64,000 nucleotides of DNA, taken from contig JAJTFH010000014.1 of assembly GCA_021298395.1 (NCBI GenBank), positions 1-64,000 of the forward strand. Reading direction: 5' to 3'. Positions 1 through 64,000 of the stretch are shown here, piece by piece (positions within the stretch are counted from its first letter, which is position 1; every line of letters begins with the position of its first letter). Below the pieces are notes generated by a model, which saw only the letters and a list, made by a program, of their open reading frames with translations, was not told the DNA's origin and ran no database searches. The translations under genes and the position numbers were made by a program. The stretch comes from Gemmatimonadota bacterium. Lineage in GTDB: Bacteria > Gemmatimonadota > Gemmatimonadetes > Gemmatimonadales > Gemmatimonadaceae.

Positions 1-680
1 GGACGGTCGCGACGGATCTCGACGTCGACCTCCTGGTTACCGCGCGGCATCCCCTGCATGGGCCGCATCTCGATCCGGGGCATCCGCTGACCGTCGCGCG
101 GCCCACGCGACTGCCGCATGGCATCGGCACGCCCGCGCGCATAGGCACGGATCTCACGGAGTTTCTGCCGCTGCGGCTCGGTGAGGAGCCGCTCCGCCGA
201 GGCGAGGGCGGAAGAGTCGCGCTGCCGCCATTGTGCCATCTGCGGCTGGAGCTGCTGCATCCGGGCGCGCATCGAGTCCGGGGCGATCGGGCGCCCCTGC
301 GGCCCCGGCTGCTGGAGCGCACGCCGCTGCCCCTGCATCCGCTCCATCAGCGCCTTGCGCTCGGTGAAGAGTCCGCGCTCCATGGAATCGAGCTGTGCGA
401 CCTGCCGAGGCGTGAGCTCGAGCTGACGGCGGAGATTGAGGAGGCGGGTGACGCCGAGCTGCAGCCCCGCGCCGGGGCCGCGCCCCATCTGGCGCTCTCG
501 GATCATCACCAGACGCCCGGGCATGCGCCCGGGCATGCGCCCCTGCATCCCGGGGGCCATCGGCATCTCCATCGACATCACGGCGCCGGGCGGCACGGGC
601 GGCTGCGGACGCTGCGCGGCGACGAGAACCGGGGCGGTCGTGAGGGCCACGGTGAAGACGAGGCGACGTGCGGTGATCAT
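1..680 (-). CDS. Exported Met/Arg/Gln-rich protein, Spy/CpxP-like (C-terminus beyond window)
   Basis: Reading leftward from an ATG at 680, the frame stays open to the window edge, giving at least 226 residues; the end is missing. It begins with a short signal peptide (MITARRLVFTVALTTAPVLVAAQ), then a Met/Pro/Gly-rich stretch with a repeated GRMP unit. A helical region follows with the LTPRQVAQLDSME and LTEPQRQKLREI pattern, which resembles the two LTxxQ repeats of periplasmic Spy/CpxP-type chaperones and metal-resistance proteins. The C-terminal part is rich in Arg, Met and Gln. A periplasmic protein that binds protein or metal is inferred. It is transcribed divergently from argJ across about 135 bases. 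Family assignment is tentative because the sequence is low-complexity; the reading frame itself is convincing. Confidence 0.6.
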   Translation of the reverse strand, partial: MITARRLVFTVALTTAPVLVAAQRPQPPVPPGAVMSMEMPMAPGMQGRMPGRMPGRLVMIRERQMGRGPGAGLQLGVTRLLNLRRQLELTPRQVAQLDSMERGLFTERKALMERMQGQRRALQQPGPQGRPIAPDSMRARMQQLQPQMAQWRQRDSSALASAERLLTEPQRQKLREIRAYARGRADAMRQSRGPRDGQRMPRIEMRPMQGMPRGNQEVDVEIRRDR

Positions 681-816
681 GTCTGGCTCCAGAGGAAGGA
701 CGGCGGCGGAGGCGCCGCTCTGCCAGAGAAGACGCTCCGAACCCATAGGATGTTAAGCCGATGGCGGCCGAGGTCCAGCGCCCCCTATCTTCCTGTCCCG
801 CTCACCCCAGGCCGAG

Positions 817-1986
817 ATGACCGCGTTCCACCCCACCGCTCGCTTCCCACGCGGCTTCCGCTGCGCCAGCCGCAACGTCGGCCTCAAGCCGGAAGCGAAG
901 GACCTGACGCTCTTCGTGAGCGAGGTCGATGCCGCCGCGGCGGCGGTCTTCACGCGCAATCACTTCCCGGGCGCCCCGATCATCGTGGGCCGCGAGACGA
1001 TTCGTGGGGGGGTGCTCCGCGCGATCATCGCGAACAGCAAGGTGAGCAACGTCGCCACGGGCGCGGCGGGCGTCGCCAACGCGCGGCGGATGGCCGCCGC
1101 GGCGGCGGCCGAGCTCGGCACGACTCCCGAGCAGGTGCTCGTGAGCTCCACCGGGGTGATCGGGGTGCAGCTCCCGGTGGAGAAGATCGAAGCGGGAGTG
1201 CGGGGGATGTCGGGCGACCTGCAAGACGATCCCTTAATCGGCGCGGAAGGGATCATGACGACCGACACGCACCCGAAGGCGATCTCCTGCACGGTGGGTG
1301 AGGCGACGATCACCTGGGTCGCGAAGGGCTCGGGGATGATCGAGCCGAACATGGCGACGATGCTCGCCTACATCTTCACCGATGCGGCGATCCCCGCCCA
1401 GACCCTCGACGAGATGCTCCGCACAGCGATCGGGCGCTCGTTCAACATGCTGAGCGTCGACACCGACACCAGCACCTCGGACACCTGCGCGATCCTCGCC
1501 AATGGGCTCGCCGGTCCGGTCGATGAGGGAGCGTTCCTCCAGGCCCTCACCGCCGGATGCGTCCGCATGACGGAGATCCTCGGGCGCGACGGGGAGGGGG
1601 CGGAACACCTCCTCCGCGTCCAGGTGCGTGGGGCACGCGACGATCGCGAGGCGCGCGTCATCGCGAAGGCGGTCCTCAACTCCCCGCTCGTCAAGACGAT
1701 GGTCCATGGGGCCGATCCGAACGTCGGGCGCCTGCTGATGGCGGTCGGGAAGTGCTTCGATTGTGCGATCCATCCGGCGAGCACCGATGCCTGGATCAAT
1801 GGGTATCAGGTGGTGCGGGGTGGCGAACGCCTCCCCTTCGATGATGCGACGGTCCGGCAGGCGCTCACCGCCGAGGTGGTCGACCTCGAGATCGCCCTCG
1901 GGGTGGGGCCGGCGGATGCCACCGCCTACGGCTGCGACCTGACGAAGGGATACATCGAGGAGAACGCGAGCTACTATTCGAGTTGA
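817..1986 (+). CDS. argJ: Bifunctional glutamate N-acetyltransferase / amino-acid N-acetyltransferase ArgJ
   Basis: ArgJ moves the acetyl group from N-acetylornithine to glutamate (and in bifunctional forms uses acetyl-CoA) in cytoplasmic arginine synthesis. The 389-residue length is normal. The self-cleavage site is visible as EPNMATML, with the nucleophilic Thr at residue 181, which splits the precursor into alpha and beta chains. Other family signatures are SSTGVIG near residue 110, KGSGMIEPN just before the cleavage site, and the C-terminal KGYIEENASY. The ATG at 817 fits the family N-terminus. The stop overlaps the next gene start (TGATG), so the two are probably co-transcribed. No other arginine gene is nearby. 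Whether it is mono- or bifunctional cannot be told from sequence alone. Confidence 0.95.
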   Translation: MTAFHPTARFPRGFRCASRNVGLKPEAKDLTLFVSEVDAAAAAVFTRNHFPGAPIIVGRETIRGGVLRAIIANSKVSNVATGAAGVANARRMAAAAAAELGTTPEQVLVSSTGVIGVQLPVEKIEAGVRGMSGDLQDDPLIGAEGIMTTDTHPKAISCTVGEATITWVAKGSGMIEPNMATMLAYIFTDAAIPAQTLDEMLRTAIGRSFNMLSVDTDTSTSDTCAILANGLAGPVDEGAFLQALTAGCVRMTEILGRDGEGAEHLLRVQVRGARDDREARVIAKAVLNSPLVKTMVHGADPNVGRLLMAVGKCFDCAIHPASTDAWINGYQVVRGGERLPFDDATVRQALTAEVVDLEIALGVGPADATAYGCDLTKGYIEENASYYSS

Positions 1987-3245
1987 TGCGTACCGGACTC
2001 GATATCGCGGTCATCGGCGGGGGGATCGCCGGCCTCTCGGCGGCGTGGCGCCTCAGCGCGCGCCATCGGGTGACGTTGCTCGAGAAGCACCCGGTGGTCG
2101 GGATGGATGCGCACTCGCTCGATCTCCCGCACGACGGCCGCACCGCGCGCATCGATGTCCCCCTGCGTGTGATCTACGAGGGGTACTACCCGACCCTCAT
2201 CGGGCTCTATCACGCCCTCGGCGTCCAACTGGAGCGGACCAACTACGCGGGCTCGTTCAGCACGTTGCATGGCGCGACCTACTTCCGGTACGCGAACTGG
2301 ATCGTCGGGGGACGCTCGGTCCCGGTGCCCGCCCTGCCGCTGGGCGCGCGCGCGCTGCGGATCACTCGCGACCTCCTGCGCTTCTATCGGATGGCCCCAA
2401 CGGCCCTCGCCGACCTCGGTGCCAGCGAGGAGCCGCTCGGGAGCTGGCTCGATCGCGCCGGTCTTGGCAGTGATTTCACCGATGGGTTCCTGATCCCGAC
2501 CTTCGCGGCGGTCTGCACCTGCTCGACGACGGCGGTCCGGGCGTACCCGGCCCGGATCATCCTCGACTACCTCACGCGCGGACTCACCTTCGGCGGGGTG
2601 CGTCGGGTGGTGCTGGGCACGCGCGAGGTCGTGCGCCGTCTGACCGAGCCCGTGGCCGAGGTCCGGTGCGGGGTCGCAGTGCGGCGCATCGCGCCGGTGG
2701 ATGACGGGGTGCGCATCGAGTGGGACGGGGGCGAAGGCCGGTTCGACCATGTGGTGCTCGCGACGCAGGCGAACCAGGCGGCGCGCCTGCTCGATACGGG
2801 ATACGCGCGTGAACGCGAGGCGCTCGAGCACTTCGGCTACGAGTCGAGTGAGGTCGTGGTGCACACCGATGCGCGACTCGCGCCGCGGGATCGGTGGCGG
2901 TGGGCCCCGGTGAACATGGTGATCGATCCGGAGGGGGATCGCCCGATGGCGACCATCTGGATGAACCGCGTGCAGCCCTCGCTCGCAGGGGGCTCCCCCG
3001 TCTTCCAGACCTGGAACCCGATCGTGGAGCCGGAGGCCTCGCGCGTCTACACGCGCGCCAGCTTCCAGCGGCCGGTCGTGAATGCGCGCGCCCTCGAGGG
3101 GGCGCGCATCGTCGACGAGCTCCACGCCGAACCAGGGCGCCGCCTCTGGTGCAGCGGATCGTATCTCGGGCCGGGGATCCCGCTGCTCGAGAGCGCGACG
3201 GCGACCGCGGCGAAGGTCGTCGCGCACATCGACGGCACCCCCTGA
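1986..3245 (+). CDS. FAD-dependent amine-oxidase-type oxidoreductase (predicted NAD/FAD-binding protein)
   Basis: A 419-residue flavoprotein that opens with a Rossmann dinucleotide site VIGGGIAGLSAAWRL followed by the acidic strand end VTLLEKH. This is the arrangement of FAD-binding amine oxidase, phytoene desaturase-like and COG2907 proteins. A second FAD-contact region lies near the C-terminus (LWCSGSYLGPGIPLLESA), where these enzymes bind the ribityl phosphate. No signal peptide is seen, so it is probably cytoplasmic. The ATG at 1986 overlaps the argJ stop by one base; a TTG at 1983 in the same frame is the only near alternative. The substrate is unknown, and overlap with argJ is not evidence of a role in arginine metabolism. 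Confidence 0.8.
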   Translation: MRTGLDIAVIGGGIAGLSAAWRLSARHRVTLLEKHPVVGMDAHSLDLPHDGRTARIDVPLRVIYEGYYPTLIGLYHALGVQLERTNYAGSFSTLHGATYFRYANWIVGGRSVPVPALPLGARALRITRDLLRFYRMAPTALADLGASEEPLGSWLDRAGLGSDFTDGFLIPTFAAVCTCSTTAVRAYPARIILDYLTRGLTFGGVRRVVLGTREVVRRLTEPVAEVRCGVAVRRIAPVDDGVRIEWDGGEGRFDHVVLATQANQAARLLDTGYAREREALEHFGYESSEVVVHTDARLAPRDRWRWAPVNMVIDPEGDRPMATIWMNRVQPSLAGGSPVFQTWNPIVEPEASRVYTRASFQRPVVNARALEGARIVDELHAEPGRRLWCSGSYLGPGIPLLESATATAAKVVAHIDGTP

Positions 3246-3317
3246 CCCCGCACCCTTCCCCTGACGCCCCGAGGGGCGCAGGATTGAATGCTCGTCCCTT
3301 CCTTCTGCGGAGCTCCG

Positions 3318-4607
3318 ATGTCTCGTCTCGTCCTGCTACTCGCCCTCCTCGCGACCATCACCACGCCAGGCGCGGCTCAGGGAGCACGCCTCTATGACGA
3401 GCTCGACCGTCGCGTCACGGCAGTGAACCCGCAGGTGGTCGCCTGGCGGCGTGACATCCATGCCCATCCAGAGCTCGGGATGCAGGAGACGCGTACCGCG
3501 GCGCTCGTCGCCGACCATCTCCGGAAGCTTGGGATCGAGGTGCGCACGGGGGTCGGTGGGACGGGGGTGGTCGGCGTCCTCAAGGGCGGGAAGCCCGGGA
3601 AGGTCGTGGCGCTCCGCGCCGACATGGATGCGCTCCCGGTCACCGAGCTCGTCGACCTGCCCTTCCGGTCCAAGGTCCGCACCGTCTGGAACGGTCAGGA
3701 GACGGGGGTGATGCACGCCTGCGGGCATGACAACCATGTCGCGATCCTCATGGGGGCGGCCGAGGTGCTCGCTGGGATGCGCGCGCAGATCTCGGGTACG
3801 GTGGTCTTCCTCTTCCAGCCGGCGGAAGAGGGCCCGGGTGGCGCCGAGCCGATGATCCGCGACGGGGCGATGGACAACCCGAAGGTCGACGCGGTCTTCG
3901 GGCTCCATGTCTGGCCTGGCCCCGCCGGTGACATCACGGTGCGCGGTGGCCCGACGATGGCGGCCTCGAACTCCTTTCACGTGACGGTCCGTGGCCGGCA
4001 GTCGCACGGCGCGGCGCCATGGGCCGGTGTGGACCCGATCGTCGTGAGCGCGCAGATCGTGAATGCCTTGCAGACCGTGGTGAGCCGTCAGGTGAACATC
4101 ACCGAGCTCCCGGCGATCGTGACGGTGGCGATGTTCCATGGTGGGGTGCGCGAGAACATCATCCCTGACACCGTGGTGCTCGGCGGGACGATCCGCACCT
4201 TCAGCGAGCCGCAGAAGCGCCTGGTCTTCTCGTCGGTGGAGCGGATCGCGACGCAGATCGCCGCGAGCGCGGGGGCGACGGCGCTCATGACCATCGACTC
4301 CGGCTATCCCGTGACGGACAACGATCCGGCGCTCACCGAGCGGATGATGCCGACGCTGCGTCGGGCGGTCGGGACGGAACGTGTGCACCTCGCCCCGATG
4401 ATCACGGGGGCCGAGGACTTCTCCCTCTTCCAGCGGAAGGCCCCCGGGGTGTTCTTCTTCCTCGGGGTCACGCCGCGCGACCAGGATCACACGAAGGCGC
4501 CGTCGAACCACTCGCCGTACTTCTTCGCGGATGAGTCGGCGCTGCCGGCCGGGGTACGGGCGCTCAGCGCGCTCGCGCTCGACTATCTCGGGGCCGCGCC
4601 GCGCTGA
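3318..4607 (+). CDS. Secreted M20-family amidohydrolase (hippurate hydrolase / amidase type)
   Basis: A 429-residue zinc-dependent amidohydrolase of the M20D/ACY1-like group, which cleaves N-acyl amino acids and similar amides. Metal-site signatures are present in order: HACGHDNHVAIL, EEGPGGAEPMI, GLHVWPGPAG and the late HSPYFFADE. The dimerisation domain with HVTVRGRQSHGA lies in the middle. The start at 3318 is chosen because GGAG at 3309-3312 sits five bases upstream and the product then begins with a clean signal peptide (MSRLVLLLALLATITTPGAAQG). An in-frame ATG at 3288 would put ten extra residues before it. The predicted location is periplasmic or extracellular. It converges directly on the next minus-strand gene with no spacer. 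Confidence 0.9.
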   Translation: MSRLVLLLALLATITTPGAAQGARLYDELDRRVTAVNPQVVAWRRDIHAHPELGMQETRTAALVADHLRKLGIEVRTGVGGTGVVGVLKGGKPGKVVALRADMDALPVTELVDLPFRSKVRTVWNGQETGVMHACGHDNHVAILMGAAEVLAGMRAQISGTVVFLFQPAEEGPGGAEPMIRDGAMDNPKVDAVFGLHVWPGPAGDITVRGGPTMAASNSFHVTVRGRQSHGAAPWAGVDPIVVSAQIVNALQTVVSRQVNITELPAIVTVAMFHGGVRENIIPDTVVLGGTIRTFSEPQKRLVFSSVERIATQIAASAGATALMTIDSGYPVTDNDPALTERMMPTLRRAVGTERVHLAPMITGAEDFSLFQRKAPGVFFFLGVTPRDQDHTKAPSNHSPYFFADESALPAGVRALSALALDYLGAAPR

Positions 4608-5120
4608 TCAGGCGGCGAGCGACTCGCCGCAGCTCACACAGAAGCGCGCATCCCCCGAGGGGACGGGGGCCTGACACCGGAGGCAGGTCGCCTCGAGGTA
4701 GCCTCCGCACGACGAGCAGAAGAGCGCGTCCGGCTCCGGCCGCGGCCCGCACCCGCCACAGGCGGTGCGCCGCGTGCGCATCCGTGCGATGAGACGCTCG
4801 GCGGCATCGGACGAAGCAGCTGCAGACGTGGCGGTCGCCGTCCCGTTGCCCTCACGAGCGCGCAATTCGGCGAGGGCCGGCGGGGCGTAGGTCGCCCGCA
4901 GGATCGCGTAGTCATCGTCCGAGAGCTTCCCGGTCGCGCGGTCGAACTCGACCTCGCGCAACGCCTCGATCGCGCTCGATCCCTCGTCGGTCCCGCCGAC
5001 GAGGGTCGGGCTCGTCTGGACCAGCGGGCGCGCGCCCCCGCTCTCCGTGCGGAGGATCGGGAGCAGCACATACGCCAACGCCACGACGGCAAGCAGGCTG
5101 CCCACGAGGAGGGGGATCAT
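4608..5120 (-). CDS. CcmI-like membrane protein with C-terminal double zinc ribbon
   Basis: A 170-residue protein with one N-terminal membrane helix (MIPLLVGSLLAVVALAYVLL) and a segment REVEFDRATGKLSDDDYAIL, which is the conserved juxtamembrane motif of CcmI-type cytochrome c biogenesis proteins. Instead of the TPR domain of classical CcmI it ends with two Cys4 zinc ribbons: CGGCGPRPEPDALFCSSCGG and CLRCQAP followed by FCVSCGE. It starts one base after the ccmH stop on the same strand, so it is the last gene of the ccmE-ccmF-ccmH operon. I infer a role in presenting apocytochrome or organising the haem lyase. The ribbons facing the cytoplasm or periplasm cannot be settled here. Confidence 0.7.
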   Translation of the reverse strand: MIPLLVGSLLAVVALAYVLLPILRTESGGARPLVQTSPTLVGGTDEGSSAIEALREVEFDRATGKLSDDDYAILRATYAPPALAELRAREGNGTATATSAAASSDAAERLIARMRTRRTACGGCGPRPEPDALFCSSCGGYLEATCLRCQAPVPSGDARFCVSCGESLAA

Positions 5121-5121
5121 C

Positions 5122-5721
5122 TCAGCCGTCCTCGCGGATCGCGCGATCGAGGCGCGCCAGCTCGTCGGCGCTGACCCGGGGGAGCGCCGCACCACCGGTG
5201 GCCATCGGCGCGCGCGCCGCCGCGAGCTGGGCCTCGGCTCGCCACTTCCGGAGCAGGACGGTCAGCGCGATCCCCCCGATGGCGAGGACCACCCCGGGCG
5301 CGACGTACCCCGCCCAGTTGAACCCTTCCTTCTTCGGGGCGGTAAGGGCCACCTCACCATAGGTCTCGACGAAGGCATCGAGGATCTCCTGCTCGGTGTA
5401 GCCACCAGCGATCAGCCGGAGCACGTCGCGATGCATGGCCGGCGAGGTCGAGCAGGTGAAGTCGGTGGTGCGACAGGTGTAGACGTCGAGGATGCAGCCG
5501 CACTGACACTTGATCCGGTGCTCGAGCGCGTCGCGCTGCTCGTCGGTCACCTGCGGCGTGGCGCCCGGCTTGGCGGCGCGCAGCACCGGGCGATACGCAT
5601 CGGTGGACATCTCCGTGCTGGACTGCGCCCCCGACTGCGACCCCAGCGGCGCGGCCGCGAGGGAGCCGGCCCCGACCACCAGTGCCTGCATGAAGCGACG
5701 ACGCGAGGCCACCTCGCTCAT
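5122..5721 (-). CDS. ccmH: CcmH-type cytochrome c maturation protein (apocytochrome thiol reductant)
   Basis: A 199-residue membrane-anchored protein of the CcmH family, which keeps the CXXCH cysteines of apocytochrome c reduced for haem attachment in System I. The redox region is KCQCGC (Cys72, 74, 76), with two more cysteines at 83 and 90, unlike the single CPxC pair of the Escherichia protein. The N-terminus SRRRFMQALVVGAG looks like a twin-arginine signal or anchor, and a second membrane helix lies at about residues 138-157. The ATG at 5721 overlaps the ccmF stop (ATGA, 5718-5721), which fixes the start and implies translational coupling. The location is periplasmic face of the inner membrane. 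Confidence 0.85.
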   Translation of the reverse strand: MSEVASRRRFMQALVVGAGSLAAAPLGSQSGAQSSTEMSTDAYRPVLRAAKPGATPQVTDEQRDALEHRIKCQCGCILDVYTCRTTDFTCSTSPAMHRDVLRLIAGGYTEQEILDAFVETYGEVALTAPKKEGFNWAGYVAPGVVLAIGGIALTVLLRKWRAEAQLAAARAPMATGGAALPRVSADELARLDRAIREDG

Positions 5722-7739
5722 GCCGACACCGCGACGGCCTGTGGCGCCAACTCGGCCACATAGCCCTCCTGCCGACGGCGCCGCATCGAGGGGGGCCACA
5801 TCACGATCAACCCACCGATCGCCATGAGGATCCCGCCATGCCAGACCCAGGCCACGAGCGGATTGAAGTTGATCCGGATCTCCGCTTGGTCGCCGATGGC
5901 GCCGGCGAGGACGAGATAGACATCCTGACGCTGCTGCGACAGGATCCCCACCTCGGTGGAGGGCTGGAAGGTGGGCTGCCCACGAGAATCGCGATGCTGC
6001 CGCTTCTCGCTGGTGAGGATCGGGAGGGGCCGCCCATCGACCGTCGGTCGGAGCGCGACGGTGAGCACGTCACGATTGAGCGCCTTGAACTCGGAGAGCC
6101 CTTCGCTCGTGAAGGTCCAGCGCCGCCCGAAGGGATCGATCGCCGTCGTCGATTCCCCCGCGCGCAGCGTGACGTCGTACTCCTTGCGGAACGCCATCCC
6201 GGCGAAGGCCGAGAAGAGGATTACGATCCCGGCGTGCACGATGTAGCCGCCGTACCGACGGCGATTGCGCGCCACGAGACGGATCAGTGCCGTCGGGACA
6301 CCCTCGCCGTACATCGTCCGGCGCGCCCCGATCCCCTTCCAGAACTCCTGGAGGATCGTCCCCGCGACGAAGGAGGCGAGCCCCCAGGTCATCAGGGGAT
6401 AGAGCTCACGGATGCCGAGGGTGAAAAGCGCCGCCGCGGCGATGACGCCGAGCGCCGCCGGCCCCGCGAACTGCTTCTGGATGTTCGCCACCGAGGCGCG
6501 CCGCCAGGCGATCAGCGGACCGATCCCCGTCAACGCGAGGAGGAGCAGCCCGAGCGGGACGTTCACCGCGTTGAAGAACGATTCACCAACGGTGATCTTC
6601 GTCCCGCGCACCCATTCGCTGAGGATCGGGAAGAGGGTCCCCCAGAGGACGCTGAAGGCGATCCCGACGAGGACGAGGTTGTTGTAGAGGAAGGCGGCCT
6701 CGCGGCTGATCATCGCCTCGAGCTGGGCCGGCGACTCGAGGTCCTTGAGGCGCAGGGCGACGAGGACCACCGTCGCGACGAGGGCGAGGACGAAGAAGGT
6801 CGCGAACCAGTGACCGACCGAGCTCTGCGCGAAGGAGTGCACCGACTGGATCACCCCGGAGCGGGTGATGAAGGTGCCGAGGATACTGAGCAGGAAGGTC
6901 GTCACCACGAGGGTGACATTCCACTTCCGGAGCATCCCGCGCTTCTCCTGGATCATGATCGAATGGAGGAACGCCGTCCCCGTGAGCCAGGGGAGCAACG
7001 AGGCGTTCTCGACCGGATCCCACATCCAGTAGCCCCCCCACCCGAGCTCCACATACGCCCACCACATCCCGAGGACGATGCCGAGGGTGAGGAAGACCCA
7101 ACTCACGAGCGACCAGCGCCGGACCGCGCCGAGCCATTCGGCGTCGAGTCGGCGCGTGAAGAGCGCCGCGATCGCGAAGCCGAAGGGGATCGCGGTGGCG
7201 ACATAGCCGAGGTAGAGGAGCGGTGGATGGACCGCCATCGCGGGGTTCTGGAGCTGCGGATTCAACCCGCGACCGTCGGCGGGGACCCACTCGAGCCGCT
7301 CGAAGGGATTGGAGGCGAAGACGGTGGTCGCGACGAAGAAGAGGAGGACGAGGGCGTTCGTGCCGGTGACCCAGGGCATCAGCACGCGATTGTCCCGCCG
7401 ATTCACCCAGGTGGCGAGCGCCGCGTAGCCGCCAAGGATGAGACACCAAAAGAGCATCGAGCCCGCCTGGCCACCCCAGAACGCCGAGATCTTGTAGATG
7501 GCCGGGAGATTCGCGCTCGTAAATGAGGCGACATAGCGCAGGGAGAAGTCGCTCGTGAGGAGGGCGGTCCAGAGGCCCGCCGAGGCGAGCACCACGAAGC
7601 CGAAGCCAGCGTAGAGCCCACGTTCCCCCGAGACGATCAGATCGGTCCGTCGAAGCCGCCCTCCCGCGAAGGAGAGGGTCGCGGACCACGCACACATGAG
7701 GAGCGCGATCCAGAGTGACAGCTCGCCAACGAGGATCAT
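5718..7739 (-). CDS. ccmF: CcmF haem lyase subunit of cytochrome c maturation System I
   Basis: A 673-residue polytopic membrane protein that joins haem from CcmE to apocytochrome c. The tryptophan-rich haem-handling WWD motif is clear (WGGYWMWDPVENASLLPWL). The four histidine contexts conserved in CcmF are all present: AVHPPLLYLGYV, TAFLHSIMIQEKRG, IQSVHSFAQS and YIVHAGIVI. Length and many hydrophobic segments match the family. The ATG at 7739 overlaps the ccmE stop by four bases (7736-7739). The same frame runs further upstream to 7844, but that part overlaps ccmE and lacks homology. It forms an operon with ccmE upstream and ccmH downstream. The ccmABC transporter genes are not in the window. 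Confidence 0.95.
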   Translation of the reverse strand: MILVGELSLWIALLMCAWSATLSFAGGRLRRTDLIVSGERGLYAGFGFVVLASAGLWTALLTSDFSLRYVASFTSANLPAIYKISAFWGGQAGSMLFWCLILGGYAALATWVNRRDNRVLMPWVTGTNALVLLFFVATTVFASNPFERLEWVPADGRGLNPQLQNPAMAVHPPLLYLGYVATAIPFGFAIAALFTRRLDAEWLGAVRRWSLVSWVFLTLGIVLGMWWAYVELGWGGYWMWDPVENASLLPWLTGTAFLHSIMIQEKRGMLRKWNVTLVVTTFLLSILGTFITRSGVIQSVHSFAQSSVGHWFATFFVLALVATVVLVALRLKDLESPAQLEAMISREAAFLYNNLVLVGIAFSVLWGTLFPILSEWVRGTKITVGESFFNAVNVPLGLLLLALTGIGPLIAWRRASVANIQKQFAGPAALGVIAAAALFTLGIRELYPLMTWGLASFVAGTILQEFWKGIGARRTMYGEGVPTALIRLVARNRRRYGGYIVHAGIVILFSAFAGMAFRKEYDVTLRAGESTTAIDPFGRRWTFTSEGLSEFKALNRDVLTVALRPTVDGRPLPILTSEKRQHRDSRGQPTFQPSTEVGILSQQRQDVYLVLAGAIGDQAEIRINFNPLVAWVWHGGILMAIGGLIVMWPPSMRRRRQEGYVAELAPQAVAVSA

Positions 7740-8212
7740 GGGGTCGGGGGTTCCGCACCTGCGGCGGCCGGGGCCACCGTCCTGTAGCCCTCGCGGGTCT
7801 CCTTCGAGTAGCCCTCTGGGGCGGCCTCGTACCGCGAGGCACACTTGGCGAGGAGGGTGGTGGCACGGAAGACCCCGTCCTCACCGAGCCGCCCTTCGAC
7901 GACCACGTCGACGGAGTCGCTGAAGGTGTCGGGGATCAACCCACGGTACTCCACCTGGTAGGTGGCGTGGCCATCGGTCATCTGGAAGGTGACCGCCTTC
8001 CCGCTCGAATCACGCACCACCGTGCCGGCGACGACGCGCGCCCCGACCTTCACCCCGGTCCCGCGCATGCTCGGGTCCTCGAGCACCTTCGCCTCGAGTT
8101 CCTGGGGAGTGAGGAAGTAGACGGCCGTGTCCTGGATGCTGCCGGCCATGAGGAATCCCGCCGTCCCGAGGACGACGACCCCGCCGATGATGAACTTGGT
8201 GCGCGGATGCAT
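7736..8212 (-). CDS. ccmE: CcmE haem chaperone, CXXXY variant
   Basis: A 158-residue haem chaperone anchored by one N-terminal helix (KFIIGGVVVLGTAGFLMAG), with the OB-fold beta domain outside in the periplasm. The haem-binding motif of most bacterial CcmE proteins is HXXXY; here it is LLAKCASRYEAAPEGY, so the covalent ligand is Cys124 with Tyr128 three residues on. This CXXXY form is known from archaea and Desulfovibrio-type System I*. Those systems are described as lacking CcmH, yet a ccmH lies two genes downstream here. It is first in a ccmE-ccmF-ccmH operon with overlapping genes. The family call is firm; the chemistry of the cysteine variant in this organism is inference. Confidence 0.92.
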   Translation of the reverse strand: MHPRTKFIIGGVVVLGTAGFLMAGSIQDTAVYFLTPQELEAKVLEDPSMRGTGVKVGARVVAGTVVRDSSGKAVTFQMTDGHATYQVEYRGLIPDTFSDSVDVVVEGRLGEDGVFRATTLLAKCASRYEAAPEGYSKETREGYRTVAPAAAGAEPPTP

Positions 8213-8260
8213 ACCTGCTCCCTCTCTGGGTTATCCGTGGAATATACCCGTGGGCCCAGA

Positions 8261-8596
8261 TCAGGGTGCCAACTGCCGGATGAGCACAGCCCCCACCGCA
8301 CCGCCCGCCGCATCGGCGCCCAGATCCTTCCACGAGAAGACCCGGCCGCGGTGCCGATCCCAGAGCTCCTTCCCCACCCCGACGGTCATCGTAAGGGCCG
8401 CCGCATTCCAGGACGCGGAGCGATAGTCATGCCCGTTCGCACGAAGGACCCGATGGGACGCGCTCTGCAACGCAGCCGAGACGGCGACATGCTTCGCCTT
8501 ATCAACGGCGAACCAGCGATCCTCAGGCGTGGGTGATGGCGCGGAAGCGCGACCGAACGGGGCCGCCCCGAGCGAGAAGACGAGGAGCCACTCCAT
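8261..8596 (-). CDS. YfiM-like small exported protein (DUF2279-type)
   Basis: A 111-residue protein with an N-terminal hydrophobic signal (MEWLLVFSLGAAPFG). The conserved core has DKAKHVAVSAAL, GVGKELWDRHRG and FSWKDLGADAAGGAVGA. This arrangement of an early DK-H, a central GKE-D and a late SWKDL-AD-G is that of the YfiM/DUF2279 family of putative outer-membrane or envelope proteins of unknown function. It starts three bases after the glpK stop on the same strand, so it may be read through from glpK. The function is unknown and the family call rests on motif spacing only. Confidence 0.65.
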   Translation of the reverse strand: MEWLLVFSLGAAPFGRASAPSPTPEDRWFAVDKAKHVAVSAALQSASHRVLRANGHDYRSASWNAAALTMTVGVGKELWDRHRGRVFSWKDLGADAAGGAVGAVLIRQLAP

Positions 8597-8599
8597 CGA

Positions 8600-10099
8600 T
8601 CACCCGTCGCGGTCGCGGGCCCATGACACCGTCGCGCGGACCGCGCGGCGCCATCCGCCGAGGCCTGCGCGCGCCGGATTCTCTCCGCCGGTGGGCGCGA
8701 AACGCTGGTAGCGGCGCGCCGCGAGGAAGGCCGCCGCATCCGGCCAGACCCCAGCCGCGATCCCGGCGAGCCCCGCGGCGCCCAACGCCGTCGTCTCGAT
8801 CTCATCGGGACGCTCCACGGGGACGCCAAGCACATCGGCCTGGAACTGCATCAGCCAATCGTTGAACGTCGCGCCGCCATCGACACGGAGGAGGTCGAGG
8901 GAGGCCCCGCTCACGCTGCGCATCGTCTCGAGCACATCGGCGGTCCCATAGGCCATCGCCTCGAGCGCGGCGCGCACGAGATGCGCGCGCTGCGTGCCGC
9001 GCGTGAGTCCCACGATCGTCCCGCGCGCCTCCGGTTCCCACGCCGGTGCCCCAAGCCCGGTGAGCGCCGGGACGAAGTAGACACCATCGGTGGAGGGGAC
9101 CGCACGTGCCATCGCCTCGCTCTCCCGCGCTGCATCGAGCAGGCCGAGGCCATCGCGGAGCCACTGCACCGCCGCCCCAGCGACGAAGATCGAGGACTCC
9201 AGCGCGTAGACCGGCGCCCCCTCGGCATCACACGCCAACGTGGTGAGGATCCCGCGTCCACCGGCAGGCCGCGCGCGGCCCGTGTTCAACAGCAGGAAGG
9301 CCCCGGTGCCGTAGGTGTTCTTCCCCTCCCCGCTGCGCCAGCACCCCTGCCCCCAGAGCGCGGCCTGCTGGTCGCCGGCGACGCCGAGGATCGGCAACGC
9401 CGCCCCGAGATGCTCCGCGGCCGCGACGCCGAACGTCCCCGCCGATGGCCGGATCTCCGGGAGCAGCTCCCGCGGGATGCCGAAGCGCTCGAGCAACGGG
9501 GCGCTCCACTCCCGCGCCGCGATATCACAGAGCATGGTGCGCGAGGCGTTGGTGTGATCGGTGGCGTGCACCGCGCCATCGGTGAGTCGCCAGATCAACC
9601 AGCTGTCGACGGTCCCCGCAGCGAGATCGGTCAGCGCGATCCCCCGCGGCCGCGCGACCTCACGCAGGAGCCACTCGAGCTTGGTCGCACTGAAGTAGGG
9701 ATCGGGGACCAACCCGGTGATGCGATAGAGCGTCTCCGCCTCCCCCGCCGCGCGCAGCTCGGCGCAGCGCGGCGCGGTACGCCGGTCCTGCCAGACGATC
9801 GCCGGTCCCACGGGCGCCCCCGTGCGACGGTCCCAGAGCATCACCGTCTCGCGCTGATTGGTGATGCCGATCGCCTCCGGCATCATCCCCGCCTGGGCGA
9901 TCGCCGCCCGCGCGGCATCGCGCGTGGTGCGCCAGAGATCCTCGGGGTCGTGCTCCACCCACCCCGGTCGCGGGAAGTGCTGCGGGAACTCGGCCTGCGC
10001 GCGGCCGAGGATCCGCCCATCCGCACCGACGACGAGGGCGCGGGAGCTCGTGGTCCCCTGATCGAGCGCGAGGACCGCACGGGGGCGGATCGAGGCCAT
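8600..10099 (-). CDS. glpK: Glycerol kinase GlpK
   Basis: A 499-residue FGGY-family kinase that phosphorylates glycerol to sn-glycerol 3-phosphate in the cytoplasm. The N-terminal phosphate loop LALDQGTTSSRALV, the glycerol-contact region TNQRETVMLWDR, NASRTMLCDI and YGTGAFLLLNTG all match GlpK rather than other FGGY sugar kinases. The C-terminal DGGATFNDWLMQFQADVLG is also typical. The start at 10099 (MASIRPRAVLALDQG) gives the usual family length; an in-frame ATG farther upstream at about 10126 would add a short non-conserved leader. It is divergent from the crotonase gene at 10152 across 52 bases. No glpF or glpD is nearby. Confidence 0.93.
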   Translation of the reverse strand: MASIRPRAVLALDQGTTSSRALVVGADGRILGRAQAEFPQHFPRPGWVEHDPEDLWRTTRDAARAAIAQAGMMPEAIGITNQRETVMLWDRRTGAPVGPAIVWQDRRTAPRCAELRAAGEAETLYRITGLVPDPYFSATKLEWLLREVARPRGIALTDLAAGTVDSWLIWRLTDGAVHATDHTNASRTMLCDIAAREWSAPLLERFGIPRELLPEIRPSAGTFGVAAAEHLGAALPILGVAGDQQAALWGQGCWRSGEGKNTYGTGAFLLLNTGRARPAGGRGILTTLACDAEGAPVYALESSIFVAGAAVQWLRDGLGLLDAARESEAMARAVPSTDGVYFVPALTGLGAPAWEPEARGTIVGLTRGTQRAHLVRAALEAMAYGTADVLETMRSVSGASLDLLRVDGGATFNDWLMQFQADVLGVPVERPDEIETTALGAAGLAGIAAGVWPDAAAFLAARRYQRFAPTGGENPARAGLGGWRRAVRATVSWARDRDG

Positions 10100-10151
10100 C
10101 GGGGAAACGTATAGATTGCGCTCCATACCCTCCAGCAGTGAGGACGCCCCC

Positions 10152-10943
10152 ATGGTCACCCCCTTCGCCACCCTGATCCTCGACGTCGCCGACCAGATCG
10201 CGACGCTCACCATCAATCGACCCGACAAACTCAACGCGCTCAACCGCGTGGTGATCGATGAGCTCGGCCAGGCCTTCGCCCACCTCGAGACGCGCGACGA
10301 TGTGCGCGCGGTGATCCTGACCGGGGCGGGCCGGGCCTTCGTCGCGGGGGCGGACATCGGGGAGATCGCCGAGGCGGCGGGGACGGCGGCGGGATTGCAG
10401 GGGGTCGCCGCGCATGGGTCGGCGGTCTTCACGCGGATCGAGCGCTTCGCGAAGCCGGTCATCGCCGCGGTCAACGGCTTCGCGCTCGGCGGCGGGTTCG
10501 AGCTCGCGCTCGCCTGCCATGTGCGCCTCGCGAGCACGCACGCGAAGTTCGGGCTGCCGGAAGCGCGACTCGGACTCATCCCGGGCTACGGCGGCACGCA
10601 GCGATTGCCGCGCCTCATCGGGCAGGGGCGCGCCCTGCAGCTGATCCTCACCGGGGATCAGGTCGACGCGGAGACGGCGGCACGCCTCGGGATCGCGAAC
10701 GAGGTCGTCGCCCCTGACATGCTCCCCGAGGCGGCGCGCTCGCTGGCCAAGGCGATGCTCAAGAACGGCCCACTCGCCCTGGCCCATGCGATCGCGGCGG
10801 TGACCGGGGGCGCGGCGCTCCCGCTCGAGGCGGCGCTCGCCTTGGAGTCGGAGCACTTCGGTGCGGTCGGCCGCACCGCCGACATGCGCGAGGGGACGAC
10901 CGCCTTCCTCGAGAAGCGCGCCCCGACCTTCCGCGGGGCCTGA
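10152..10943 (+). CDS. Enoyl-CoA hydratase / crotonase-family protein
   Basis: A 263-residue crotonase that would hydrate 2-enoyl-CoA thioesters during fatty or amino acid breakdown. The oxyanion-hole segment GAGRAFVAGADIGE and the second signature NGFALGGGFELALAC are intact. Both catalytic glutamates of the hydratase pair are present: Glu117 in GGGFELA and Glu137 in FGLPEARLGLIPGYGG. That favours true hydratase activity over isomerase-only or hydrolase relatives, though chain-length preference cannot be read. The start at 10152 fits the family; in-frame ATG at 10116 would add twelve unconserved residues. It abuts recF (stop TGA, then GTG) so the two may be co-transcribed. Confidence 0.88.
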   Translation: MVTPFATLILDVADQIATLTINRPDKLNALNRVVIDELGQAFAHLETRDDVRAVILTGAGRAFVAGADIGEIAEAAGTAAGLQGVAAHGSAVFTRIERFAKPVIAAVNGFALGGGFELALACHVRLASTHAKFGLPEARLGLIPGYGGTQRLPRLIGQGRALQLILTGDQVDAETAARLGIANEVVAPDMLPEAARSLAKAMLKNGPLALAHAIAAVTGGAALPLEAALALESEHFGAVGRTADMREGTTAFLEKRAPTFRGA

Positions 10944-12071
10944 GTGCCTGTCAGCGCCCCACCGGCGCGGCTCCGCACCTTCGCGCTGCAGACCTTCCGC
11001 AACGTGACGACGGCCGAGCTCACGCTCCCCTCCGAGGGGATCGTGGTGGTGGGGGATAATGGGCAGGGGAAGTCGAATCTCGTCGAGGCGATCGGGTATC
11101 TGCGGCTGCTGCGCTCGGGGCGTGGGGCGCGTGACCGCGACTGCATCCAGCATGGCGCCGCGGCGTTCCATCTGAGTGCGTCGCTCGAGGGGGTGACGGC
11201 GACGCGCGTCACCGCGGCGGTCGATCGCCAGGGCCGCAAGAAGGTGACGCTTGACGGGCGCGAGCCGGAGCGGCTCACCGAGGCGCTCGACGCCCTCCCC
11301 TCGGTGACCTTCTCCCCGCGCGATGTGGACCTCGTGGCCGGTGGACCGCAGGAGCGGCGGCGCTACCTCGACATCACGTTGGCCCTCACCTCGCCGCGCT
11401 ATCTGCAGGCGCTGCGACACTATCGCGCGGCGCTGAGCCGTCGGAACGCCGCGTTGCGCGAGGCCGCGCGGACGGGCGGGAGCACCACCGACCTCGCGGC
11501 GGTGGCTGCGTGGGAGCCGGCGTTGGCGCAGCACGGGGCGACATTGATCACCGAACGGCAGGCCTGGGTGCGATCGCGGAGCGCGGAGTTCGTCGCGCGG
11601 TGCGCCGCCATCGGGGAGACGGCGACCACCGGCCTCCGATACGCGGGGACCTTCGCCGAGGACGCGAGCGCCGAGTCGCTCCTCGAGGCGCTGCAGCGGC
11701 AACGCGCCCTGGATGTGCGGCGCGGTCTCACGCAGACGGGGCCGCATCGCGATGACCTCGCGCTCACCCTCGACGGGCACGACCTGCGCGTCGTCGGCTC
11801 GGCGGGGCAACAGCGCACCGCCGCGATCGTGCTCCGACTACTGGAGGCCGCGACGCACCAGGGGGCCACGGGGGTGATGCCGTTGCTCCTCCTCGACGAT
11901 CCCTTCGCGGAACTCGATCGCGGCCGCACCGAACGGATCCTCGCGCTCCTCGATGGGATCGGGGATGGGCAGCATCTGGTCTGCGTCCCGCGCGCGGACG
12001 AGATCCCGACGCGGTTCACCCGGCTCGCGCGGTGGACGGTGCGCGCGGGCGCCTTCGCCCCAGCAGCATGA
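10944..12071 (+). CDS. recF: DNA replication and repair protein RecF
   Basis: A 375-residue ABC/SMC-like ATPase that, with RecO and RecR, loads RecA at gapped DNA. The Walker A loop is GDNGQGKSNLVEAI (residues 37-50). The ABC-type signature region TGPHRDDLALTLDG and Walker B LLLLDDPFAELD near the C-terminus are present. A GTG start at 10944 directly follows the previous stop. The order recF-dciA-gyrB matches the end of the classical dnaA-dnaN-recF-gyrB origin cluster, but dnaA and dnaN are not upstream; a crotonase gene takes their place. The stop overlaps the next ATG by four bases. Confidence 0.93.
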   Translation: MPVSAPPARLRTFALQTFRNVTTAELTLPSEGIVVVGDNGQGKSNLVEAIGYLRLLRSGRGARDRDCIQHGAAAFHLSASLEGVTATRVTAAVDRQGRKKVTLDGREPERLTEALDALPSVTFSPRDVDLVAGGPQERRRYLDITLALTSPRYLQALRHYRAALSRRNAALREAARTGGSTTDLAAVAAWEPALAQHGATLITERQAWVRSRSAEFVARCAAIGETATTGLRYAGTFAEDASAESLLEALQRQRALDVRRGLTQTGPHRDDLALTLDGHDLRVVGSAGQQRTAAIVLRLLEAATHQGATGVMPLLLLDDPFAELDRGRTERILALLDGIGDGQHLVCVPRADEIPTRFTRLARWTVRAGAFAPAA

Positions 12072-12391
12072 GGCGGCGCGGCGACGAGCCCGGTGGGGGG
12101 CGTCCTCGCACGATCGGCGAGGTGCTCCCTGAGGCGTTGGCGGCCGCGGGGCTGACCGAGGCGGTGGCGCGCGCCCAAGCGATGGCGGCCTGGCCGACCG
12201 CCGTGGGGGCGCGGATCGCCGCCGTCACGGAGCCGCGGCTCCTGACCGAGGATGGGACGCTCGTGGTGGGGGTGCGCACCCATGCGTGGATGACGGAGCT
12301 CTCGCTGATGGAGCCGCAGCTCCTCGCGCGCCTCGCCGGTGCTGCCGTGACGCACCCGGTACGGCGGCTCCGCTGGGAGCTCCTGCGCTGA
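12068..12391 (+). CDS. dciA: DciA-type DUF721 protein (putative replicative helicase loader)
   Basis: A 107-residue protein with the DUF721/DciA core: an Arg/Gly-rich leader, then IGEVLPEALAAAGLTE, a WPTAVGARIAAVTEPRLL segment and the terminal TELSLMEPQLLARLAG. DciA proteins load or stimulate the DnaB helicase in bacteria that lack DnaC or DnaI. The ATG at 12068 overlaps the recF stop (ATGA). Position between recF and gyrB is a standard place for DUF721 genes and supports the call. It is short and weakly conserved at the N-terminus, so residues 1-20 could be trimmed. A cytoplasmic, nucleoid-associated role is inferred. Confidence 0.75.
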   Translation: MRRRGDEPGGGRPRTIGEVLPEALAAAGLTEAVARAQAMAAWPTAVGARIAAVTEPRLLTEDGTLVVGVRTHAWMTELSLMEPQLLARLAGAAVTHPVRRLRWELLR

Positions 12392-12417
12392 TCCTGCACG
12401 GGGTGTTTTCCCTCTGA

Positions 12418-14436
<2,019 letters not shown>

Positions 14437-14460
14437 CGTCGACCGGGGTCGGCACGCGAG

Positions 14461-14494
14461 CGGGGGGCGCATCCATATCTGGATGCGCCCCCCG
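14461..14494. terminator. Bidirectional stem-loop between gyrB and a convergent minus-strand gene
   Basis: A perfect 14-bp stem (14461-14474 pairing with 14481-14494) with the six-base loop ATATCT. It sits 24 bases after the gyrB stop and 21 bases from the stop of the convergent small gene. No U-tract follows on either strand, so intrinsic termination is not certain, but the position and perfect pairing fit a two-way transcription barrier. Confidence 0.7.
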
Positions 14495-14515
14495 TCTCAC
14501 ATCAGGGTCGGTCGA

Positions 14516-14746
14516 TCAGCCGCGGATGACGCTACGCCCTGCCTTGAGCTGCTGCGCGAACCAGGCATGCGTCGCCGAGATCATCGCGAAGGGGACGAAG
14601 CTCGCCGCCGCGAGCGAGAGATGAAGGACCCCGTCGATCCCGCCCGAGGAGACCGGGCGCGTGACATACACGAATGCGAGCCAGGCGACGATCGTCCCGC
14701 CGGCGACTCCCTGCGCCCCGAGGGCGGCCATCTTGTCGAAGTTCAT
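14516..14746 (-). CDS. Small hypothetical membrane protein (76 aa)
   Basis: A 76-residue protein with two predicted membrane helices, roughly residues 9-29 (GAQGVAGGTIVAWLAFVYV) and 40-60 (VLHLSLAAASFVPFAMIS), joined by a short glycine-rich loop and ending in a basic tail. It begins six bases after the deoA-like gene stop on the same strand, so it is likely the last gene of that transcript. I do not recognise the family. Confidence 0.55.
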   Translation of the reverse strand: MNFDKMAALGAQGVAGGTIVAWLAFVYVTRPVSSGGIDGVLHLSLAAASFVPFAMISATHAWFAQQLKAGRSVIRG

Positions 14747-14752
14747 ACGGTA

Positions 14753-16108
14753 TCAATGTGGCAGGGTACCGGGGAGTTCCTCCACCCCCCCGGCGGTCAC
14801 CCGGTGCGAGATGAGGGGGCGCTTCGGCGGGGCCGCGGCCCCGATGGGGACCGCGGCCGCCAGGATCTCGAGGGCCGCCGCCAGCCGCTGGCTCTCCGAG
14901 GCATGCACGACGAGGAGGGGGTCCCCGGCCTCGACCCGCTGCCCCGGGCGGACCTGCACCATCACCCCCACCGCCGGGTCGATCACGTCATCGGTGTGTG
15001 ACCGCCCCCCGCCGAGAGCGATGATCGCCGCCCCGATCGCCCGTGGCTCCACCCGCTGCACCACCCCCGCCGCCAGCGCCGCGATGGTCTGGGTGATCGG
15101 CGCGCGGGCCATGACCCCCCAGGGGTCATCGGCGACGCGGGGATCCCCGCCCTGCGCCTCGACGATCACCCGGAAGCGCGCGAGCGCGCGCCCGTCGTCG
15201 AGTGCCGCGGTCGCCAGCGTGCGCCCGGCCGCGCGGTCGGGCGCGACGCCACCCAAGACGAGCATCTCGGCGGCGAGGGCCACGGTGACCTCCCGCACGT
15301 CGGCGGGGCCGCCGCCGCGCAGCACCGCGACCGACTCCGCGACCTCGAGCGCATTGCCACACGCTTCGCCCAAGGGTGCATCCATGTCAGTGAGCAGGGC
15401 GACGGTGCGACACCCCCGCCGCTCCCCGATGTCGATCATCGTACGCGCGAGGGCGAGGGCGTCCGCTTGGTCGGGGAGGAATGCCCCGGCCCCGGTCTTC
15501 ACGTCGAGCACGAGCCCATTCAGATCCTCGGCCAACTTCTTGCTCATGATGCTCGCCGCGATGAGCGGGATCGCCTCGACGGTCGCCGTCGCCCCACGCA
15601 GCGCGTAGAGCTTTCGGTCGGCTGGGGCGATCTCCGCCGTCTGTCCGAGCATCGCGCAGTTGTGACGCACCAGCAGTGCCTCGGCCTCCTGGATCGAGAT
15701 CCCGGTGCGGAAGCCGGGGATCGCCTCGAGCTTATCGAGGGTACCGCCGGTATGCCCGAGCGAGCGCCCCGACATCATCGGCACGGCCACACCGCACGCG
15801 GCGACGAGCGGGGCCAAGATGAGCGAGACCTTGTCCCCGAGCCCGCCGGTCGAGTGCTTGTCGACGCGGGCCATCGGGAGATGCCCGAGCGAGAAGCGGG
15901 CCCCGCTCTCGAGCATCGCGGCGGTGAGCCCCTCGATCTCCGCGGGATCGAGTCCCCGGAGGACGATCGCCATCGCCATCGCGGCCATCTGGTAGTCAGG
16001 GATCTCGTCGGCGGCGTAGGCCTGCATCATCGGGCGCCAGGCGTCGTCGGGGATCCGGCCGCCGTCTCGCTTGCGCGCGATCAGTTCGAGGAATCGCATT
16101 GGACCCAT
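14753..16108 (-). CDS. deoA: Pyrimidine-nucleoside / thymidine phosphorylase
   Basis: A 451-residue class II nucleoside phosphorylase that splits thymidine or uridine with phosphate into base and (deoxy)ribose 1-phosphate for salvage. The family signature SGRSLGHTGGTLDKLEAI is complete, with the phosphate-site KHSTGGLGDKVSLILAP ahead of it and SKKLAEDLNGLVLDVKTG behind. A C-terminal PYNP domain (VQVRPGQRVEAGDPLLVVHA) is present. ATGs at 16108 (MGPMRFLELI) and 16099 (MRFLELI) are both possible; neither has a strong ribosome site. Whether it is thymidine-specific (DeoA) or general (Pdp) cannot be told. The symbol is by family. Confidence 0.9.
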   Translation of the reverse strand: MGPMRFLELIARKRDGGRIPDDAWRPMMQAYAADEIPDYQMAAMAMAIVLRGLDPAEIEGLTAAMLESGARFSLGHLPMARVDKHSTGGLGDKVSLILAPLVAACGVAVPMMSGRSLGHTGGTLDKLEAIPGFRTGISIQEAEALLVRHNCAMLGQTAEIAPADRKLYALRGATATVEAIPLIAASIMSKKLAEDLNGLVLDVKTGAGAFLPDQADALALARTMIDIGERRGCRTVALLTDMDAPLGEACGNALEVAESVAVLRGGGPADVREVTVALAAEMLVLGGVAPDRAAGRTLATAALDDGRALARFRVIVEAQGGDPRVADDPWGVMARAPITQTIAALAAGVVQRVEPRAIGAAIIALGGGRSHTDDVIDPAVGVMVQVRPGQRVEAGDPLLVVHASESQRLAAALEILAAAVPIGAAAPPKRPLISHRVTAGGVEELPGTLPH

Positions 16109-16177
16109 GAGGGGAGGCGAAGTAGGTTCCGACGGGGACGCGCGATGCCCGCGCACGATCGACAGGAGAACGACACG

Positions 16178-16849
16178 ATGAGGCGGGGACGATTGATGGC
16201 GCTGGTGACGCTCATGATGCTCCTCGCGAGCGTCCCGCTGCCTGCACAGGAAGGTAGGAGTGCGGCCACCCTCTGGAAAGCGGCGATCGCCGCGGTGGAT
16301 TCAGGACAGTTCGCGACGCCCGAGCGACAGACGCGCCTCTACGCCGATGCGGCGCGCTGGGCCGATTCCGCGGCGCGGCTGGCGCCCCGCGACCCCGACG
16401 CGCGGGTGGTGAAGGCGATCGCGGCGGGCCGCAAGGCGCTCTCCCTTGGTCCGCGCGACCGCGTGCAATACGCCGTCCTCGTCCGGAACGAGGTCCTCGC
16501 TGCGCTCGCGATCGCCCCGGACCACGCCGGCGCGCACCATGTGCTCGGGATGTGGCACGCCGAGATCCTCCGACTCAACCCCGTGGCGCGCTTCGCGGCC
16601 AAGACGCTCCTCGGCGCCTCCGTCTTCGGCGAGGCCGATTGGGAGAAGGCCCAGCGTGCCCTCGAGCGGGCCGTGGCGATCGAGCCCGATCGCATCACGC
16701 ATCGGCTCGATCTCGCCAGCATCCTCGCCGACCGCGGCAATGTCGCCGGCGCCCGTACGCAGTATGAATGGATCGCCCGGGCGACCGCGCGCGAATACAA
16801 CGACAGGACCTATCAGCGGCTCGCCGCCGATCGACTCCGCGGGCTGTGA
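16178..16849 (+). CDS. Exported tetratricopeptide-repeat protein
   Basis: A 223-residue protein with a signal peptide (RRGRLMALVTLMMLLASVPLPAQ) and helical repeats. Recognisable TPR-like units include ADAARWADSAARLAPRDPDAR, AALAIAPDHAGAHHVLGMWH and AQRALERAVAIEPDRITHRL. The layout resembles regulator-of-microtubule-dynamics-type TPR proteins, which bacteria carry as periplasmic proteins of unknown role. AGGAG at 16164-16168 decides the ATG at 16178. The stop overlaps the GTG start of ligA. It is divergent from the phosphorylase. A periplasmic protein-binding role is inferred. Confidence 0.7.
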   Translation: MRRGRLMALVTLMMLLASVPLPAQEGRSAATLWKAAIAAVDSGQFATPERQTRLYADAARWADSAARLAPRDPDARVVKAIAAGRKALSLGPRDRVQYAVLVRNEVLAALAIAPDHAGAHHVLGMWHAEILRLNPVARFAAKTLLGASVFGEADWEKAQRALERAVAIEPDRITHRLDLASILADRGNVAGARTQYEWIARATAREYNDRTYQRLAADRLRGL

Positions 16850-18873
16850 GCGCGGCCGAGACCCCGACGACCCGCGCCAGCCTCCTCCGCCGCCGTCTCG
16901 AGGAGGCGGCGCATGCCTACTACGTGCTCGATCGCCCGTCGCTCAGCGATGCGGCGTACGACCAGCTCTTCCGCGAGCTCCAGGCGCTGGAGCGCGATCA
17001 CCCGGAGCTCGCCGACGCCGACTCCCCCACCCAGCGCGTGGGCGCCGCCGTCACCGAGAGCCATCTCGCGAAGCACACGCATCTGGTGCCGATGGGGTCG
17101 CTCGACAATGCCTTCGATGAGGCCGAGCTCGCCGAGTGGGAGGGCCGGCTCCGCAAGCTGACCGGCGGCGCGGTCGATACCGCCGGCTACTGCTGCGAGC
17201 TCAAGATCGATGGCGCCGCGATCTCGCTGACCTACCGTGACGGCGTGCTGGTCACGGCCGCCACGCGTGGGAACGGGAGCGTGGGCGAGGATGTCACCGC
17301 CAACGTGCGCACGATCCCCGACATCCCGCGCCATCTCGCCGGCGACGGGTGGCCCCCGCTGATCGAACTCCGCGGCGAGGTCTACATGACCTTCGAGGGG
17401 TTCGAGCGGATGAACGCCGAGCGGGTGCGCGCTGGGGAGGCGGTCTTCGCGAATCCGCGGAACTCCGCTGCGGGGGCGCTCCGCCAGAAGGATCCGCGCG
17501 AGACGGCCAAGCGTCCGCTCCGCTTCTTCGGCTACGCCTTCGCCGTGCCGGGGGCGGCACCCCTCCCCTTCCAGTCACAGTGGGAGCTGCTCGAGACCCT
17601 CGTCACCTGGGGGATCCCCGTCGCGCCGGCGCGGCGCCACTGCCCCTCGCTCGAGGCGGTGCACACCTGGGCGCGCGAGCTGGAGCGTGAGATTCGCCCC
17701 ACCCTCCCCTTCGCGATCGACGGCGGCGTGGTCAAGGTGAATACGCTGACGTTGCAGACCGAGCTGGGCGTGATCGGCGGTCGGGTGCCGCGGTGGGCGA
17801 CCGCACGCAAGTTCGCCCCCGACCTCGCCGAGACACAGCTCCTCGACATCGAGGTCCAGGTGGGACGCACCGGGGCGCTCACCCCGCGCGCCGTGCTCGC
17901 CCCGGTCGAGGTCGGCGGCGCCACGATCACCTACGCGACGCTCCACAACTTCGATCTCATCGCCGAGAAGGACCTCCGCATCGGTGATGTGGTGCAGGTG
18001 AAGCGCGCCGGCGAGGTGATCCCGCAGGTGATCGGCCCCGTCCCCGAGCGGCGCACCGGCACGGAGCGCGCGGTGCGGGCGCCGCATCGCTGCCCGATCT
18101 GCGAGACCGCCGTCGTGCGCGACGAGGAGGAGGTCGCGATCTGCTGCCCGAACGTCGCCTGCCCCGGCCGGCGGCTCGAGGCGCTCGCGCACTTCACCTC
18201 GCGCGACGGGATGGATATCCGGGGGCTGAGCTATCAGCGGCTCGAGCAGTTGATCGCGGCAGGACTCGTCTCCGATGTCGCCGATCTCTACACCCTCACC
18301 CCCGAGCAGGTGGGCGCGCTCGAGCGCTTCGCCGATCGCAGCGCCGAGCAACTCGTCGCCGCGATCGCAGCCTCCAAGACGCAACCGCTCTCGCGCCTGC
18401 TGCATGCGCTCGGGATCCGCCATGTGGGGGCGGAGTCGGCGAAGCTCCTCGCCCGCACCTTCGGCACGATGGACGCGCTCACCCACGCCTCGGTCGAGGC
18501 GCTCGAGGCGCCGCACGGCGTGGGGGGGACGATGGCGGAGGCGGTGCATGCCTGGGGGCATGACCCGGCGATCCGTGCCCTCCTCGCGAAGCTCACGCGC
18601 GCCGGCGTGCGCATGGATGAACCACAGGCCGCCGTGGCCGACGGGCCGTTCAAGGGACTCAAGGTCGTGCTCACCGGGACCCTCCCCACCCTCGCTCGCG
18701 GTGCGGCGACGGCGCTGATCGAAGGGGCCGGTGGGAAGGTCACCAGCGCCGTCTCCAAGGCGACCGATCTTCTCGTCGCCGGCGAGGAGGCAGGGAGCAA
18801 GCTGGAGAAGGCGACCACCCTTGGGATCCCGGTGATCGACGAAGCGGAACTCTTGCGCCGCCTCGGCCGCTGA
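16846..18873 (+). CDS. ligA: NAD-dependent DNA ligase LigA
   Basis: A 675-residue ligase that seals nicks using NAD. The adenylated lysine is Lys120 in ELKIDGAAISLTYRDG. Domains follow in the usual order: the Ia and adenylation domains, OB-fold, a Cys4 zinc finger (CPICETAV then ICCPNVACPG), a helix-hairpin-helix region near residues 500-570 and a BRCT domain (FKGLKVVLTGTLPTLARG onward). The GTG start at 16846 overlaps the preceding stop by three bases (GTGA) and puts residue numbering in line with the family. Essential replication and repair gene. Confidence 0.96.
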   Translation: MSAAETPTTRASLLRRRLEEAAHAYYVLDRPSLSDAAYDQLFRELQALERDHPELADADSPTQRVGAAVTESHLAKHTHLVPMGSLDNAFDEAELAEWEGRLRKLTGGAVDTAGYCCELKIDGAAISLTYRDGVLVTAATRGNGSVGEDVTANVRTIPDIPRHLAGDGWPPLIELRGEVYMTFEGFERMNAERVRAGEAVFANPRNSAAGALRQKDPRETAKRPLRFFGYAFAVPGAAPLPFQSQWELLETLVTWGIPVAPARRHCPSLEAVHTWARELEREIRPTLPFAIDGGVVKVNTLTLQTELGVIGGRVPRWATARKFAPDLAETQLLDIEVQVGRTGALTPRAVLAPVEVGGATITYATLHNFDLIAEKDLRIGDVVQVKRAGEVIPQVIGPVPERRTGTERAVRAPHRCPICETAVVRDEEEVAICCPNVACPGRRLEALAHFTSRDGMDIRGLSYQRLEQLIAAGLVSDVADLYTLTPEQVGALERFADRSAEQLVAAIAASKTQPLSRLLHALGIRHVGAESAKLLARTFGTMDALTHASVEALEAPHGVGGTMAEAVHAWGHDPAIRALLAKLTRAGVRMDEPQAAVADGPFKGLKVVLTGTLPTLARGAATALIEGAGGKVTSAVSKATDLLVAGEEAGSKLEKATTLGIPVIDEAELLRRLGR

Positions 18874-18893
18874 CCGTTCCTTCCTGCGCGCCG

Positions 18894-19451
18894 ATGCCCT
18901 CCTCCTCGCCCGATCCCCTCGCCCTGACCTCGGTCCCGCACACCTCGCTGCGCGCCCTGCGCTCCGCGTTGGTGCGGGACCTCGGTGACGGGTTCGCGAG
19001 TGTCCTCCAAGAGGCCGGATTCGCCGGGGGGGCCTCGGTCCTCGACGCCTTCGCTGCGTGGTGCGGCCGGCATGGGCTCGCGGCGCCGGCGACCCTGCCG
19101 ATCGAGACCTTCCATGCCGCACTCGCGCGCTTCCTCGCCGAAGCGGGGTGGGGCCAGATCACGGTCACTTCGCTGGGCGATGCGGTCCTTGCGATCGACT
19201 CGGCGGATTGGGCCGAGGCAGACCCCGACGCCCCCATGCCCTACCCCTCGTGCTACTACACGGCCGGGATGTTCGCCGACCTGCTGGGCCGCGTCGCCGA
19301 CGCCCCGGTGGGGTGCATGGAAGTCAGCTGTCGGTCGAGCGGGGCGACCGACTGCCGATTCCTCGTGGGGAACCCCGAGGTCATGGCCCATGTGTACCAG
19401 CGGATCACCGAGGGCGTCGGGTACGAGGACGCGCTGGACGAGCTCGCCTGA
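18894..19451 (+). CDS. V4R-domain protein (4-vinyl-reductase-like sensor domain)
   Basis: A 185-residue protein whose C-terminal half is a V4R domain: CYYTAGMFADLLGRV, then CMEVSCRSSGATDCRFLVG. Four cysteines (120, 141, 146, 154) fit the metal or ligand-binding pattern of V4R domains, found in BchJ, XylR-type sensors and archaeal regulators that bind small hydrocarbons or tetrapyrroles. There is no DNA-binding or ATPase domain attached. The N-terminal 110 residues are helical and not recognised. It stands ahead of a TPR gene and a ParA gene on the same strand, 20 bases after ligA. A role as a ligand-sensing or assembly partner of those proteins is inference. Confidence 0.7.
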   Translation: MPSSSPDPLALTSVPHTSLRALRSALVRDLGDGFASVLQEAGFAGGASVLDAFAAWCGRHGLAAPATLPIETFHAALARFLAEAGWGQITVTSLGDAVLAIDSADWAEADPDAPMPYPSCYYTAGMFADLLGRVADAPVGCMEVSCRSSGATDCRFLVGNPEVMAHVYQRITEGVGYEDALDELA

Positions 19452-19530
19452 GGGGTCTCGATACCCCCTCGATGCGGTTGCTGGCCCCTCGCCGTTCGGA
19501 TAGCTTGAGCCGGACCCCTCTCGACACGCT

Positions 19531-19986
19531 ATGGCATTCTGGGACCGCCTCTTCGGCGGCCGTTCTGAGTCCACGTTCGCCCGGCAGCGCCTCGACTATC
19601 TGAACGAGGCGCTGGTGTTGGAGCGTCAGGGGGATTTCGACGCGGCGGTGACGAGCTATCGCCTGGCCCTGCGGGAGCACCCGACCGATCTCCGCATCCT
19701 CCAGAACATGGCGATCGCGCTCACCAAGGTGGGGCGCGTGGAGGAGGCGATCCGCGCCTACCGTCGGGCGATCGAGGTCGATGCGACGGCGAGTGGGGCG
19801 CACTATGGGTTGGCCTTCCTGCTGATCAAGCGCGGGGATGCCGCCGGGGCCGCGTCGCATCTGGAGGCGTTCCTCACCCATCCCCCGAGCGCGGACGATG
19901 CCGACCGCTGGATCGCGCATGCCCGGGCGACGCTCGATCAGCTCCATGGCGCGAGCGGTGGAGCGGGTGAGCCGGCCCGGAGCTGA
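19531..19986 (+). CDS. TPR-repeat protein (151 aa)
   Basis: A 151-residue cytoplasmic protein made of about three TPR units: LDYLNEALVLERQGDFDAAV, LRILQNMAIALTKVGRVEEA and GAHYGLAFLLIKRGDAAGAA. The N-terminus MAFWDRLFGGRSE could be a short amphipathic or membrane-touching helix. It ends one base before the ParA ATG and is probably translated with it. TPR proteins hold partner proteins together, so a link between the V4R protein and ParA is plausible but not shown. Confidence 0.75.
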   Translation: MAFWDRLFGGRSESTFARQRLDYLNEALVLERQGDFDAAVTSYRLALREHPTDLRILQNMAIALTKVGRVEEAIRAYRRAIEVDATASGAHYGLAFLLIKRGDAAGAASHLEAFLTHPPSADDADRWIAHARATLDQLHGASGGAGEPARS

Positions 19987-19987
19987 G

Positions 19988-20758
19988 ATGGGCACCACCA
20001 TCGCGATCGTGAGTCAGAAGGGGGGTGTCGGCAAGACCACGACCGCGGTCAACCTCGCCGCCGCCTTCGCGCGCCGTGGCCTCCGCACCCTCCTCGTCGA
20101 CACCGACCCGCAGGGCTCGGTGCGCTTCGGGGTGGGCCTTCGGCAGGGCCATCCGCAATACGGCTTCGCCGATTACCTCATGGGGCTGCGCGGGCTCCGC
20201 GAGATCCTCCTCCCCACCACCCTCCCCTGGCTGCGGGTGATGCTCGCCGGGAGCGTGACCGAGGCGGCCGATCATACGGCGTATCAGGAGGGGATCGCCT
20301 CCTCCGACCTCCTGGCGCGCATGCTGGACGAGGCGAGCGAGCGGTGCGACATCGTCCTCCTCGACACCCCGCCGGGGCTCGGCCCCGTCACGCGCGCCGC
20401 CCTCACCTGCGCCGACCGCGTCATCGTCCCGCTCCAGGCGGAGCCCCTCGCGCTCCAGACCACCCCGCAGATCCTGCGCGGGATCCAGGACATCGTGACG
20501 CAGCACGAGCGGCTCGTCTTCGACGGGATCCTGCTGACGATGTATGAGGCGGGGAACCCCGCCTGTGAGACGACGGCGAACTACATCCGGCAGAAGGTCC
20601 CCGCGCATCTCATGATGGATCTCGTGATCCCACGGAGCCCGGCGGTCGCCGAGTCGTTCGCGACAGGCCAACCGGTGGTGGTGCGCACGCCGGCCGATCC
20701 CGCCTCGCAGGCGTACGTGAACCTCGCGACGCGCCTGGCCGAACGGTTGGGGTACTGA
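19988..20758 (+). CDS. Orphan ParA/MinD-like ATPase
   Basis: A 256-residue ParA-family ATPase with the deviant Walker A KGGVGKTTTAVNLAAAF (from residue 11), switch region VDTDPQGSVRFG and Walker B VLLDTPPGLGPVT. Such ATPases bind DNA or membrane in the ATP state and position plasmids, chromosomes or protein clusters. No ParB gene or parS-like repeat is near, and no N-terminal DNA-binding extension is present, so it is an orphan. The ATG at 19988 follows the TPR stop; a longer upstream reading overlaps that gene and is rejected. The stop overlaps the next ATG (TGATG). Confidence 0.85.
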   Translation: MGTTIAIVSQKGGVGKTTTAVNLAAAFARRGLRTLLVDTDPQGSVRFGVGLRQGHPQYGFADYLMGLRGLREILLPTTLPWLRVMLAGSVTEAADHTAYQEGIASSDLLARMLDEASERCDIVLLDTPPGLGPVTRAALTCADRVIVPLQAEPLALQTTPQILRGIQDIVTQHERLVFDGILLTMYEAGNPACETTANYIRQKVPAHLMMDLVIPRSPAVAESFATGQPVVVRTPADPASQAYVNLATRLAERLGY

Positions 20759-21564
20759 TGGGGTCGCACGGACCAGGGGGCCGACGCGCCACGGGCCGTC
20801 AGAGCGCCGTGCTCCTCACCCTCGCGCTCCTGCTTGGGTGTGACACCCCGGTGGGCTCGGAGGGGGAGCTCAATGCGATCGAATTCTCCGGCATCCCCTT
20901 CCCCGCCGTGATCATCGGCGACACCCTCCGGGACTCGCTCGGGGTCGCCGCGCCATTGCAGGCGACGGCCTACGACGGGCGTGGTGCCGTGATCCCCGGC
21001 GCCGACGTCCGTTTCCTCTCGCCGGATACCGGCGTCACGATCGGCGCGACGGGATTCCTCACCACGACCCGCGCGAGCGGCGTGATCCGCGTCTTCGCCT
21101 CGCTCGGCGCGTTGCAGAGTGCGCGGCGGACGATCGTCGTGACACCCCGCCCTGATACCGTGAGTGCGACGGGCACCTCGCGCCTCACCCTCGACTACGT
21201 GCTCCCCGATGGCGCCGCGAATCTGACCGGTGACATCGGCGTCTCGGTTCGCCACCTGCCTGGCCCGACCTCGACTCCGGCGAACGTGACGGGGTGGCCG
21301 GTGCGTTGGCGTCTCGTCTACCGAGGCGACACGTTGTCGCCGAGCGATACGACGCTCGCCGTGCTCCAGAGCAGCGCCGGCCGTCGGGGGGTCGTCGACA
21401 CCACCTCGACCAGTGGGACCTCCATCCGACGACTTCGGGTCTTCTCGAATCGGCTCCCGGTGGCGACCGACAGCTTCCAGGTGGTCGCTGAGGTGAGGCG
21501 ACATGGCCGTCCGGTGGCGGGGAGTCCGGTCCGCTTCTGGGTCCGCATCGCCCCGAAGAGCTGA
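20758..21564 (+). CDS. Putative lipoprotein with Ig-like repeats
   Basis: A 268-residue protein with a lipoprotein signal: a basic start, a hydrophobic stretch VLLTLALLLGC and a lipobox with Cys28. The mature part is rich in Ser, Thr, Asp and Val, with beta-strand segments such as LQATAYDGRGAVIPGADVRF and WRLVYRGDTLSPSDTTLAV that look like bacterial Ig-like (Big) domains. The ATG overlaps the ParA stop, so it appears to belong to the V4R-TPR-ParA transcript, which is an odd partner for a cytoplasmic ATPase. It converges on the next minus-strand gene. No specific family is recognised. Confidence 0.7.
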   Translation: MGSHGPGGRRATGRQSAVLLTLALLLGCDTPVGSEGELNAIEFSGIPFPAVIIGDTLRDSLGVAAPLQATAYDGRGAVIPGADVRFLSPDTGVTIGATGFLTTTRASGVIRVFASLGALQSARRTIVVTPRPDTVSATGTSRLTLDYVLPDGAANLTGDIGVSVRHLPGPTSTPANVTGWPVRWRLVYRGDTLSPSDTTLAVLQSSAGRRGVVDTTSTSGTSIRRLRVFSNRLPVATDSFQVVAEVRRHGRPVAGSPVRFWVRIAPKS

Positions 21565-21600
21565 TCCCACCGCACCCGCGGAGGGTCAGCCTGACCTCAC

Positions 21601-22260
21601 TCAGCTCGGGGAGGCGCGCTGGAGCGGGATCACGGTGGGCGTGGCGACACGCGCCCCCACCCACTCGACCGCATCGGCCGCGAGAAGGGAGATCGTCGCC
21701 GGGCGAGCGCAGGCGATGGGCGCCACGAGCCGTCCACCGACGCGCACCGCGCGGACCGCGGCCTCGATCAGTCGCGGCTCATCGAGTGCGGCGGCCCGGA
21801 AGGTCCCCTCGGTGAAGGGCACCGCATCGGCCCAGCCGATGACGCGCGCGGCGGAGGTGAAGAGGGCATCGTCGGGATCCGCGACGATCACCATCAGGTC
21901 GAGCCGAGCCTGGAGGCCGGCGGCGTAGGCCGCGTAGCGACCGCCGAGGAGTACCGCGCCACCGGATTCAGCGAGGCCGAGGAGGGCCTGCAGGCGATCG
22001 AGGGCCTCGAGCGTAGGCGATGGGGCCGGCGTCGCTTCACTCCCATCGCGTTTGGATCCCTCGTTGGAGGATGCCGGCACAGCGCCGTCGGTGTCGCACC
22101 AGAGATCCCCCTCACGGAACCGCGCCTCGCGTCCACACTGCATGCACCCCGCCGTCCCGCGGCGCAGGTCACGGTCGATCACCTCCGACGCGACGACCAC
22201 GAGGGGAGTCGGCCGGTGATCCGCGGGACATTGGAGTCGTTCGGCGAGTTCGAGGCGCAT
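21601..22260 (-). CDS. Trm112-like zinc domain plus degenerate methyltransferase-like domain
   Basis: A 219-residue protein. The N-terminus LELAERLQCPADHRPTPLVV and AGCMQCGREARFREGDLWC resembles the Trm112-type zinc domain seen at the start of many bacterial SAM-dependent methyltransferases. After an acidic linker, the rest (LLGGRYAAYAAGLQARLDLMVIVADPDDA and AVRAVRVGGRLVAPIAC) follows the beta-alpha order of a class I methyltransferase, but the glycine motif I is poorly kept. It lies 52 bases downstream of the SDR gene on the same strand, possibly the last gene of the pterin operon. Function is unknown. Confidence 0.6.
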   Translation of the reverse strand: MRLELAERLQCPADHRPTPLVVVASEVIDRDLRRGTAGCMQCGREARFREGDLWCDTDGAVPASSNEGSKRDGSEATPAPSPTLEALDRLQALLGLAESGGAVLLGGRYAAYAAGLQARLDLMVIVADPDDALFTSAARVIGWADAVPFTEGTFRAAALDEPRLIEAAVRAVRVGGRLVAPIACARPATISLLAADAVEWVGARVATPTVIPLQRASPS

Positions 22261-22312
22261 GGGGGGAGCGCGAGTCGGACGCTGGCGAGCGCGCGAGGCG
22301 AGCGGCGCGAGA

Positions 22313-23032
22313 CTAGCTGCGCGCGAGCCGGATCTCCTCGACGTCGAGGTGCGCGGGACGGGTGACCGCCCAGGCCACGGCATCGGCGACGTCGGCGGCG
22401 CGCAGCATCTCGGTGCGCGAGGGGAGATGCGGCGCCGCGTCGGGATCGTGCGGATCCCAGAGCGCGGTATCGGTCGCGGCGGGGGAGACGAGGGTCGCGC
22501 GCACCCCCGAGCCACGCGTCTCCATGCGGAGCGTCTCGTGGACGGCACGCACCGCATGCTTGGAGGCCGCGTAGGTCGCGTTCCCCGGGAAGACGGTGCG
22601 ATCGGCCACCGAGCCGATGGTGACGACATCCCCCGACCCTCGAGCGCGCATCGCCCCGAGGAGATCGCGCGTGAGCCGCAGCGGGGCGGCGACGTTGAGG
22701 GCGAGCGCGAGATCGAGATCGGCGTCGGTGGTGGCCTCGACCGCGGCGAGCGGGAAGCTCCCTGCCGCATGCACCATGATGTCGGGGGCCCCGTCGAGGG
22801 CAGCAAGCACCCGCGCCGCGAGCCGCTCCGTCGCACCGGACTCGGTCAGATCGGTCGCGAGCGCGAGGGCCCCATGGCCCAGCTCCCCCGCCAAGCGGTC
22901 CAGCGCCGCCGCATGCCGTGCGACGAGGAGCGCGCGCGCCCCGAGCGCGGCGAGCGCGCGCGCCGTCGCCTCACCGATCCCGCGCGAGGCCCCGGTGACG
23001 AGCGCCGTGCGGCCGGCGAGCGCGCGCGTCAT
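22313..23032 (-). CDS. Short-chain dehydrogenase/reductase, candidate sepiapterin-type reductase
   Basis: A 239-residue classical SDR. The NAD(P) loop is TGASRGIG (residues 13-20), with the catalytic set Ser141, Tyr154 and Lys158 (YAASK). The conserved NNAG motif is replaced by VHAAG. The gene starts inside the folE stop (ATGA overlap, 23029-23032), and ptpS precedes folE, so it is the third gene of a coupled operon. SDR alone does not reveal a substrate; the operon suggests a 6-pyruvoyl-tetrahydropterin or sepiapterin reductase. A generic alcohol or acyl reductase is the alternative. Confidence 0.85.
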
Positions 23033-23694
23033 CGGGACGACGTGTGTGCGTAGGCGAGTCGCAGGAACTCGTCGCGCGTCTTGGCGTCGTCCTTGAAGCT
23101 CCCCCGCAGCGCCGAGGTGATCGTACTCGAGGCCTGCTTCTCCACCCCGCGCATCATCATGCAGAGGTGCGAGGCCTCCATCACGACGCCGACCCCCTCG
23201 GGGCGCAGCACCTCCTCGATCGCCTCCGCCACCTGCTGCGTGAGGCGTTCCTGGACCTGCAACCGTCGCGCGAACACCTCGACGATGCGCGGGAGCTTGG
23301 AGAGCCCGACGATCCGCCCATTCGGGATGTAGGCGATGTGCGCCTTCCCGAAGAAGGGGAGCATATGGTGCTCGCAGAGCGAGTAGAACTCGATGTCGCG
23401 CACCATCACCATCGAGGCGTGTTCCTCCGCGAAGACGGCATCACCGACCACATCGGCGACATCCATCCCGTACCCCCGGGTGAGCCAGGACATCGCCTTG
23501 GCGACACGCTCCGGCGTCTTGACGAGCCCTTCCCGCGCGGGATCCTCCCCCACGAGCTCGAGCTCGCGCCGGATGATCCCCTCGAACTCCGCCATCCGCG
23601 CGGCGGCCATGGGCGGCGCCGCCTCGAATTGATCCGAGCCGGTGATCGGCTTGATCGGGTGCACCGCGGGCTTACCGGCCGTCGTATTCGACAT
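23029..23694 (-). CDS. folE: GTP cyclohydrolase I FolE
   Basis: A 221-residue enzyme that turns GTP into 7,8-dihydroneopterin triphosphate, the entry to folate, queuosine precursor and biopterin routes. Zinc ligands are Cys107, His110 and Cys178 in [18 protein letters not shown] and [14 protein letters not shown]-site residues lie in [23 protein letters not shown]. The N-terminal 35 residues are an extra Pro/Ala-rich leader. Its start overlaps the end of the upstream PTPS gene by 23 bases, and its stop overlaps the SDR start. Confidence 0.95.
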
Positions 23695-24085
23695 ACTGAT
23701 TCTCCGTCTCCCAGAGCTTGAGGCGTGCGAGCCGCGCGGGGGCGACGGCGGGCGCGAGGACGCGCCAGATGGCGAGCACGAAGTTCTCCGTGCTCGGGAT
23801 GATCCCCGTCATGAAGGGGACCTCGAGGTTCAGGTTCTTGTGATCGACATGCTCCACGATCTCGCGCTCCACCACCTGCTTGATGTCGCGGAGGTTGACC
23901 ACGAACCCGGTGATCGGGTCGATCCCCCCCTCCACCGTCACCTCGAGGGTGTAGTTGTGTCCATGCCAGTTCGGGTTGTTGCACTTCCCGAAGAGCCGCT
24001 GGTTCTCCGCGTCGCTCAGCGTCGGATTGAAGACGCGGTGCGCGGCGTTGAAGCGGACGATGCGGGTGATCTGGACGACGGCCAT
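23672..24085 (-). CDS. 6-pyruvoyl-tetrahydropterin synthase (PTPS-II type motif)
   Basis: A 137-residue T-fold enzyme acting on dihydroneopterin triphosphate. Zinc histidines are His16, His41 and His43. The catalytic cysteine is Cys35 in [14 protein letters not shown], so the motif is C-x5-HGH. From memory, that spacing marks the biopterin-making (mammalian-like) PTPS group, whereas QueD proteins of queuosine synthesis usually have C-x3-HGH. The following [12 protein letters not shown] and the late [13 protein letters not shown] also resemble animal PTPS. The ATG at 24085 is chosen; a TTG at 24103 is the alternative. It heads an operon with folE and an SDR. QueD function cannot be excluded. 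Confidence 0.85.
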
Positions 24086-24413
24086 GGCTAGGAGATCGGG
24101 CAAAGGGACGAACGGGCCGGTGCGCCCGCTCCCTCATGAATCCCCGATGCGGCATCGAGGTTCCGTGAGGGGAAGAGCGCCGGGGCCCCGTCCCACTGGA
24201 ACGAGGCCCCGGCAGAGGTGGGAGCGAAGAGAGGTTTTTGAAGCCCTGTCGAATGCATGAGGCCCTCACCCTACGTCCGTCTTCCCGGCATCCGGGCATG
24301 GCGTCGGCAGAGATGTTAGATCCGCTTCGGAGGACTTATCGGCTCAAAAAGTGAATTCTCTCCGTCCCGTCATCATCTCCTTCAAAGCTACGAGACTGGA
24401 CAGCGGAGCGTCA
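24086..24413. other. Divergent intergenic region, no gene seen
   Basis: A 328-base gap between ptpS (minus) and a small membrane protein (plus), the longest non-coding stretch of the window. It should hold promoters for both. It contains an 8-bp GC stem (24180-24187 with 24205-24212, 17-base loop), a small CCCGG/CCGGG hairpin at 24284-24296 and a more AT-rich block near 24310-24360. I found no tRNA, no coding frame with family features and no riboswitch I can name. Confidence 0.5.
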
Positions 24414-24614
24414 ATGCGCGTTGTTTCCCGCACCATGGATCTCCTCTCCCTCGTCGGTGTCGTGATGCTCGTCTTCTGGGCGATCGCGACCTTCCTGCTC
24501 GACGCCCCGGGCGTCATCCACGCCTTCCTGACCCTCGGCACCTTCCTCGTGGTGTTCGGCGCGGTGAAGCGTGCCGAGCGGGCCCGCACCGCGGATCGCG
24601 CGCCCAAGCGCTGA
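24414..24614 (+). CDS. Small membrane protein, lmo0937-like (66 aa)
   Basis: A 66-residue protein with two hydrophobic helices, LLSLVGVVMLVFWAIATFLL and VIHAFLTLGTFLVVFGAV, and a basic Arg-rich tail. The pattern is close to the lmo0937/DUF5670 group of small stress-associated membrane proteins. GGAG at 24405-24408, five bases before the ATG at 24414, supports this start; the ATG at 24435 is also possible. It stands alone, convergent with the GNAT gene one base away. Confidence 0.6.
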   Translation: MRVVSRTMDLLSLVGVVMLVFWAIATFLLDAPGVIHAFLTLGTFLVVFGAVKRAERARTADRAPKR

Positions 24615-24615
24615 G

Positions 24616-25581
24616 TCAGAGCTCCCAGTTGGAGAGGACGATCCCGCGCGTCGGGGTCGGCTCCCCGTAGCCGGCGAGGGTCATCCGCAGATCGGTCCAG
24701 CGCACCCGCGCCCCGGTCGCGACGCACTGCCGGAGGAGGTCGGGATAGGCGCCCTGGAGACGCACCGCGACCCGTGACGCCCCCGCCTGACGCGCCGCCA
24801 CCCCGAGCCGTTCGATCAACCCCGGGAGCACCTCGGCCTCCCGCACGACGAGCTTGAGTACGCGCAGCTCCTCGAGCACGCGCCCCTCGACGAGCGGCAC
24901 CTCATGCACCAGCGCGAAGCCGCTGACGGCCCCGCCCGGATCGCGCACGACCACGCAGTCCCCGACGCCATGGTGGAGTGTCCCCTCGATCTCACGTGCG
25001 TAATCCGCGCCAGGACGCACCTGATCGGTACAGGCGGCGATCTCCGTCATCGCGCGCGCTCGCAGCACCCCTTGATGCGCACTGAGCCGCTCCGGTCGCG
25101 GTCCCGCTGGCGACCCCGCATCGAGGGTGACGGTGATCGTCAGGTGCGCGGGGACGAAGCCGAGCCGGGCATAGAAGCCGATGTTATCCATCGTGCGCGG
25201 CATCGTCTCCAACCCGATGGTGTCACACCCCGCGTCGAGGAGGCGACGGATCCCCGCGGTCACGATCTCGCGTCCCACCCCCTGCCCCTGCAGATCCTCG
25301 CGCACCACGAGCGGCCCCATCCACCCTTCGCGGCCGGAGACATGCGCCAGATTGAACGCGGCGATGCGCCCCTGTGCATCCCGCCAACACATCGCCCCCG
25401 CACCCGCCGCCTCGATCGCGAAGCGCCAGAGGACGGGATGGAGCGGCGGCACGCGCACCCCGGTCATCCCATCGCGCCGGTAGCGCTCGCTGAAGGCGTC
25501 GCTGAAGACGAGGTTGAGCGCGGGGATCTCGTCCACCGCGATCGGTTCGGGCCCACTGAGTCGGACGCGCGGCGCGCTCAT
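24616..25581 (-). CDS. Double GNAT-domain acetyltransferase
   Basis: A 321-residue protein with an N-terminal GNAT acetyltransferase domain. Acetyl-CoA binding motif A is seen as MGPLVVREDLQGQGVGREIV, followed by FYARLGFVP. The second half (from about residue 170) has a weaker GNAT-like layout without a clear Q/RxxGxG/A loop, so it may be a degenerate pair. Its start overlaps the sbcC stop by four bases, which puts it at the end of the sbcD-sbcC transcript. The substrate is unknown. Confidence 0.8.
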   Translation of the reverse strand: MSAPRVRLSGPEPIAVDEIPALNLVFSDAFSERYRRDGMTGVRVPPLHPVLWRFAIEAAGAGAMCWRDAQGRIAAFNLAHVSGREGWMGPLVVREDLQGQGVGREIVTAGIRRLLDAGCDTIGLETMPRTMDNIGFYARLGFVPAHLTITVTLDAGSPAGPRPERLSAHQGVLRARAMTEIAACTDQVRPGADYAREIEGTLHHGVGDCVVVRDPGGAVSGFALVHEVPLVEGRVLEELRVLKLVVREAEVLPGLIERLGVAARQAGASRVAVRLQGAYPDLLRQCVATGARVRWTDLRMTLAGYGEPTPTRGIVLSNWEL

Positions 25582-27555
25582 CCCACCACCTCGGCGAGCG
25601 GGAGGGAGCCGAGCCGCGGCCCCTCGGCGGCGGTGACGACGGCGGCCCCGGTCTCGGGATCGAAGCCCACCGAGAAGACCTGATCCAACCCATCCCGCAC
25701 ATCATCGATGTGACTGATCACGATCACCTGCTCGAAGCGCGCCTGCAGGCCGCGCAGGAGCGCGAGCACGGCGTCGCGCCGCTGCGCGTCGAGCGAGCCG
25801 AAGATCTCATCGAGGATGAGGAGCGAGAAGGCCTGCCCCGCGCGCTCCGCGATCATCTGCGAGATCGCGAGGCGCAGCACGAGGTTGGCGACATCCTCCT
25901 CGCCGCCGGAGATCACCGGCTTGGGGATCCCCTCCTCCAACACCACGAGCCGATAGCGGTCATCGAGCTCGAGTTCGCTATAGCGGGCATCGGTGAGCTC
26001 GCTGAGGAGTCGCGACGCGATCTCGGAGAGCTCGGGACGGAGCGCATAGTTGAGGTCGGTGCGCAGGTCGGAGTAGGTGCGATGGAGCTCGTCGTGCAGG
26101 AGTCGCTCCTGCTCGAGGGTCTCGACGCGAGCGAGTCGCTCGGCCACCGCCGTCCGCTCCGCCCGCGCCCGCGCGAGCGCGGCCCCCGCCATCTCCCGGG
26201 TCGCCTGCGCACGGGCTGCGCGGGTGCTCGACTCGGCGAAGGCCGCGGCGCAGGCCTCATGCCGCTCGCGCAGGGCGGCATCATCCAGCGACCTCGCCCT
26301 GCTCGCGCCTGGTGCGGCGTCTCCCCTCCCGCGTCGCGAGCTCCTCCGGCATCTCCTGCAGCTGCCCCTGGCGACTGCGGAAGTAGGCGCCATCCGCCTC
26401 GACGGTCTCCATCTGCCGCTCGAGCAGATCGAGGACATCGCGATAGTGCGTCCCCAGCGGTCGCGTGCAGGTGGGGCAATCCCCATCTTCCCCGAGCGAG
26501 AGGAGGCGATCGCGCTGGTCCCGCAACTCGCCGTACTGGGCCCGGAGCGCCCGGAGTCGGGTCTCGACCTCCTGCTGCTCGCGGACCCACGCGGTGCGTC
26601 GCTGCGTGATCTCCTCCTCGAGGGTCGCGAGCTCGGCACGCTGCGTCGTGATCGCGGCCTGCAGCGCGGCCACCCGCTCCCGTCGGTCGGTGGGGGTCGC
26701 CTCCGCGGCGGTGGGATCGAGTTCGGCGAGTCGGCGCTCCTGGGTCGTCTGCTCGAGCGTGAGGCGCTCCAGCTCCCGCGTCACCGCGACGAGCTCGCCA
26801 TCGAGGGTCGCCTGCTCCGTCTCGAGTCGCTGCCGCGCCTCGCGGCCCTGCTGGGCGGCGAGCCACTGCGGCGCGACGGCATCGAGCGCCGCCTGGGTCG
26901 TCGCGACCGACTCCGTGGCCTCGCGCCACGCGACCTCCGCACCGGCCAGCGTCGCCTCTGCCTCTCCCACCGTCGCCTCGACCGCGGCGCGGTCTGGCAG
27001 CCCGGCACGTAGCCCCGCGATCTCGTGGGTCAGGTCGCGCCGTCGCAAGCCGCACGCGTCCTGCGCGAGCCGGAGGCGCTCATAGCCGAGGACGCGCGAG
27101 AGGAACTGCGCGCGCTCGGACGAGGAGAGCGCCTGCATCACGGCGAGCTCCTTCTGCCCCGTGAAGTAGGTGTTGAAGAACTCCGTGCGCGTCATCCCGA
27201 TGCGCCGCTGGAGCAGCTCGGTGACCGTGGAGACGGCGTTCGCGATCGGCGTCGGGCCCTCATCGAGATAGAGCTCGGCCATCGTGAGTCCGCGCACCAC
27301 GCGATACCGATGGCCGGCGAGGTCAAACTCGAGCTCGACGCGCACCGCGGCCCGCGGGGCCGCGCGCGCGAAGCGGAGCGAGTCGCTCCCCCCGCGCACG
27401 GTGTGGCTGCCATAGAGCGCCCACGCGATCGCCTCGAGGATCGTCGACTTCCCGGCCCCATTGGGCCCGATGATCCCGGTCAGCCCCGCCGAGAAGACGA
27501 GCTCGCTCTCGACATGTTGGCGGAAGTTCTGCAGGCGGAGTCGACGGAGTCTCAC
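25578..27555 (-). pseudogene. sbcC: SbcC/Rad50-type exonuclease ATPase, frame-disrupted
   Basis: Partner of SbcD in ATP-dependent nuclease processing of DNA ends. From a GTG at 27555 with a GAGGAGGAG ribosome site, one frame carries Walker A (GPNGAGKSTILEAI, residues 30-43), coiled coil and the zinc hook CPTC, then stops at 26281. A second frame carries the rest of the coiled coil from about 26300 downward, the ABC signature region VISGGEEDVANLVLRLAIS and Walker B LLILDEIFGSLDAQRR, ending at 25578. The shift is one extra base (or two missing) within roughly 26281-26340. Joined, the product would be about 658 residues. It may be a real mutation or a sequencing error. It overlaps sbcD (GTGA) and the GNAT gene. 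Confidence 0.85.
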
Positions 27556-28742
27556 GTCTCCTCCTCGACAAGGCGCTGGACGGGCTCGATCGGTTCCGCC
27601 GCCTCCAGATAGCGCATCCCCAGCGTGACGAGCGCCTCGCGCTCGATCCCCGCGGGGAGCGCGCGCGCGAGGAGCGTGGCGCGCAGGGTCTCGTCCAGCG
27701 AGGGGCGACGCCCCGGGGTGAGCGCGGCACGCGGACGGACCAGGTCGGGGCGGCGGAGATCGAGGTGGAGATGGGTGGCGCGTCGCGCCAACTCGCGGAG
27801 CACCCGGTGATCGAGCGCCCGGGCGATGTGGCGCGGCACCTGATGCCCCACCACGCGCACGATCTTCCCGTCGATCCCACCCGGGATCCGCGCGATCGCC
27901 CCCTGGATCGCCGCGTCGAGCCCCTCCGCCGACATCCCGCGGCCATCGATCGCGTGGAGATCGAGCACCGGTCGCGCCGGCGCCAGCGGATGGAAGGTCT
28001 GCTTCCCCGTGGTGAGATCCCGCTCGATGAACCCCTTCCCCGGGAGCTTCGTCGCACGCTCCTCGGCGAGCTCTCCCCACGGGTTCGTGCTCGTGTAGTC
28101 GATCGACCCCGAGTAGTAGACGTGATCGGCGATGCGGCGATAGACGTGATAGTGCCCGAGCGCGACGTAATCCCATCCGGGGCGCGTGACCTCCGCCAAC
28201 GGGATCTGCATCGCCGCACGATCGGCGGCCGCACCCGCCGGCACGATCCCCGGCACCTCGCCATGCATCACGAGCACGTTGCGCCGCGCCGCCGGATCCG
28301 GCGCGAGCTGGACGGTCCCCGGCGGGAGATCGGGGACCGCGAGCACCGCGCAGTCCCAGCGAGGAAGCGCGATGCGGACCGCCTCACGATCAGCGACGAT
28401 GCACCGATCGGCGCGCTCGAGCAGCCGCAGGATCCCCGAGCTCTCGGTGGAGCGCGGCATGTCGTGGTTCCCCGCCGCGATCACGACCACCGTCTCTGGC
28501 AGCGCCGCATGCAGCCGACCGAACTCCCGCACCGCGTGCAGGATCGCGGTGTTCGTCGGGCGCACGGTGTGGAAGACATCGCCCCCGATCACCACCAGCG
28601 CCGGCGCGAGCGCGATGATCTGGTCGACGGCACGCGAGAAGGTCGCGGCGACGTCGGCCTCGCGCTGATTCATCCCAGCCGGCGTCTGCCGATGGTATTG
28701 GCGGAAGCCGAGATGGAGATCGGACAGATGGACGAGGCGCAC
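27552..28742 (-). CDS. sbcD: SbcD/Mre11-type exonuclease
   Basis: A 396-residue calcineurin-like metallophosphoesterase, the nuclease of the SbcCD complex. All metal motifs are seen in order: HLSDLHLGF, VVIGGDVFHT, AAGNHDMPRS, LVMHGEVPG and ALGHYHVYRR. The C-terminal domain (from about residue 270) would contact SbcC. The start codon ATG at 28742 begins MRLVHLSDLHLG as in the family. It overlaps sbcC by four bases. The enzyme is cytoplasmic. Confidence 0.93.
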   Translation of the reverse strand: MRLVHLSDLHLGFRQYHRQTPAGMNQREADVAATFSRAVDQIIALAPALVVIGGDVFHTVRPTNTAILHAVREFGRLHAALPETVVVIAAGNHDMPRSTESSGILRLLERADRCIVADREAVRIALPRWDCAVLAVPDLPPGTVQLAPDPAARRNVLVMHGEVPGIVPAGAAADRAAMQIPLAEVTRPGWDYVALGHYHVYRRIADHVYYSGSIDYTSTNPWGELAEERATKLPGKGFIERDLTTGKQTFHPLAPARPVLDLHAIDGRGMSAEGLDAAIQGAIARIPGGIDGKIVRVVGHQVPRHIARALDHRVLRELARRATHLHLDLRRPDLVRPRAALTPGRRPSLDETLRATLLARALPAGIEREALVTLGMRYLEAAEPIEPVQRLVEEET

Positions 28743-28779
28743 GCCCGCTCACCTCGCCCGTCGTCGGAGGCTCACCGAC

Positions 28780-29982
28780 TCACGCACGCATGGCGCGCGC
28801 GACGCGCGCGATGCGATGGCAGGCCTCGACGACCTGCGCCTGATCGGCGGCATAGGAGACGCGCACCCAATCGGGGGTGCGGAACGCCGACCCAGGGACG
28901 ATCGCCACCCCAGCCTCGTCGAGCAGCCGCGCGCAGAAGGCGCCCCCCGCATCGGGGACCGTCCCCGCACCGGGGGCTTCGAAGTAGAAGTAGAAGGCAC
29001 CGGCGGGATCGAGCACGCGGAGCCCCGCTTCGCGGAGGATCGGCAACGCGGCGTCGCGCCGGCGCTTGAACTCCGCGACCATCGCGTGGACCGCCGCCTC
29101 CACGGGCTCCCCGATCGTGAGCGCCGCGAGCGCGGCGTGCTGCGAGACCGCTGCGGCATTCGACGTGGTGTGCGACTGGAGCGCATTCATCGCCTTCGCG
29201 ACCGCCGTGGGCGAGACCGTCCAGCCGATCCGCCACCCCGTCATCGCATACGCCTTCGCCACCCCATTCACGACGATGAGATTATCACGATGCGCGGCGA
29301 CGTCGAGCGCGCTCGGTGCCGGCGCATCGTACGCGATGCGCCGATAGATCTCATCGCTGATCACCCACCACCCACGCGCCGCCGCCAGATCGAGGATCGC
29401 GCGCAGTTCGTCCGGCGAGTAGACCGATCCCGTCGGATTGCTCGGGGAGTTGAGCATCACGCCCTTGGTGCGCGGCGTCGCCGCGCGCGCGAGGAGGTCG
29501 GGGTCGACCTTGAAGCCACGCGCCGGATCGCCAGGCACCTCGATCGCGTTCGCGCGCGCGAGCCCGACCATCTCGTAATAGCTCGTCCAGCTCGGCGTCG
29601 GGATGAGGACCTCGTCACCCGGGCCAAAGAGCACGAGGCAGGCATTGTAGAGCGACTGCTTGGAGCCCGTCGAGACGACGACATCGGCGGCCGTGACGCG
29701 ATCGGGACCCGCGTACGCGCGATTCGCGTCGGCGGCGATCGCCTCGCGGAGCGGGAGGATCCCCTCAGTCGCGGTATACCGGGTGGCTCCTGCGTCGATC
29801 GCGGCCTGCGCCGCACGCCGGATCGGCTCCGGGGTGTCGAAGTCGGGTTCCCCCGCCCCGAGGTCGATGATCTCGCGCCCCTGCGCCTTCAACGCCTTCG
29901 CCCGCTGGGAGACCGCGATCGTGGCCGACTCACGGAGCGCCACGATGTTCGCCGAGGGGTGGAAGACGAGGGGGGTGGACAC
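28780..29982 (-). CDS. Aspartate aminotransferase (class I, PLP-dependent)
   Basis: A 400-residue fold-type I aminotransferase moving amino groups between aspartate and 2-oxoglutarate, or related pairs. The PLP-binding lysine is in VVNGVAKAYAMTGWRIGW. Other marks are TATEGILPLREAIA, STGSKQSLYNACLVL, NSPSNPTGSVY and the phosphate-site Arg in WRIGW. The GTG at 29982 is decided by a GGAGG site at 29989-29993, six bases away; a much longer upstream reading overlaps the divergent neighbour and has no homology. It resembles the thermophile-type 1-gamma subgroup, some of which also accept prephenate. Confidence 0.92.
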   Translation of the reverse strand: MSTPLVFHPSANIVALRESATIAVSQRAKALKAQGREIIDLGAGEPDFDTPEPIRRAAQAAIDAGATRYTATEGILPLREAIAADANRAYAGPDRVTAADVVVSTGSKQSLYNACLVLFGPGDEVLIPTPSWTSYYEMVGLARANAIEVPGDPARGFKVDPDLLARAATPRTKGVMLNSPSNPTGSVYSPDELRAILDLAAARGWWVISDEIYRRIAYDAPAPSALDVAAHRDNLIVVNGVAKAYAMTGWRIGWTVSPTAVAKAMNALQSHTTSNAAAVSQHAALAALTIGEPVEAAVHAMVAEFKRRRDAALPILREAGLRVLDPAGAFYFYFEAPGAGTVPDAGGAFCARLLDEAGVAIVPGSAFRTPDWVRVSYAADQAQVVEACHRIARVARAMRA

Positions 29983-30109
29983 GAACGACCTCCGTGACGG
30001 GACGCGGGAAGAGGGAGCCGAACCAGTCGAGCACGAAATCGCTATATTCCGCGCTCGCCTGAGTGTACCACACGCGCCCCTCGTGGCGCCATTGAAAACC
30101 GAGTCTGCC
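29983..30109. promoter_or_regulatory. Divergent promoter region between aminotransferase and pseudo-helicase genes
   Basis: A 127-base divergent gap. TATATT at 30043-30048 is the best -10-like hexamer, on the plus strand about 60 bases before the GTG at 30110, but no good -35 box is at the usual spacing. The GGAGG at 29989-29993 is the aminotransferase ribosome site on the minus strand. A short GTGT-ACC-ACAC repeat lies at about 30063-30073. Confidence 0.3.
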
Positions 30110-31552
30110 GTGACCCCTTCCCCACGCGAGACGGCTGGTGCCGTCCGCTCCGCCCACGTGGCGCACTTCCTTCCCGCCGACTGGGCCCGCGTCGCGCAGC
30201 TCGCCCTGCCCGCGCTAGAACGCCTCACCGCCGAGGCGACGGGCACGCAGCTCCTCCTCTTGGTCCCCGATGCCAACGCAGCCACCGCGCTCGCGCGCGC
30301 CCTCGCGCCGCACGCCTCGGCCCATGGCCACCGCGTGGTCGCGGCGACCACACCGGCCCGTGCGCGTCGACTCCTGGGCGCCGGTCCGGCCCCGGTCGTG
30401 ATCGGGGCGCCGGCGGTGATCGCCGAGGCGCTCGCCGCCTCGCTCGCATCATTGGCTGGGGTGACCGCGGTCGGATTCATCGCCGCCGATGAGCTCGATC
30501 CCGAGGACCCTGCGCTCGCGACGGTCCTGGCCGAGGTCCCGAAGGGGGCCTCGCGTTGGCTCACCGCACTCGCCGCGACACCGAACGTCGAGCTGCTGAT
30601 CGAGCGCCATCTCCACAAGGCGCGGCGCGTGACCGACGACCTGATGCCGGCTGCAGAGGCGACGGCGAGCCTGACCGAGGGATCGACCCTGGTGCTGACC
30701 ACCGTCGGAGCCCCCGAGGAGACGCTCCCGCTGGTCCTCGATGAGATCGACGTTCCCTCGACGGCGGTCGTGACCGATGATCCCGCATGTGCCGATCGGG
30801 CGCGACACCTCGTGCGATCGCTCGGCTACACCGATGGCGCGCTCGTGACCGTGACCGATGGGGAGATCGCCCCGAACGCCGCCCTCGTGATCGTGCTCGG
30901 CCTCCCGTCGGGCTCGCGCTGGGCCGCGGTGACCGCCGCGCACCCGGCGCAGACGGTCGTCGTGATCGCGCCGCGTCAGCAGCGGGCGTTGCAGCAGGTG
31001 GTCGGTGCGATGCGCCTGCAGCCGTTCGGCGCGGCCGGGACGATCGAACGGGCGCGCACCGCGGAAGCGCGGGTGCGCAGCGAGCTGCGGACGATCCTGA
31101 GCACCGGGCTCCCGGCGCGCGAGATCCTCGCGCTCGAGCCCCTGCTCGCCTCGCACGATGGCACCGAGATCGCGGCCGCCGCGCTCCGACTGTTGGAGCA
31201 GACCCGTGCCGCGCAGAACGAGGTGGTGCAGGCCGCGGTCCGCCGCGTGCGCGAGCAGCATCAGCAGCAACAGGAGGCGGCCCGCACCGCCGAGCGCGAG
31301 CGTGAGCCGCGCGGGGGACGTGACGGGCGTGAGGGACGCGATCGCGGAACGAAGCCCGGTGGGTTCGGGGCGCGCGGCCCGCGGAGTGGTCCGCCTCGCA
31401 GTGCCCCCCCCCGTGGCGATGGACCTCGCGGCGACGGGCCCCGTGGCGGGCCCGGACGTGGCGGGCCCGGACGTGGCGGGCCGTCGCGTGGTGATGGCCC
31501 CCGCGGTCCCCGCAGTGGCCCGCCGCGTGGGGGCCCGAGGAGCCCGCGATGA
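30110..31552 (+). CDS. Degenerate DEAD-box-helicase-like protein with RGG-rich tail
   Basis: A 480-residue protein laid out like a DEAD-box RNA helicase but with key motifs lost. The first domain has [14 protein letters not shown] where TGSGKT would be, [10 protein letters not shown] in place of the GTPGR motif, DELD (127-130) for DEAD and LAAT (154-157) for SAT, followed by [16 protein letters not shown]. The second domain ([42 protein letters not shown]) lacks the Arg finger motif HRxGRxxR. After a Gln-rich coiled segment comes a basic tail from about 405 with many RGG/GRGG and PPRG units, typical of RNA-binding disorder. The GTG at 30110 is chosen; TTG at 30092 is possible. The stop overlaps tdk. 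Probably no helicase activity; an RNA-binding role is inference. Confidence 0.65.
31442..31482 (+). repeat. 15-bp tandem repeat coding GPGRG units
   Basis: A 15-base unit (cgtggcgggcccgga) occurs twice exactly at 31442-31456 and 31457-31471 and again for 11 bases to 31482. It lies in the RGG tail and could expand or shrink by slippage without breaking the frame. Confidence 0.85.
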
Positions 31553-32166
31553 GTGGGACACTCCAACTCACCGGCGGGTGGATCGAGGTCGTCGCCGGCG
31601 TGATGTTCAGCGGGAAGAGCGAGGAGCTCATCCGGCGCGTGCGCCGCGCGATGATCGCCAAGAGGCGCGTGCAGGTCTTCAAGTCACATCTCGATGATCG
31701 CTACGCGGGCGGGATCCACGCCGTCGGGAGCCACGATGGCCGCACCATCGAGGCGATCCCCGTCGATTCCGCTCGGCAGATCGCGCTCCGGCTCGACCCG
31801 ATGGCGCAGGTGATCGCGGTCGATGAGGTGCAGTTCCTCGACGAGGGGATCGTCGCGCTGGCCAACGACCTCGCCGCGCGTGGGCGCCGCGTGATCCTCG
31901 CCGGCACCGACACCGATTTCCGTGGCGAACCCTTCGGGATGATGCCGCAGCTGATGTGCGTGGCCGAGGTCGTCGACAAGTTGCACGCGATCTGTGTGCG
32001 CTGCGGAGCGCCGGCGTGCCGGAACCAGCGGCTCATCGATGGTCGACCGGCCGCGTACGATTCGCCGGTCGTGATGGTCGGTGGCGCCGACAGCTATGAG
32101 GCGCGGTGCCGCGCCTGTCACGACGTCGCGCCGCCGACGGGTGGCCGCCAGCTCTCCCTTACCTGA
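31549..32166 (+). CDS. tdk: Thymidine kinase (type II)
   Basis: A 205-residue kinase that phosphorylates thymidine to dTMP. The P-loop is [15 protein letters not shown], followed by the catalytic region [11 protein letters not shown] and the flexible lasso ending in the C-terminal [16 protein letters not shown]. Two zinc pairs (CVRCGAPAC and CRACH) are intact. The ATG at 31549 overlaps the preceding stop by four bases. With the phosphorylase at 14.7 kb, it gives both directions of thymidine salvage. coaE follows after 11 bases. Confidence 0.93.
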
Positions 32167-32177
32167 TCGGTATCCCG

Positions 32178-32783
32178 GTGCACACGATCGGCCTCACCGG
32201 GAACATCGCCGCGGGCAAATCGGCGGTCACCGAACGACTACGCGCCCATGGGCTCACGGTGATCGACGCCGATGCGCTCGCACGGGAGGTCGTCGCGCCG
32301 GGGACGCCGGCGCTCGCGGCGATCGTCGCGCGATGGGGGCCGCGCGTGCTGATCGCCGATGGGACGTTAGATCGTGCGGTCCTCCGTTCGATCGTCTTCG
32401 GCGATCCCACCGAACGGGCCGCGCTCGAGGCGATCACCCATCCGGCGATCGAGCGTCTCCGGTCGGTGCGGGTCGCCGAGGCCGCCGCCCGCGGGGAGAC
32501 GCTGATGATCCTCGACATCCCGTTGCTCTTCGAGGCAGGCCTCACGGCGTCAGTCGACCGGATCCTCCTCGTCGATGCTCCGGTCACCCTCCGCCGGGAA
32601 CGCCTGGTCCGGGACCGTGGACTCAGCGCGGCTGAGGCGGAGGCCATGATCGCCGCACAGTGGCCCGCCGAGGAGAAGCGGGCCCGCGCCGACTGGATCA
32701 TCGAGAACGATGGGACGCGCGCGATGCTGGCCGACCAGGTCGATGCGCTCATCCCCGCACTCCGCGCCATCGGACCAGCTTGA
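32178..32783 (+). CDS. coaE: Dephospho-CoA kinase
   Basis: A 201-residue kinase for the last step of coenzyme A synthesis. The P-loop is GLTGNIAAGKSAVTERL, the dephospho-CoA site includes IDADALAREVVAPG, and ILDIPLLFEAGL and RDRGLSAAEAEAMIAAQ follow as in the family. The GTG at 32178 gives the usual N-terminus (VHTIGLTGNIA); a longer reading from 32106 overlaps tdk and is rejected. Cytoplasmic enzyme, co-transcribed with tdk. Confidence 0.92.
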   Translation: MHTIGLTGNIAAGKSAVTERLRAHGLTVIDADALAREVVAPGTPALAAIVARWGPRVLIADGTLDRAVLRSIVFGDPTERAALEAITHPAIERLRSVRVAEAAARGETLMILDIPLLFEAGLTASVDRILLVDAPVTLRRERLVRDRGLSAAEAEAMIAAQWPAEEKRARADWIIENDGTRAMLADQVDALIPALRAIGPA

Positions 32784-32808
32784 CCACCCTCCGTTGACGG
32801 GGTAGCCT
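32780..32808 (+). promoter_or_regulatory. Candidate gcvH promoter
   Basis: TTGACC (32780-32785) and TAGCCT (32803-32808) with a 17-base spacer, ahead of gcvH. A second TTGACG lies between them at 32794-32799. No glycine riboswitch fits in the 66-base gap. Consensus match only. Confidence 0.35.
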
Positions 32809-32849
32809 TCGTCGACGGTGCGTTAATCGTTCACCACTCTGGAGCGCTC

Positions 32850-33236
32850 GTGTCTTCGATCCCCGCCGACCTGCAGTACACCAAGGACCATGAGTACGTG
32901 AAGCGGACCGATGACCCCTCGGTGGTCATCGTCGGCATCACCGACTACGCGCAGGGCGAGCTGGGCGACATCGTCTTCCTCGACCTCCCCAAGGCAGGGG
33001 CCGCCTTCGGCGACCACGCGGTGTTCGGCACGATCGAGGCGGTGAAGGCGGTCTCGGAGCTCTACTCGCCGATGGCGGGGACGGTGGTCGAGGTGAATCC
33101 GCGCCTCGATGGCGAGCCGGCGCTCGTGAACAGCGACCCCTATGGCGGCGGCTGGATGATCAAGCTCAAGATCGATGCGGGTGCGCTCGCCGGCCTCATG
33201 TCGGCCGACGCCTACAAGGCGCACCTCGGCGAGTGA
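32850..33236 (+). CDS. gcvH: Glycine cleavage system H protein
   Basis: A 128-residue lipoyl carrier that shuttles the methylamine arm of glycine between the P, T and L proteins. The lipoylated lysine is Lys66 in GTIEAVKAVSELYSP. The N-terminal KDHEYVKRTDD and the GITDYAQGELGDIVFLDLP core are typical. The GTG at 32850 has GGAG at 32841-32844. It converges on gcvP across a stem-loop; gcvT is absent from the window. Octanoylation could come from the LipM-like enzyme at 36.3 kb. Confidence 0.95.
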   Translation: MSSIPADLQYTKDHEYVKRTDDPSVVIVGITDYAQGELGDIVFLDLPKAGAAFGDHAVFGTIEAVKAVSELYSPMAGTVVEVNPRLDGEPALVNSDPYGGGWMIKLKIDAGALAGLMSADAYKAHLGE

Positions 33237-33282
33237 GCCGCCTCGCGGCGCGCTGAGGCGCCGCCATCGTTGATGTGATGAC

Positions 33283-33318
33283 GACAGGGGCGCCACGGAT
33301 ATCCGCGGCGCCCCTGTC
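33283..33318. terminator. Bidirectional stem-loop between gcvH and gcvP
   Basis: A perfect 12-bp stem (33283-33294 with 33307-33318). The 12-base loop contains its own palindrome CGGATATCCG. It lies between convergent gcvH and gcvP. No U-tract follows on the plus strand. Confidence 0.75.
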
Positions 33319-33341
33319 GCTTCTCCACTACCGACCTATGC

Positions 33342-36218
<2,877 letters not shown>

Positions 36219-36298
36219 GGTGGGGGGACCTCGAAGATCGGATGAAGGACCGCGAGGGAAAACTACAAGGGCGGGGTGACGCTCGTACATTCCTATCC

Positions 36299-37111
36299 GT
36301 GTCAGCATCCCCCTGCGCGGCGTTCCTCGATCTCCCCTGGTCGCTGCTCGACTCCGGCCCAGCGGCTGGCGTGGAGAACATGTCCACCGACCTCGCCCTG
36401 CTGGCGCATACGCGGTCGACCGGGCGGGCAGTGCTCCGGATCTACGCCTGGTCGCGCCCCACCCTCTCGCTGGGTCGGAACGAGCGGGCGCGCGGGAGCA
36501 TCCACGCCCCCGCCCTCCGCGCGGAAGGGATCGAGGTGGTGCGGCGCCCCACGGGGGGTCGTGCCCTCCTCCATGACCATGAGATCACCTACAGCATCGC
36601 CGCCCCGGTGGGGACGATGACCCTGCGCGAGAGCTATGTCGCGATCAACGCGCTCCTGCTCGATGCCCTCGCACGCCTCGGTGTGGCCGCGACCGCGATC
36701 GCACGCGACCCGGCGGAGCGCCGCGCCCTTCGCCCCGACGGCGCCGCCTGCTTCGCGGAGCCGGGGGAGGGGGAGATCGTGGTCGGCGGGGCCAAGCTCG
36801 TCGGGTCGGCCCAGTGGCGAGAGGAGGGGGCCCTACTCCAGCATGGCTCGATCCTCCTCGGGGACGACCAGCCGCGGATCGCGCGGCTCCGCCCCCCAGG
36901 TACGCCAGAGCACCCGATCGCCCCGGCGGCGACCCTCACCGGTGCCCTCGGGCGGCCGGTCACCTACGCCGAGGTCCGCGACGCCCTGGTCGCCGCTCTC
37001 ACCGACGCGATCGGCGCCGTCCCGTCCCCCCTCGATCCCACCTCACTTCGGCCGTCGCTCGCGCGTCTATTGATATCGACCGCCGACCCCAACTGGACCT
37101 GGCGACGCTGA
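36299..37111 (+). CDS. lipM: LipM-type octanoyltransferase / lipoate-protein ligase family
   Basis: A 270-residue member of the BPL_LplA_LipB fold. The opening [22 protein letters not shown] and [19 protein letters not shown] are those of LipM/LplA proteins. The catalytic cysteine candidate is Cys151 in [16 protein letters not shown], with the conserved Lys166 in [10 protein letters not shown]; this Cys-Lys pair fits LipM octanoyl-ACP:GcvH transferases better than ATP-using LplA. It lies beside gcvP. The window also has lipB. The GTG start at 36299 is inferred from homology at the N-terminus. LplA-type salvage cannot be ruled out. Confidence 0.75.
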
Positions 37112-38802
37112 TGTCTCTCCCCTCTCGCGACCTGGACGCCCCGATGCCGCGGCTCGCTCGACTCCGCCCGACGCTGCTCCTCCTGCTGGCCCTCGGCTGC
37201 GGACCCTCCGACCGTGCTGGTGGCGGGACCGTGATCATCGCGAGTCCTGCCGACACCGAGACGTTGATCCCGGCCCTCCGCACCACCGTCACGGGTCGGA
37301 TGGTGACCGAACTCCTCTTCGATCAGCTGATCGAACTCGGTCCCACGCTGAATCCCTTCGGCGACGCCGGCTTCGAACCGCGCCTCGCCGCCCGCTGGAG
37401 CTGGGACAGCGATTCCCTCGCTCTCGCGATGACGCTCGACGACGACGCACGCTGGCACGATGGACGCCCGGTGGTCGCCGCCGATGTGGTGACTGGCTAC
37501 CGCGTGATCATGGATCCCACGAATGGGTCCCCGATCCGGAGCGAGATCACCGACCTCGATTCGGTGACGGTGCGAGATGAACGCACGGCGGTTCTCCACT
37601 TCAAGAGTCGCACCGCCGAACCCTTCGTCACCGCCGCCGCGGTGGTGCCCCTCCCGTCCCACCTCATCGACACCATCCCCGCTGGTGCCTTGGCGACGAG
37701 CGCCTTCGCGCAGCAGCCGGTGGGGAGTGGGCGCTATCGCCTGGTCGCGCGGGAGCCGAAGGCGCGCACCGAGTTCGCTGCCGTCACCGATCACTATCGA
37801 GGACGCCCCGGCCCCGACCGTCTCGCCCTCGTGGTCGCCCCCGATCCCGCCACCGGGATCGCGAAGCTCTGGGCCGAGGAGGCCGATGTCTGGGACAACC
37901 TCCCGCCGACGGAGGTCGCCGCAGCGGCCGCGCACCCACAGGTGCGGCTGATCCAAGCCGCGGGGTGGGACTACACCTTCATCGCCTTCAACTATCGCGA
38001 CCCGTCGGACACGGCACGGGCGCATCCCCTCCTCGCCGATCACGCCATGCGTGCCGCGCTCTCGCACGCGGTCGACCGCGAGCAGCTCGTGCGCGCCCTC
38101 TTCGATACCTTGGCGCGCCCCCTGCTCGGCCCCTTCGTCCGCGCACAGTTCACCGCCGACACCACGCTCGCGCCGCCGGCCTTCGATACCACGGCGGCGA
38201 ATCGTCTCCTCGACTCACTCGGATGGACGGCGCGTGATCGCGCCGGGATCCGTCGGCGTGGCGGTCGTCCGCTGCGACTGCGCGCCTTGGTGCCGGCCCC
38301 GAGCGCGAACCGCGTCCGTGCCTCGGTGCTCGTGCAGGAACAGCTCCGGCGCGTCGGCGTCGATCTCGTCATCGAGAAGCTCGAGGGCCAGGCCTTCGGC
38401 GCCGCGCGCGATGCCGGCACCTTCGATCTCGTCTTCCATGGGGTGGGCACCACGCCGAGCGTGCGGGGGCTCCGCACCACCTGGGCGAGCCGCACGCCAG
38501 CGGGGAACGGCCGCCTGAACGCCGGCAACTTCCGCGATACCACCGTCGATGCCTCGCTCGAGGCGGGGCTCACCGCCCTCGACCCCGAGCGCACACGCAC
38601 GCAGATCCGCACCGCGTATCGCCGCGTGATCGACGACGCGGCCGCGATCTGGCTCTACGAACCGGTGCAGGTCGCGGGGGTGCACCGCCGCTTCGTCACG
38701 CCGGCGTGGCGCTCCGATGCCTGGTGGCGCACGATCGGCGAGTGGCGCTTGGACCCGGCGGCCACGCGCCTCGCGCGCGACGCCCGTCCCACGGCCCCCT
38801 GA
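37111..38802 (+). CDS. Peptide/nickel-type ABC substrate-binding lipoprotein
   Basis: A 563-residue family 5 solute-binding protein. It has a lipoprotein signal ending in LLLLLALGC with Cys30. The family pattern DDARWHDGRPVVAADVVTGY is present, followed by FAQQPVGSGRYRLV and HAMRAALSHAVDREQLV. It captures oligopeptides or similar ligands outside the inner membrane. The ATG at 37111 overlaps the lipM stop (TGATG); an inner ATG at 37144 would give a shorter signal. It is the first gene of a four-gene importer operon with the two permeases and the fused ATPase. Confidence 0.88.
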   Translation: MSLPSRDLDAPMPRLARLRPTLLLLLALGCGPSDRAGGGTVIIASPADTETLIPALRTTVTGRMVTELLFDQLIELGPTLNPFGDAGFEPRLAARWSWDSDSLALAMTLDDDARWHDGRPVVAADVVTGYRVIMDPTNGSPIRSEITDLDSVTVRDERTAVLHFKSRTAEPFVTAAAVVPLPSHLIDTIPAGALATSAFAQQPVGSGRYRLVAREPKARTEFAAVTDHYRGRPGPDRLALVVAPDPATGIAKLWAEEADVWDNLPPTEVAAAAAHPQVRLIQAAGWDYTFIAFNYRDPSDTARAHPLLADHAMRAALSHAVDREQLVRALFDTLARPLLGPFVRAQFTADTTLAPPAFDTTAANRLLDSLGWTARDRAGIRRRGGRPLRLRALVPAPSANRVRASVLVQEQLRRVGVDLVIEKLEGQAFGAARDAGTFDLVFHGVGTTPSVRGLRTTWASRTPAGNGRLNAGNFRDTTVDASLEAGLTALDPERTRTQIRTAYRRVIDDAAAIWLYEPVQVAGVHRRFVTPAWRSDAWWRTIGEWRLDPAATRLARDARPTAP

Positions 38803-38809
38803 TCCGCTG

Positions 38810-39772
38810 ATGGGCGCCTCGCTCCTCGGTCGGCTCGCGCAGGGCGCCCTCGTCGTCCTCTTCGTCGTCGCCACCTGCTTCGCGCTGATCCGTCTCGCGC
38901 CGGGGGATCCCTTCTTCCGTGCTCTCGATGAGGCGAGCGTCCCCGCCGAGGTGCGCGCGGCGCAGCTCGCTCGCTTCGGGTACGATCGTCCGATCCCCGA
39001 GCAGTTCGCCCGCTACCTCGGCAACGTCGTACGTGGTGACCTCGGATGGTCGCACTCGCGCGGGCAGCCGGTCGCCCAGGCGATCGCGACCGCGCTCCCC
39101 TCGACGCTCCTGCTCGTGGGCACCGCAGGGCTGCTCGCCTTCGTGGTGGGAGTGAGCCTAGGTGCGTGGAGTGGGTGGCACGCCGATCGTCCGATTGCGC
39201 GCGGGATCGATCGCGGCGCGATGCTCCTCCTCTCGATCCCTGATTATCTGCTGGCTCTCCTCGCGGTCATGGGGCCGGCGCTCGCCTGGGGGCTCTTCCC
39301 CGTGGGTGGCGCGCGCACCGAGTTCGGTCCGACGGGTCTGCTCGGGTTGGTCGACCGACTGCACCATCTCGTGCTTCCCGTGCTCGCGCTCGCACTCCCG
39401 ATCGCGGCGGTGGTGACGCGTCTCCAACATGCCGCGATGCGCGACGTGCGCGACGCGGCCTTCATCCGCACGGCGCGCGCCAATGGGGTCCCCGAGCGGC
39501 GGATCCGCTGGCGCCACGCGCTGCGCAACGCTCTCGTCCCCGTGCTCTCGTACGGCGGCGTCCAGGTCGCCGCCGCGCTCAGCGGCGTGGTGGTGATCGA
39601 GCGGATCTTCGCCTGGCCCGGGATGGGCCGTCTGCTCTACGACGGCGTCTTGAGCCGTGACTATCCCCTGATCGCCGGTGGGGTCCTCGTCGCCGCGATC
39701 GGCACGGTGCTCGGTACGATGGTCGCGGACCTCGCGATCCGTTGGGCCGACCCGCGGCAACGGAACGCATGA
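38810..39772 (+). CDS. ABC transporter permease, DppB/OppB type
   Basis: A 320-residue inner-membrane permease with about six helices. The opening LGRLAQGALVVLFVVATCFALIRLAPGDP and FGYDRPIPEQFARYLGNVVRGDLGWS are DppB/OppB signatures. The cytoplasmic EAA loop is visible as RTARANGVPERRIRWRHALRNALVPVL. The ATG at 38810 follows the binding-protein stop by seven bases; the long reading from 38717 overlaps that gene. The stop overlaps the next permease (ATGA). Confidence 0.9.
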   Translation: MGASLLGRLAQGALVVLFVVATCFALIRLAPGDPFFRALDEASVPAEVRAAQLARFGYDRPIPEQFARYLGNVVRGDLGWSHSRGQPVAQAIATALPSTLLLVGTAGLLAFVVGVSLGAWSGWHADRPIARGIDRGAMLLLSIPDYLLALLAVMGPALAWGLFPVGGARTEFGPTGLLGLVDRLHHLVLPVLALALPIAAVVTRLQHAAMRDVRDAAFIRTARANGVPERRIRWRHALRNALVPVLSYGGVQVAAALSGVVVIERIFAWPGMGRLLYDGVLSRDYPLIAGGVLVAAIGTVLGTMVADLAIRWADPRQRNA

Positions 39773-40590
39773 AGGAGGCGCACGCGTCTCGTGAGACGGG
39801 GGTACGCCTCGCCGCGGCCTTCCTCGCCCTGGTGGGGGTCGGTGCGCTCGCCGCGCCCTGGCTCACCACGCATGCGCCGACCGCGCAGCTCGATCCCGTC
39901 GCGCTCGCCTGGCAGCCACCGAGTGCGGCGCACTGGCTCGGCACGGACTCGTACTCGCGGGATGTCTGGAGCCGCCTCCTCTTCGGCGCGCGCGCCACGA
40001 TGGGGATCGCGGTCCTCGCGGTCACCGTCTCGCTGACCTTCGGCACCCTCGTCGGCGCCGTGGCCGCACTCGCCCCGCGCTGGCTCGACGCGCTCCTCAT
40101 GCGCGCCACCGATGCCCTCCTCGCGATCCCGCGGCTCCTCCTGCTCCTCCTCGTCGTCGCAGGGGCCGGGACCCTCGAGTTCGCCCCCCTCGCGATCCTC
40201 CTCGGCAGCACCGGATGGATGATGACCGCGCGCGTGGTGCGACAGGACTCGGGTCGACTCCTCGCCACACCACACTTGGAGGGAGCGCGCGCACTCGGCG
40301 TGCCATGGGCGCGACTCCTCACGCGCCATCTGCTCCCGAGCCTCCTCCCGACGCTCGCGGTCGCGGCGACGGCGGCGTTCGCCGCCGCGGTCCCGCTCGA
40401 ATCGGGGCTGTCGTATCTCGGCCTCGGCGTGCGCACCCCGCTCCCGAGCTGGGGGAATCTCCTCGCGGACGCCGAGTCGCAGCCGCTGGCGCATTGGTGG
40501 GTGATCGTCTTCCCCACGGTGATGATCGCTGGCACCGTGCTCGCGGCGAATGCACTGGCCAATGCGATGGAGCGGCAGTGGCGTCGATGA
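39769..40590 (+). CDS. ABC transporter permease, DppC/OppC type
   Basis: A 273-residue second permease with the DppC pattern HWLGTDSYSRDVWSRLLFGAR and EAA loop EGARALGVPWARLLTRHLLP. A C-terminal segment SYLGLGVRTPLPSWGNLLADA is diagnostic of the OppC/DppC group. The ATG at 39769 overlaps the preceding stop, and its own stop overlaps the ATPase gene, so the operon is translated as a coupled unit. Confidence 0.9.
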   Translation: MKEAHASRETGVRLAAAFLALVGVGALAAPWLTTHAPTAQLDPVALAWQPPSAAHWLGTDSYSRDVWSRLLFGARATMGIAVLAVTVSLTFGTLVGAVAALAPRWLDALLMRATDALLAIPRLLLLLLVVAGAGTLEFAPLAILLGSTGWMMTARVVRQDSGRLLATPHLEGARALGVPWARLLTRHLLPSLLPTLAVAATAAFAAAVPLESGLSYLGLGVRTPLPSWGNLLADAESQPLAHWWVIVFPTVMIAGTVLAANALANAMERQWRR

Positions 40591-42098
40591 GCACACCGCA
40601 CCCTGCGCTTCGCGTCCGCGACCTCACCGTGCGCGCTCGCACAACGGGCGCCTCCCTCATCGAGGGCGTGTCGTTCGAGGCGATGCGTGGGGAGGCGATC
40701 GGGATCGTCGGAGCGTCGGGCGCAGGAAAGAGCACCGTCGCCCTCGCGTTGATGGGGCTCCTCTCGCCCGCCCTCGAACGCACGCCGACGAGCGCGCTCT
40801 GGCTCGGTGAGACGGCGTTGCACGACCGCACGGAGCGTGACTGGCGCACGGTGCGTGGCCGGCGGATCGCGATGGTCTTCCAAGAACCGTTGCTCGCCTT
40901 GGATCCGACGATGCGCGTCGGCGCGCAGGTGATCGAGGCAGGCACGGTGCATGGACTCGCACCGGAAGAGGCCGAGCGTCGCACACTGGAGCTCTTCGCG
41001 CAGCTCGAACTTCCCGAGCCCGAGCAGGTCGCCACGCGCTATCCGCACGAGCTCTCCGGTGGGATGCGGCAGCGCGTCCTGCTCGCGATGGCGATGCTCC
41101 ATCGTCCCGAGGTGGTGATCGCCGACGAGGCGACGACCGCGCTCGACCCGGCGCTCCGCCGCACCGTGCTCGACGTACTTGATGCCTTGCGCCGCGAGCA
41201 TGGCACGACGGTCCTCCTCATCTCGCATGACCATGCCGTCGTGGCGGCACGCTGCGATCGTGTCCTGACCATGGCGGCGGGCAGGATCACGAGCGATGGG
41301 CCCACACCGCTCACACCGCCGACCGTCCGACCCACGATGGCGCGCACCGAACAGGCGGGGGCACCACTGCTCACCGTGCGCGACCTCGTCGTCGACTATA
41401 CGGCCGCCAGTGTCGTGCGCGACACGAACACGAGCACCCGCGCCGTCGAGGGCCTCACCCTCACGATCGATCGGGGCGAGGTCGTCGGGCTCATCGGCCC
41501 CTCGGGCTCAGGCAAGACCTCGGTCGCCCGCGCGATCCTCCGGCTCACGCCGGTCACGCGCGGGACCATCCAGCTCGAGACGACGAACCTCCTCACCCTC
41601 GACGCCCGCGCGCTGCGCCGGATGCGACGCCGCCTCCAATGGATCCCGCAGGACGCCGGGGCCGCGCTCACGCCGCATCTCCGCGTCGACGATCTGGTCG
41701 CCGAGGGGCTCGAGGTGCATGTCGCCGAGGGGCTCGAGGTGCATGGGCTCGCGCGCGGGGGCGAGGCACGCTGTCAGGCGCGAGCGCTCCTCGACGAAGT
41801 GGGCCTCCCCGCCCGCGCCGCGACCGTGCGCCCCGCCGAGCTGTCCACGGGAGAACGGCAGCGCGTCGCCATCGCCCGCGCCCTCGCGACCCGCCCCGAT
41901 CTCCTCGTCTGCGACGAACCGGTCGCCAACCTCGATCCCTCACGACGCGCGCAGATCCTCGATCTCCTCGCCGCGCTCCAGCGCGCCCGTGGGCTCTCGA
42001 TATTGCTCATCTCGCACGACGAATCGGCGGTCGAGAGACTGGCGTCGCGCGTCATCTCGATGTATCTCGGTCGGAGTGGCGCGCCGGCCGCGCCCTGA
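40587..42098 (+). CDS. Fused two-domain peptide ABC ATPase (DppD-DppF type)
   Basis: A 503-residue protein with two complete ABC domains in one chain. The first has Walker A GASGAGKSTVALAL, signature LSGGMRQRVL and Walker B VVIADEATTALDP. The second has GPSGSGKTSVARAI, a slightly changed signature LSTGERQRVAIARAL and LLVCDEPVANLDP. A linker at about residues 245-260 joins them. The second domain holds an exact duplication of VAEGLEVH. The fusion replaces the separate D and F genes of enteric operons. A C-terminal oligopeptide/dipeptide tail is absent. Confidence 0.9.
   Translation: MSTPHPALRVRDLTVRARTTGASLIEGVSFEAMRGEAIGIVGASGAGKSTVALALMGLLSPALERTPTSALWLGETALHDRTERDWRTVRGRRIAMVFQEPLLALDPTMRVGAQVIEAGTVHGLAPEEAERRTLELFAQLELPEPEQVATRYPHELSGGMRQRVLLAMAMLHRPEVVIADEATTALDPALRRTVLDVLDALRREHGTTVLLISHDHAVVAARCDRVLTMAAGRITSDGPTPLTPPTVRPTMARTEQAGAPLLTVRDLVVDYTAASVVRDTNTSTRAVEGLTLTIDRGEVVGLIGPSGSGKTSVARAILRLTPVTRGTIQLETTNLLTLDARALRRMRRRLQWIPQDAGAALTPHLRVDDLVAEGLEVHVAEGLEVHGLARGGEARCQARALLDEVGLPARAATVRPAELSTGERQRVAIARALATRPDLLVCDEPVANLDPSRRAQILDLLAALQRARGLSILLISHDESAVERLASRVISMYLGRSGAPAAP
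41697..41744 (+). repeat. Exact 24-bp tandem duplication inside the ATPase gene
   Basis: The 24 bases 41697-41720 are repeated exactly at 41721-41744, duplicating eight residues (VAEGLEVH) between the Q-loop region and the ABC signature of the second nucleotide-binding domain. It is in frame. Confidence 0.95.
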
Positions 42099-42127
42099 TC
42101 GTCCCCCCTCCCCCCACCCCGGCTCCC

Positions 42128-43699
42128 ATGGCCCAGTCCAGCGATCGTCCTGCCGCCTACGCCGCGGCCGATGCCGCGCCCTACACCAACGACACGCGCT
42201 TCTTCGGCCACCCGCGCGGGCTCTCCACCCTCTTCTTCACGGAGATGTGGGAGCGCTTCTCGTACTACGGGCTTCGCCCCCTCCTCGTCCTCTTCATGGC
42301 GGCCGCGCTCGCCGATGGCGGCTTCGGCTTCGAGCGGACGCAGGCCTCGGCGATCGTCGGCATCTACGCGGCCTGCGTCTATCTCGCCTCGTTGCCCGGT
42401 GGGTGGATCGCCGACCGTTGGCTCGGGTTGCGCCGCGCGATCTTCCTCGGCGCGCTGCTGATCACCGGCGGGCATCTCGCGATCGGGCTCTCCGGCCTCG
42501 CGGGGGCCGCGCTCTCGCAGACCTTCTTCTTCCTCGGGCTCGTGCTGATCGTGCTCGGCACCGGGCTCCTCAAGCCGAACATCTCCGCGATCGTCGGCGA
42601 TCTCTATCCGCAGGGCGGCGCCCGCCGCGACGCCGGCTTCTCGATCTTCTACATGGGGATCAACGTCGGCGCCTTCCTCGGGCAGCTGATCACCGGGTAC
42701 CTCGGGGAGCGCGTCAGCTGGCACATGGGATTCGGCGCCGCGGGCATCGGGATGGCCGCTGGTCTCCTCTGGTTCTGGCTCAAGGCGGGATCGACGTTGG
42801 GGCCGATCGGGCAGGATATCGTGCGCGACCCCGATCCCGCGGTGCAGGCGCGCCAAGAGTCGATGGTGCGCAACACGACCCTCGGGGGCGTCGGGATCGT
42901 CGCGCTCCTCTTCGTCCTCGCCTCGCTCGGGGTGGTCACCGTCGATCCGGTCGCGATCGGCGGCGCGATGACCTTCGTCCTCGTCGGCCTCGCCGTCGCC
43001 TTCTTCGCCTGGATGTTCCTCTTCGGCGGTCTCACCGGCGACGAGAAGAAGCGCGTCGCGGTGATCTTCGTCCTCTTCGTCTTCGCCGCGATCTTCTGGG
43101 CCGCCTTCGAACAGGCTCCGACCTCGCTCCAGCTCTTCGCCAACGACTTCACCGATCGCACCATCCTCGGCTTCGAGATGCCCGCGACCTGGTTCCAGTC
43201 GGTGAACTCGGCGTTCATCATCATCCTCGCGCCGGTGTTCGCGGCCCTCTGGGTGGGGATGGCGAAGCGCGGGATCGAACTCTCGAGCCCGAGCAAGTTC
43301 GCCCTCGGTCTCGGCTTCGCCGGTCTCGGCTTCCTGTTGATGGTCTTCGCGGCGAACGCCGTCGTCGCGAGCAACGGCACCGTCCTCGTCTCGCCGTGGT
43401 GGTTGATCCTCAGCTACCTGCTGCAGACGGTCGGCGAGCTCTGCCTGAGCCCTGTCGGGCTCTCCTCGATGACCACCCTCGCCCCACGGCGCTACGTGGG
43501 GCAGATGATGGGGATCTGGTTCCTCGCCGCCTCCGTCGGGAACCTCGTGGCCGGCCTCGTCGGGGGCCATGTGGACCCGACCAAGCTCGAGCAGACCCCC
43601 GCGGTCTTCAGCGGCACCGCCATCGCCCTCTTCGTGGCGACGCTGATCCTCGGGCTGATGATCGTCCCGATCCGCCGCATGATGGCCGGGGTCAGGTAA
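42128..43699 (+). CDS. POT/PTR-family proton-dependent peptide transporter
   Basis: A 523-residue membrane protein with about 14 helices. The proton-coupling ExxER motif is present as EMWERFSYYG near residue 40, followed by LPGGWIADRWLGLRRAI and KPNISAIVGDLYP (the PTR2 signature region). FYMGINVGAFLGQLITGYL is also typical. It imports di- and tripeptides with protons. The ATG at 42128 follows the ABC ATPase stop by 29 bases; an in-frame extension back to 41639 overlaps it. A strong terminator follows. With the ABC importer upstream, this makes a peptide-uptake block. Confidence 0.92.
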   Translation: MAQSSDRPAAYAAADAAPYTNDTRFFGHPRGLSTLFFTEMWERFSYYGLRPLLVLFMAAALADGGFGFERTQASAIVGIYAACVYLASLPGGWIADRWLGLRRAIFLGALLITGGHLAIGLSGLAGAALSQTFFFLGLVLIVLGTGLLKPNISAIVGDLYPQGGARRDAGFSIFYMGINVGAFLGQLITGYLGERVSWHMGFGAAGIGMAAGLLWFWLKAGSTLGPIGQDIVRDPDPAVQARQESMVRNTTLGGVGIVALLFVLASLGVVTVDPVAIGGAMTFVLVGLAVAFFAWMFLFGGLTGDEKKRVAVIFVLFVFAAIFWAAFEQAPTSLQLFANDFTDRTILGFEMPATWFQSVNSAFIIILAPVFAALWVGMAKRGIELSSPSKFALGLGFAGLGFLLMVFAANAVVASNGTVLVSPWWLILSYLLQTVGELCLSPVGLSSMTTLAPRRYVGQMMGIWFLAASVGNLVAGLVGGHVDPTKLEQTPAVFSGTAIALFVATLILGLMIVPIRRMMAGVR

Positions 43700-43716
43700 C
43701 TCTCGTCCCTGCGATA

Positions 43717-43757
43717 CGCGCCCCCCGCCCCCATCTCAGGGGCGGGGGGCGCTAGTT
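43717..43757 (+). terminator. Rho-independent terminator after the POT transporter gene
   Basis: A perfect 14-bp GC stem (43717-43730 with 43738-43751), loop CATCTCA, followed by TAGTTTT. This is the only stem-loop of the window with a clear T-run, oriented for the plus strand. It ends eight bases before the next ATG. Confidence 0.85.
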
Positions 43758-43764
43758 TTCACGG

Positions 43765-44532
43765 ATGCTGTACGTCTGCATCCCCACGCACGACGAGGGC
43801 CCCACCATCGGGGTACTCCTCTGGAAGATCCGTACCCTCTTCCAGGAGTATCCCCGTGAGTACGAGGTCCTGGTCTACGATGACGCCAGCACCGACGCCA
43901 CGCGCGAGGTGCTCGAGCCCTACGCCAAGGTCATGCCGATGACGGTGCTCGGCGGCTCGGCCCGCGTCGGATATGCCCGCGCGGTGGATGCCCTGCTCCG
44001 CGAGGCCTCGCAACGCACGCGCTATCCGCGGCGCGATGCGGTCCTCCTCATGCAGGGGGATTTCACCGATCTCCCCGAGGGGATCCCCGAGCTCGTGAAG
44101 CGCTTCGAGGGTGGGGCGGACGTGGTGGTCGCGGAGCGGACGGTGGCGGAGACCGCGCCGGAGTCGATCCGCAAGCTGCATGGCCTCGTCCGCTGGCTCC
44201 CGCGGCTCTGGCCGATCCGCGCCGCGGTCACCGTCCCTGGGGTGCAGGACCCCTTCGGGACCTTCCGCCTGCTGCGCATCACCGTCGTGCGCGACATGCT
44301 CAAGGCGGGGGGCGATCGCCCCGCATCCACCGCGGAGACCCCGTGGCAGGCGAACCTCGAACTGCTCCAGGCCGCGGCGGCGCAGGCCAGACGGATCGAG
44401 GCGGTGCCGGTCGCCACCCGCTTCGACGTCCGCGAGCGCGAGACGCGCCGCGACCCCTGGCCCGACGCCTGGGCCCTCGCCCGCGCCGCGTGGGCCGCCC
44501 GTCGGCGCCCGCGCCCGCAACCCGTCGCGTGA
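43765..44532 (+). CDS. Family 2 glycosyltransferase
   Basis: A 255-residue GT-A fold protein. The donor-binding start YVCIPTHDEGPTIGVLLWKI and EVLVYDDASTDATREVLEPY are classic GT2, with the metal-site region VLLMQGDFTDLPEGIPEL behind. There is no membrane helix of the dolichol-phosphate type. The C-terminal 30 residues are Arg/Pro-rich. The stop overlaps the GTG of the DUF3108 gene, so they form a pair. The sugar and acceptor are unknown. Confidence 0.82.
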   Translation: MLYVCIPTHDEGPTIGVLLWKIRTLFQEYPREYEVLVYDDASTDATREVLEPYAKVMPMTVLGGSARVGYARAVDALLREASQRTRYPRRDAVLLMQGDFTDLPEGIPELVKRFEGGADVVVAERTVAETAPESIRKLHGLVRWLPRLWPIRAAVTVPGVQDPFGTFRLLRITVVRDMLKAGGDRPASTAETPWQANLELLQAAAAQARRIEAVPVATRFDVRERETRRDPWPDAWALARAAWAARRRPRPQPVA

Positions 44533-45341
44533 TCCCCCGCCTCGCCGCGCGCCGTCGCGGCGGCGTCGGCCTCGCGGTGGGCCTCGTGATCGCCCTCCTG
44601 TCGGGGCGCGCCCCGCTCGGGGCCCAAGGGAGCGAGCTCGGCCGTCTCACTGTGCCCTTCGAGGTCGGTGAGCAGCTCACCTACGACGTGAAGTTCGGCG
44701 CCATCAGGGTCGGATCGGCGCGACTTGCCGTGCTGGGCGTGCGACCGATCCGCGACCGCAACGCCTGGCACGTCCGCTTCGACATCCGTGGCGGCACCTT
44801 CTTCTATCAGGTGAACGACGCGTACGAGAGCTGGATGGACGTCACCACGCTCAACTCGCTGCGCTTCCGCCAGGATCAGGATCAGGGCTCGCGCGAGCGG
44901 GAACGCGTCTTCGAGATCTTCCCCGAGCGGGCCGTCTTCCAGGAGACCTGGAAGCAGAATCGTGAGGTCGCCTCGGTGCGCGACCCGCTCGATGATGGCT
45001 CGTTCCTGTACTTCATCCGCACCGTCCCGCTCGAGGTCGGTCGCACCTATTCGTTCAATCGCTACTTCAAGCCCGACCGGAACCCGGTGATCATCCGCGT
45101 GCTCCGGCGGGAGCGGATCCAGGTCCCCGCCGGCACCTTCAACACGATCGTCATCCAACCGATCATCAAGACGCGTGGTATCTTCGCCGAAGGGGGGCAG
45201 GCCGAGCTCTGGATGACCGACGACGAGGACCGCATGATGGTACAGATGAAGTCGCGGATGTCGGTGGGGAGCCTGAGTCTCTTCCTGCGCAGTTACCGCC
45301 GGAATGGATCCGGCGCCATCCAAGGCACACCATCGCCATGA
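44529..45341 (+). CDS. Exported DUF3108 protein
   Basis: A 270-residue protein with an N-terminal signal (GVGLAVGLVIALLSGRAPLGAQG) and the DUF3108 core: VPFEVGEQLTYDVKFGAIRVGSARL, SWMDVTTLNSLRFRQ and RRERIQVPAGTFNTIVIQP. DUF3108 proteins are envelope beta-barrel-like proteins of unknown role. The GTG at 44529 overlaps the glycosyltransferase stop. The last part DEDRMMVQMKSRMSVGSLSLFL is family-like. Its stop overlaps the next ATG. Confidence 0.8.
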   Translation: MIPRLAARRRGGVGLAVGLVIALLSGRAPLGAQGSELGRLTVPFEVGEQLTYDVKFGAIRVGSARLAVLGVRPIRDRNAWHVRFDIRGGTFFYQVNDAYESWMDVTTLNSLRFRQDQDQGSRERERVFEIFPERAVFQETWKQNREVASVRDPLDDGSFLYFIRTVPLEVGRTYSFNRYFKPDRNPVIIRVLRRERIQVPAGTFNTIVIQPIIKTRGIFAEGGQAELWMTDDEDRMMVQMKSRMSVGSLSLFLRSYRRNGSGAIQGTPSP

Positions 45342-46309
45342 CCCAGGACCGTCGCCCGCCGCGCGAAGCGGATCTCTCCAAGGTGCGCACCATCCCGGTC
45401 GCGACGCGCCCCAACAAGGTGCGCGCCGAGGAGTTCGCCACCGCCCCGGGGAGCGATCGCTCCTTCGCCGCCTTCCTCCGCGCCCTCCCCGACTCGCTCA
45501 AGGCGCACGACTTCCGCGCGATCGTCGAGGCCATTGTCTCCGCCGCGCGCCGCAAGAAGGGCGTCATCGTCATGCTCGGCGGTCATGTGGTGAAGACCGG
45601 GATCGGCCCGATCCTCGTCGACCTCATGCAGCGCGGGGTGATCACCCATCTCGCGATGAATGGCTCGGCCGCGATCCACGACTACGAGATCGCCCGCTTC
45701 GGTGGGACCTCCGAGGACGTGGCCGCCGGGCTCAAGGACGGCACCTTCGGGATGGCGGAGGAGACGGGGCGTGGGCTCAACGAGGCGTTCACGCAGGGGA
45801 TGCAGCATGGCTGGGGGATGGGAGAGTCGGTCGCGCGCGCCCTCGAGGGGGCGCCGTCACTCGCGCACCCCGAGCACTCGATCATCCTCGCCGCGCATCG
45901 GCAGTGGATCCCCGTCACGGTGCATGCCGCGCTCGGCGCCGAGATCATCCATCAGCACCCCGCCGCCGATGGCGCCGCGATCGGCGACACGAGCCATCGC
46001 GACTTCCGCCGTCTCGCCGCCGCCTGCGACGACCTCCATCAGGGGGGCGTCGTGCTCAACCTGGGGAGCGCGGTGATCATGCCCGAGGTCTTCCTCAAGG
46101 CCCTCACCGTGGCGCGGAACCTCGGGGCGGGTCGCCCGATCGAGTTCACGACGGTCGACTTCGACATGCAGCGGCACTATCGGCCGCGGATGAATGTGGT
46201 GCAGCGCCCGGTGCTGGCCGGGGGAATCGGCTATGAGGTCACCGGGCACCACGAGCTGATGATCCCCCTCCTCGGCTGGGCGGTCGCCGAGGCGCTCGAC
46301 GCCGGCTGA
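45338..46309 (+). CDS. Conserved protein of uncertain function, possibly deoxyhypusine-synthase-like
   Basis: A 323-residue cytoplasmic protein, full of conserved glycine motifs: VIVMLGGHVVKTGIGPILVDL, MNGSAAIHDYEIARFGGTSEDV, DGTFGMAEETGRGLNEA, TVHAALGAEIIHQHP and LAGGIGYEVTGHHELMIPLL. I remember near-identical motif strings in conserved bacterial proteins often left hypothetical and sometimes tied to the deoxyhypusine synthase fold, but I cannot confirm a family. The histidines (GGH, HP, GHHE) could bind metal. The ATG overlaps the DUF3108 stop. A stem-loop follows. Confidence 0.75.
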   Translation: MTQDRRPPREADLSKVRTIPVATRPNKVRAEEFATAPGSDRSFAAFLRALPDSLKAHDFRAIVEAIVSAARRKKGVIVMLGGHVVKTGIGPILVDLMQRGVITHLAMNGSAAIHDYEIARFGGTSEDVAAGLKDGTFGMAEETGRGLNEAFTQGMQHGWGMGESVARALEGAPSLAHPEHSIILAAHRQWIPVTVHAALGAEIIHQHPAADGAAIGDTSHRDFRRLAAACDDLHQGGVVLNLGSAVIMPEVFLKALTVARNLGAGRPIEFTTVDFDMQRHYRPRMNVVQRPVLAGGIGYEVTGHHELMIPLLGWAVAEALDAG

Positions 46310-46334
46310 GCGAGCAGGGCGTCCGGGGGCGTTC

Positions 46335-46364
46335 GGCTCGGGTGCCGGCCGCGGCACCCGAGCC
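46335..46364. terminator. Bidirectional stem-loop between convergent genes
   Basis: A perfect 12-bp stem (46335-46346 with 46353-46364), loop GGCCGC, between the plus-strand conserved gene and the minus-strand small membrane protein gene. No T-run. Confidence 0.7.
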
Positions 46365-46375
46365 AGACCCGCGGG

Positions 46376-46561
46376 TCAGATCTCGGCGATCCGAGCCTTG
46401 AGACGCTCCGCGCGCTCCGGCGCGAAGACCACCAGCACCCCATAGATCAGGAAGCCGAGGAGTAGCGCGGGGATCGCGAAGCCCAGCATCACGAGGAGGA
46501 GCTTCAGGGCGAAGATGGCGAGGAGGGCGAGGACGCCAAGGACGACGACGGTCTTGAGCAT
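46376..46561 (-). CDS. Small membrane protein (61 aa)
   Basis: A 61-residue protein made of two hydrophobic helices (TVVVLGVLALLAIFALKLLL and GFAIPALLLGFLIYGVLVVF) and a charged tail APERAERLKARIAEI. It stands alone on the minus strand and is divergent from lipA. Family not recognised. The frame starts with ATG at 46561. Confidence 0.5.
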   Translation of the reverse strand: MLKTVVVLGVLALLAIFALKLLLVMLGFAIPALLLGFLIYGVLVVFAPERAERLKARIAEI

Positions 46562-46697
46562 AGGCGGGTGAGGGTGGTGGGAGCGTACCCAGTCCTACGA
46601 TACCATCGACCGAGGGGTTTCACCCCCCACCTCCGGGCCGGCCACCCCCGAGCAGACTCCCCGGCCGATCCCCGCGAACCAATCGAGGGAGGAAATT

Positions 46698-46732
46698 ATG
46701 GGTACCCATCAAAAGTATATTTTGACGGTTAC
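46698..46732. promoter_or_regulatory. AT-rich palindromic site upstream of lipA
   Basis: ATGGGTACCCAT (46698-46709) is a perfect 12-base palindrome. It is followed at once by an AT-rich stretch with CAAAA-GTATA-TTTTG (46710-46724), an inverted repeat. In a GC-rich genome this 249-base gap ahead of lipA stands out. It may be an operator plus promoter for the lipA-pdh-lipB operon. No known box is recognised. Confidence 0.4.
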
Positions 46733-46810
46733 CATCCCTCCCGTTCCCTCTCTCCACCCCCTATCCTCCCCACCATGCGGTTCCGCCCCCCTTCGAGCGG
46801 CAGGTGAGTC

Positions 46811-47725
46811 GTGGCTGAGGTCCTCTATCAGATCATGGGTCGGCATCGCGCCGAGCCCCTCCCGGAGCGGAAGCCCTCCTGGCTCAAGGTGAAGGCCCCC
46901 GGGGGCGAGAACTACCTGCGCCTCAAGAAGCTGATGCGGGAGCTCGACCTCCATACGGTCTGCGAGGAGGCCCACTGCCCCAACGTCGGCGAGTGCTGGG
47001 AGCATGGCACCGCGACCTTCATGATCCTCGGCGACGTCTGCACCCGGAACTGCGCCTACTGTGCCGTGGCCCATGGGCGTCCCCCGAAGTTCGACCCCGC
47101 CGAGCCGAGCCGCGTGGCCGAGGCGGCGCTGAAGATGAACCTCCGCCACCTCGTCATCACGAGTGTCGACCGCGACGACCTCCCCGACTTCGGGGCCTGG
47201 GCCTTCGCCGAGACCATTCGCCAGGTGCATGAGGCGGTGCCCGGCTGCTCGGTCGAGGTCCTCGTCCCTGACTTCCAGGGGGATGCCGACGCGATCCGCA
47301 CCGTGCTCGAGGCGCGCCCCGAGATCTACAACCACAACACCGAGACCGTCCCGCGCCTGTACAAGAAGGCGCGCCCCGGCGGCCGGTATGAGCGCGTGCT
47401 CGAGATCTTCCGGCTCAGCAAGCGCCTCGCCCCCGACATCCCCACCAAGACGGGGATCATCCTCGGCATGGGCGAGACCAATGAAGAGGTGCTGCAGACC
47501 ATGCGCGAGCTGCGCGAGGTCGACGTCGACATCCTCACCCTCGGCCAGTACCTCCGGCCCTCGGACGACCATATCCGTCTCGACCGCTACGTCACCCCCG
47601 ACGAGTTCCGCCTGTTCTACGACCAGGGGATGACGATGGGGTTCAAGCATGTCGAGTCAGGTCCGCTCGTCCGCTCGTCGTACCACGCCTGGGAGCAGGT
47701 GCAGGCGGCAGGCGTCGAGTCCTGA
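46811..47725 (+). CDS. lipA: Lipoyl synthase
   Basis: A 304-residue radical-SAM enzyme that inserts two sulfurs into protein-bound octanoyl groups. The auxiliary cluster motif is CEEAHCPNVGECW (Cys51, 56, 62) and the SAM cluster motif CTRNCAYC (77, 81, 84). The C-terminal SGPLVRSSYHA carries the conserved serine. GTG at 46811 gives MAEVLYQIMG; ATG at 46835 is an alternative. It heads the lipA-pdhA-pdhB-pdhC-lpd-lipB operon and so modifies the E2 made from it. Confidence 0.95.
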   Translation: MAEVLYQIMGRHRAEPLPERKPSWLKVKAPGGENYLRLKKLMRELDLHTVCEEAHCPNVGECWEHGTATFMILGDVCTRNCAYCAVAHGRPPKFDPAEPSRVAEAALKMNLRHLVITSVDRDDLPDFGAWAFAETIRQVHEAVPGCSVEVLVPDFQGDADAIRTVLEARPEIYNHNTETVPRLYKKARPGGRYERVLEIFRLSKRLAPDIPTKTGIILGMGETNEEVLQTMRELREVDVDILTLGQYLRPSDDHIRLDRYVTPDEFRLFYDQGMTMGFKHVESGPLVRSSYHAWEQVQAAGVES

Positions 47726-47755
47726 GTTCGCTTCCCCCCAACGCATCCCCCCATC

Positions 47756-48769
47756 ATGGCCACCAAGAAACGCGCTGAGAGCCGTACGCTCCCCGGCGAT
47801 CCGGCCCTGCGCCGCGAGCTCTTCCATTCGATGCTCCTCCAGCGCCGCTTCGAGGAGAAGGTCGGCGAGGCGTACGCGCTCGGGAAGATCGGTGGCTTCT
47901 GCCACCTCTACATCGGCCAGGAGGCGGTCTCGACCGGCGTCCTCTCGATGCTCCGCCCCGACGACTATGTGATCACCACCTACCGTGACCACGGGCAGGC
48001 GCTCGCGCGCGGGATGACGCCGCGCGCGATCATGGCCGAGCTCTTCGGGCGCGTCGATGGGTGCTCGCGCGGGAAGGGGGGGTCGATGCACCTCTTCGAT
48101 CGGAACCTCAACTTCCTCGGCGGCCACGGGATCGTCGGTGGGCATGTGCCGGTCGCGGCCGGCGTGGGCTTCGCGATCAAGTATCGCGGGGGTGATCAGG
48201 TGATCGTCTGCTTCATGGGCGAGTCGGTGGTGAACACCGGCGCCTTCCACGAGGCGCTCAACATGGCGGCGCTCTGGAAGCTCCCCTGCCTCTTCATCAT
48301 CGAGAACAACAAGTACGGGATGGGGACCGCGGTCGAGCGCGCGGCCGCGATCAAGGACCTCGATCGTCGCGCCGATGCGTATCAGGGGATGCATGGCGAG
48401 CCCGTCGATGGTCAGGATGTCTTCGCGGTGCGTGAGGCCACGGAGCGCGCCCTCGGGATCTGCCGGAAGGAGTCGCGGCCGGCGCTCCTCGAGATCCGCA
48501 CGTATCGCTTCATGGGCCACTCGATGTCCGACGCGGTGAGCGGCACCTATCGCACCAAGGCGGAGCTCGATGAGCAGCTCAAGCGCGACCCCGTCTTGAT
48601 GCTCAAGGCCCGGATGCTCGAGACCGGCGACTGCACCGAGGCCGATGTCGCGGAGATGGAGCGCGAGATCAAGGCGCTCTGCCAGGATGCCTGGGACTTC
48701 GCCGATGCGAGCCCTGAACCCTCGGCCGAGGCGCTCTATGAAGATGTCCTCGTGGACACGGTGAGCTGA
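47756..48769 (+). CDS. pdhA: Pyruvate dehydrogenase E1 component, alpha subunit
   Basis: A 337-residue thiamine-diphosphate subunit. The TPP/Mg motif is GES (155-157) 26 residues before NN (184-185), where most enzymes have GDG; the surrounding NTGAFHEALNMAALWKLP is standard. Other marks are HLYIGQEAVSTG, YRDHGQALARG and GKGGSMH. The first ten residues are basic. It is followed by pdhB after two bases. It decarboxylates pyruvate with PdhB and passes acetyl to lipoyl-E2 in the cytoplasm. A branched-chain oxoacid substrate is less likely given lpd-lipA-lipB neighbours but is not excluded. Confidence 0.9.
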   Translation: MATKKRAESRTLPGDPALRRELFHSMLLQRRFEEKVGEAYALGKIGGFCHLYIGQEAVSTGVLSMLRPDDYVITTYRDHGQALARGMTPRAIMAELFGRVDGCSRGKGGSMHLFDRNLNFLGGHGIVGGHVPVAAGVGFAIKYRGGDQVIVCFMGESVVNTGAFHEALNMAALWKLPCLFIIENNKYGMGTAVERAAAIKDLDRRADAYQGMHGEPVDGQDVFAVREATERALGICRKESRPALLEIRTYRFMGHSMSDAVSGTYRTKAELDEQLKRDPVLMLKARMLETGDCTEADVAEMEREIKALCQDAWDFADASPEPSAEALYEDVLVDTVS

Positions 48770-48771
48770 TC

Positions 48772-49752
48772 ATGGCGATCATCACCTACCGCGAAGCCCT
48801 CAATCAGGCCCTCCGCGAGGAGATGGCCCGCGACGACCGCGTCTTCCTCATGGGTGAGGAGGTCGGCGTCTACAACGGGGCCTATAAGGTCTCGAAGGGC
48901 CTCCTCGATGAGTTCGGCGAGATGCGCGTCGTCGACACCCCGATCACCGAGCTCGGCTTCGCCGGCGTCGGCGTGGGTGCCGCGATGGTCGGCCTCCGCC
49001 CGGTGATCGAATTCATGACCTGGAACTTCGCGCTGCTCGCGATCGACCAGGTGGTGAATGCGGCCGCCAAGATGCTCTACATGTCGGGCGGCCAGTACCC
49101 GATGCCGATGGTCTTCCGTGGTCCGAACGGGGCGGCGCTCCAGCTCTCGGCGCAGCACTCGCAGGCCTTCGAGTCGTGGCTCGCGCACATCCCGGGGCTC
49201 AAGGTCGTGACCCCAGGGACGCCGTACGACGCGAAGGGACTCCTCAAGGCGGCGATCCGCGACGACAATCCGGTGATCGTCCTCGAAGGGGAGATGCTCT
49301 ACAACACCAAGGGCGAGGTCCCCGAGCACGACTACATCGTGCCGATCGGCAAGGCCGAGCTCAAGCGTGAGGGGAGCGACTGCTCGATCATCACGAACGG
49401 GAAGATGGTCCTCGTCGCGATGAACGCCGCCGATCAGCTCGCCAAGGACGGGATCCGCGTCGACGTCGTCGACCTGCGCACCGTCCGGCCGATGGATGTC
49501 GAGGCGATCGTCACCTCGGTGCAGAAGACCAATCGCGCCGTCGTCCTCGAGGAGGGGTGGGAGATCGCGGGGATCGGGGCGCAGGTGGTGGATTACATCC
49601 AGCGCGAGTGCTTCGATCACCTCGATGCCCCGGTGATCCGCGTCCATCAGGCCGACGTGCCGATGCCGTACGCGAAGGGGCTCGAGAAGCTCGCCAAGCC
49701 CGATCTGCAGAAGACGATCGCGGCGGTCCGGAAGGTCATGTACCTCGACTGA
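48772..49752 (+). CDS. pdhB: Pyruvate dehydrogenase E1 component, beta subunit
   Basis: A 326-residue partner of PdhA. It begins ITYREALNQALREEMARD and carries FLMGEEVGVYNGAYKVSKGL, DTPITELGFAGVGVGAAM (with the catalytic Glu), PMPMVFRGPNGAALQLSAQHSQ and VVLEEGWEIAGIGAQV. The length and domain order are normal. Two bases after pdhA; pdhC begins eight bases after its stop. Confidence 0.94.
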   Translation: MAIITYREALNQALREEMARDDRVFLMGEEVGVYNGAYKVSKGLLDEFGEMRVVDTPITELGFAGVGVGAAMVGLRPVIEFMTWNFALLAIDQVVNAAAKMLYMSGGQYPMPMVFRGPNGAALQLSAQHSQAFESWLAHIPGLKVVTPGTPYDAKGLLKAAIRDDNPVIVLEGEMLYNTKGEVPEHDYIVPIGKAELKREGSDCSIITNGKMVLVAMNAADQLAKDGIRVDVVDLRTVRPMDVEAIVTSVQKTNRAVVLEEGWEIAGIGAQVVDYIQRECFDHLDAPVIRVHQADVPMPYAKGLEKLAKPDLQKTIAAVRKVMYLD

Positions 49753-49760
49753 GAAATCCC

Positions 49761-51032
49761 ATGGCGACCAAAGTGTTCATGGAGGCGTTGAGCCCCACGA
49801 TGGAAGAAGGGCGCCTCGTCACCTGGCTCAAGCAGGAAGGCGATGCGGTGAAGAGCGGCGAGGTCTTGGCTGAGGTGGAGACCGACAAGGCGGTGATGGA
49901 GCTCACGGCGCGCGGCGATGGCGTGCTGCGCACCCAGGTCGTCGCGGCGGGGACCACCGCGGCGGTCGGGACGCTCGTGGGGATCATCGCGGCGGCGGAC
50001 GAGGATATCGCGTCACTGCTCGGCGGTGCGGCACCGAGCGGGGCGACCAGCGCGGCACCTGCGGCGAGTGCCCCAGCGGCGGCCGCTCCGAGCGCGCCAG
50101 CGGCCCCTGCCCCGCGTGCAGCGGCTCCGGCTCCTGTTGCCCCTGCGGCCCCCGCCGGCCGTGCCCTCGTCTCCCCGCTCGCGCGGCGTCTCGCCGATGA
50201 GTCGGGCGTCAGCCTCGGGGCGGTCCAGGGCTCCGGCCCCGGTGGCCGCATCGTGAAGCGCGACATCGAGGCCGCGCTCGCGCGTGGCCCCGTGGCCTCT
50301 GCTCCGGCGGCGCCAGCTCGTGCCGCCGCCCCCGTCCGCACCGGTGAGGCGTTCGAGGACATCCCGCTCACGCAGATCCGCAAGACGATCGCCAAGCGCC
50401 TGAGCGAGTCGATCGGGCCGATCCCGACCTTCTATCTCACCGCGGAGTTCGACCTCTCGCGGGTCGCCGAGATGCGCACCGCGGCGCTCGCCCTCGGCGA
50501 GGCGTTCAAGGTCTCGTTCAACGATGTGATCCTGAAGGCGGTCGCCACCGCCCTGACGCAGCACCCTGACGTGAATGCGCACTGGCTCGGCGACCGGATC
50601 CGGCGCTTCGGTGGTGTCCACCTCGGGATGGCGGTCGCCACCGACGACGGGCTCATCGTCCCCGTGATCTTCGACGCCGACCAGAAGGGGCTCCGCGAGA
50701 TCTCGGCCGAGTCCAAGTCCCTCGCGAAGAAGGCGCGTGAGCGGAAGCTCAGGCCCGAGGAGTTCACGGGATCGAGCTTCTCCGTCTCCAACCTCGGGAT
50801 GATGCAGATCGATCAGTTCACCGCGATCATCAACCCCCCCGAGGTCGGGATCCTCGCCATCGGGGCGATCGAGGAGAAGGTCGTCGTCGGTCCGGACGGC
50901 GGTTTCATCACGCAGCCCCGCCTCCGCGTCACGATGAGCTGCGATCATCGCGCCGTGGATGGCGCCGTCGGCGCGGCCTTCCTGCAGACCCTGCGCCGCC
51001 TGATCGAGAACCCGTTGTTGCTGTCGTTCTGA
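49761..51032 (+). CDS. pdhC: Pyruvate dehydrogenase E2 component (dihydrolipoyl acetyltransferase)
   Basis: A 423-residue core protein. One lipoyl domain has Lys43 in EVETDKAVMEL. A long Ala/Pro linker (about residues 90-130) leads to the E1/E3-binding domain VSPLARRLADESGVSL and GSGPGGRIVKRDI. After a second linker comes the catalytic domain, with the active-site motif SCDHRAVDGAVGAAFL near the end. The single lipoyl domain suits a small complex. It is preceded by pdhB and followed by lpd. Confidence 0.94.
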   Translation: MATKVFMEALSPTMEEGRLVTWLKQEGDAVKSGEVLAEVETDKAVMELTARGDGVLRTQVVAAGTTAAVGTLVGIIAAADEDIASLLGGAAPSGATSAAPAASAPAAAAPSAPAAPAPRAAAPAPVAPAAPAGRALVSPLARRLADESGVSLGAVQGSGPGGRIVKRDIEAALARGPVASAPAAPARAAAPVRTGEAFEDIPLTQIRKTIAKRLSESIGPIPTFYLTAEFDLSRVAEMRTAALALGEAFKVSFNDVILKAVATALTQHPDVNAHWLGDRIRRFGGVHLGMAVATDDGLIVPVIFDADQKGLREISAESKSLAKKARERKLRPEEFTGSSFSVSNLGMMQIDQFTAIINPPEVGILAIGAIEEKVVVGPDGGFITQPRLRVTMSCDHRAVDGAVGAAFLQTLRRLIENPLLLSF

Positions 51033-51066
51033 CCTCTGACACCTCCTACCTGAGACCTGTCTCACC

Positions 51067-52470
51067 ATGGCCAACTATGACGTGATCTACCTGGGCGGCG
51101 GCCCCGCCGGCTACGTCGGCGCCCTCCGCTCCGCCCAGCTCGGGCAGTCAGTCGCGGTGGTCGAGCGCGAAGGACTCGGCGGCACCTGCGTCCTCTGGGG
51201 GTGCATCCCCGCCAAGGCCCTCCTCGAGGCCGCCTCGATCGCGCAGAAGGTCGCGAAGGGAAAGGAGTTCGGCGTGACCGCGGAGAAGGTGACGCTCGAT
51301 TACGGCGTCGCGATGAAGCGTTCGCGTCAGGTCTCGGCCCAGAACTCCAAGGGGGTCGAGTTCCTCTTCAAGAAGAACAAGATCACCTGGCTCAAGGGAA
51401 CGGGGGTGCTCGGCGCGAACAAGACGGTGAAGGTCACCGCCGCCGATGGCACCGTCGAGACCCACACCGCGACCAAGGGCGTGGTCATCGCGACCGGCTC
51501 GCGTGTGAAGGGACTCCCGCAGATCGGGCTCGAACTCGACAAGTCGCTCGTCCTCTCGTCGGATGAGGCGCTGACTCTCGATACGGCCCCCGCCACCCTC
51601 GCGGTGATCGGCGCCGGCGCCGTCGGGTGCGAGTTCGCCGATGTCTTCCACGCCTTCGGCTCCAAGGTGACGCTCCTCGAGGTGATGCCGCGGATCCTCC
51701 CCGTCGAGGACGAGGACTGCTCGGTGGAACTCGGGAAGTCGTTCAAGAAGCGTGGGATCGAGGTGCTCACCGGCGCCAAGCTCGGCACGATCAAGAAGGG
51801 GAAGGCCAACGTCACGATCCCCGTGGAGGTGAATGGCGAGAAGAAGGAACTGACCTTCGACAAGGTCTTGGTCGCCGCCGGGCGTGCGCCGAACATCGAA
51901 CAGATCGGCCTCAAGGAGGCCGGGGTGCAGACCACCGAGCGCGGCTTCATCAGGATCAACGAGCGCTTCGAGACCTCGGTCAAGGGGATCTACGCGATCG
52001 GCGATGTGGCTGGCCCGCCGATGCTCGCGCACAAGGGCTCGCGGGAGGGGCATGTGGTCGCTGACATCCTCGCCGGGCACACGCACCATCCGGTGAACTA
52101 CGGGAACATCCCCAACGCCACCTACTGCCACCCCGAGGTCGCGAGCATCGGCCTCACCGAGGGGCAGTGCAAGGAGAAGGGGCTCACGTACAAGGTCGGG
52201 AAGTTCCCCTTCTCGGCGAACGGCCGCGCGCGCACCAGCGGGGAGACCGAGGGCTTCGTGAAGGTCATCCGGGACGAGAAGCACGGCGAGATCCTCGGCG
52301 CGCACATCATCGGGGCGCATGCCACCGAGATGATCCACGAGTTCGCCGTCGCCCGTGAGAACGAGTACACGGTGGAGGAGATCGACCTCGCGATCCACGC
52401 GCACCCGACCTTGAGCGAGGCGATCGCCGAGGCGGTGCTCGACTCGATGGGGAAGATGCTGCACGCGTAA
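51067..52470 (+). CDS. lpd: Dihydrolipoamide dehydrogenase (E3)
   Basis: A 467-residue flavoprotein that reoxidises dihydrolipoamide with NAD. FAD loop YLGGGPAGYVGALRSAQLG, redox disulfide Cys41/Cys46 in GGTCVLWGCIPAKALLE (usually GGTCLNVGCIPSKALL), NAD loop VIGAGAVGCEFADVFHAFG and the active-site HAHPTLSEA are all present. It can also serve as the L protein for glycine cleavage. Part of the lipA-pdh-lipB operon. Confidence 0.94.
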   Translation: MANYDVIYLGGGPAGYVGALRSAQLGQSVAVVEREGLGGTCVLWGCIPAKALLEAASIAQKVAKGKEFGVTAEKVTLDYGVAMKRSRQVSAQNSKGVEFLFKKNKITWLKGTGVLGANKTVKVTAADGTVETHTATKGVVIATGSRVKGLPQIGLELDKSLVLSSDEALTLDTAPATLAVIGAGAVGCEFADVFHAFGSKVTLLEVMPRILPVEDEDCSVELGKSFKKRGIEVLTGAKLGTIKKGKANVTIPVEVNGEKKELTFDKVLVAAGRAPNIEQIGLKEAGVQTTERGFIRINERFETSVKGIYAIGDVAGPPMLAHKGSREGHVVADILAGHTHHPVNYGNIPNATYCHPEVASIGLTEGQCKEKGLTYKVGKFPFSANGRARTSGETEGFVKVIRDEKHGEILGAHIIGAHATEMIHEFAVARENEYTVEEIDLAIHAHPTLSEAIAEAVLDSMGKMLHA

Positions 52471-52488
52471 GCGCGCAGCATCACTGCA

Positions 52489-53187
52489 GTGACCGACTTC
52501 CTGGTGCACGACCTCGGCCTCCGCAGCTATGCGGAGGCCTTGTCGTTCCAGCGGGAGGTAGCGGCGCAGCGGATCAGCAAGGCGATCCCGCATGACGTCC
52601 TCCTTCTCGTGGAGCATCCGCCGGTGATCACCCTCGGGCGGTCATCGAAGCAGGAGCATCTCCTCGTGTCGCCCGAGCTCCTCGCCGCTCGCGGCGTGGA
52701 GCTCTTCGAGGTCGAGCGAGGCGGCGACGTCACCTTCCATGGTCCGGGTCAGCTCGTCGGCTACCCGATCGTCGATCTCACCGAGCATACGCAGGACCTG
52801 CACTGGTATCTGCGGCAGGTGGAGGAGGTGTTGATCCGCGCGGTCGTACCGTTCGGAATCGTCGCGGAGCGGATCGCAGGGAAGACCGGGATCTGGACCA
52901 ATGGGCGGAAGCTCGCGAGCATCGGCGTGCATGCGCGGCAGTGGGTCACCTGGCATGGGTTCGCGCTCAATGTGACCACCGACCTCTCGTACTTCGACCT
53001 CATGGTCCCCTGCGGGATCGCCGATGTGGAGATGACCTCGGTAGCGGCGGAGATGGAACGCAGGGCGGGGGGAACCGCCGATGCGATCCCCCCCGCCCTG
53101 CCTCGTCTGGTACGCGAGTCGGTGATCGCCGCGTGGGGGGAGGTCTTCCAGCGCTTCCCCCGCTCCGTCGATCACCTGACCGTCTAG
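52489..53187 (+). CDS. lipB: Octanoyl-ACP:protein octanoyltransferase LipB
   Basis: A 232-residue transferase that puts octanoyl from ACP onto apo-E2 before LipA acts. RGGDVTFHGPGQLVGYPI, the Lys141 region GIWTNGRKLASIGVHARQ, and catalytic Cys175 in MVPCGIADVEMTSV are intact. The GTG at 52489 is the start (VTDFLVHDLGLRSY). It closes the operon and is followed by an 8-bp stem-loop at 53195-53214. It coexists with a LipM-like enzyme at 36.3 kb. Confidence 0.94.
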   Translation: MTDFLVHDLGLRSYAEALSFQREVAAQRISKAIPHDVLLLVEHPPVITLGRSSKQEHLLVSPELLAARGVELFEVERGGDVTFHGPGQLVGYPIVDLTEHTQDLHWYLRQVEEVLIRAVVPFGIVAERIAGKTGIWTNGRKLASIGVHARQWVTWHGFALNVTTDLSYFDLMVPCGIADVEMTSVAAEMERRAGGTADAIPPALPRLVRESVIAAWGEVFQRFPRSVDHLTV

Positions 53188-53194
53188 GTCAGGC

Positions 53195-53214
53195 CCCGCG
53201 CCTCACGGCGCGGG
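53195..53214. terminator. Short stem-loop between lipB and convergent peptidase
   Basis: An 8-bp perfect stem (53195-53202 with 53207-53214), loop TCAC, between the convergent lipB and S9 peptidase genes. No T-run. Confidence 0.5.
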
Positions 53215-53216
53215 CG

Positions 53217-55229
53217 TCACTTGGTCCGGCGCGACTGCGCCTTCCCGCCACTGCGCGCCCACTGGTCGTACCAGTCGTGCATGTAGAGGATCGTGCGCAT
53301 CGCGTTCGACGGCCGTGTCCCCGTCCCGTGGAACTGCCCCGGGAAGCGGAGCATCTTGGCCGGCACGCCACGGTACTTGAGCGCGGCGTAGTACTCCTCC
53401 GTCTGCGCGATCGGGGTGCGGAGATCGGCCTCCCCCGTCATGAGCAGGGTCGGCGTGGTGACCTTCCCCACATGCATCATCGAGGACTGCTCAAGCCACC
53501 GCGACGGATCCTCCCAGAAGGGCTGCTTGAAGAAGCTCATCGTGAAGAAGGGGATGTCGGTCTGGCCGAACATGCTCATCCAGTTGATCACCGGGCACCG
53601 CACCGCGGCGGCGGCGAAGCGATCGGTGTGCCCGATCGCCCAGCTGGAGAGCACACCACCACCCGAGCAGCCACCCACATAGAGGCGATCGGTATCGATC
53701 GACGCCGTCTTGATCACCGCATCGACCCCCGCCATCAGGTCCTCATGATCGACACCGGGGTACCGGAAGTTGATCCCACGCGCGAAGGCCTCCCCGTAGC
53801 TCGTCGAGCCGCGCGGATTCGTGTAGAGCACCACGTAGCCCAGCGCCGCCCACGCCTGATAATCGAAGTTGAAGCGCGCGTAGTAATCGGCGAAGGGGCC
53901 GCCATGGATCTCGAGGATCATCGGGTAGCGCTTGGCGGGATCGTAGAACGGCGGCTTCACCATCCACCCCTGCACCCTGGTCCCATCCTTCGAGGTGAAC
54001 CAGAGCTCCTCCTGCGCCCCGAGCGTCCGGCCCGCGAGGAGATCGTCGTTCACGCGCGTGAGCTGCTGCACCGGCATCCCCCCGCGCAGCGAGAAGCGCA
54101 CCACATCCGAGGGCGCATCGGGCGCCGATCGTACCCCGACGCCGAACCCATCACGCCCTCCCGCCATCGACGAGAGCCCGAGGAGATGCTGCCCCGTGGT
54201 GACCTCTCGCGAGGCCCCCGTGAGCGGGAAGAACCGGACATTGGTCGTCCCATGATTCGTATAGCTCGCGAAGATCCCGCTGTTGTCCGGTGACCAGCGT
54301 AGGTCACTCACGAGCCGGTCGAGCACGCGGCTCAGGTTGCGCTGATTGCTCCCATCGAGCTGCGCCACCTGCAGATCGGGCTGCGAATAGGTGTCCGGAG
54401 CCTCGGGGTAGCCAAGGAAGGCGACGAGTCGGCCATCGGGGGAGACGGTGGGGCTCGTCCAGTTCCCCTCGGTCCGCGTCACCTGCCGCACCGCGCCACT
54501 CGCCACGTCGAGCGCGTAGAGGTGCGAGCGCCGATAGACCGCGTCCCAATCGCCCTTCCAGCCGTCGAAGACGATCGTACGACCGTCAGGCGTGAAGTCG
54601 AAGTTCACCGCCGCCTCGAGCCCATCGAAGCGCGACCCCACGTTCCAGTTCCCGAAGGTGAGCTGACGCGCACTCCCACCCTCGGCGGGGACGGTGAAGA
54701 GATGGACGAAGCCGCGACGCATGAAGCCCGCGTAATCCTGGCGGTAGTGCAGATCCTCGATCACCCGCGGTCCCTCGTCCCAGCGCGCGCCGGCCGGTGC
54801 GGCGGGCAAGGGGATCGACCAGCGCGAGGGCGTCGCGACGAAGCGTCCGAAGACGATCGACTTGCCATCCGGACTCCACTTGGGATCCTTCGGCGTCTCG
54901 TCGAGACGCGTCACCTGACTCGTCGCTCCCTCGGCGTCCATCCACCGCACGAAGAGCTGCGTCCCCGCCGGTTCCCCGGCGGCGAGATAGAGGATCCGGG
55001 TCCCATCGGGGGACCAGCGGGGACCGCTCCCCCTCGTGAGGAAGCGCTGCCGGCCGCCATCGGCGTCCATGATCCAGATCTGCTTCCCGTCGGGGGAGAG
55101 CTGGGGGTCGCTCACCGTCTCGAGGTCGAGATAGGAAGCGACGGTGAGGACGGAATCGCGCTGGGCCATGAGGAGCGATGGCGCTCCCACGGTGAACAGG
55201 GCGGCGAAGGCAAGGACGAATCGACGCAT
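53217..55229 (-). CDS. Secreted S9-family prolyl-oligopeptidase-type serine peptidase
   Basis: A 670-residue exported peptidase. The signal peptide (MRRFVLAFAALFTVGAPSLLMAQ) begins at ATG 55229, decided by AGGAG eight bases upstream. A WD-like beta-propeller with repeated WSPDG units (SPDGKQIWIMDADGG, WSPDGTRILY, WSPDGKSIVF, SPDGRLVAF) leads to an alpha/beta-hydrolase domain. The nucleophile is in YVGGCSGGGVLSSW, the Asp in GEADLRTPIAQTEEY and the His in PGQFHGTG. The first propeller unit appears shortened (SPDGKQ joins straight to IWIMDADGG). It is periplasmic or secreted and could feed the peptide transporters. Confidence 0.9.
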   Translation of the reverse strand: MRRFVLAFAALFTVGAPSLLMAQRDSVLTVASYLDLETVSDPQLSPDGKQIWIMDADGGRQRFLTRGSGPRWSPDGTRILYLAAGEPAGTQLFVRWMDAEGATSQVTRLDETPKDPKWSPDGKSIVFGRFVATPSRWSIPLPAAPAGARWDEGPRVIEDLHYRQDYAGFMRRGFVHLFTVPAEGGSARQLTFGNWNVGSRFDGLEAAVNFDFTPDGRTIVFDGWKGDWDAVYRRSHLYALDVASGAVRQVTRTEGNWTSPTVSPDGRLVAFLGYPEAPDTYSQPDLQVAQLDGSNQRNLSRVLDRLVSDLRWSPDNSGIFASYTNHGTTNVRFFPLTGASREVTTGQHLLGLSSMAGGRDGFGVGVRSAPDAPSDVVRFSLRGGMPVQQLTRVNDDLLAGRTLGAQEELWFTSKDGTRVQGWMVKPPFYDPAKRYPMILEIHGGPFADYYARFNFDYQAWAALGYVVLYTNPRGSTSYGEAFARGINFRYPGVDHEDLMAGVDAVIKTASIDTDRLYVGGCSGGGVLSSWAIGHTDRFAAAAVRCPVINWMSMFGQTDIPFFTMSFFKQPFWEDPSRWLEQSSMMHVGKVTTPTLLMTGEADLRTPIAQTEEYYAALKYRGVPAKMLRFPGQFHGTGTRPSNAMRTILYMHDWYDQWARSGGKAQSRRTK

Positions 55230-55357
55230 GCGGGAATCTCCTGAGGTGGAACGGGCCCCGGGAACATGGCACCGGCCAAGCGCTCGGGCTAGAACGCCCC
55301 GGAAGCGCATCCCTAAGCCAGATCGCAATGAGGCGCGCCCGCCCAGCGACTGCGCCG

Positions 55358-56416
55358 CTACCGCCGCCCCGCGGCGTGCCGCCGGATGATCGCCGCCATG
55401 GCCCGCTCCAGATCCTGCCCCGCCTGGGCATACGCCCCCTCGAACCCCTCGAGGTCGGTGAGATAGATCCGCCGTGCGATCAGCGCGGCATTGTCCAATC
55501 GCACCCGCTCGGCATAGCGCGGGTCGATCGCCTGAAAGAGCGGCGCCACCGAGTCGACGAGCTCCCGCCGCGCCACGCCGTAGAGTGAATCCCGGAGCGC
55601 CAGCCGCCGATCACGCCGTGCCTCCCCCGGCTCCGACGCGAAGGCGGAGTCGATCGCCCCGTAGAGCCGCCGCCAGAACTCCGCGAGCCGTCGCTCATCG
55701 GCCCAGCGCGCCGCCACGCGGTCAGCGTTCACCGCATCGCCCCGCGCACGGAAGAACTGCTCCGCCCCACGCGCCCCGACGAAGTTCGCGAACGACTCGT
55801 TGAACGGCACCGCGTCCCTCGGGAAATACCGCGCATGGGTCAGCTCGTGGATCACCGTCTCCACGATCGACGCCGAATCGCCCTGCAACGTGGTGTTGAG
55901 CACCGGGTCCTCGAACCACCCGAGCGTACTGAACGCCGGCGCCGGTCGCAGATAGGTGTCCAGGCCCGCCGCCCGGAGTCCCGCCTCGGTGCGCGTCGCC
56001 TCATCCCAGCGAAAGAATCCCTTGTATGGGACGGTCCCGACGATGGGGAACCACCAGGTCATCGGGACGAGCCGATCCCGCTCGGCGGCGGAGAGCACCA
56101 AGACCAGGGTGTCGCGCCCGATATCGGCGTACTGGGTGAAGGCCCCATCGGTGGGGAGCCCCAGACGGAGCGCCGCGAAGGCCCGGGCCTCGAGCACCAA
56201 CCGGAGCTTCCCCCGCGTGGCCGCGTCCACCGAGGGTTCGGCGACCAGCGCCTCGATCGGCTCCCGCCGCCAGAGGATCCGGGCCTCCTCCCACCCCGCC
56301 CGGATCACGAACCACCCCAAGGGGGTGACCGCCCCCACGAGGAGGGCCCCGACGAGCCCCCCGAGGAGGATCCGTCCCCACCGCCACCGTCGCCACCCCC
56401 CCGATACCACAACCAT
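55358..56416 (-). CDS. Membrane-anchored aminopeptidase-like protein (COG4324 type)
   Basis: A 352-residue protein with an N-terminal membrane helix (ILLGGLVGALLVGAVTPLGWFVI) and the zinc-peptidase motif VIHELTHARYFPRDAVPFNESFANFVG, i.e. HExxH plus a downstream Glu. WWFPIVGTVPYKGFF and FSTLGWFEDPVLNT precede it, as in COG4324 predicted aminopeptidases. Catalytic activity is unproven for that family. It is divergent from dnaE and lies upstream of the S9 peptidase. Confidence 0.75.
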   Translation of the reverse strand: MVVVSGGWRRWRWGRILLGGLVGALLVGAVTPLGWFVIRAGWEEARILWRREPIEALVAEPSVDAATRGKLRLVLEARAFAALRLGLPTDGAFTQYADIGRDTLVLVLSAAERDRLVPMTWWFPIVGTVPYKGFFRWDEATRTEAGLRAAGLDTYLRPAPAFSTLGWFEDPVLNTTLQGDSASIVETVIHELTHARYFPRDAVPFNESFANFVGARGAEQFFRARGDAVNADRVAARWADERRLAEFWRRLYGAIDSAFASEPGEARRDRRLALRDSLYGVARRELVDSVAPLFQAIDPRYAERVRLDNAALIARRIYLTDLEGFEGAYAQAGQDLERAMAAIIRRHAAGRR

Positions 56417-56465
56417 AGAGTGGAAGATCGCGAGGGGACCCCTGAGGCGCTATCCTTCGTCTCCC

Positions 56466-59400
56466 ATGTCCTTCGTGCACCTGCACTGCCACTCCGAGTA
56501 CTCCCTGCTGGACGGGGCGAACCGGATCGATGACCTGATCGCCCGGGCGAAGGAGTTCGAGCAGCCCGCCCTCGCGATCACGGACCATGGCAACCTGCAC
56601 GCCGCCTGGGCGTTCCAGGAGCAGGCCAAGAAGGCGGGGATCAAGCCGATCCTCGGGATGGAGGCCTACGTGGCCCCCGGGGACCGCCGACAGAAGACGC
56701 GCGCCCAGCAGGGGGAGAAGAACTACTACCACCTCGTCCTCCTCGCCCGTGACCTGACCGGCTACCGCAACCTCGTGAAGCTCTCCTCCCTCGCCTACAC
56801 CGAGGGGTTCTACGGGAAGCCACGCGTCGACCGCGAGCTCCTGGCGCGGCACCACGAAGGGCTGATCGTCTCGAGCGCCTGCATGGCGGGGGAGGTCGCA
56901 CGCCACCTCCTCGAGGACCACTACGACGAGGCCAAGGCGGTCGCCGCCTGGTACGCCGAGGTCTTCAAGGACCGCTATTACCTCGAGGTGCAGGCGCATG
57001 AGGCCGGCGACCAACGCCGCCTCAACGCGGAGATCTTCCGCCTCGGCAAGGACCTCGGCCTCCCCGTCCTCGCCACCAACGACGCGCACTTCCTCACGGC
57101 CGAGGATCACGACGCGCACGACGTCCTCCTCTGCATCGGGCTCAAGAAGGACCGGCTCGACGCCGACCGGATGCGCTACGACAACGGCCTCTTCTTCAAG
57201 AGTGCCGACGAGGTGCGCGCCCACTTCCCCGACCGTCCCGACGTCCTCGAGCAGACGGTCGCGATCGCGGACCAGGTGAACGTCGTCTTCGACAAGAAGT
57301 ACTTCGTCCCCGCCTTCCCCCTCCCGAAGGGGGTCAAAAGCGAGAACGACCTGTTGGTGAAGCTGGCGACCGCCGGGGCCAAGCGGCGGTACGGCACCCC
57401 CCTCCCCGCCGAGGTGAAGGAGCGGCTCGATTACGAGCTCGGCGTGATCACCACGACCGGCTATGCCGGCTACTTCCTGATCACCGCCGATTTCATCCAG
57501 GCGGCGCGCGACCGTGGGATCCCCGTGGGACCGGGGCGCGGATCGGCCGCGGGCTCCCTCGTGGCCTACGCCACCGGGATCACCAACGTCTGCCCGCTCA
57601 AGTTCGACCTCCTCTTCGAGCGCTTTTTGAATCCCGAGCGCGTCTCGATGCCCGACATCGACGTCGACTTCTGCGAGGAGCGGCGCGGCGAGGTGATCGA
57701 GTACGTGCGCGAGAAATACGGCCGTGAGTCGGTCGGGCAGATCATCACCTTCGGGACGCTCAAGTCGCGTGCCTGCATCAAGGACGTGGGGCGTGTGCTC
57801 GGCTTCACTCCTGGCGAGACCGACGCGATCGCGAAGCTGATCCCGAACCAGCCGAACTTCTCGCTCACCGTGGCCGAGGCGATCGAGAAGGTCCCCGAGG
57901 TCCGGAAGCTCTACGCGCAGGATGAGCGGCACGCCCAGCTCTTCGACTTCGCGATCTCCCTCGAAGGGCTCTCGCGGCACGCCGGCGTGCACGCGGCGGG
58001 GATCGTCATCGCCCCGGGCCCCCTCGACGACTACGTCCCCGTCTGCACCGCGGAGTCCAAGGGGAGCGGGGGGGGGAGCGAGGAGCGCGTCGTCGTCACG
58101 CAGTACGACATGGTCGCGCTCGAGAAGGCCGGGATGCTCAAGATGGACTTCCTAGGCCTCACCACGCTCACGATCCTTACCGACGCGGTCGCGGAGATCC
58201 AGCGGCGGCGCGGGGTCACGATCGACCTCGACGCCCTCCCGCTCGACGACGAGCCCACCTACCGGATGCTCCGCGCGGGGCGCACCGCCGGCGTCTTCCA
58301 GTTCGAATCCCCGCTCGCCACCGACATGGTGCGCGCGATGCGCGCCGACCGGTTCGACGACCTCGTCGCCTCCAACGCGCTGATGCGGCCCGGTCCGCTC
58401 GACGCGGGGATGCATAAGGTCTATCAGCGCCGCAAGCGGGGGGAGGAGCCGGTCGCGTACCAGCTCCCCGAGCTCGAGGAGATCCTCGCCCCCACCTACG
58501 GCGTCATCACCTATCAGGAGCAGGTGATGCGGATCGCGCAGCGGCTCGCGGGGATCTCCCTCGCCGAAGCCGACGTGCTCCGCAAGGCGGTCGGCAAGAA
58601 GGACGCCGAGCTCATCAAACAGGAACTCGGCACGTTCACGGAGAAGGCGGTCGCCAACGGCTTCCCGCCCAAGGTGATCGACGACATCGCGGGGCAGATC
58701 GAGACCTTCGGCCGCTACGGCTTCAACAAGTCGCACTCGGTCGCCTACTCGATCCTCTCGTACCACACCGCCTACCTCAAGGCGCACTACGCGCCGGAGT
58801 TCATGGCGGCGGTCCTCTCCGCCTGCATCGGCGACACCGACGCGGTGGTGAAGTACATCAACGAGGCGCGTGACCTCGGGCTCGAGATCCTCCCCCCCGA
58901 CGTGAACGAGTCGGGATGGAAGTTCACCGTCATCGGCGACACGCGGATCCGCTTCGGCTTGGGCGCCATCCGGAACGTGGGACACTCCGCGGTGGAGTCG
59001 ATCCTCGCGGCGCGCGCGACCCAGCCCTTCACCTCGCTCTACGACCTCTGCGAACGGATCGATCTCCGCACCTGCAACAAGCGCGTCCTCGAGGCGCTGA
59101 TCCACGCCGGCGCCCTCGACGGGCTCGGCGGACACCGCGCGCAGTACATCGCCGCGCTCGACGGGGCGATCCAATCAGCCTCGCTCGCGCAGGCGGAGAT
59201 CGCCACCGGGCAGGGGTCGCTCTTCGGCGACGTGGCCGATGCCCCGGCCGATGGCGCCTCCAAGGCGCCGTTGCTCCCCGTCCTCCCCAACATCCCCCCC
59301 CTCTCGGAGTCGGCGCGCCTCACGCAGGAGAAGGCGATTCTCGGCTTCTACATCTCCGGGCATCCGCTCGCGCCGTTCCGCGCCGAGTGCGAGCTGCTCG

Positions 59401-59957
59401 CGTCGCACACCGTCGCGCAGCTCGGGAGCTGGACCTCGGAGGCGATCACCCTGGCCGGCGTGATCACCGCGATCAAGCGGCAGGTGAGCAAGAAGTCGGG
59501 GAACGAGTTCGCGCGCCTCACCGTGGAGGACTTCGCTGGCTCCGCTGAATTGCTGGTCTTCCCTGAGGCGTGGGCCGCGATCGGCGATCGCGTGCAGGTC
59601 GATGTCCCCGTCCTGATCACCGGCGGCTACTCACGTCGCGACCAGGATGCCGAGAACCCGACCTTCATCGTCGAGAAATTCACCCGCTTGGCCGAGCTGC
59701 GGGCCACGGGGCAGTTCGCCATCGCCTTGGAGCTCGATGCCGAGGCGGGGCTCCCCGCCGACGTGGTCCGCGATGTCCGCGCGGTGGCGGAGGCCCATCC
59801 CGGGTCGGCGCCGCTGGAGCTACGTTGGAAAGGTCGCGACGGGCTCCCGGCGCGACTCCGTTCGACCTCCCTCAAGGTGGCCGCCGCCGGCCCCGCGCTG
59901 GGAGAACTTCGCGCACTGCTCGGGGACGAGCGGGTGCGCCTCGTCCGTGGAGGCTGA
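56466..59957 (+). CDS. dnaE: DNA polymerase III alpha subunit DnaE
   Basis: A 1163-residue replicative polymerase. The N-terminal PHP domain has HLHCHSEYSLLDGA and AITDHGNLHA. The active-site aspartates are Asp397 and Asp399 in MPDIDVDFCEERR, with GPGRGSAAGSLVAYA before it. The tail has the helix-hairpin-helix region and an OB-fold (ITLAGVITAIKRQVSKKSG). The ATG at 56466 (MSFVHLHCHSEY) is clear; in-frame extension to 55956 overlaps the divergent gene. accA follows after two bases. Confidence 0.96.
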   Translation: MSFVHLHCHSEYSLLDGANRIDDLIARAKEFEQPALAITDHGNLHAAWAFQEQAKKAGIKPILGMEAYVAPGDRRQKTRAQQGEKNYYHLVLLARDLTGYRNLVKLSSLAYTEGFYGKPRVDRELLARHHEGLIVSSACMAGEVARHLLEDHYDEAKAVAAWYAEVFKDRYYLEVQAHEAGDQRRLNAEIFRLGKDLGLPVLATNDAHFLTAEDHDAHDVLLCIGLKKDRLDADRMRYDNGLFFKSADEVRAHFPDRPDVLEQTVAIADQVNVVFDKKYFVPAFPLPKGVKSENDLLVKLATAGAKRRYGTPLPAEVKERLDYELGVITTTGYAGYFLITADFIQAARDRGIPVGPGRGSAAGSLVAYATGITNVCPLKFDLLFERFLNPERVSMPDIDVDFCEERRGEVIEYVREKYGRESVGQIITFGTLKSRACIKDVGRVLGFTPGETDAIAKLIPNQPNFSLTVAEAIEKVPEVRKLYAQDERHAQLFDFAISLEGLSRHAGVHAAGIVIAPGPLDDYVPVCTAESKGSGGGSEERVVVTQYDMVALEKAGMLKMDFLGLTTLTILTDAVAEIQRRRGVTIDLDALPLDDEPTYRMLRAGRTAGVFQFESPLATDMVRAMRADRFDDLVASNALMRPGPLDAGMHKVYQRRKRGEEPVAYQLPELEEILAPTYGVITYQEQVMRIAQRLAGISLAEADVLRKAVGKKDAELIKQELGTFTEKAVANGFPPKVIDDIAGQIETFGRYGFNKSHSVAYSILSYHTAYLKAHYAPEFMAAVLSACIGDTDAVVKYINEARDLGLEILPPDVNESGWKFTVIGDTRIRFGLGAIRNVGHSAVESILAARATQPFTSLYDLCERIDLRTCNKRVLEALIHAGALDGLGGHRAQYIAALDGAIQSASLAQAEIATGQGSLFGDVADAPADGASKAPLLPVLPNIPPLSESARLTQEKAILGFYISGHPLAPFRAECELLASHTVAQLGSWTSEAITLAGVITAIKRQVSKKSGNEFARLTVEDFAGSAELLVFPEAWAAIGDRVQVDVPVLITGGYSRRDQDAENPTFIVEKFTRLAELRATGQFAIALELDAEAGLPADVVRDVRAVAEAHPGSAPLELRWKGRDGLPARLRSTSLKVAAAGPALGELRALLGDERVRLVRGG

Positions 59958-59959
59958 CC

Positions 59960-60925
59960 GTGGGAACCTCGCTGCTCGAGTTCGAGAAGCCGATCGCCGA
60001 GTTGGAGCGCCAGATCCAGGAGCTCCGCGAGAAGGCGGAGGCACAGAAGCTCGATCTCTCCGCGGAGATCGCGCCGCTCCAGGAGCGGCTCGCCGAGCTC
60101 CGTCGCGATACCTATAAGAACCTCACCCCGCTCCAGCGCGTGCAGGTGGCCCGCTCGTCGCGCCGTCCCTTCACCCTCGATTACATCCGCCTCGCCTTCA
60201 GCGACTTCATCGAGCTGCACGGCGACCGCGCCTTCCGCGATGACCCGTCGATCGTCGGTGGGTGGGCGCGACTCGACGGTGACACGGTGATGATCATCGG
60301 GCAGCAACGCGGGCGCGATACCAAGGAGAACATCCATCGCAACTTCGGGATGCCGCACCCCGAGGGGTATCGCAAGGCGCTCCGCCTCCTCAAGCTCGCG
60401 GAGAAGTTCCAGGTCCCCGTCCTCACCTTCATCGATACGCCGGGGGCCTGGGCCGGACTCGGCGCCGAGGAGCGTGGCCAGTCGGAGGCGATCGCGCGGA
60501 ACCTCCTCGAGATGAGCCAGCTCACCGTCCCGATCATCGCCACGGTGATCGGTGAGGGGGGCTCCGGGGGCGCGCTCGCCTTGGGCGTCGCCGACCGCGT
60601 GCTGATGCTCGAGCACTCCGTCTACTCGGTGATCACCGTGGAAGGGTGCGCGGCGATCCTCTGGAAGGATGGGAAGAGCCCCGAGATGCGCGAGAAGGCC
60701 GCGAGCTCGCTCCGCATCACCTCCCCTGAGCTCCTGGCGCTCAAGGTGATCGACGAGGTGATCCCCGAGCCCTCGGGCGCCGCCCACGCCGACCACGAGG
60801 CCACGGCGAAGGCCGTCCACGATGTGATCCTCCGGCACCTCGACGAGCTCAAGCGGCTCAAGCCCGACAAGCTCGTCCGCAAGCGCCGCGAGAAGTACCT
60901 CCGCATGGGGAGCTTCACGACGTGA
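59960..60925 (+). CDS. accA: Acetyl-CoA carboxylase carboxyltransferase subunit alpha
   Basis: A 321-residue AccA that, with AccD, transfers CO2 from biotin to acetyl-CoA. It begins LEFEKPIAELERQIQELREK as in the family, then RPFTLDYIRLAFSDFIELHGDRAF, the oxyanion region IDTPGAWAGLGAEERGQSEAI and GEGGSGGALALGVADRVLMLE. The GTG at 59960 is the only start that gives the conserved N-terminus. Stop overlaps ricT GTG (GTGA). Usually dnaE-accA are neighbours in proteobacteria too. Confidence 0.95.
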   Translation: MGTSLLEFEKPIAELERQIQELREKAEAQKLDLSAEIAPLQERLAELRRDTYKNLTPLQRVQVARSSRRPFTLDYIRLAFSDFIELHGDRAFRDDPSIVGGWARLDGDTVMIIGQQRGRDTKENIHRNFGMPHPEGYRKALRLLKLAEKFQVPVLTFIDTPGAWAGLGAEERGQSEAIARNLLEMSQLTVPIIATVIGEGGSGGALALGVADRVLMLEHSVYSVITVEGCAAILWKDGKSPEMREKAASSLRITSPELLALKVIDEVIPEPSGAAHADHEATAKAVHDVILRHLDELKRLKPDKLVRKRREKYLRMGSFTT

Positions 60926-62121
60926 CGGTGGCGGTGGCGACCCATCTGGTCGAGGTCGAGTTCAAGGGGAATCGTCGGGCCTTCTACTCCTGGTCGGGAG
61001 AGACGGCCCCGGCGCCACGCACCCCGGTGATCGTGCAGGTGGAGCGCGGTGAGGACTTCGCGCGCGTGCACAGCACCGGTGAACTCGCGGAGAAGCGGAA
61101 GGCAGGGACCACGCACGGCAAGGCCTCCCCCGAGACCCTACCCACGATCGTTCGGCTCGCCACCTCGAAGGAGATCGACACCGCGGTCCGGCTCCGCGCC
61201 GACGAGGACGCGGTGCGCCGCGCCGCGATCGAGCTCGTGCGAGAGCTGAAGCTCGAGATGAAGGTCTCCGACACCGAATGGCAGTGGGATCGACGGCGGC
61301 TCACCATCTACTTCACCGCTGAGGAGCGCGTCGACTTCCGCGATCTGGTGCGGAAGATGGAGCGGCGCTTCTCGACCCGGGTGTACATGTGGCATATCGG
61401 GGTGCGCGACGAGGCCAAGCGCCTCGATGGCGTGGGCCGCTGCGGTCGCCCCTTCTGCTCGAGCACCTGGCTCCCCCAGCTCAATCCCGTGAAGTCGAGC
61501 GCCGCGAAGGATCAGCGCCTCTCGACGCTCAACCCCGGGCAGATCTCCGGCACCTGTGGCCGCCTCATGTGCTGCCTGCGCTACGAGCACGAGTTCTACG
61601 TGCAGCAGCGCAAGCGCTTCCCCAAGGAGGGGAAGCTCCTCACCACCGCGGTCGGTGAGGAGAAGGTCATCTCGAACGACATCTTCCGCGAGCGTGTGAC
61701 GCTCCGCACCGTCGCCGGGGAATACCGCACCATCGCGCTCGCGTTGCTCCGGCATGAGCTCGGCGAAGGGCCGATGCCGGAGCCCGACGAGGCGACCGAG
61801 CACGACCACGAGGGGGAGGACCACGAGGAGGAGCGCCTCCCGGTCGTGTCACTCGCGCGCGCCACACCGCGGGAGCGCTCGCACGAGCGTCCTCGCACGC
61901 CGGAGCGCCCGCGAACTCCCGAGCGTCCCCGCGCGCCGGAGCGTCCGCGCCCCGCCGAGCGTCCCGCCGCCCCCGCCCCGCCGACACCAGAGCGCACGCC
62001 CCCCGAGTCGGGCGATGACCCGCGTCGTCCCAAGCGCCGCCGCGGTCGCCGCGGTGGCCGTCGTGGACGGGGCGATGGCAGCACTGGTGGTGCGGCCGGC
62101 GGCGACGCCCCTTCCACCTGA
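60922..62121 (+). CDS. ricT: PSP1/RicT-family protein with Arg/Pro-rich tail
   Basis: A 399-residue protein. The PSP1 domain is residues 1-250: FTAEERVDFRDLVRKMERRF, IGVRDEAKRLDGVGRCGRPFCSSTW and GTCGRLMCCLRYE carry the cysteines that hold Fe-S clusters in Bacillus RicT (YaaT), which with RicA and RicF aids RNA maturation. The C-terminus (about 280-399) is acidic, then holds ERPRTP repeats, then a basic RRGRRGGRRGRG end. That tail is not part of the family and looks like RNA-binding disorder. RicA and RicF are not in the window. GTG at 60922 overlaps accA. Confidence 0.82.
   Translation: MTVAVATHLVEVEFKGNRRAFYSWSGETAPAPRTPVIVQVERGEDFARVHSTGELAEKRKAGTTHGKASPETLPTIVRLATSKEIDTAVRLRADEDAVRRAAIELVRELKLEMKVSDTEWQWDRRRLTIYFTAEERVDFRDLVRKMERRFSTRVYMWHIGVRDEAKRLDGVGRCGRPFCSSTWLPQLNPVKSSAAKDQRLSTLNPGQISGTCGRLMCCLRYEHEFYVQQRKRFPKEGKLLTTAVGEEKVISNDIFRERVTLRTVAGEYRTIALALLRHELGEGPMPEPDEATEHDHEGEDHEEERLPVVSLARATPRERSHERPRTPERPRTPERPRAPERPRPAERPAAPAPPTPERTPPESGDDPRRPKRRRGRRGGRRGRGDGSTGGAAGGDAPST
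61885..61965 (+). repeat. ERPRTP coding repeat in the ricT tail
   Basis: Four and a half imperfect 18-base units encode ERPRTP, ERPRTP, ERPRAP, ERPRPA and ERP. They lie between the PSP1 domain and the basic C-terminus. Confidence 0.85.
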
Positions 62122-62129
62122 CCGACGCG

Positions 62130-63668
62130 ATGTCCTCGTTCTTCATCACCTGCGCCATCGACTATGCGAACGGCGATCCCCACCTCGGCCACGCCTTGGA
62201 GAAGATCGGCGCCGACGCGATCGCCCGTGCCCACCGCCAGCTCGGGGACGACGTCTGGTTCCTCATCGGGATGGACGAGCATGGGCAGAAGGTCGCGCAG
62301 ACCGCCGAGGCCGCGGGCGTCGCACCGCAACAGTTCGTCGACGGCGTCGCCGAGCGCTTCACCGCGATGTGGGCGACGCTCGGGATCTCGCACGACCAGT
62401 TCATGCGCACCTCGCACGCCGCGCATCACGCCGCCGTCACCGCGTTGCTCGAGCGGATCTTCGCCGAGACCCCCGACGCCTTCTACGAGCGCTCGTACAC
62501 GGGGGAGTACTGCGTCGGGTGCGAGAGCTTCAAGCAGGCCGCGGATCTCCACGAGGGGCGGTGCGCGCTGCACCCGACGCGCACGCTCGAGGCGGTGACC
62601 GAGCGCAACTGGTTCTTCCGGCTCTCGGCCTACACCGAGCGCCTCAAGGCCCACTTCGCCGCGCACCCCGAGTTCCTGCAGCCCGCGCATCGCCGCAACG
62701 AGATCCTCTCGCTCTTGGAACAGGGGCTCGAGGACATCTCCGCGAGTCGCGCCCGCATCGCCTGGGGCGTCCCCTTCCCACGGCCGATCTCCACGGGCGA
62801 GACGCAGACCACCTATGTCTGGTTCGACGCGCTCCCCAACTACTGGACCGCACAGTTCTTCCCGGGCTCGCGTGCGCCCTGGCCCGCGTCCGTGCATGTG
62901 GTGGGGAAGGACATCACCCGCTTCCACACGGTGATCTGGCCCGCGATGCTGATGGCCGCTGGGCTCCCCCTCCCCGCGCAGGTCTGGGCGCACGGCTTCA
63001 TCACGCTCGGCGGGGAGCGCTTCTCCAAATCGGCCGGGGTGAAGCTCGAGCTCAGCGAGGCGATCGCGCGCCTCGGCCCCGATGCCTTCCGTTACTACCT
63101 GCTCCGCGACATCCCCTTCGATGGGGACGGCGCCTTCTCCTGGGAGCGCTTCGAGGCGGTCTACACCGCCGAGCTCGCCAACGGACTCGGCAACCTCGCG
63201 AGCCGCACCACCGCGATGGTCGAGAAGTACTGTGACGGCGTCGTGCCCGCTGGCGCGCGGACCGCGGAGGACGCGGCCGACCTCGCCGACTACGCCGAGG
63301 CCCGCGCGGCGCTCGACGGTTCGAATGGCTACCCGCTCCACGAGGCGCTCGCCGCGATCGTCCGCACGATCGGCCGCGCCAACCAGGCGATCCAGGACGC
63401 CAAGCCCTGGGTCCTCGCCAAGGACCCGGCGAACCGCCCCGAGCTCGAGCGCGTGCTGGCCTCCCTCGTGCGCCAGCTGGCCCGCCAGGCGGTCTACCTC
63501 GCCCCGTTCATGCCGGGGAAGGCCGAGGCCCTCTGGACGGCCTTGGGGGGCCCTGGGACCGCCGCAGCGACCGCCTTCGCCACCGCCGACGCGCTGGACT
63601 GCACCGGGTGGCGGGTGACCAAGGGGGAGGGGCTCTTCCCCCGCCCCGAGCCGACCACCGCCCCCTGA
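62130..63668 (+). CDS. metG: Methionyl-tRNA synthetase
   Basis: A 512-residue class I synthetase. HIGH-type motif PHLGHALEKIGADAI, zinc knuckle YCVGCESFK with CALHPTR, and KMSKS-type loop ERFSKSAGVKLEL are present, along with GKDITRFHTVIWPAML. There is no C-terminal dimerisation (tRNA-binding) domain. It starts eight bases after ricT. A cytoplasmic essential enzyme. Confidence 0.95.
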   Translation: MSSFFITCAIDYANGDPHLGHALEKIGADAIARAHRQLGDDVWFLIGMDEHGQKVAQTAEAAGVAPQQFVDGVAERFTAMWATLGISHDQFMRTSHAAHHAAVTALLERIFAETPDAFYERSYTGEYCVGCESFKQAADLHEGRCALHPTRTLEAVTERNWFFRLSAYTERLKAHFAAHPEFLQPAHRRNEILSLLEQGLEDISASRARIAWGVPFPRPISTGETQTTYVWFDALPNYWTAQFFPGSRAPWPASVHVVGKDITRFHTVIWPAMLMAAGLPLPAQVWAHGFITLGGERFSKSAGVKLELSEAIARLGPDAFRYYLLRDIPFDGDGAFSWERFEAVYTAELANGLGNLASRTTAMVEKYCDGVVPAGARTAEDAADLADYAEARAALDGSNGYPLHEALAAIVRTIGRANQAIQDAKPWVLAKDPANRPELERVLASLVRQLARQAVYLAPFMPGKAEALWTALGGPGTAAATAFATADALDCTGWRVTKGEGLFPRPEPTTAP

Positions 63669-63732
63669 CCGAGCCGGACCGATTCGGGGTCCCTTTGGGA
63701 ACCGGAGGGGGGTGGGGTCGGTAGCTTGAGGG

Positions 63733-64000
63733 ATGGACCGTCGGCGCTGGACCATCGTCATCATGCCCCCCGAGGGGGGACGCACGCGCGAGCTCTGGCT
63801 CTCGCGTCGCCGCATGCGGTGGCTCGGCGGCGGGGTGGCGACCGCCGCCCTCGTGGTGCTCGCGGCGGCCTCCCTCCTGATCACCCCGTGGGGGACACCG
63901 GGGGCTCGCATGGTCGCCGCCGAGAACGCGGAACTCCGGCGCGAACTCGCCGCCGCCGACCAGCGCTTCCTCGCCCTCGAGGACACGGTGAGTGCGCTCG
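63733..64000 (+). CDS. Membrane-anchored coiled-coil protein, likely start of an M23-type peptidase (cut)
   Basis: At least 89 residues from ATG 63733, running off the window. GAGGG lies just upstream of the ATG. The product has a cytoplasmic basic start (MDRRRWTIVIMPPEGGRTRELWLSRRR), one membrane helix (GVATAALVVLAAASLLI) and then a coiled coil (ENAELRRELAAADQRFLALED). This layout is the usual N-terminus of M23 LytM-type peptidoglycan peptidases, but the catalytic domain is not in view. Confidence 0.6.
   Translation, partial: MDRRRWTIVIMPPEGGRTRELWLSRRRMRWLGGGVATAALVVLAAASLLITPWGTPGARMVAAENAELRRELAAADQRFLALEDTVSAL

Follow-up and report, generated by a model that had tools for sequence, protein, structure and literature searches.

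Among the described systems close to the locus reported here are McdA-McdB, PomZ-PomX and PpfA-TlpT, in which the ATPase is encoded away from parAB and next to a constant partner. The partners PomX, TlpT and McdB carry positively charged N-termini on varied interaction domains (PMC7993993). Conserved arginines reportedly serve DNA binding in PomZ and PpfA, and MipZ binds DNA without the conserved ParA DNA-contact residues (PMC7229837). According to a published report, Min, MipZ, PomZ, MapZ and SsgAB are absent from Gemmatimonadota genomes, a cultured species of the phylum divides at 1/2, 1/3 or 1/4 of cell length, and ParA-like proteins encoded outside parAB have been proposed as division-site candidates for further study (PMC11271474).

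The locus lies in the window, a 64,000-nucleotide stretch of a 97-kb contig from a streamlined 1.8 Mb Gemmatimonadota genome (assembly 1.82 Mb, completeness rated 100%). An earlier note on this DNA had grouped four same-strand genes with tight or overlapping ends, encoding a V4R-domain protein, a TPR protein, a ParA without ParB and an Ig-like lipoprotein (Table 1), and had proposed for them an undescribed positioning or signalling system responding to a small molecule. We found the reading frames, domains and plus strand to be as described, with the Ig-like match falling below threshold; the inclusion of the V4R gene did not withstand comparison with relatives. Only 1 bp separates TPR from ParA, and ParA and the lipoprotein overlap by 1 base in the window and usually by 4 bp in relatives. 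A promoter and terminator scan detected none. The ligase gene upstream probably has its true start at 16846.

Table 1. Features of the locus, in window coordinates
Feature	Position	Strand	Matches and remarks
NAD-dependent DNA ligase, ligA	16768-18873	+	Pfam DNA_ligase_aden 288 bits; 20 bp upstream of V4R
V4R-domain protein	18894-19451	+	PF02830 41.2 bits, cut-off 31
TPR protein, 151 aa	19531-19986	+	Pfam TPR matches
Orphan ParA-like ATPase, 256 aa	19988-20758	+	AAA_31 124 bits
Lipoprotein	20758-21564	+	lipobox LALLLGC; Big_1 (Ig-like) 25 bits, below Pfam cut-off

For comparison, we surveyed 149 genomes of the class and 99 of the window's own family (f1, probably Gemmatimonadaceae), 73 of the latter being of good quality; the sister family without this ParA is referred to as f2. 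Neighbourhoods were read by gene calling at about 80 loci with a simple codon-usage caller, so that neighbourhood counts are approximate, while adjacency counts come from protein searches. The V4R-TPR and TPR-ParA gaps of the family survey run between alignment ends, not gene ends.

By the usual definition, the window ParA is an orphan. AAA_31 matches at three places in the genome: this protein, a parA on contig C41 and, over a short stretch, contig C25. The only ParB_N match of the genome lies on C41 just after parA, and C41 also carries two parS-like sites, each with 2 mismatches (about 0.01 expected). No parS-like site was found in the window with up to 3 mismatches. The ParA of the window thus has no ParB nearby, in line with the earlier note. 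The best solved-structure matches are M. xanthus ParA (PDB 8RAY, 120 bits) and T. thermophilus Soj (1WCV, 112 bits), and the ATPase core, including the signature lysine, is common to the window protein and chromosomal ParA/Soj. Unlike the ParA of ParABS, it is encoded in an operon with a TPR protein and a lipoprotein, with ParB and parS not nearby. The Pfam MipZ profile matches it only secondarily (42 bits against 124 for AAA_31), and the best 5000 plasmid matches are all below 60% identity, the top ones at 33-36%, which tells little about a plasmid origin.

Orthologues of this ParA were found in 93 of the 99 family genomes and in 72 of the 73 good-quality ones, at 51-84% identity; none was found outside the family, the class matches listed being only 31-38% identical. 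Its company is constant as regards the TPR gene: of 92 family genomes, 90 have it on the same strand and at most 190 bp away, and two have the genes on different contigs. In three genomes (G008, G066, G144) the pair stays together while away from V4R. The sole good-quality exception, G133, carries both genes in broken-frame pieces (locus L088, 2434-3575) in an otherwise complete genome, which reflects either joint decay or sequencing error. Between the window and its LaPlata relative (L036), dN/dS is about 0.10 for TPR and 0.15 for ParA, values which indicate that both genes are under purifying selection. In a mirror-tree analysis, TPR and ParA gave no co-evolution signal once the species tree was allowed for (partial r -0.22); for TPR-V4R and for ParA-lipoprotein the partial r was 0.42, which may reflect rate effects in a few genera. 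A chance set of unrelated genes is rejected for TPR, ParA and lipoprotein.

The wider distribution suggests how this operon was assembled. The TPR gene is present in 138 of the 149 class genomes, a spread which indicates that it is old within the class, and in most lineages read its neighbours are folE/queD-like, SDR and methyltransferase-like genes to one side and acyl-CoA synthetase (PF00501) and CutA-like genes to the other. Loci L192, L210, L211, L179 and L188 illustrate this class-wide block, in the order folE/queD-like, SDR, methyltransferase-like, TPR, (OsmC-like), acyl-CoA synthetase, CutA-like. In f2, the lipoprotein gene sits between TPR and the acyl-CoA synthetase; in f1, ParA is additionally present between TPR and lipoprotein. 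Read as history, this order indicates that the TPR-(lipoprotein)-acyl-CoA synthetase operon predates ParA, and the simplest reading would be that ParA was gained in the f1 ancestor, loss elsewhere being less parsimonious. The acyl-CoA synthetase, found 3′ of the lipoprotein in most relatives, is missing from the window, and the best remaining match in the genome reaches only 33-35% identity. Because it has been lost here while the other three genes stay, we regard it as a dispensable neighbour.

Next we compared the residues of 30 orphan ParAs with those of 21 chromosomal ones, which came mostly from the same genomes, with the M. xanthus ParA residue map as reference (PMC12462528; structure 8RAY). 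The ATPase motifs are intact: the deviant Walker A KGGxGKT with its signature lysine and the switch and Walker B aspartates are found in all 30 orphans, and Lys31, Lys36, Asp58, Asp60 and Asp145 are invariant both in these and in the chromosomal proteins. Elsewhere the orphans differ from the ParA of ParABS, with substitutions at Asn64, at Tyr81, at the basic residues that contact DNA and in most of the ParB pocket. The catalytic Asn64 is Ser or Ala in 30/30. Among the positions tested for the ParB pocket and R13 site (V116, L150, L152, L155, L187, L192, Y81, E82, D110, E117), no orphan keeps Tyr81, Leu152, Leu155 or D110, each being replaced or aligned with a gap, and Leu155, which is L/I/V in chromosomal ParAs, is always Arg or His; all orphans retain L150 and are acidic at position 82, and position 117 is acidic in 28/30. 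At the DNA-contact positions, R209 is replaced, R238 is Ala and K247 is replaced in all 30 (by Gln in 29). All 21 chromosomal ParAs, by comparison, keep N64, Y81, D110, E117, L150, L152, R209, R238 and K247. Eight conserved Arg/Lys positions are new in the orphans (window R29, R30, R46, R71, R83, R164, R233 and the column of A137), and the seven arginines among these are family-specific residues on a ParA that has no canonical DNA-contact residues. A C-terminal membrane-targeting helix as in MinD was not found, the orphans stopping a few residues past the last aligned ParA helix; the TPR protein has an amphipathic helix instead.

In a FastTree phylogeny the orphans group together on one long stem (support 0.75, branch 1.16), a topology indicating that they are a distinct, family-specific clade. 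The residues and the low dN/dS together describe an ATPase that is being maintained but is not expected to act with ParB by the known route. The loss of the DNA-contact residues, which sets the protein apart from PomZ and PpfA with their reported use of conserved DNA-binding arginines, could mean that the nucleoid is not used as a track. DNA binding through other residues is possible by analogy with MipZ, in which the ParA DNA-contact residues are likewise not conserved (PMC7229837).

Where McdA-McdB, PomZ-PomX and PpfA-TlpT have their own partner proteins, the candidate partner here is a TPR protein. Its AF2 model (pLDDT 85) has a separate low-confidence helix at residues 2-8, followed by seven TPR-type helices, and a fold search returned generic TPR matches only. 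The N-terminal short helix reads MAFWDRLFGG in the window and MSFWDRLFGG, MSWWSRLLGG or MSLWNKIFGG in others, and the motif is present in 28 of 29 family and 13 of 13 f2 orthologues. The helix has an amphipathic character and a hydrophobic moment close to that of the MinD tail, but since 2% of the 10-mers of the window proteins reach these values, amphipathicity by itself is a weak indication. The N-terminus is also mildly positive, with a mean net charge of +1.6 in f1, somewhat as in McdB, PomX and TlpT (PMC7993993), and of +2.2 in f2. As it is equally conserved in the ParA-less f2, it did not evolve for ParA, and as the charge is positive there as well, the N-terminus, if used by ParA, was pre-existing.

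We put at about even the chance that the locus is an operon built around an orphan ParA/MinD-type ATPase, a membrane-held TPR partner and a lipoprotein with an envelope role, with V4R standing outside it. Under this proposal, the N-terminal amphipathic helix would hold the TPR protein at the inner membrane, where it would replace ParB as the partner of a ParA that alternates between ATP-bound dimer and monomer. The TPR protein would then either activate the ParA ATPase or tie ParA to an envelope cargo, and the co-expressed lipoprotein may serve in the envelope. Gene order points to no particular cargo. A chemotaxis array was considered as cargo and rejected, no MCP domain being found in the window genome. 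T2SSE (type II/IV secretion ATPases) is present in that genome, which makes a pilus or secretion cargo possible. Given the reported absence of Min, MipZ, PomZ and MapZ and the suggestion of ParA-like candidates, a role in division is a reasonable guess, and in its specific form, with the pair as the family's division-site (or pole) positioning system in place of the missing Min/MipZ/PomZ and ParA tethered to the membrane via TPR, we hold it to be quite unlikely.

On the reading that follows from the earlier note, V4R would be a small-molecule sensor controlling positioning by TPR and ParA; in its favour, the genes of the window are on the same strand and tightly spaced. The V4R model (moderate confidence, 71) has the V4R/TRAPP/XylR-N fold, with matches to MopR, DmpR, PoxR, Bet3 and MJ1460 (E about 6e-4 to 3e-2), so that the fold is common to the aromatic sensors MopR/DmpR/PoxR, and the rate correlation with TPR given above, weak and possibly a rate effect in few genera, points the same way. 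Against this, among the 86 family genomes having both genes, only two have a V4R-TPR gap below 100 bp, the window (82 bp between alignment ends, 79 bp between reading frames) and G201 (73 bp); most other gaps are about 570-1000 bp, and in several genomes the genes lie 4 to 34 kb apart or on separate contigs or strands. Where genes were read, TPR is flanked towards V4R by an opposite-strand phosphoribosyltransferase gene (PF00156), called at 26 family and 17 sister-family loci, and the tight spacing in the window is explained by the loss of this gene. Eight family genomes have ParA with no V4R detected, and V4R is found class-wide without this ParA. In related genomes, V4R does not keep company with the other genes, whereas TPR, ParA and lipoprotein do; this largely refutes a V4R-gated system, which we now judge very improbable. 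We conclude from gene order that gene loss gave rise to the apparent set of four genes and that V4R lies outside the TPR-ParA-lipoprotein unit; of the small-molecule positioning or signalling system first imagined, the ParA-based part is still a possibility and the V4R response is not supported. Both losses, of the phosphoribosyltransferase and of the acyl-CoA synthetase, are clean in the window (19451-19531 and 21564-21601) and recur in the near relative L036; the short gap of G201 probably arose independently.

V4R keeps other company. It occurs once per genome in 102 of the 149 class genomes, nearly always directly 3′ of ligA in f1 and f2 and upstream of ruvX-mltG-thiE in other lineages, with ligA-V4R-ruvX-mltG-thiE in series in some lineages (f5, f8). 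With ligA and ruvX as its class-wide partners, its function is best sought there. BchJ, MsvR, the MopR/DmpR/PoxR sensor domains and TRAPP Bet3 share the PF02830 match and fold; the window protein scores far under the equivalog cut-offs of BchJ (30 vs 74 bits) and MsvR (29 vs 220 bits) and, unlike the known V4R-domain proteins, stands alone and is linked to ligA/ruvX. Across the class it is a stand-alone gene beside ligA or ruvX-mltG-thiE (16846-19451 in the window), and three cysteines, C120, C146 and C154, are conserved in 71-78 of 80 sequences.

Three other readings were weighed. ParA may have been inserted into the old TPR-acyl-CoA synthetase operon and hitchhike on its promoter, with partner and cargo encoded elsewhere, as the adjacency of TPR and acyl-CoA synthetase across the class without this ParA, the missing co-evolution signal and a TPR N-terminus identical in kind with and without ParA would suggest; we see this as a serious minority possibility, although the pair has stayed adjacent through relocations and the loss of both flanking genes. 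Alternatively, the ATPase could position nothing and act together with TPR, lipoprotein and acyl-CoA synthetase to regulate or assemble an enzyme complex of the envelope or for lipids. The downstream acyl-CoA synthetase of most relatives, the absence of canonical DNA-contact residues and the ParA-lipoprotein correlation (again possibly a rate effect) are consistent with this, but the window genome lost the synthetase yet kept ParA, and the signature lysine of the ParA/MinD deviant Walker A is intact, which leaves this role unlikely. That ParA is a functionless remnant of a plasmid or chromosomal parA would fit its missing ParB-interface residues, and is scarcely credible for a protein with intact ATPase motifs in every orphan compared, a low dN/dS and near-universal presence in the family.

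Taken together, these results describe one of the candidates called for in the division-site question, an orphan ParA that nearly every genome of one family carries, always with TPR as its neighbour, and that is set apart from chromosomal ParA by its residue signature. With this protein at hand, the question of how the division site is found becomes testable in a cultured relative. Furthermore, as an ATPase of the ParA type in which the usual residues for DNA contact and ParB are missing, it could help to learn what the ParA cycle can do without.
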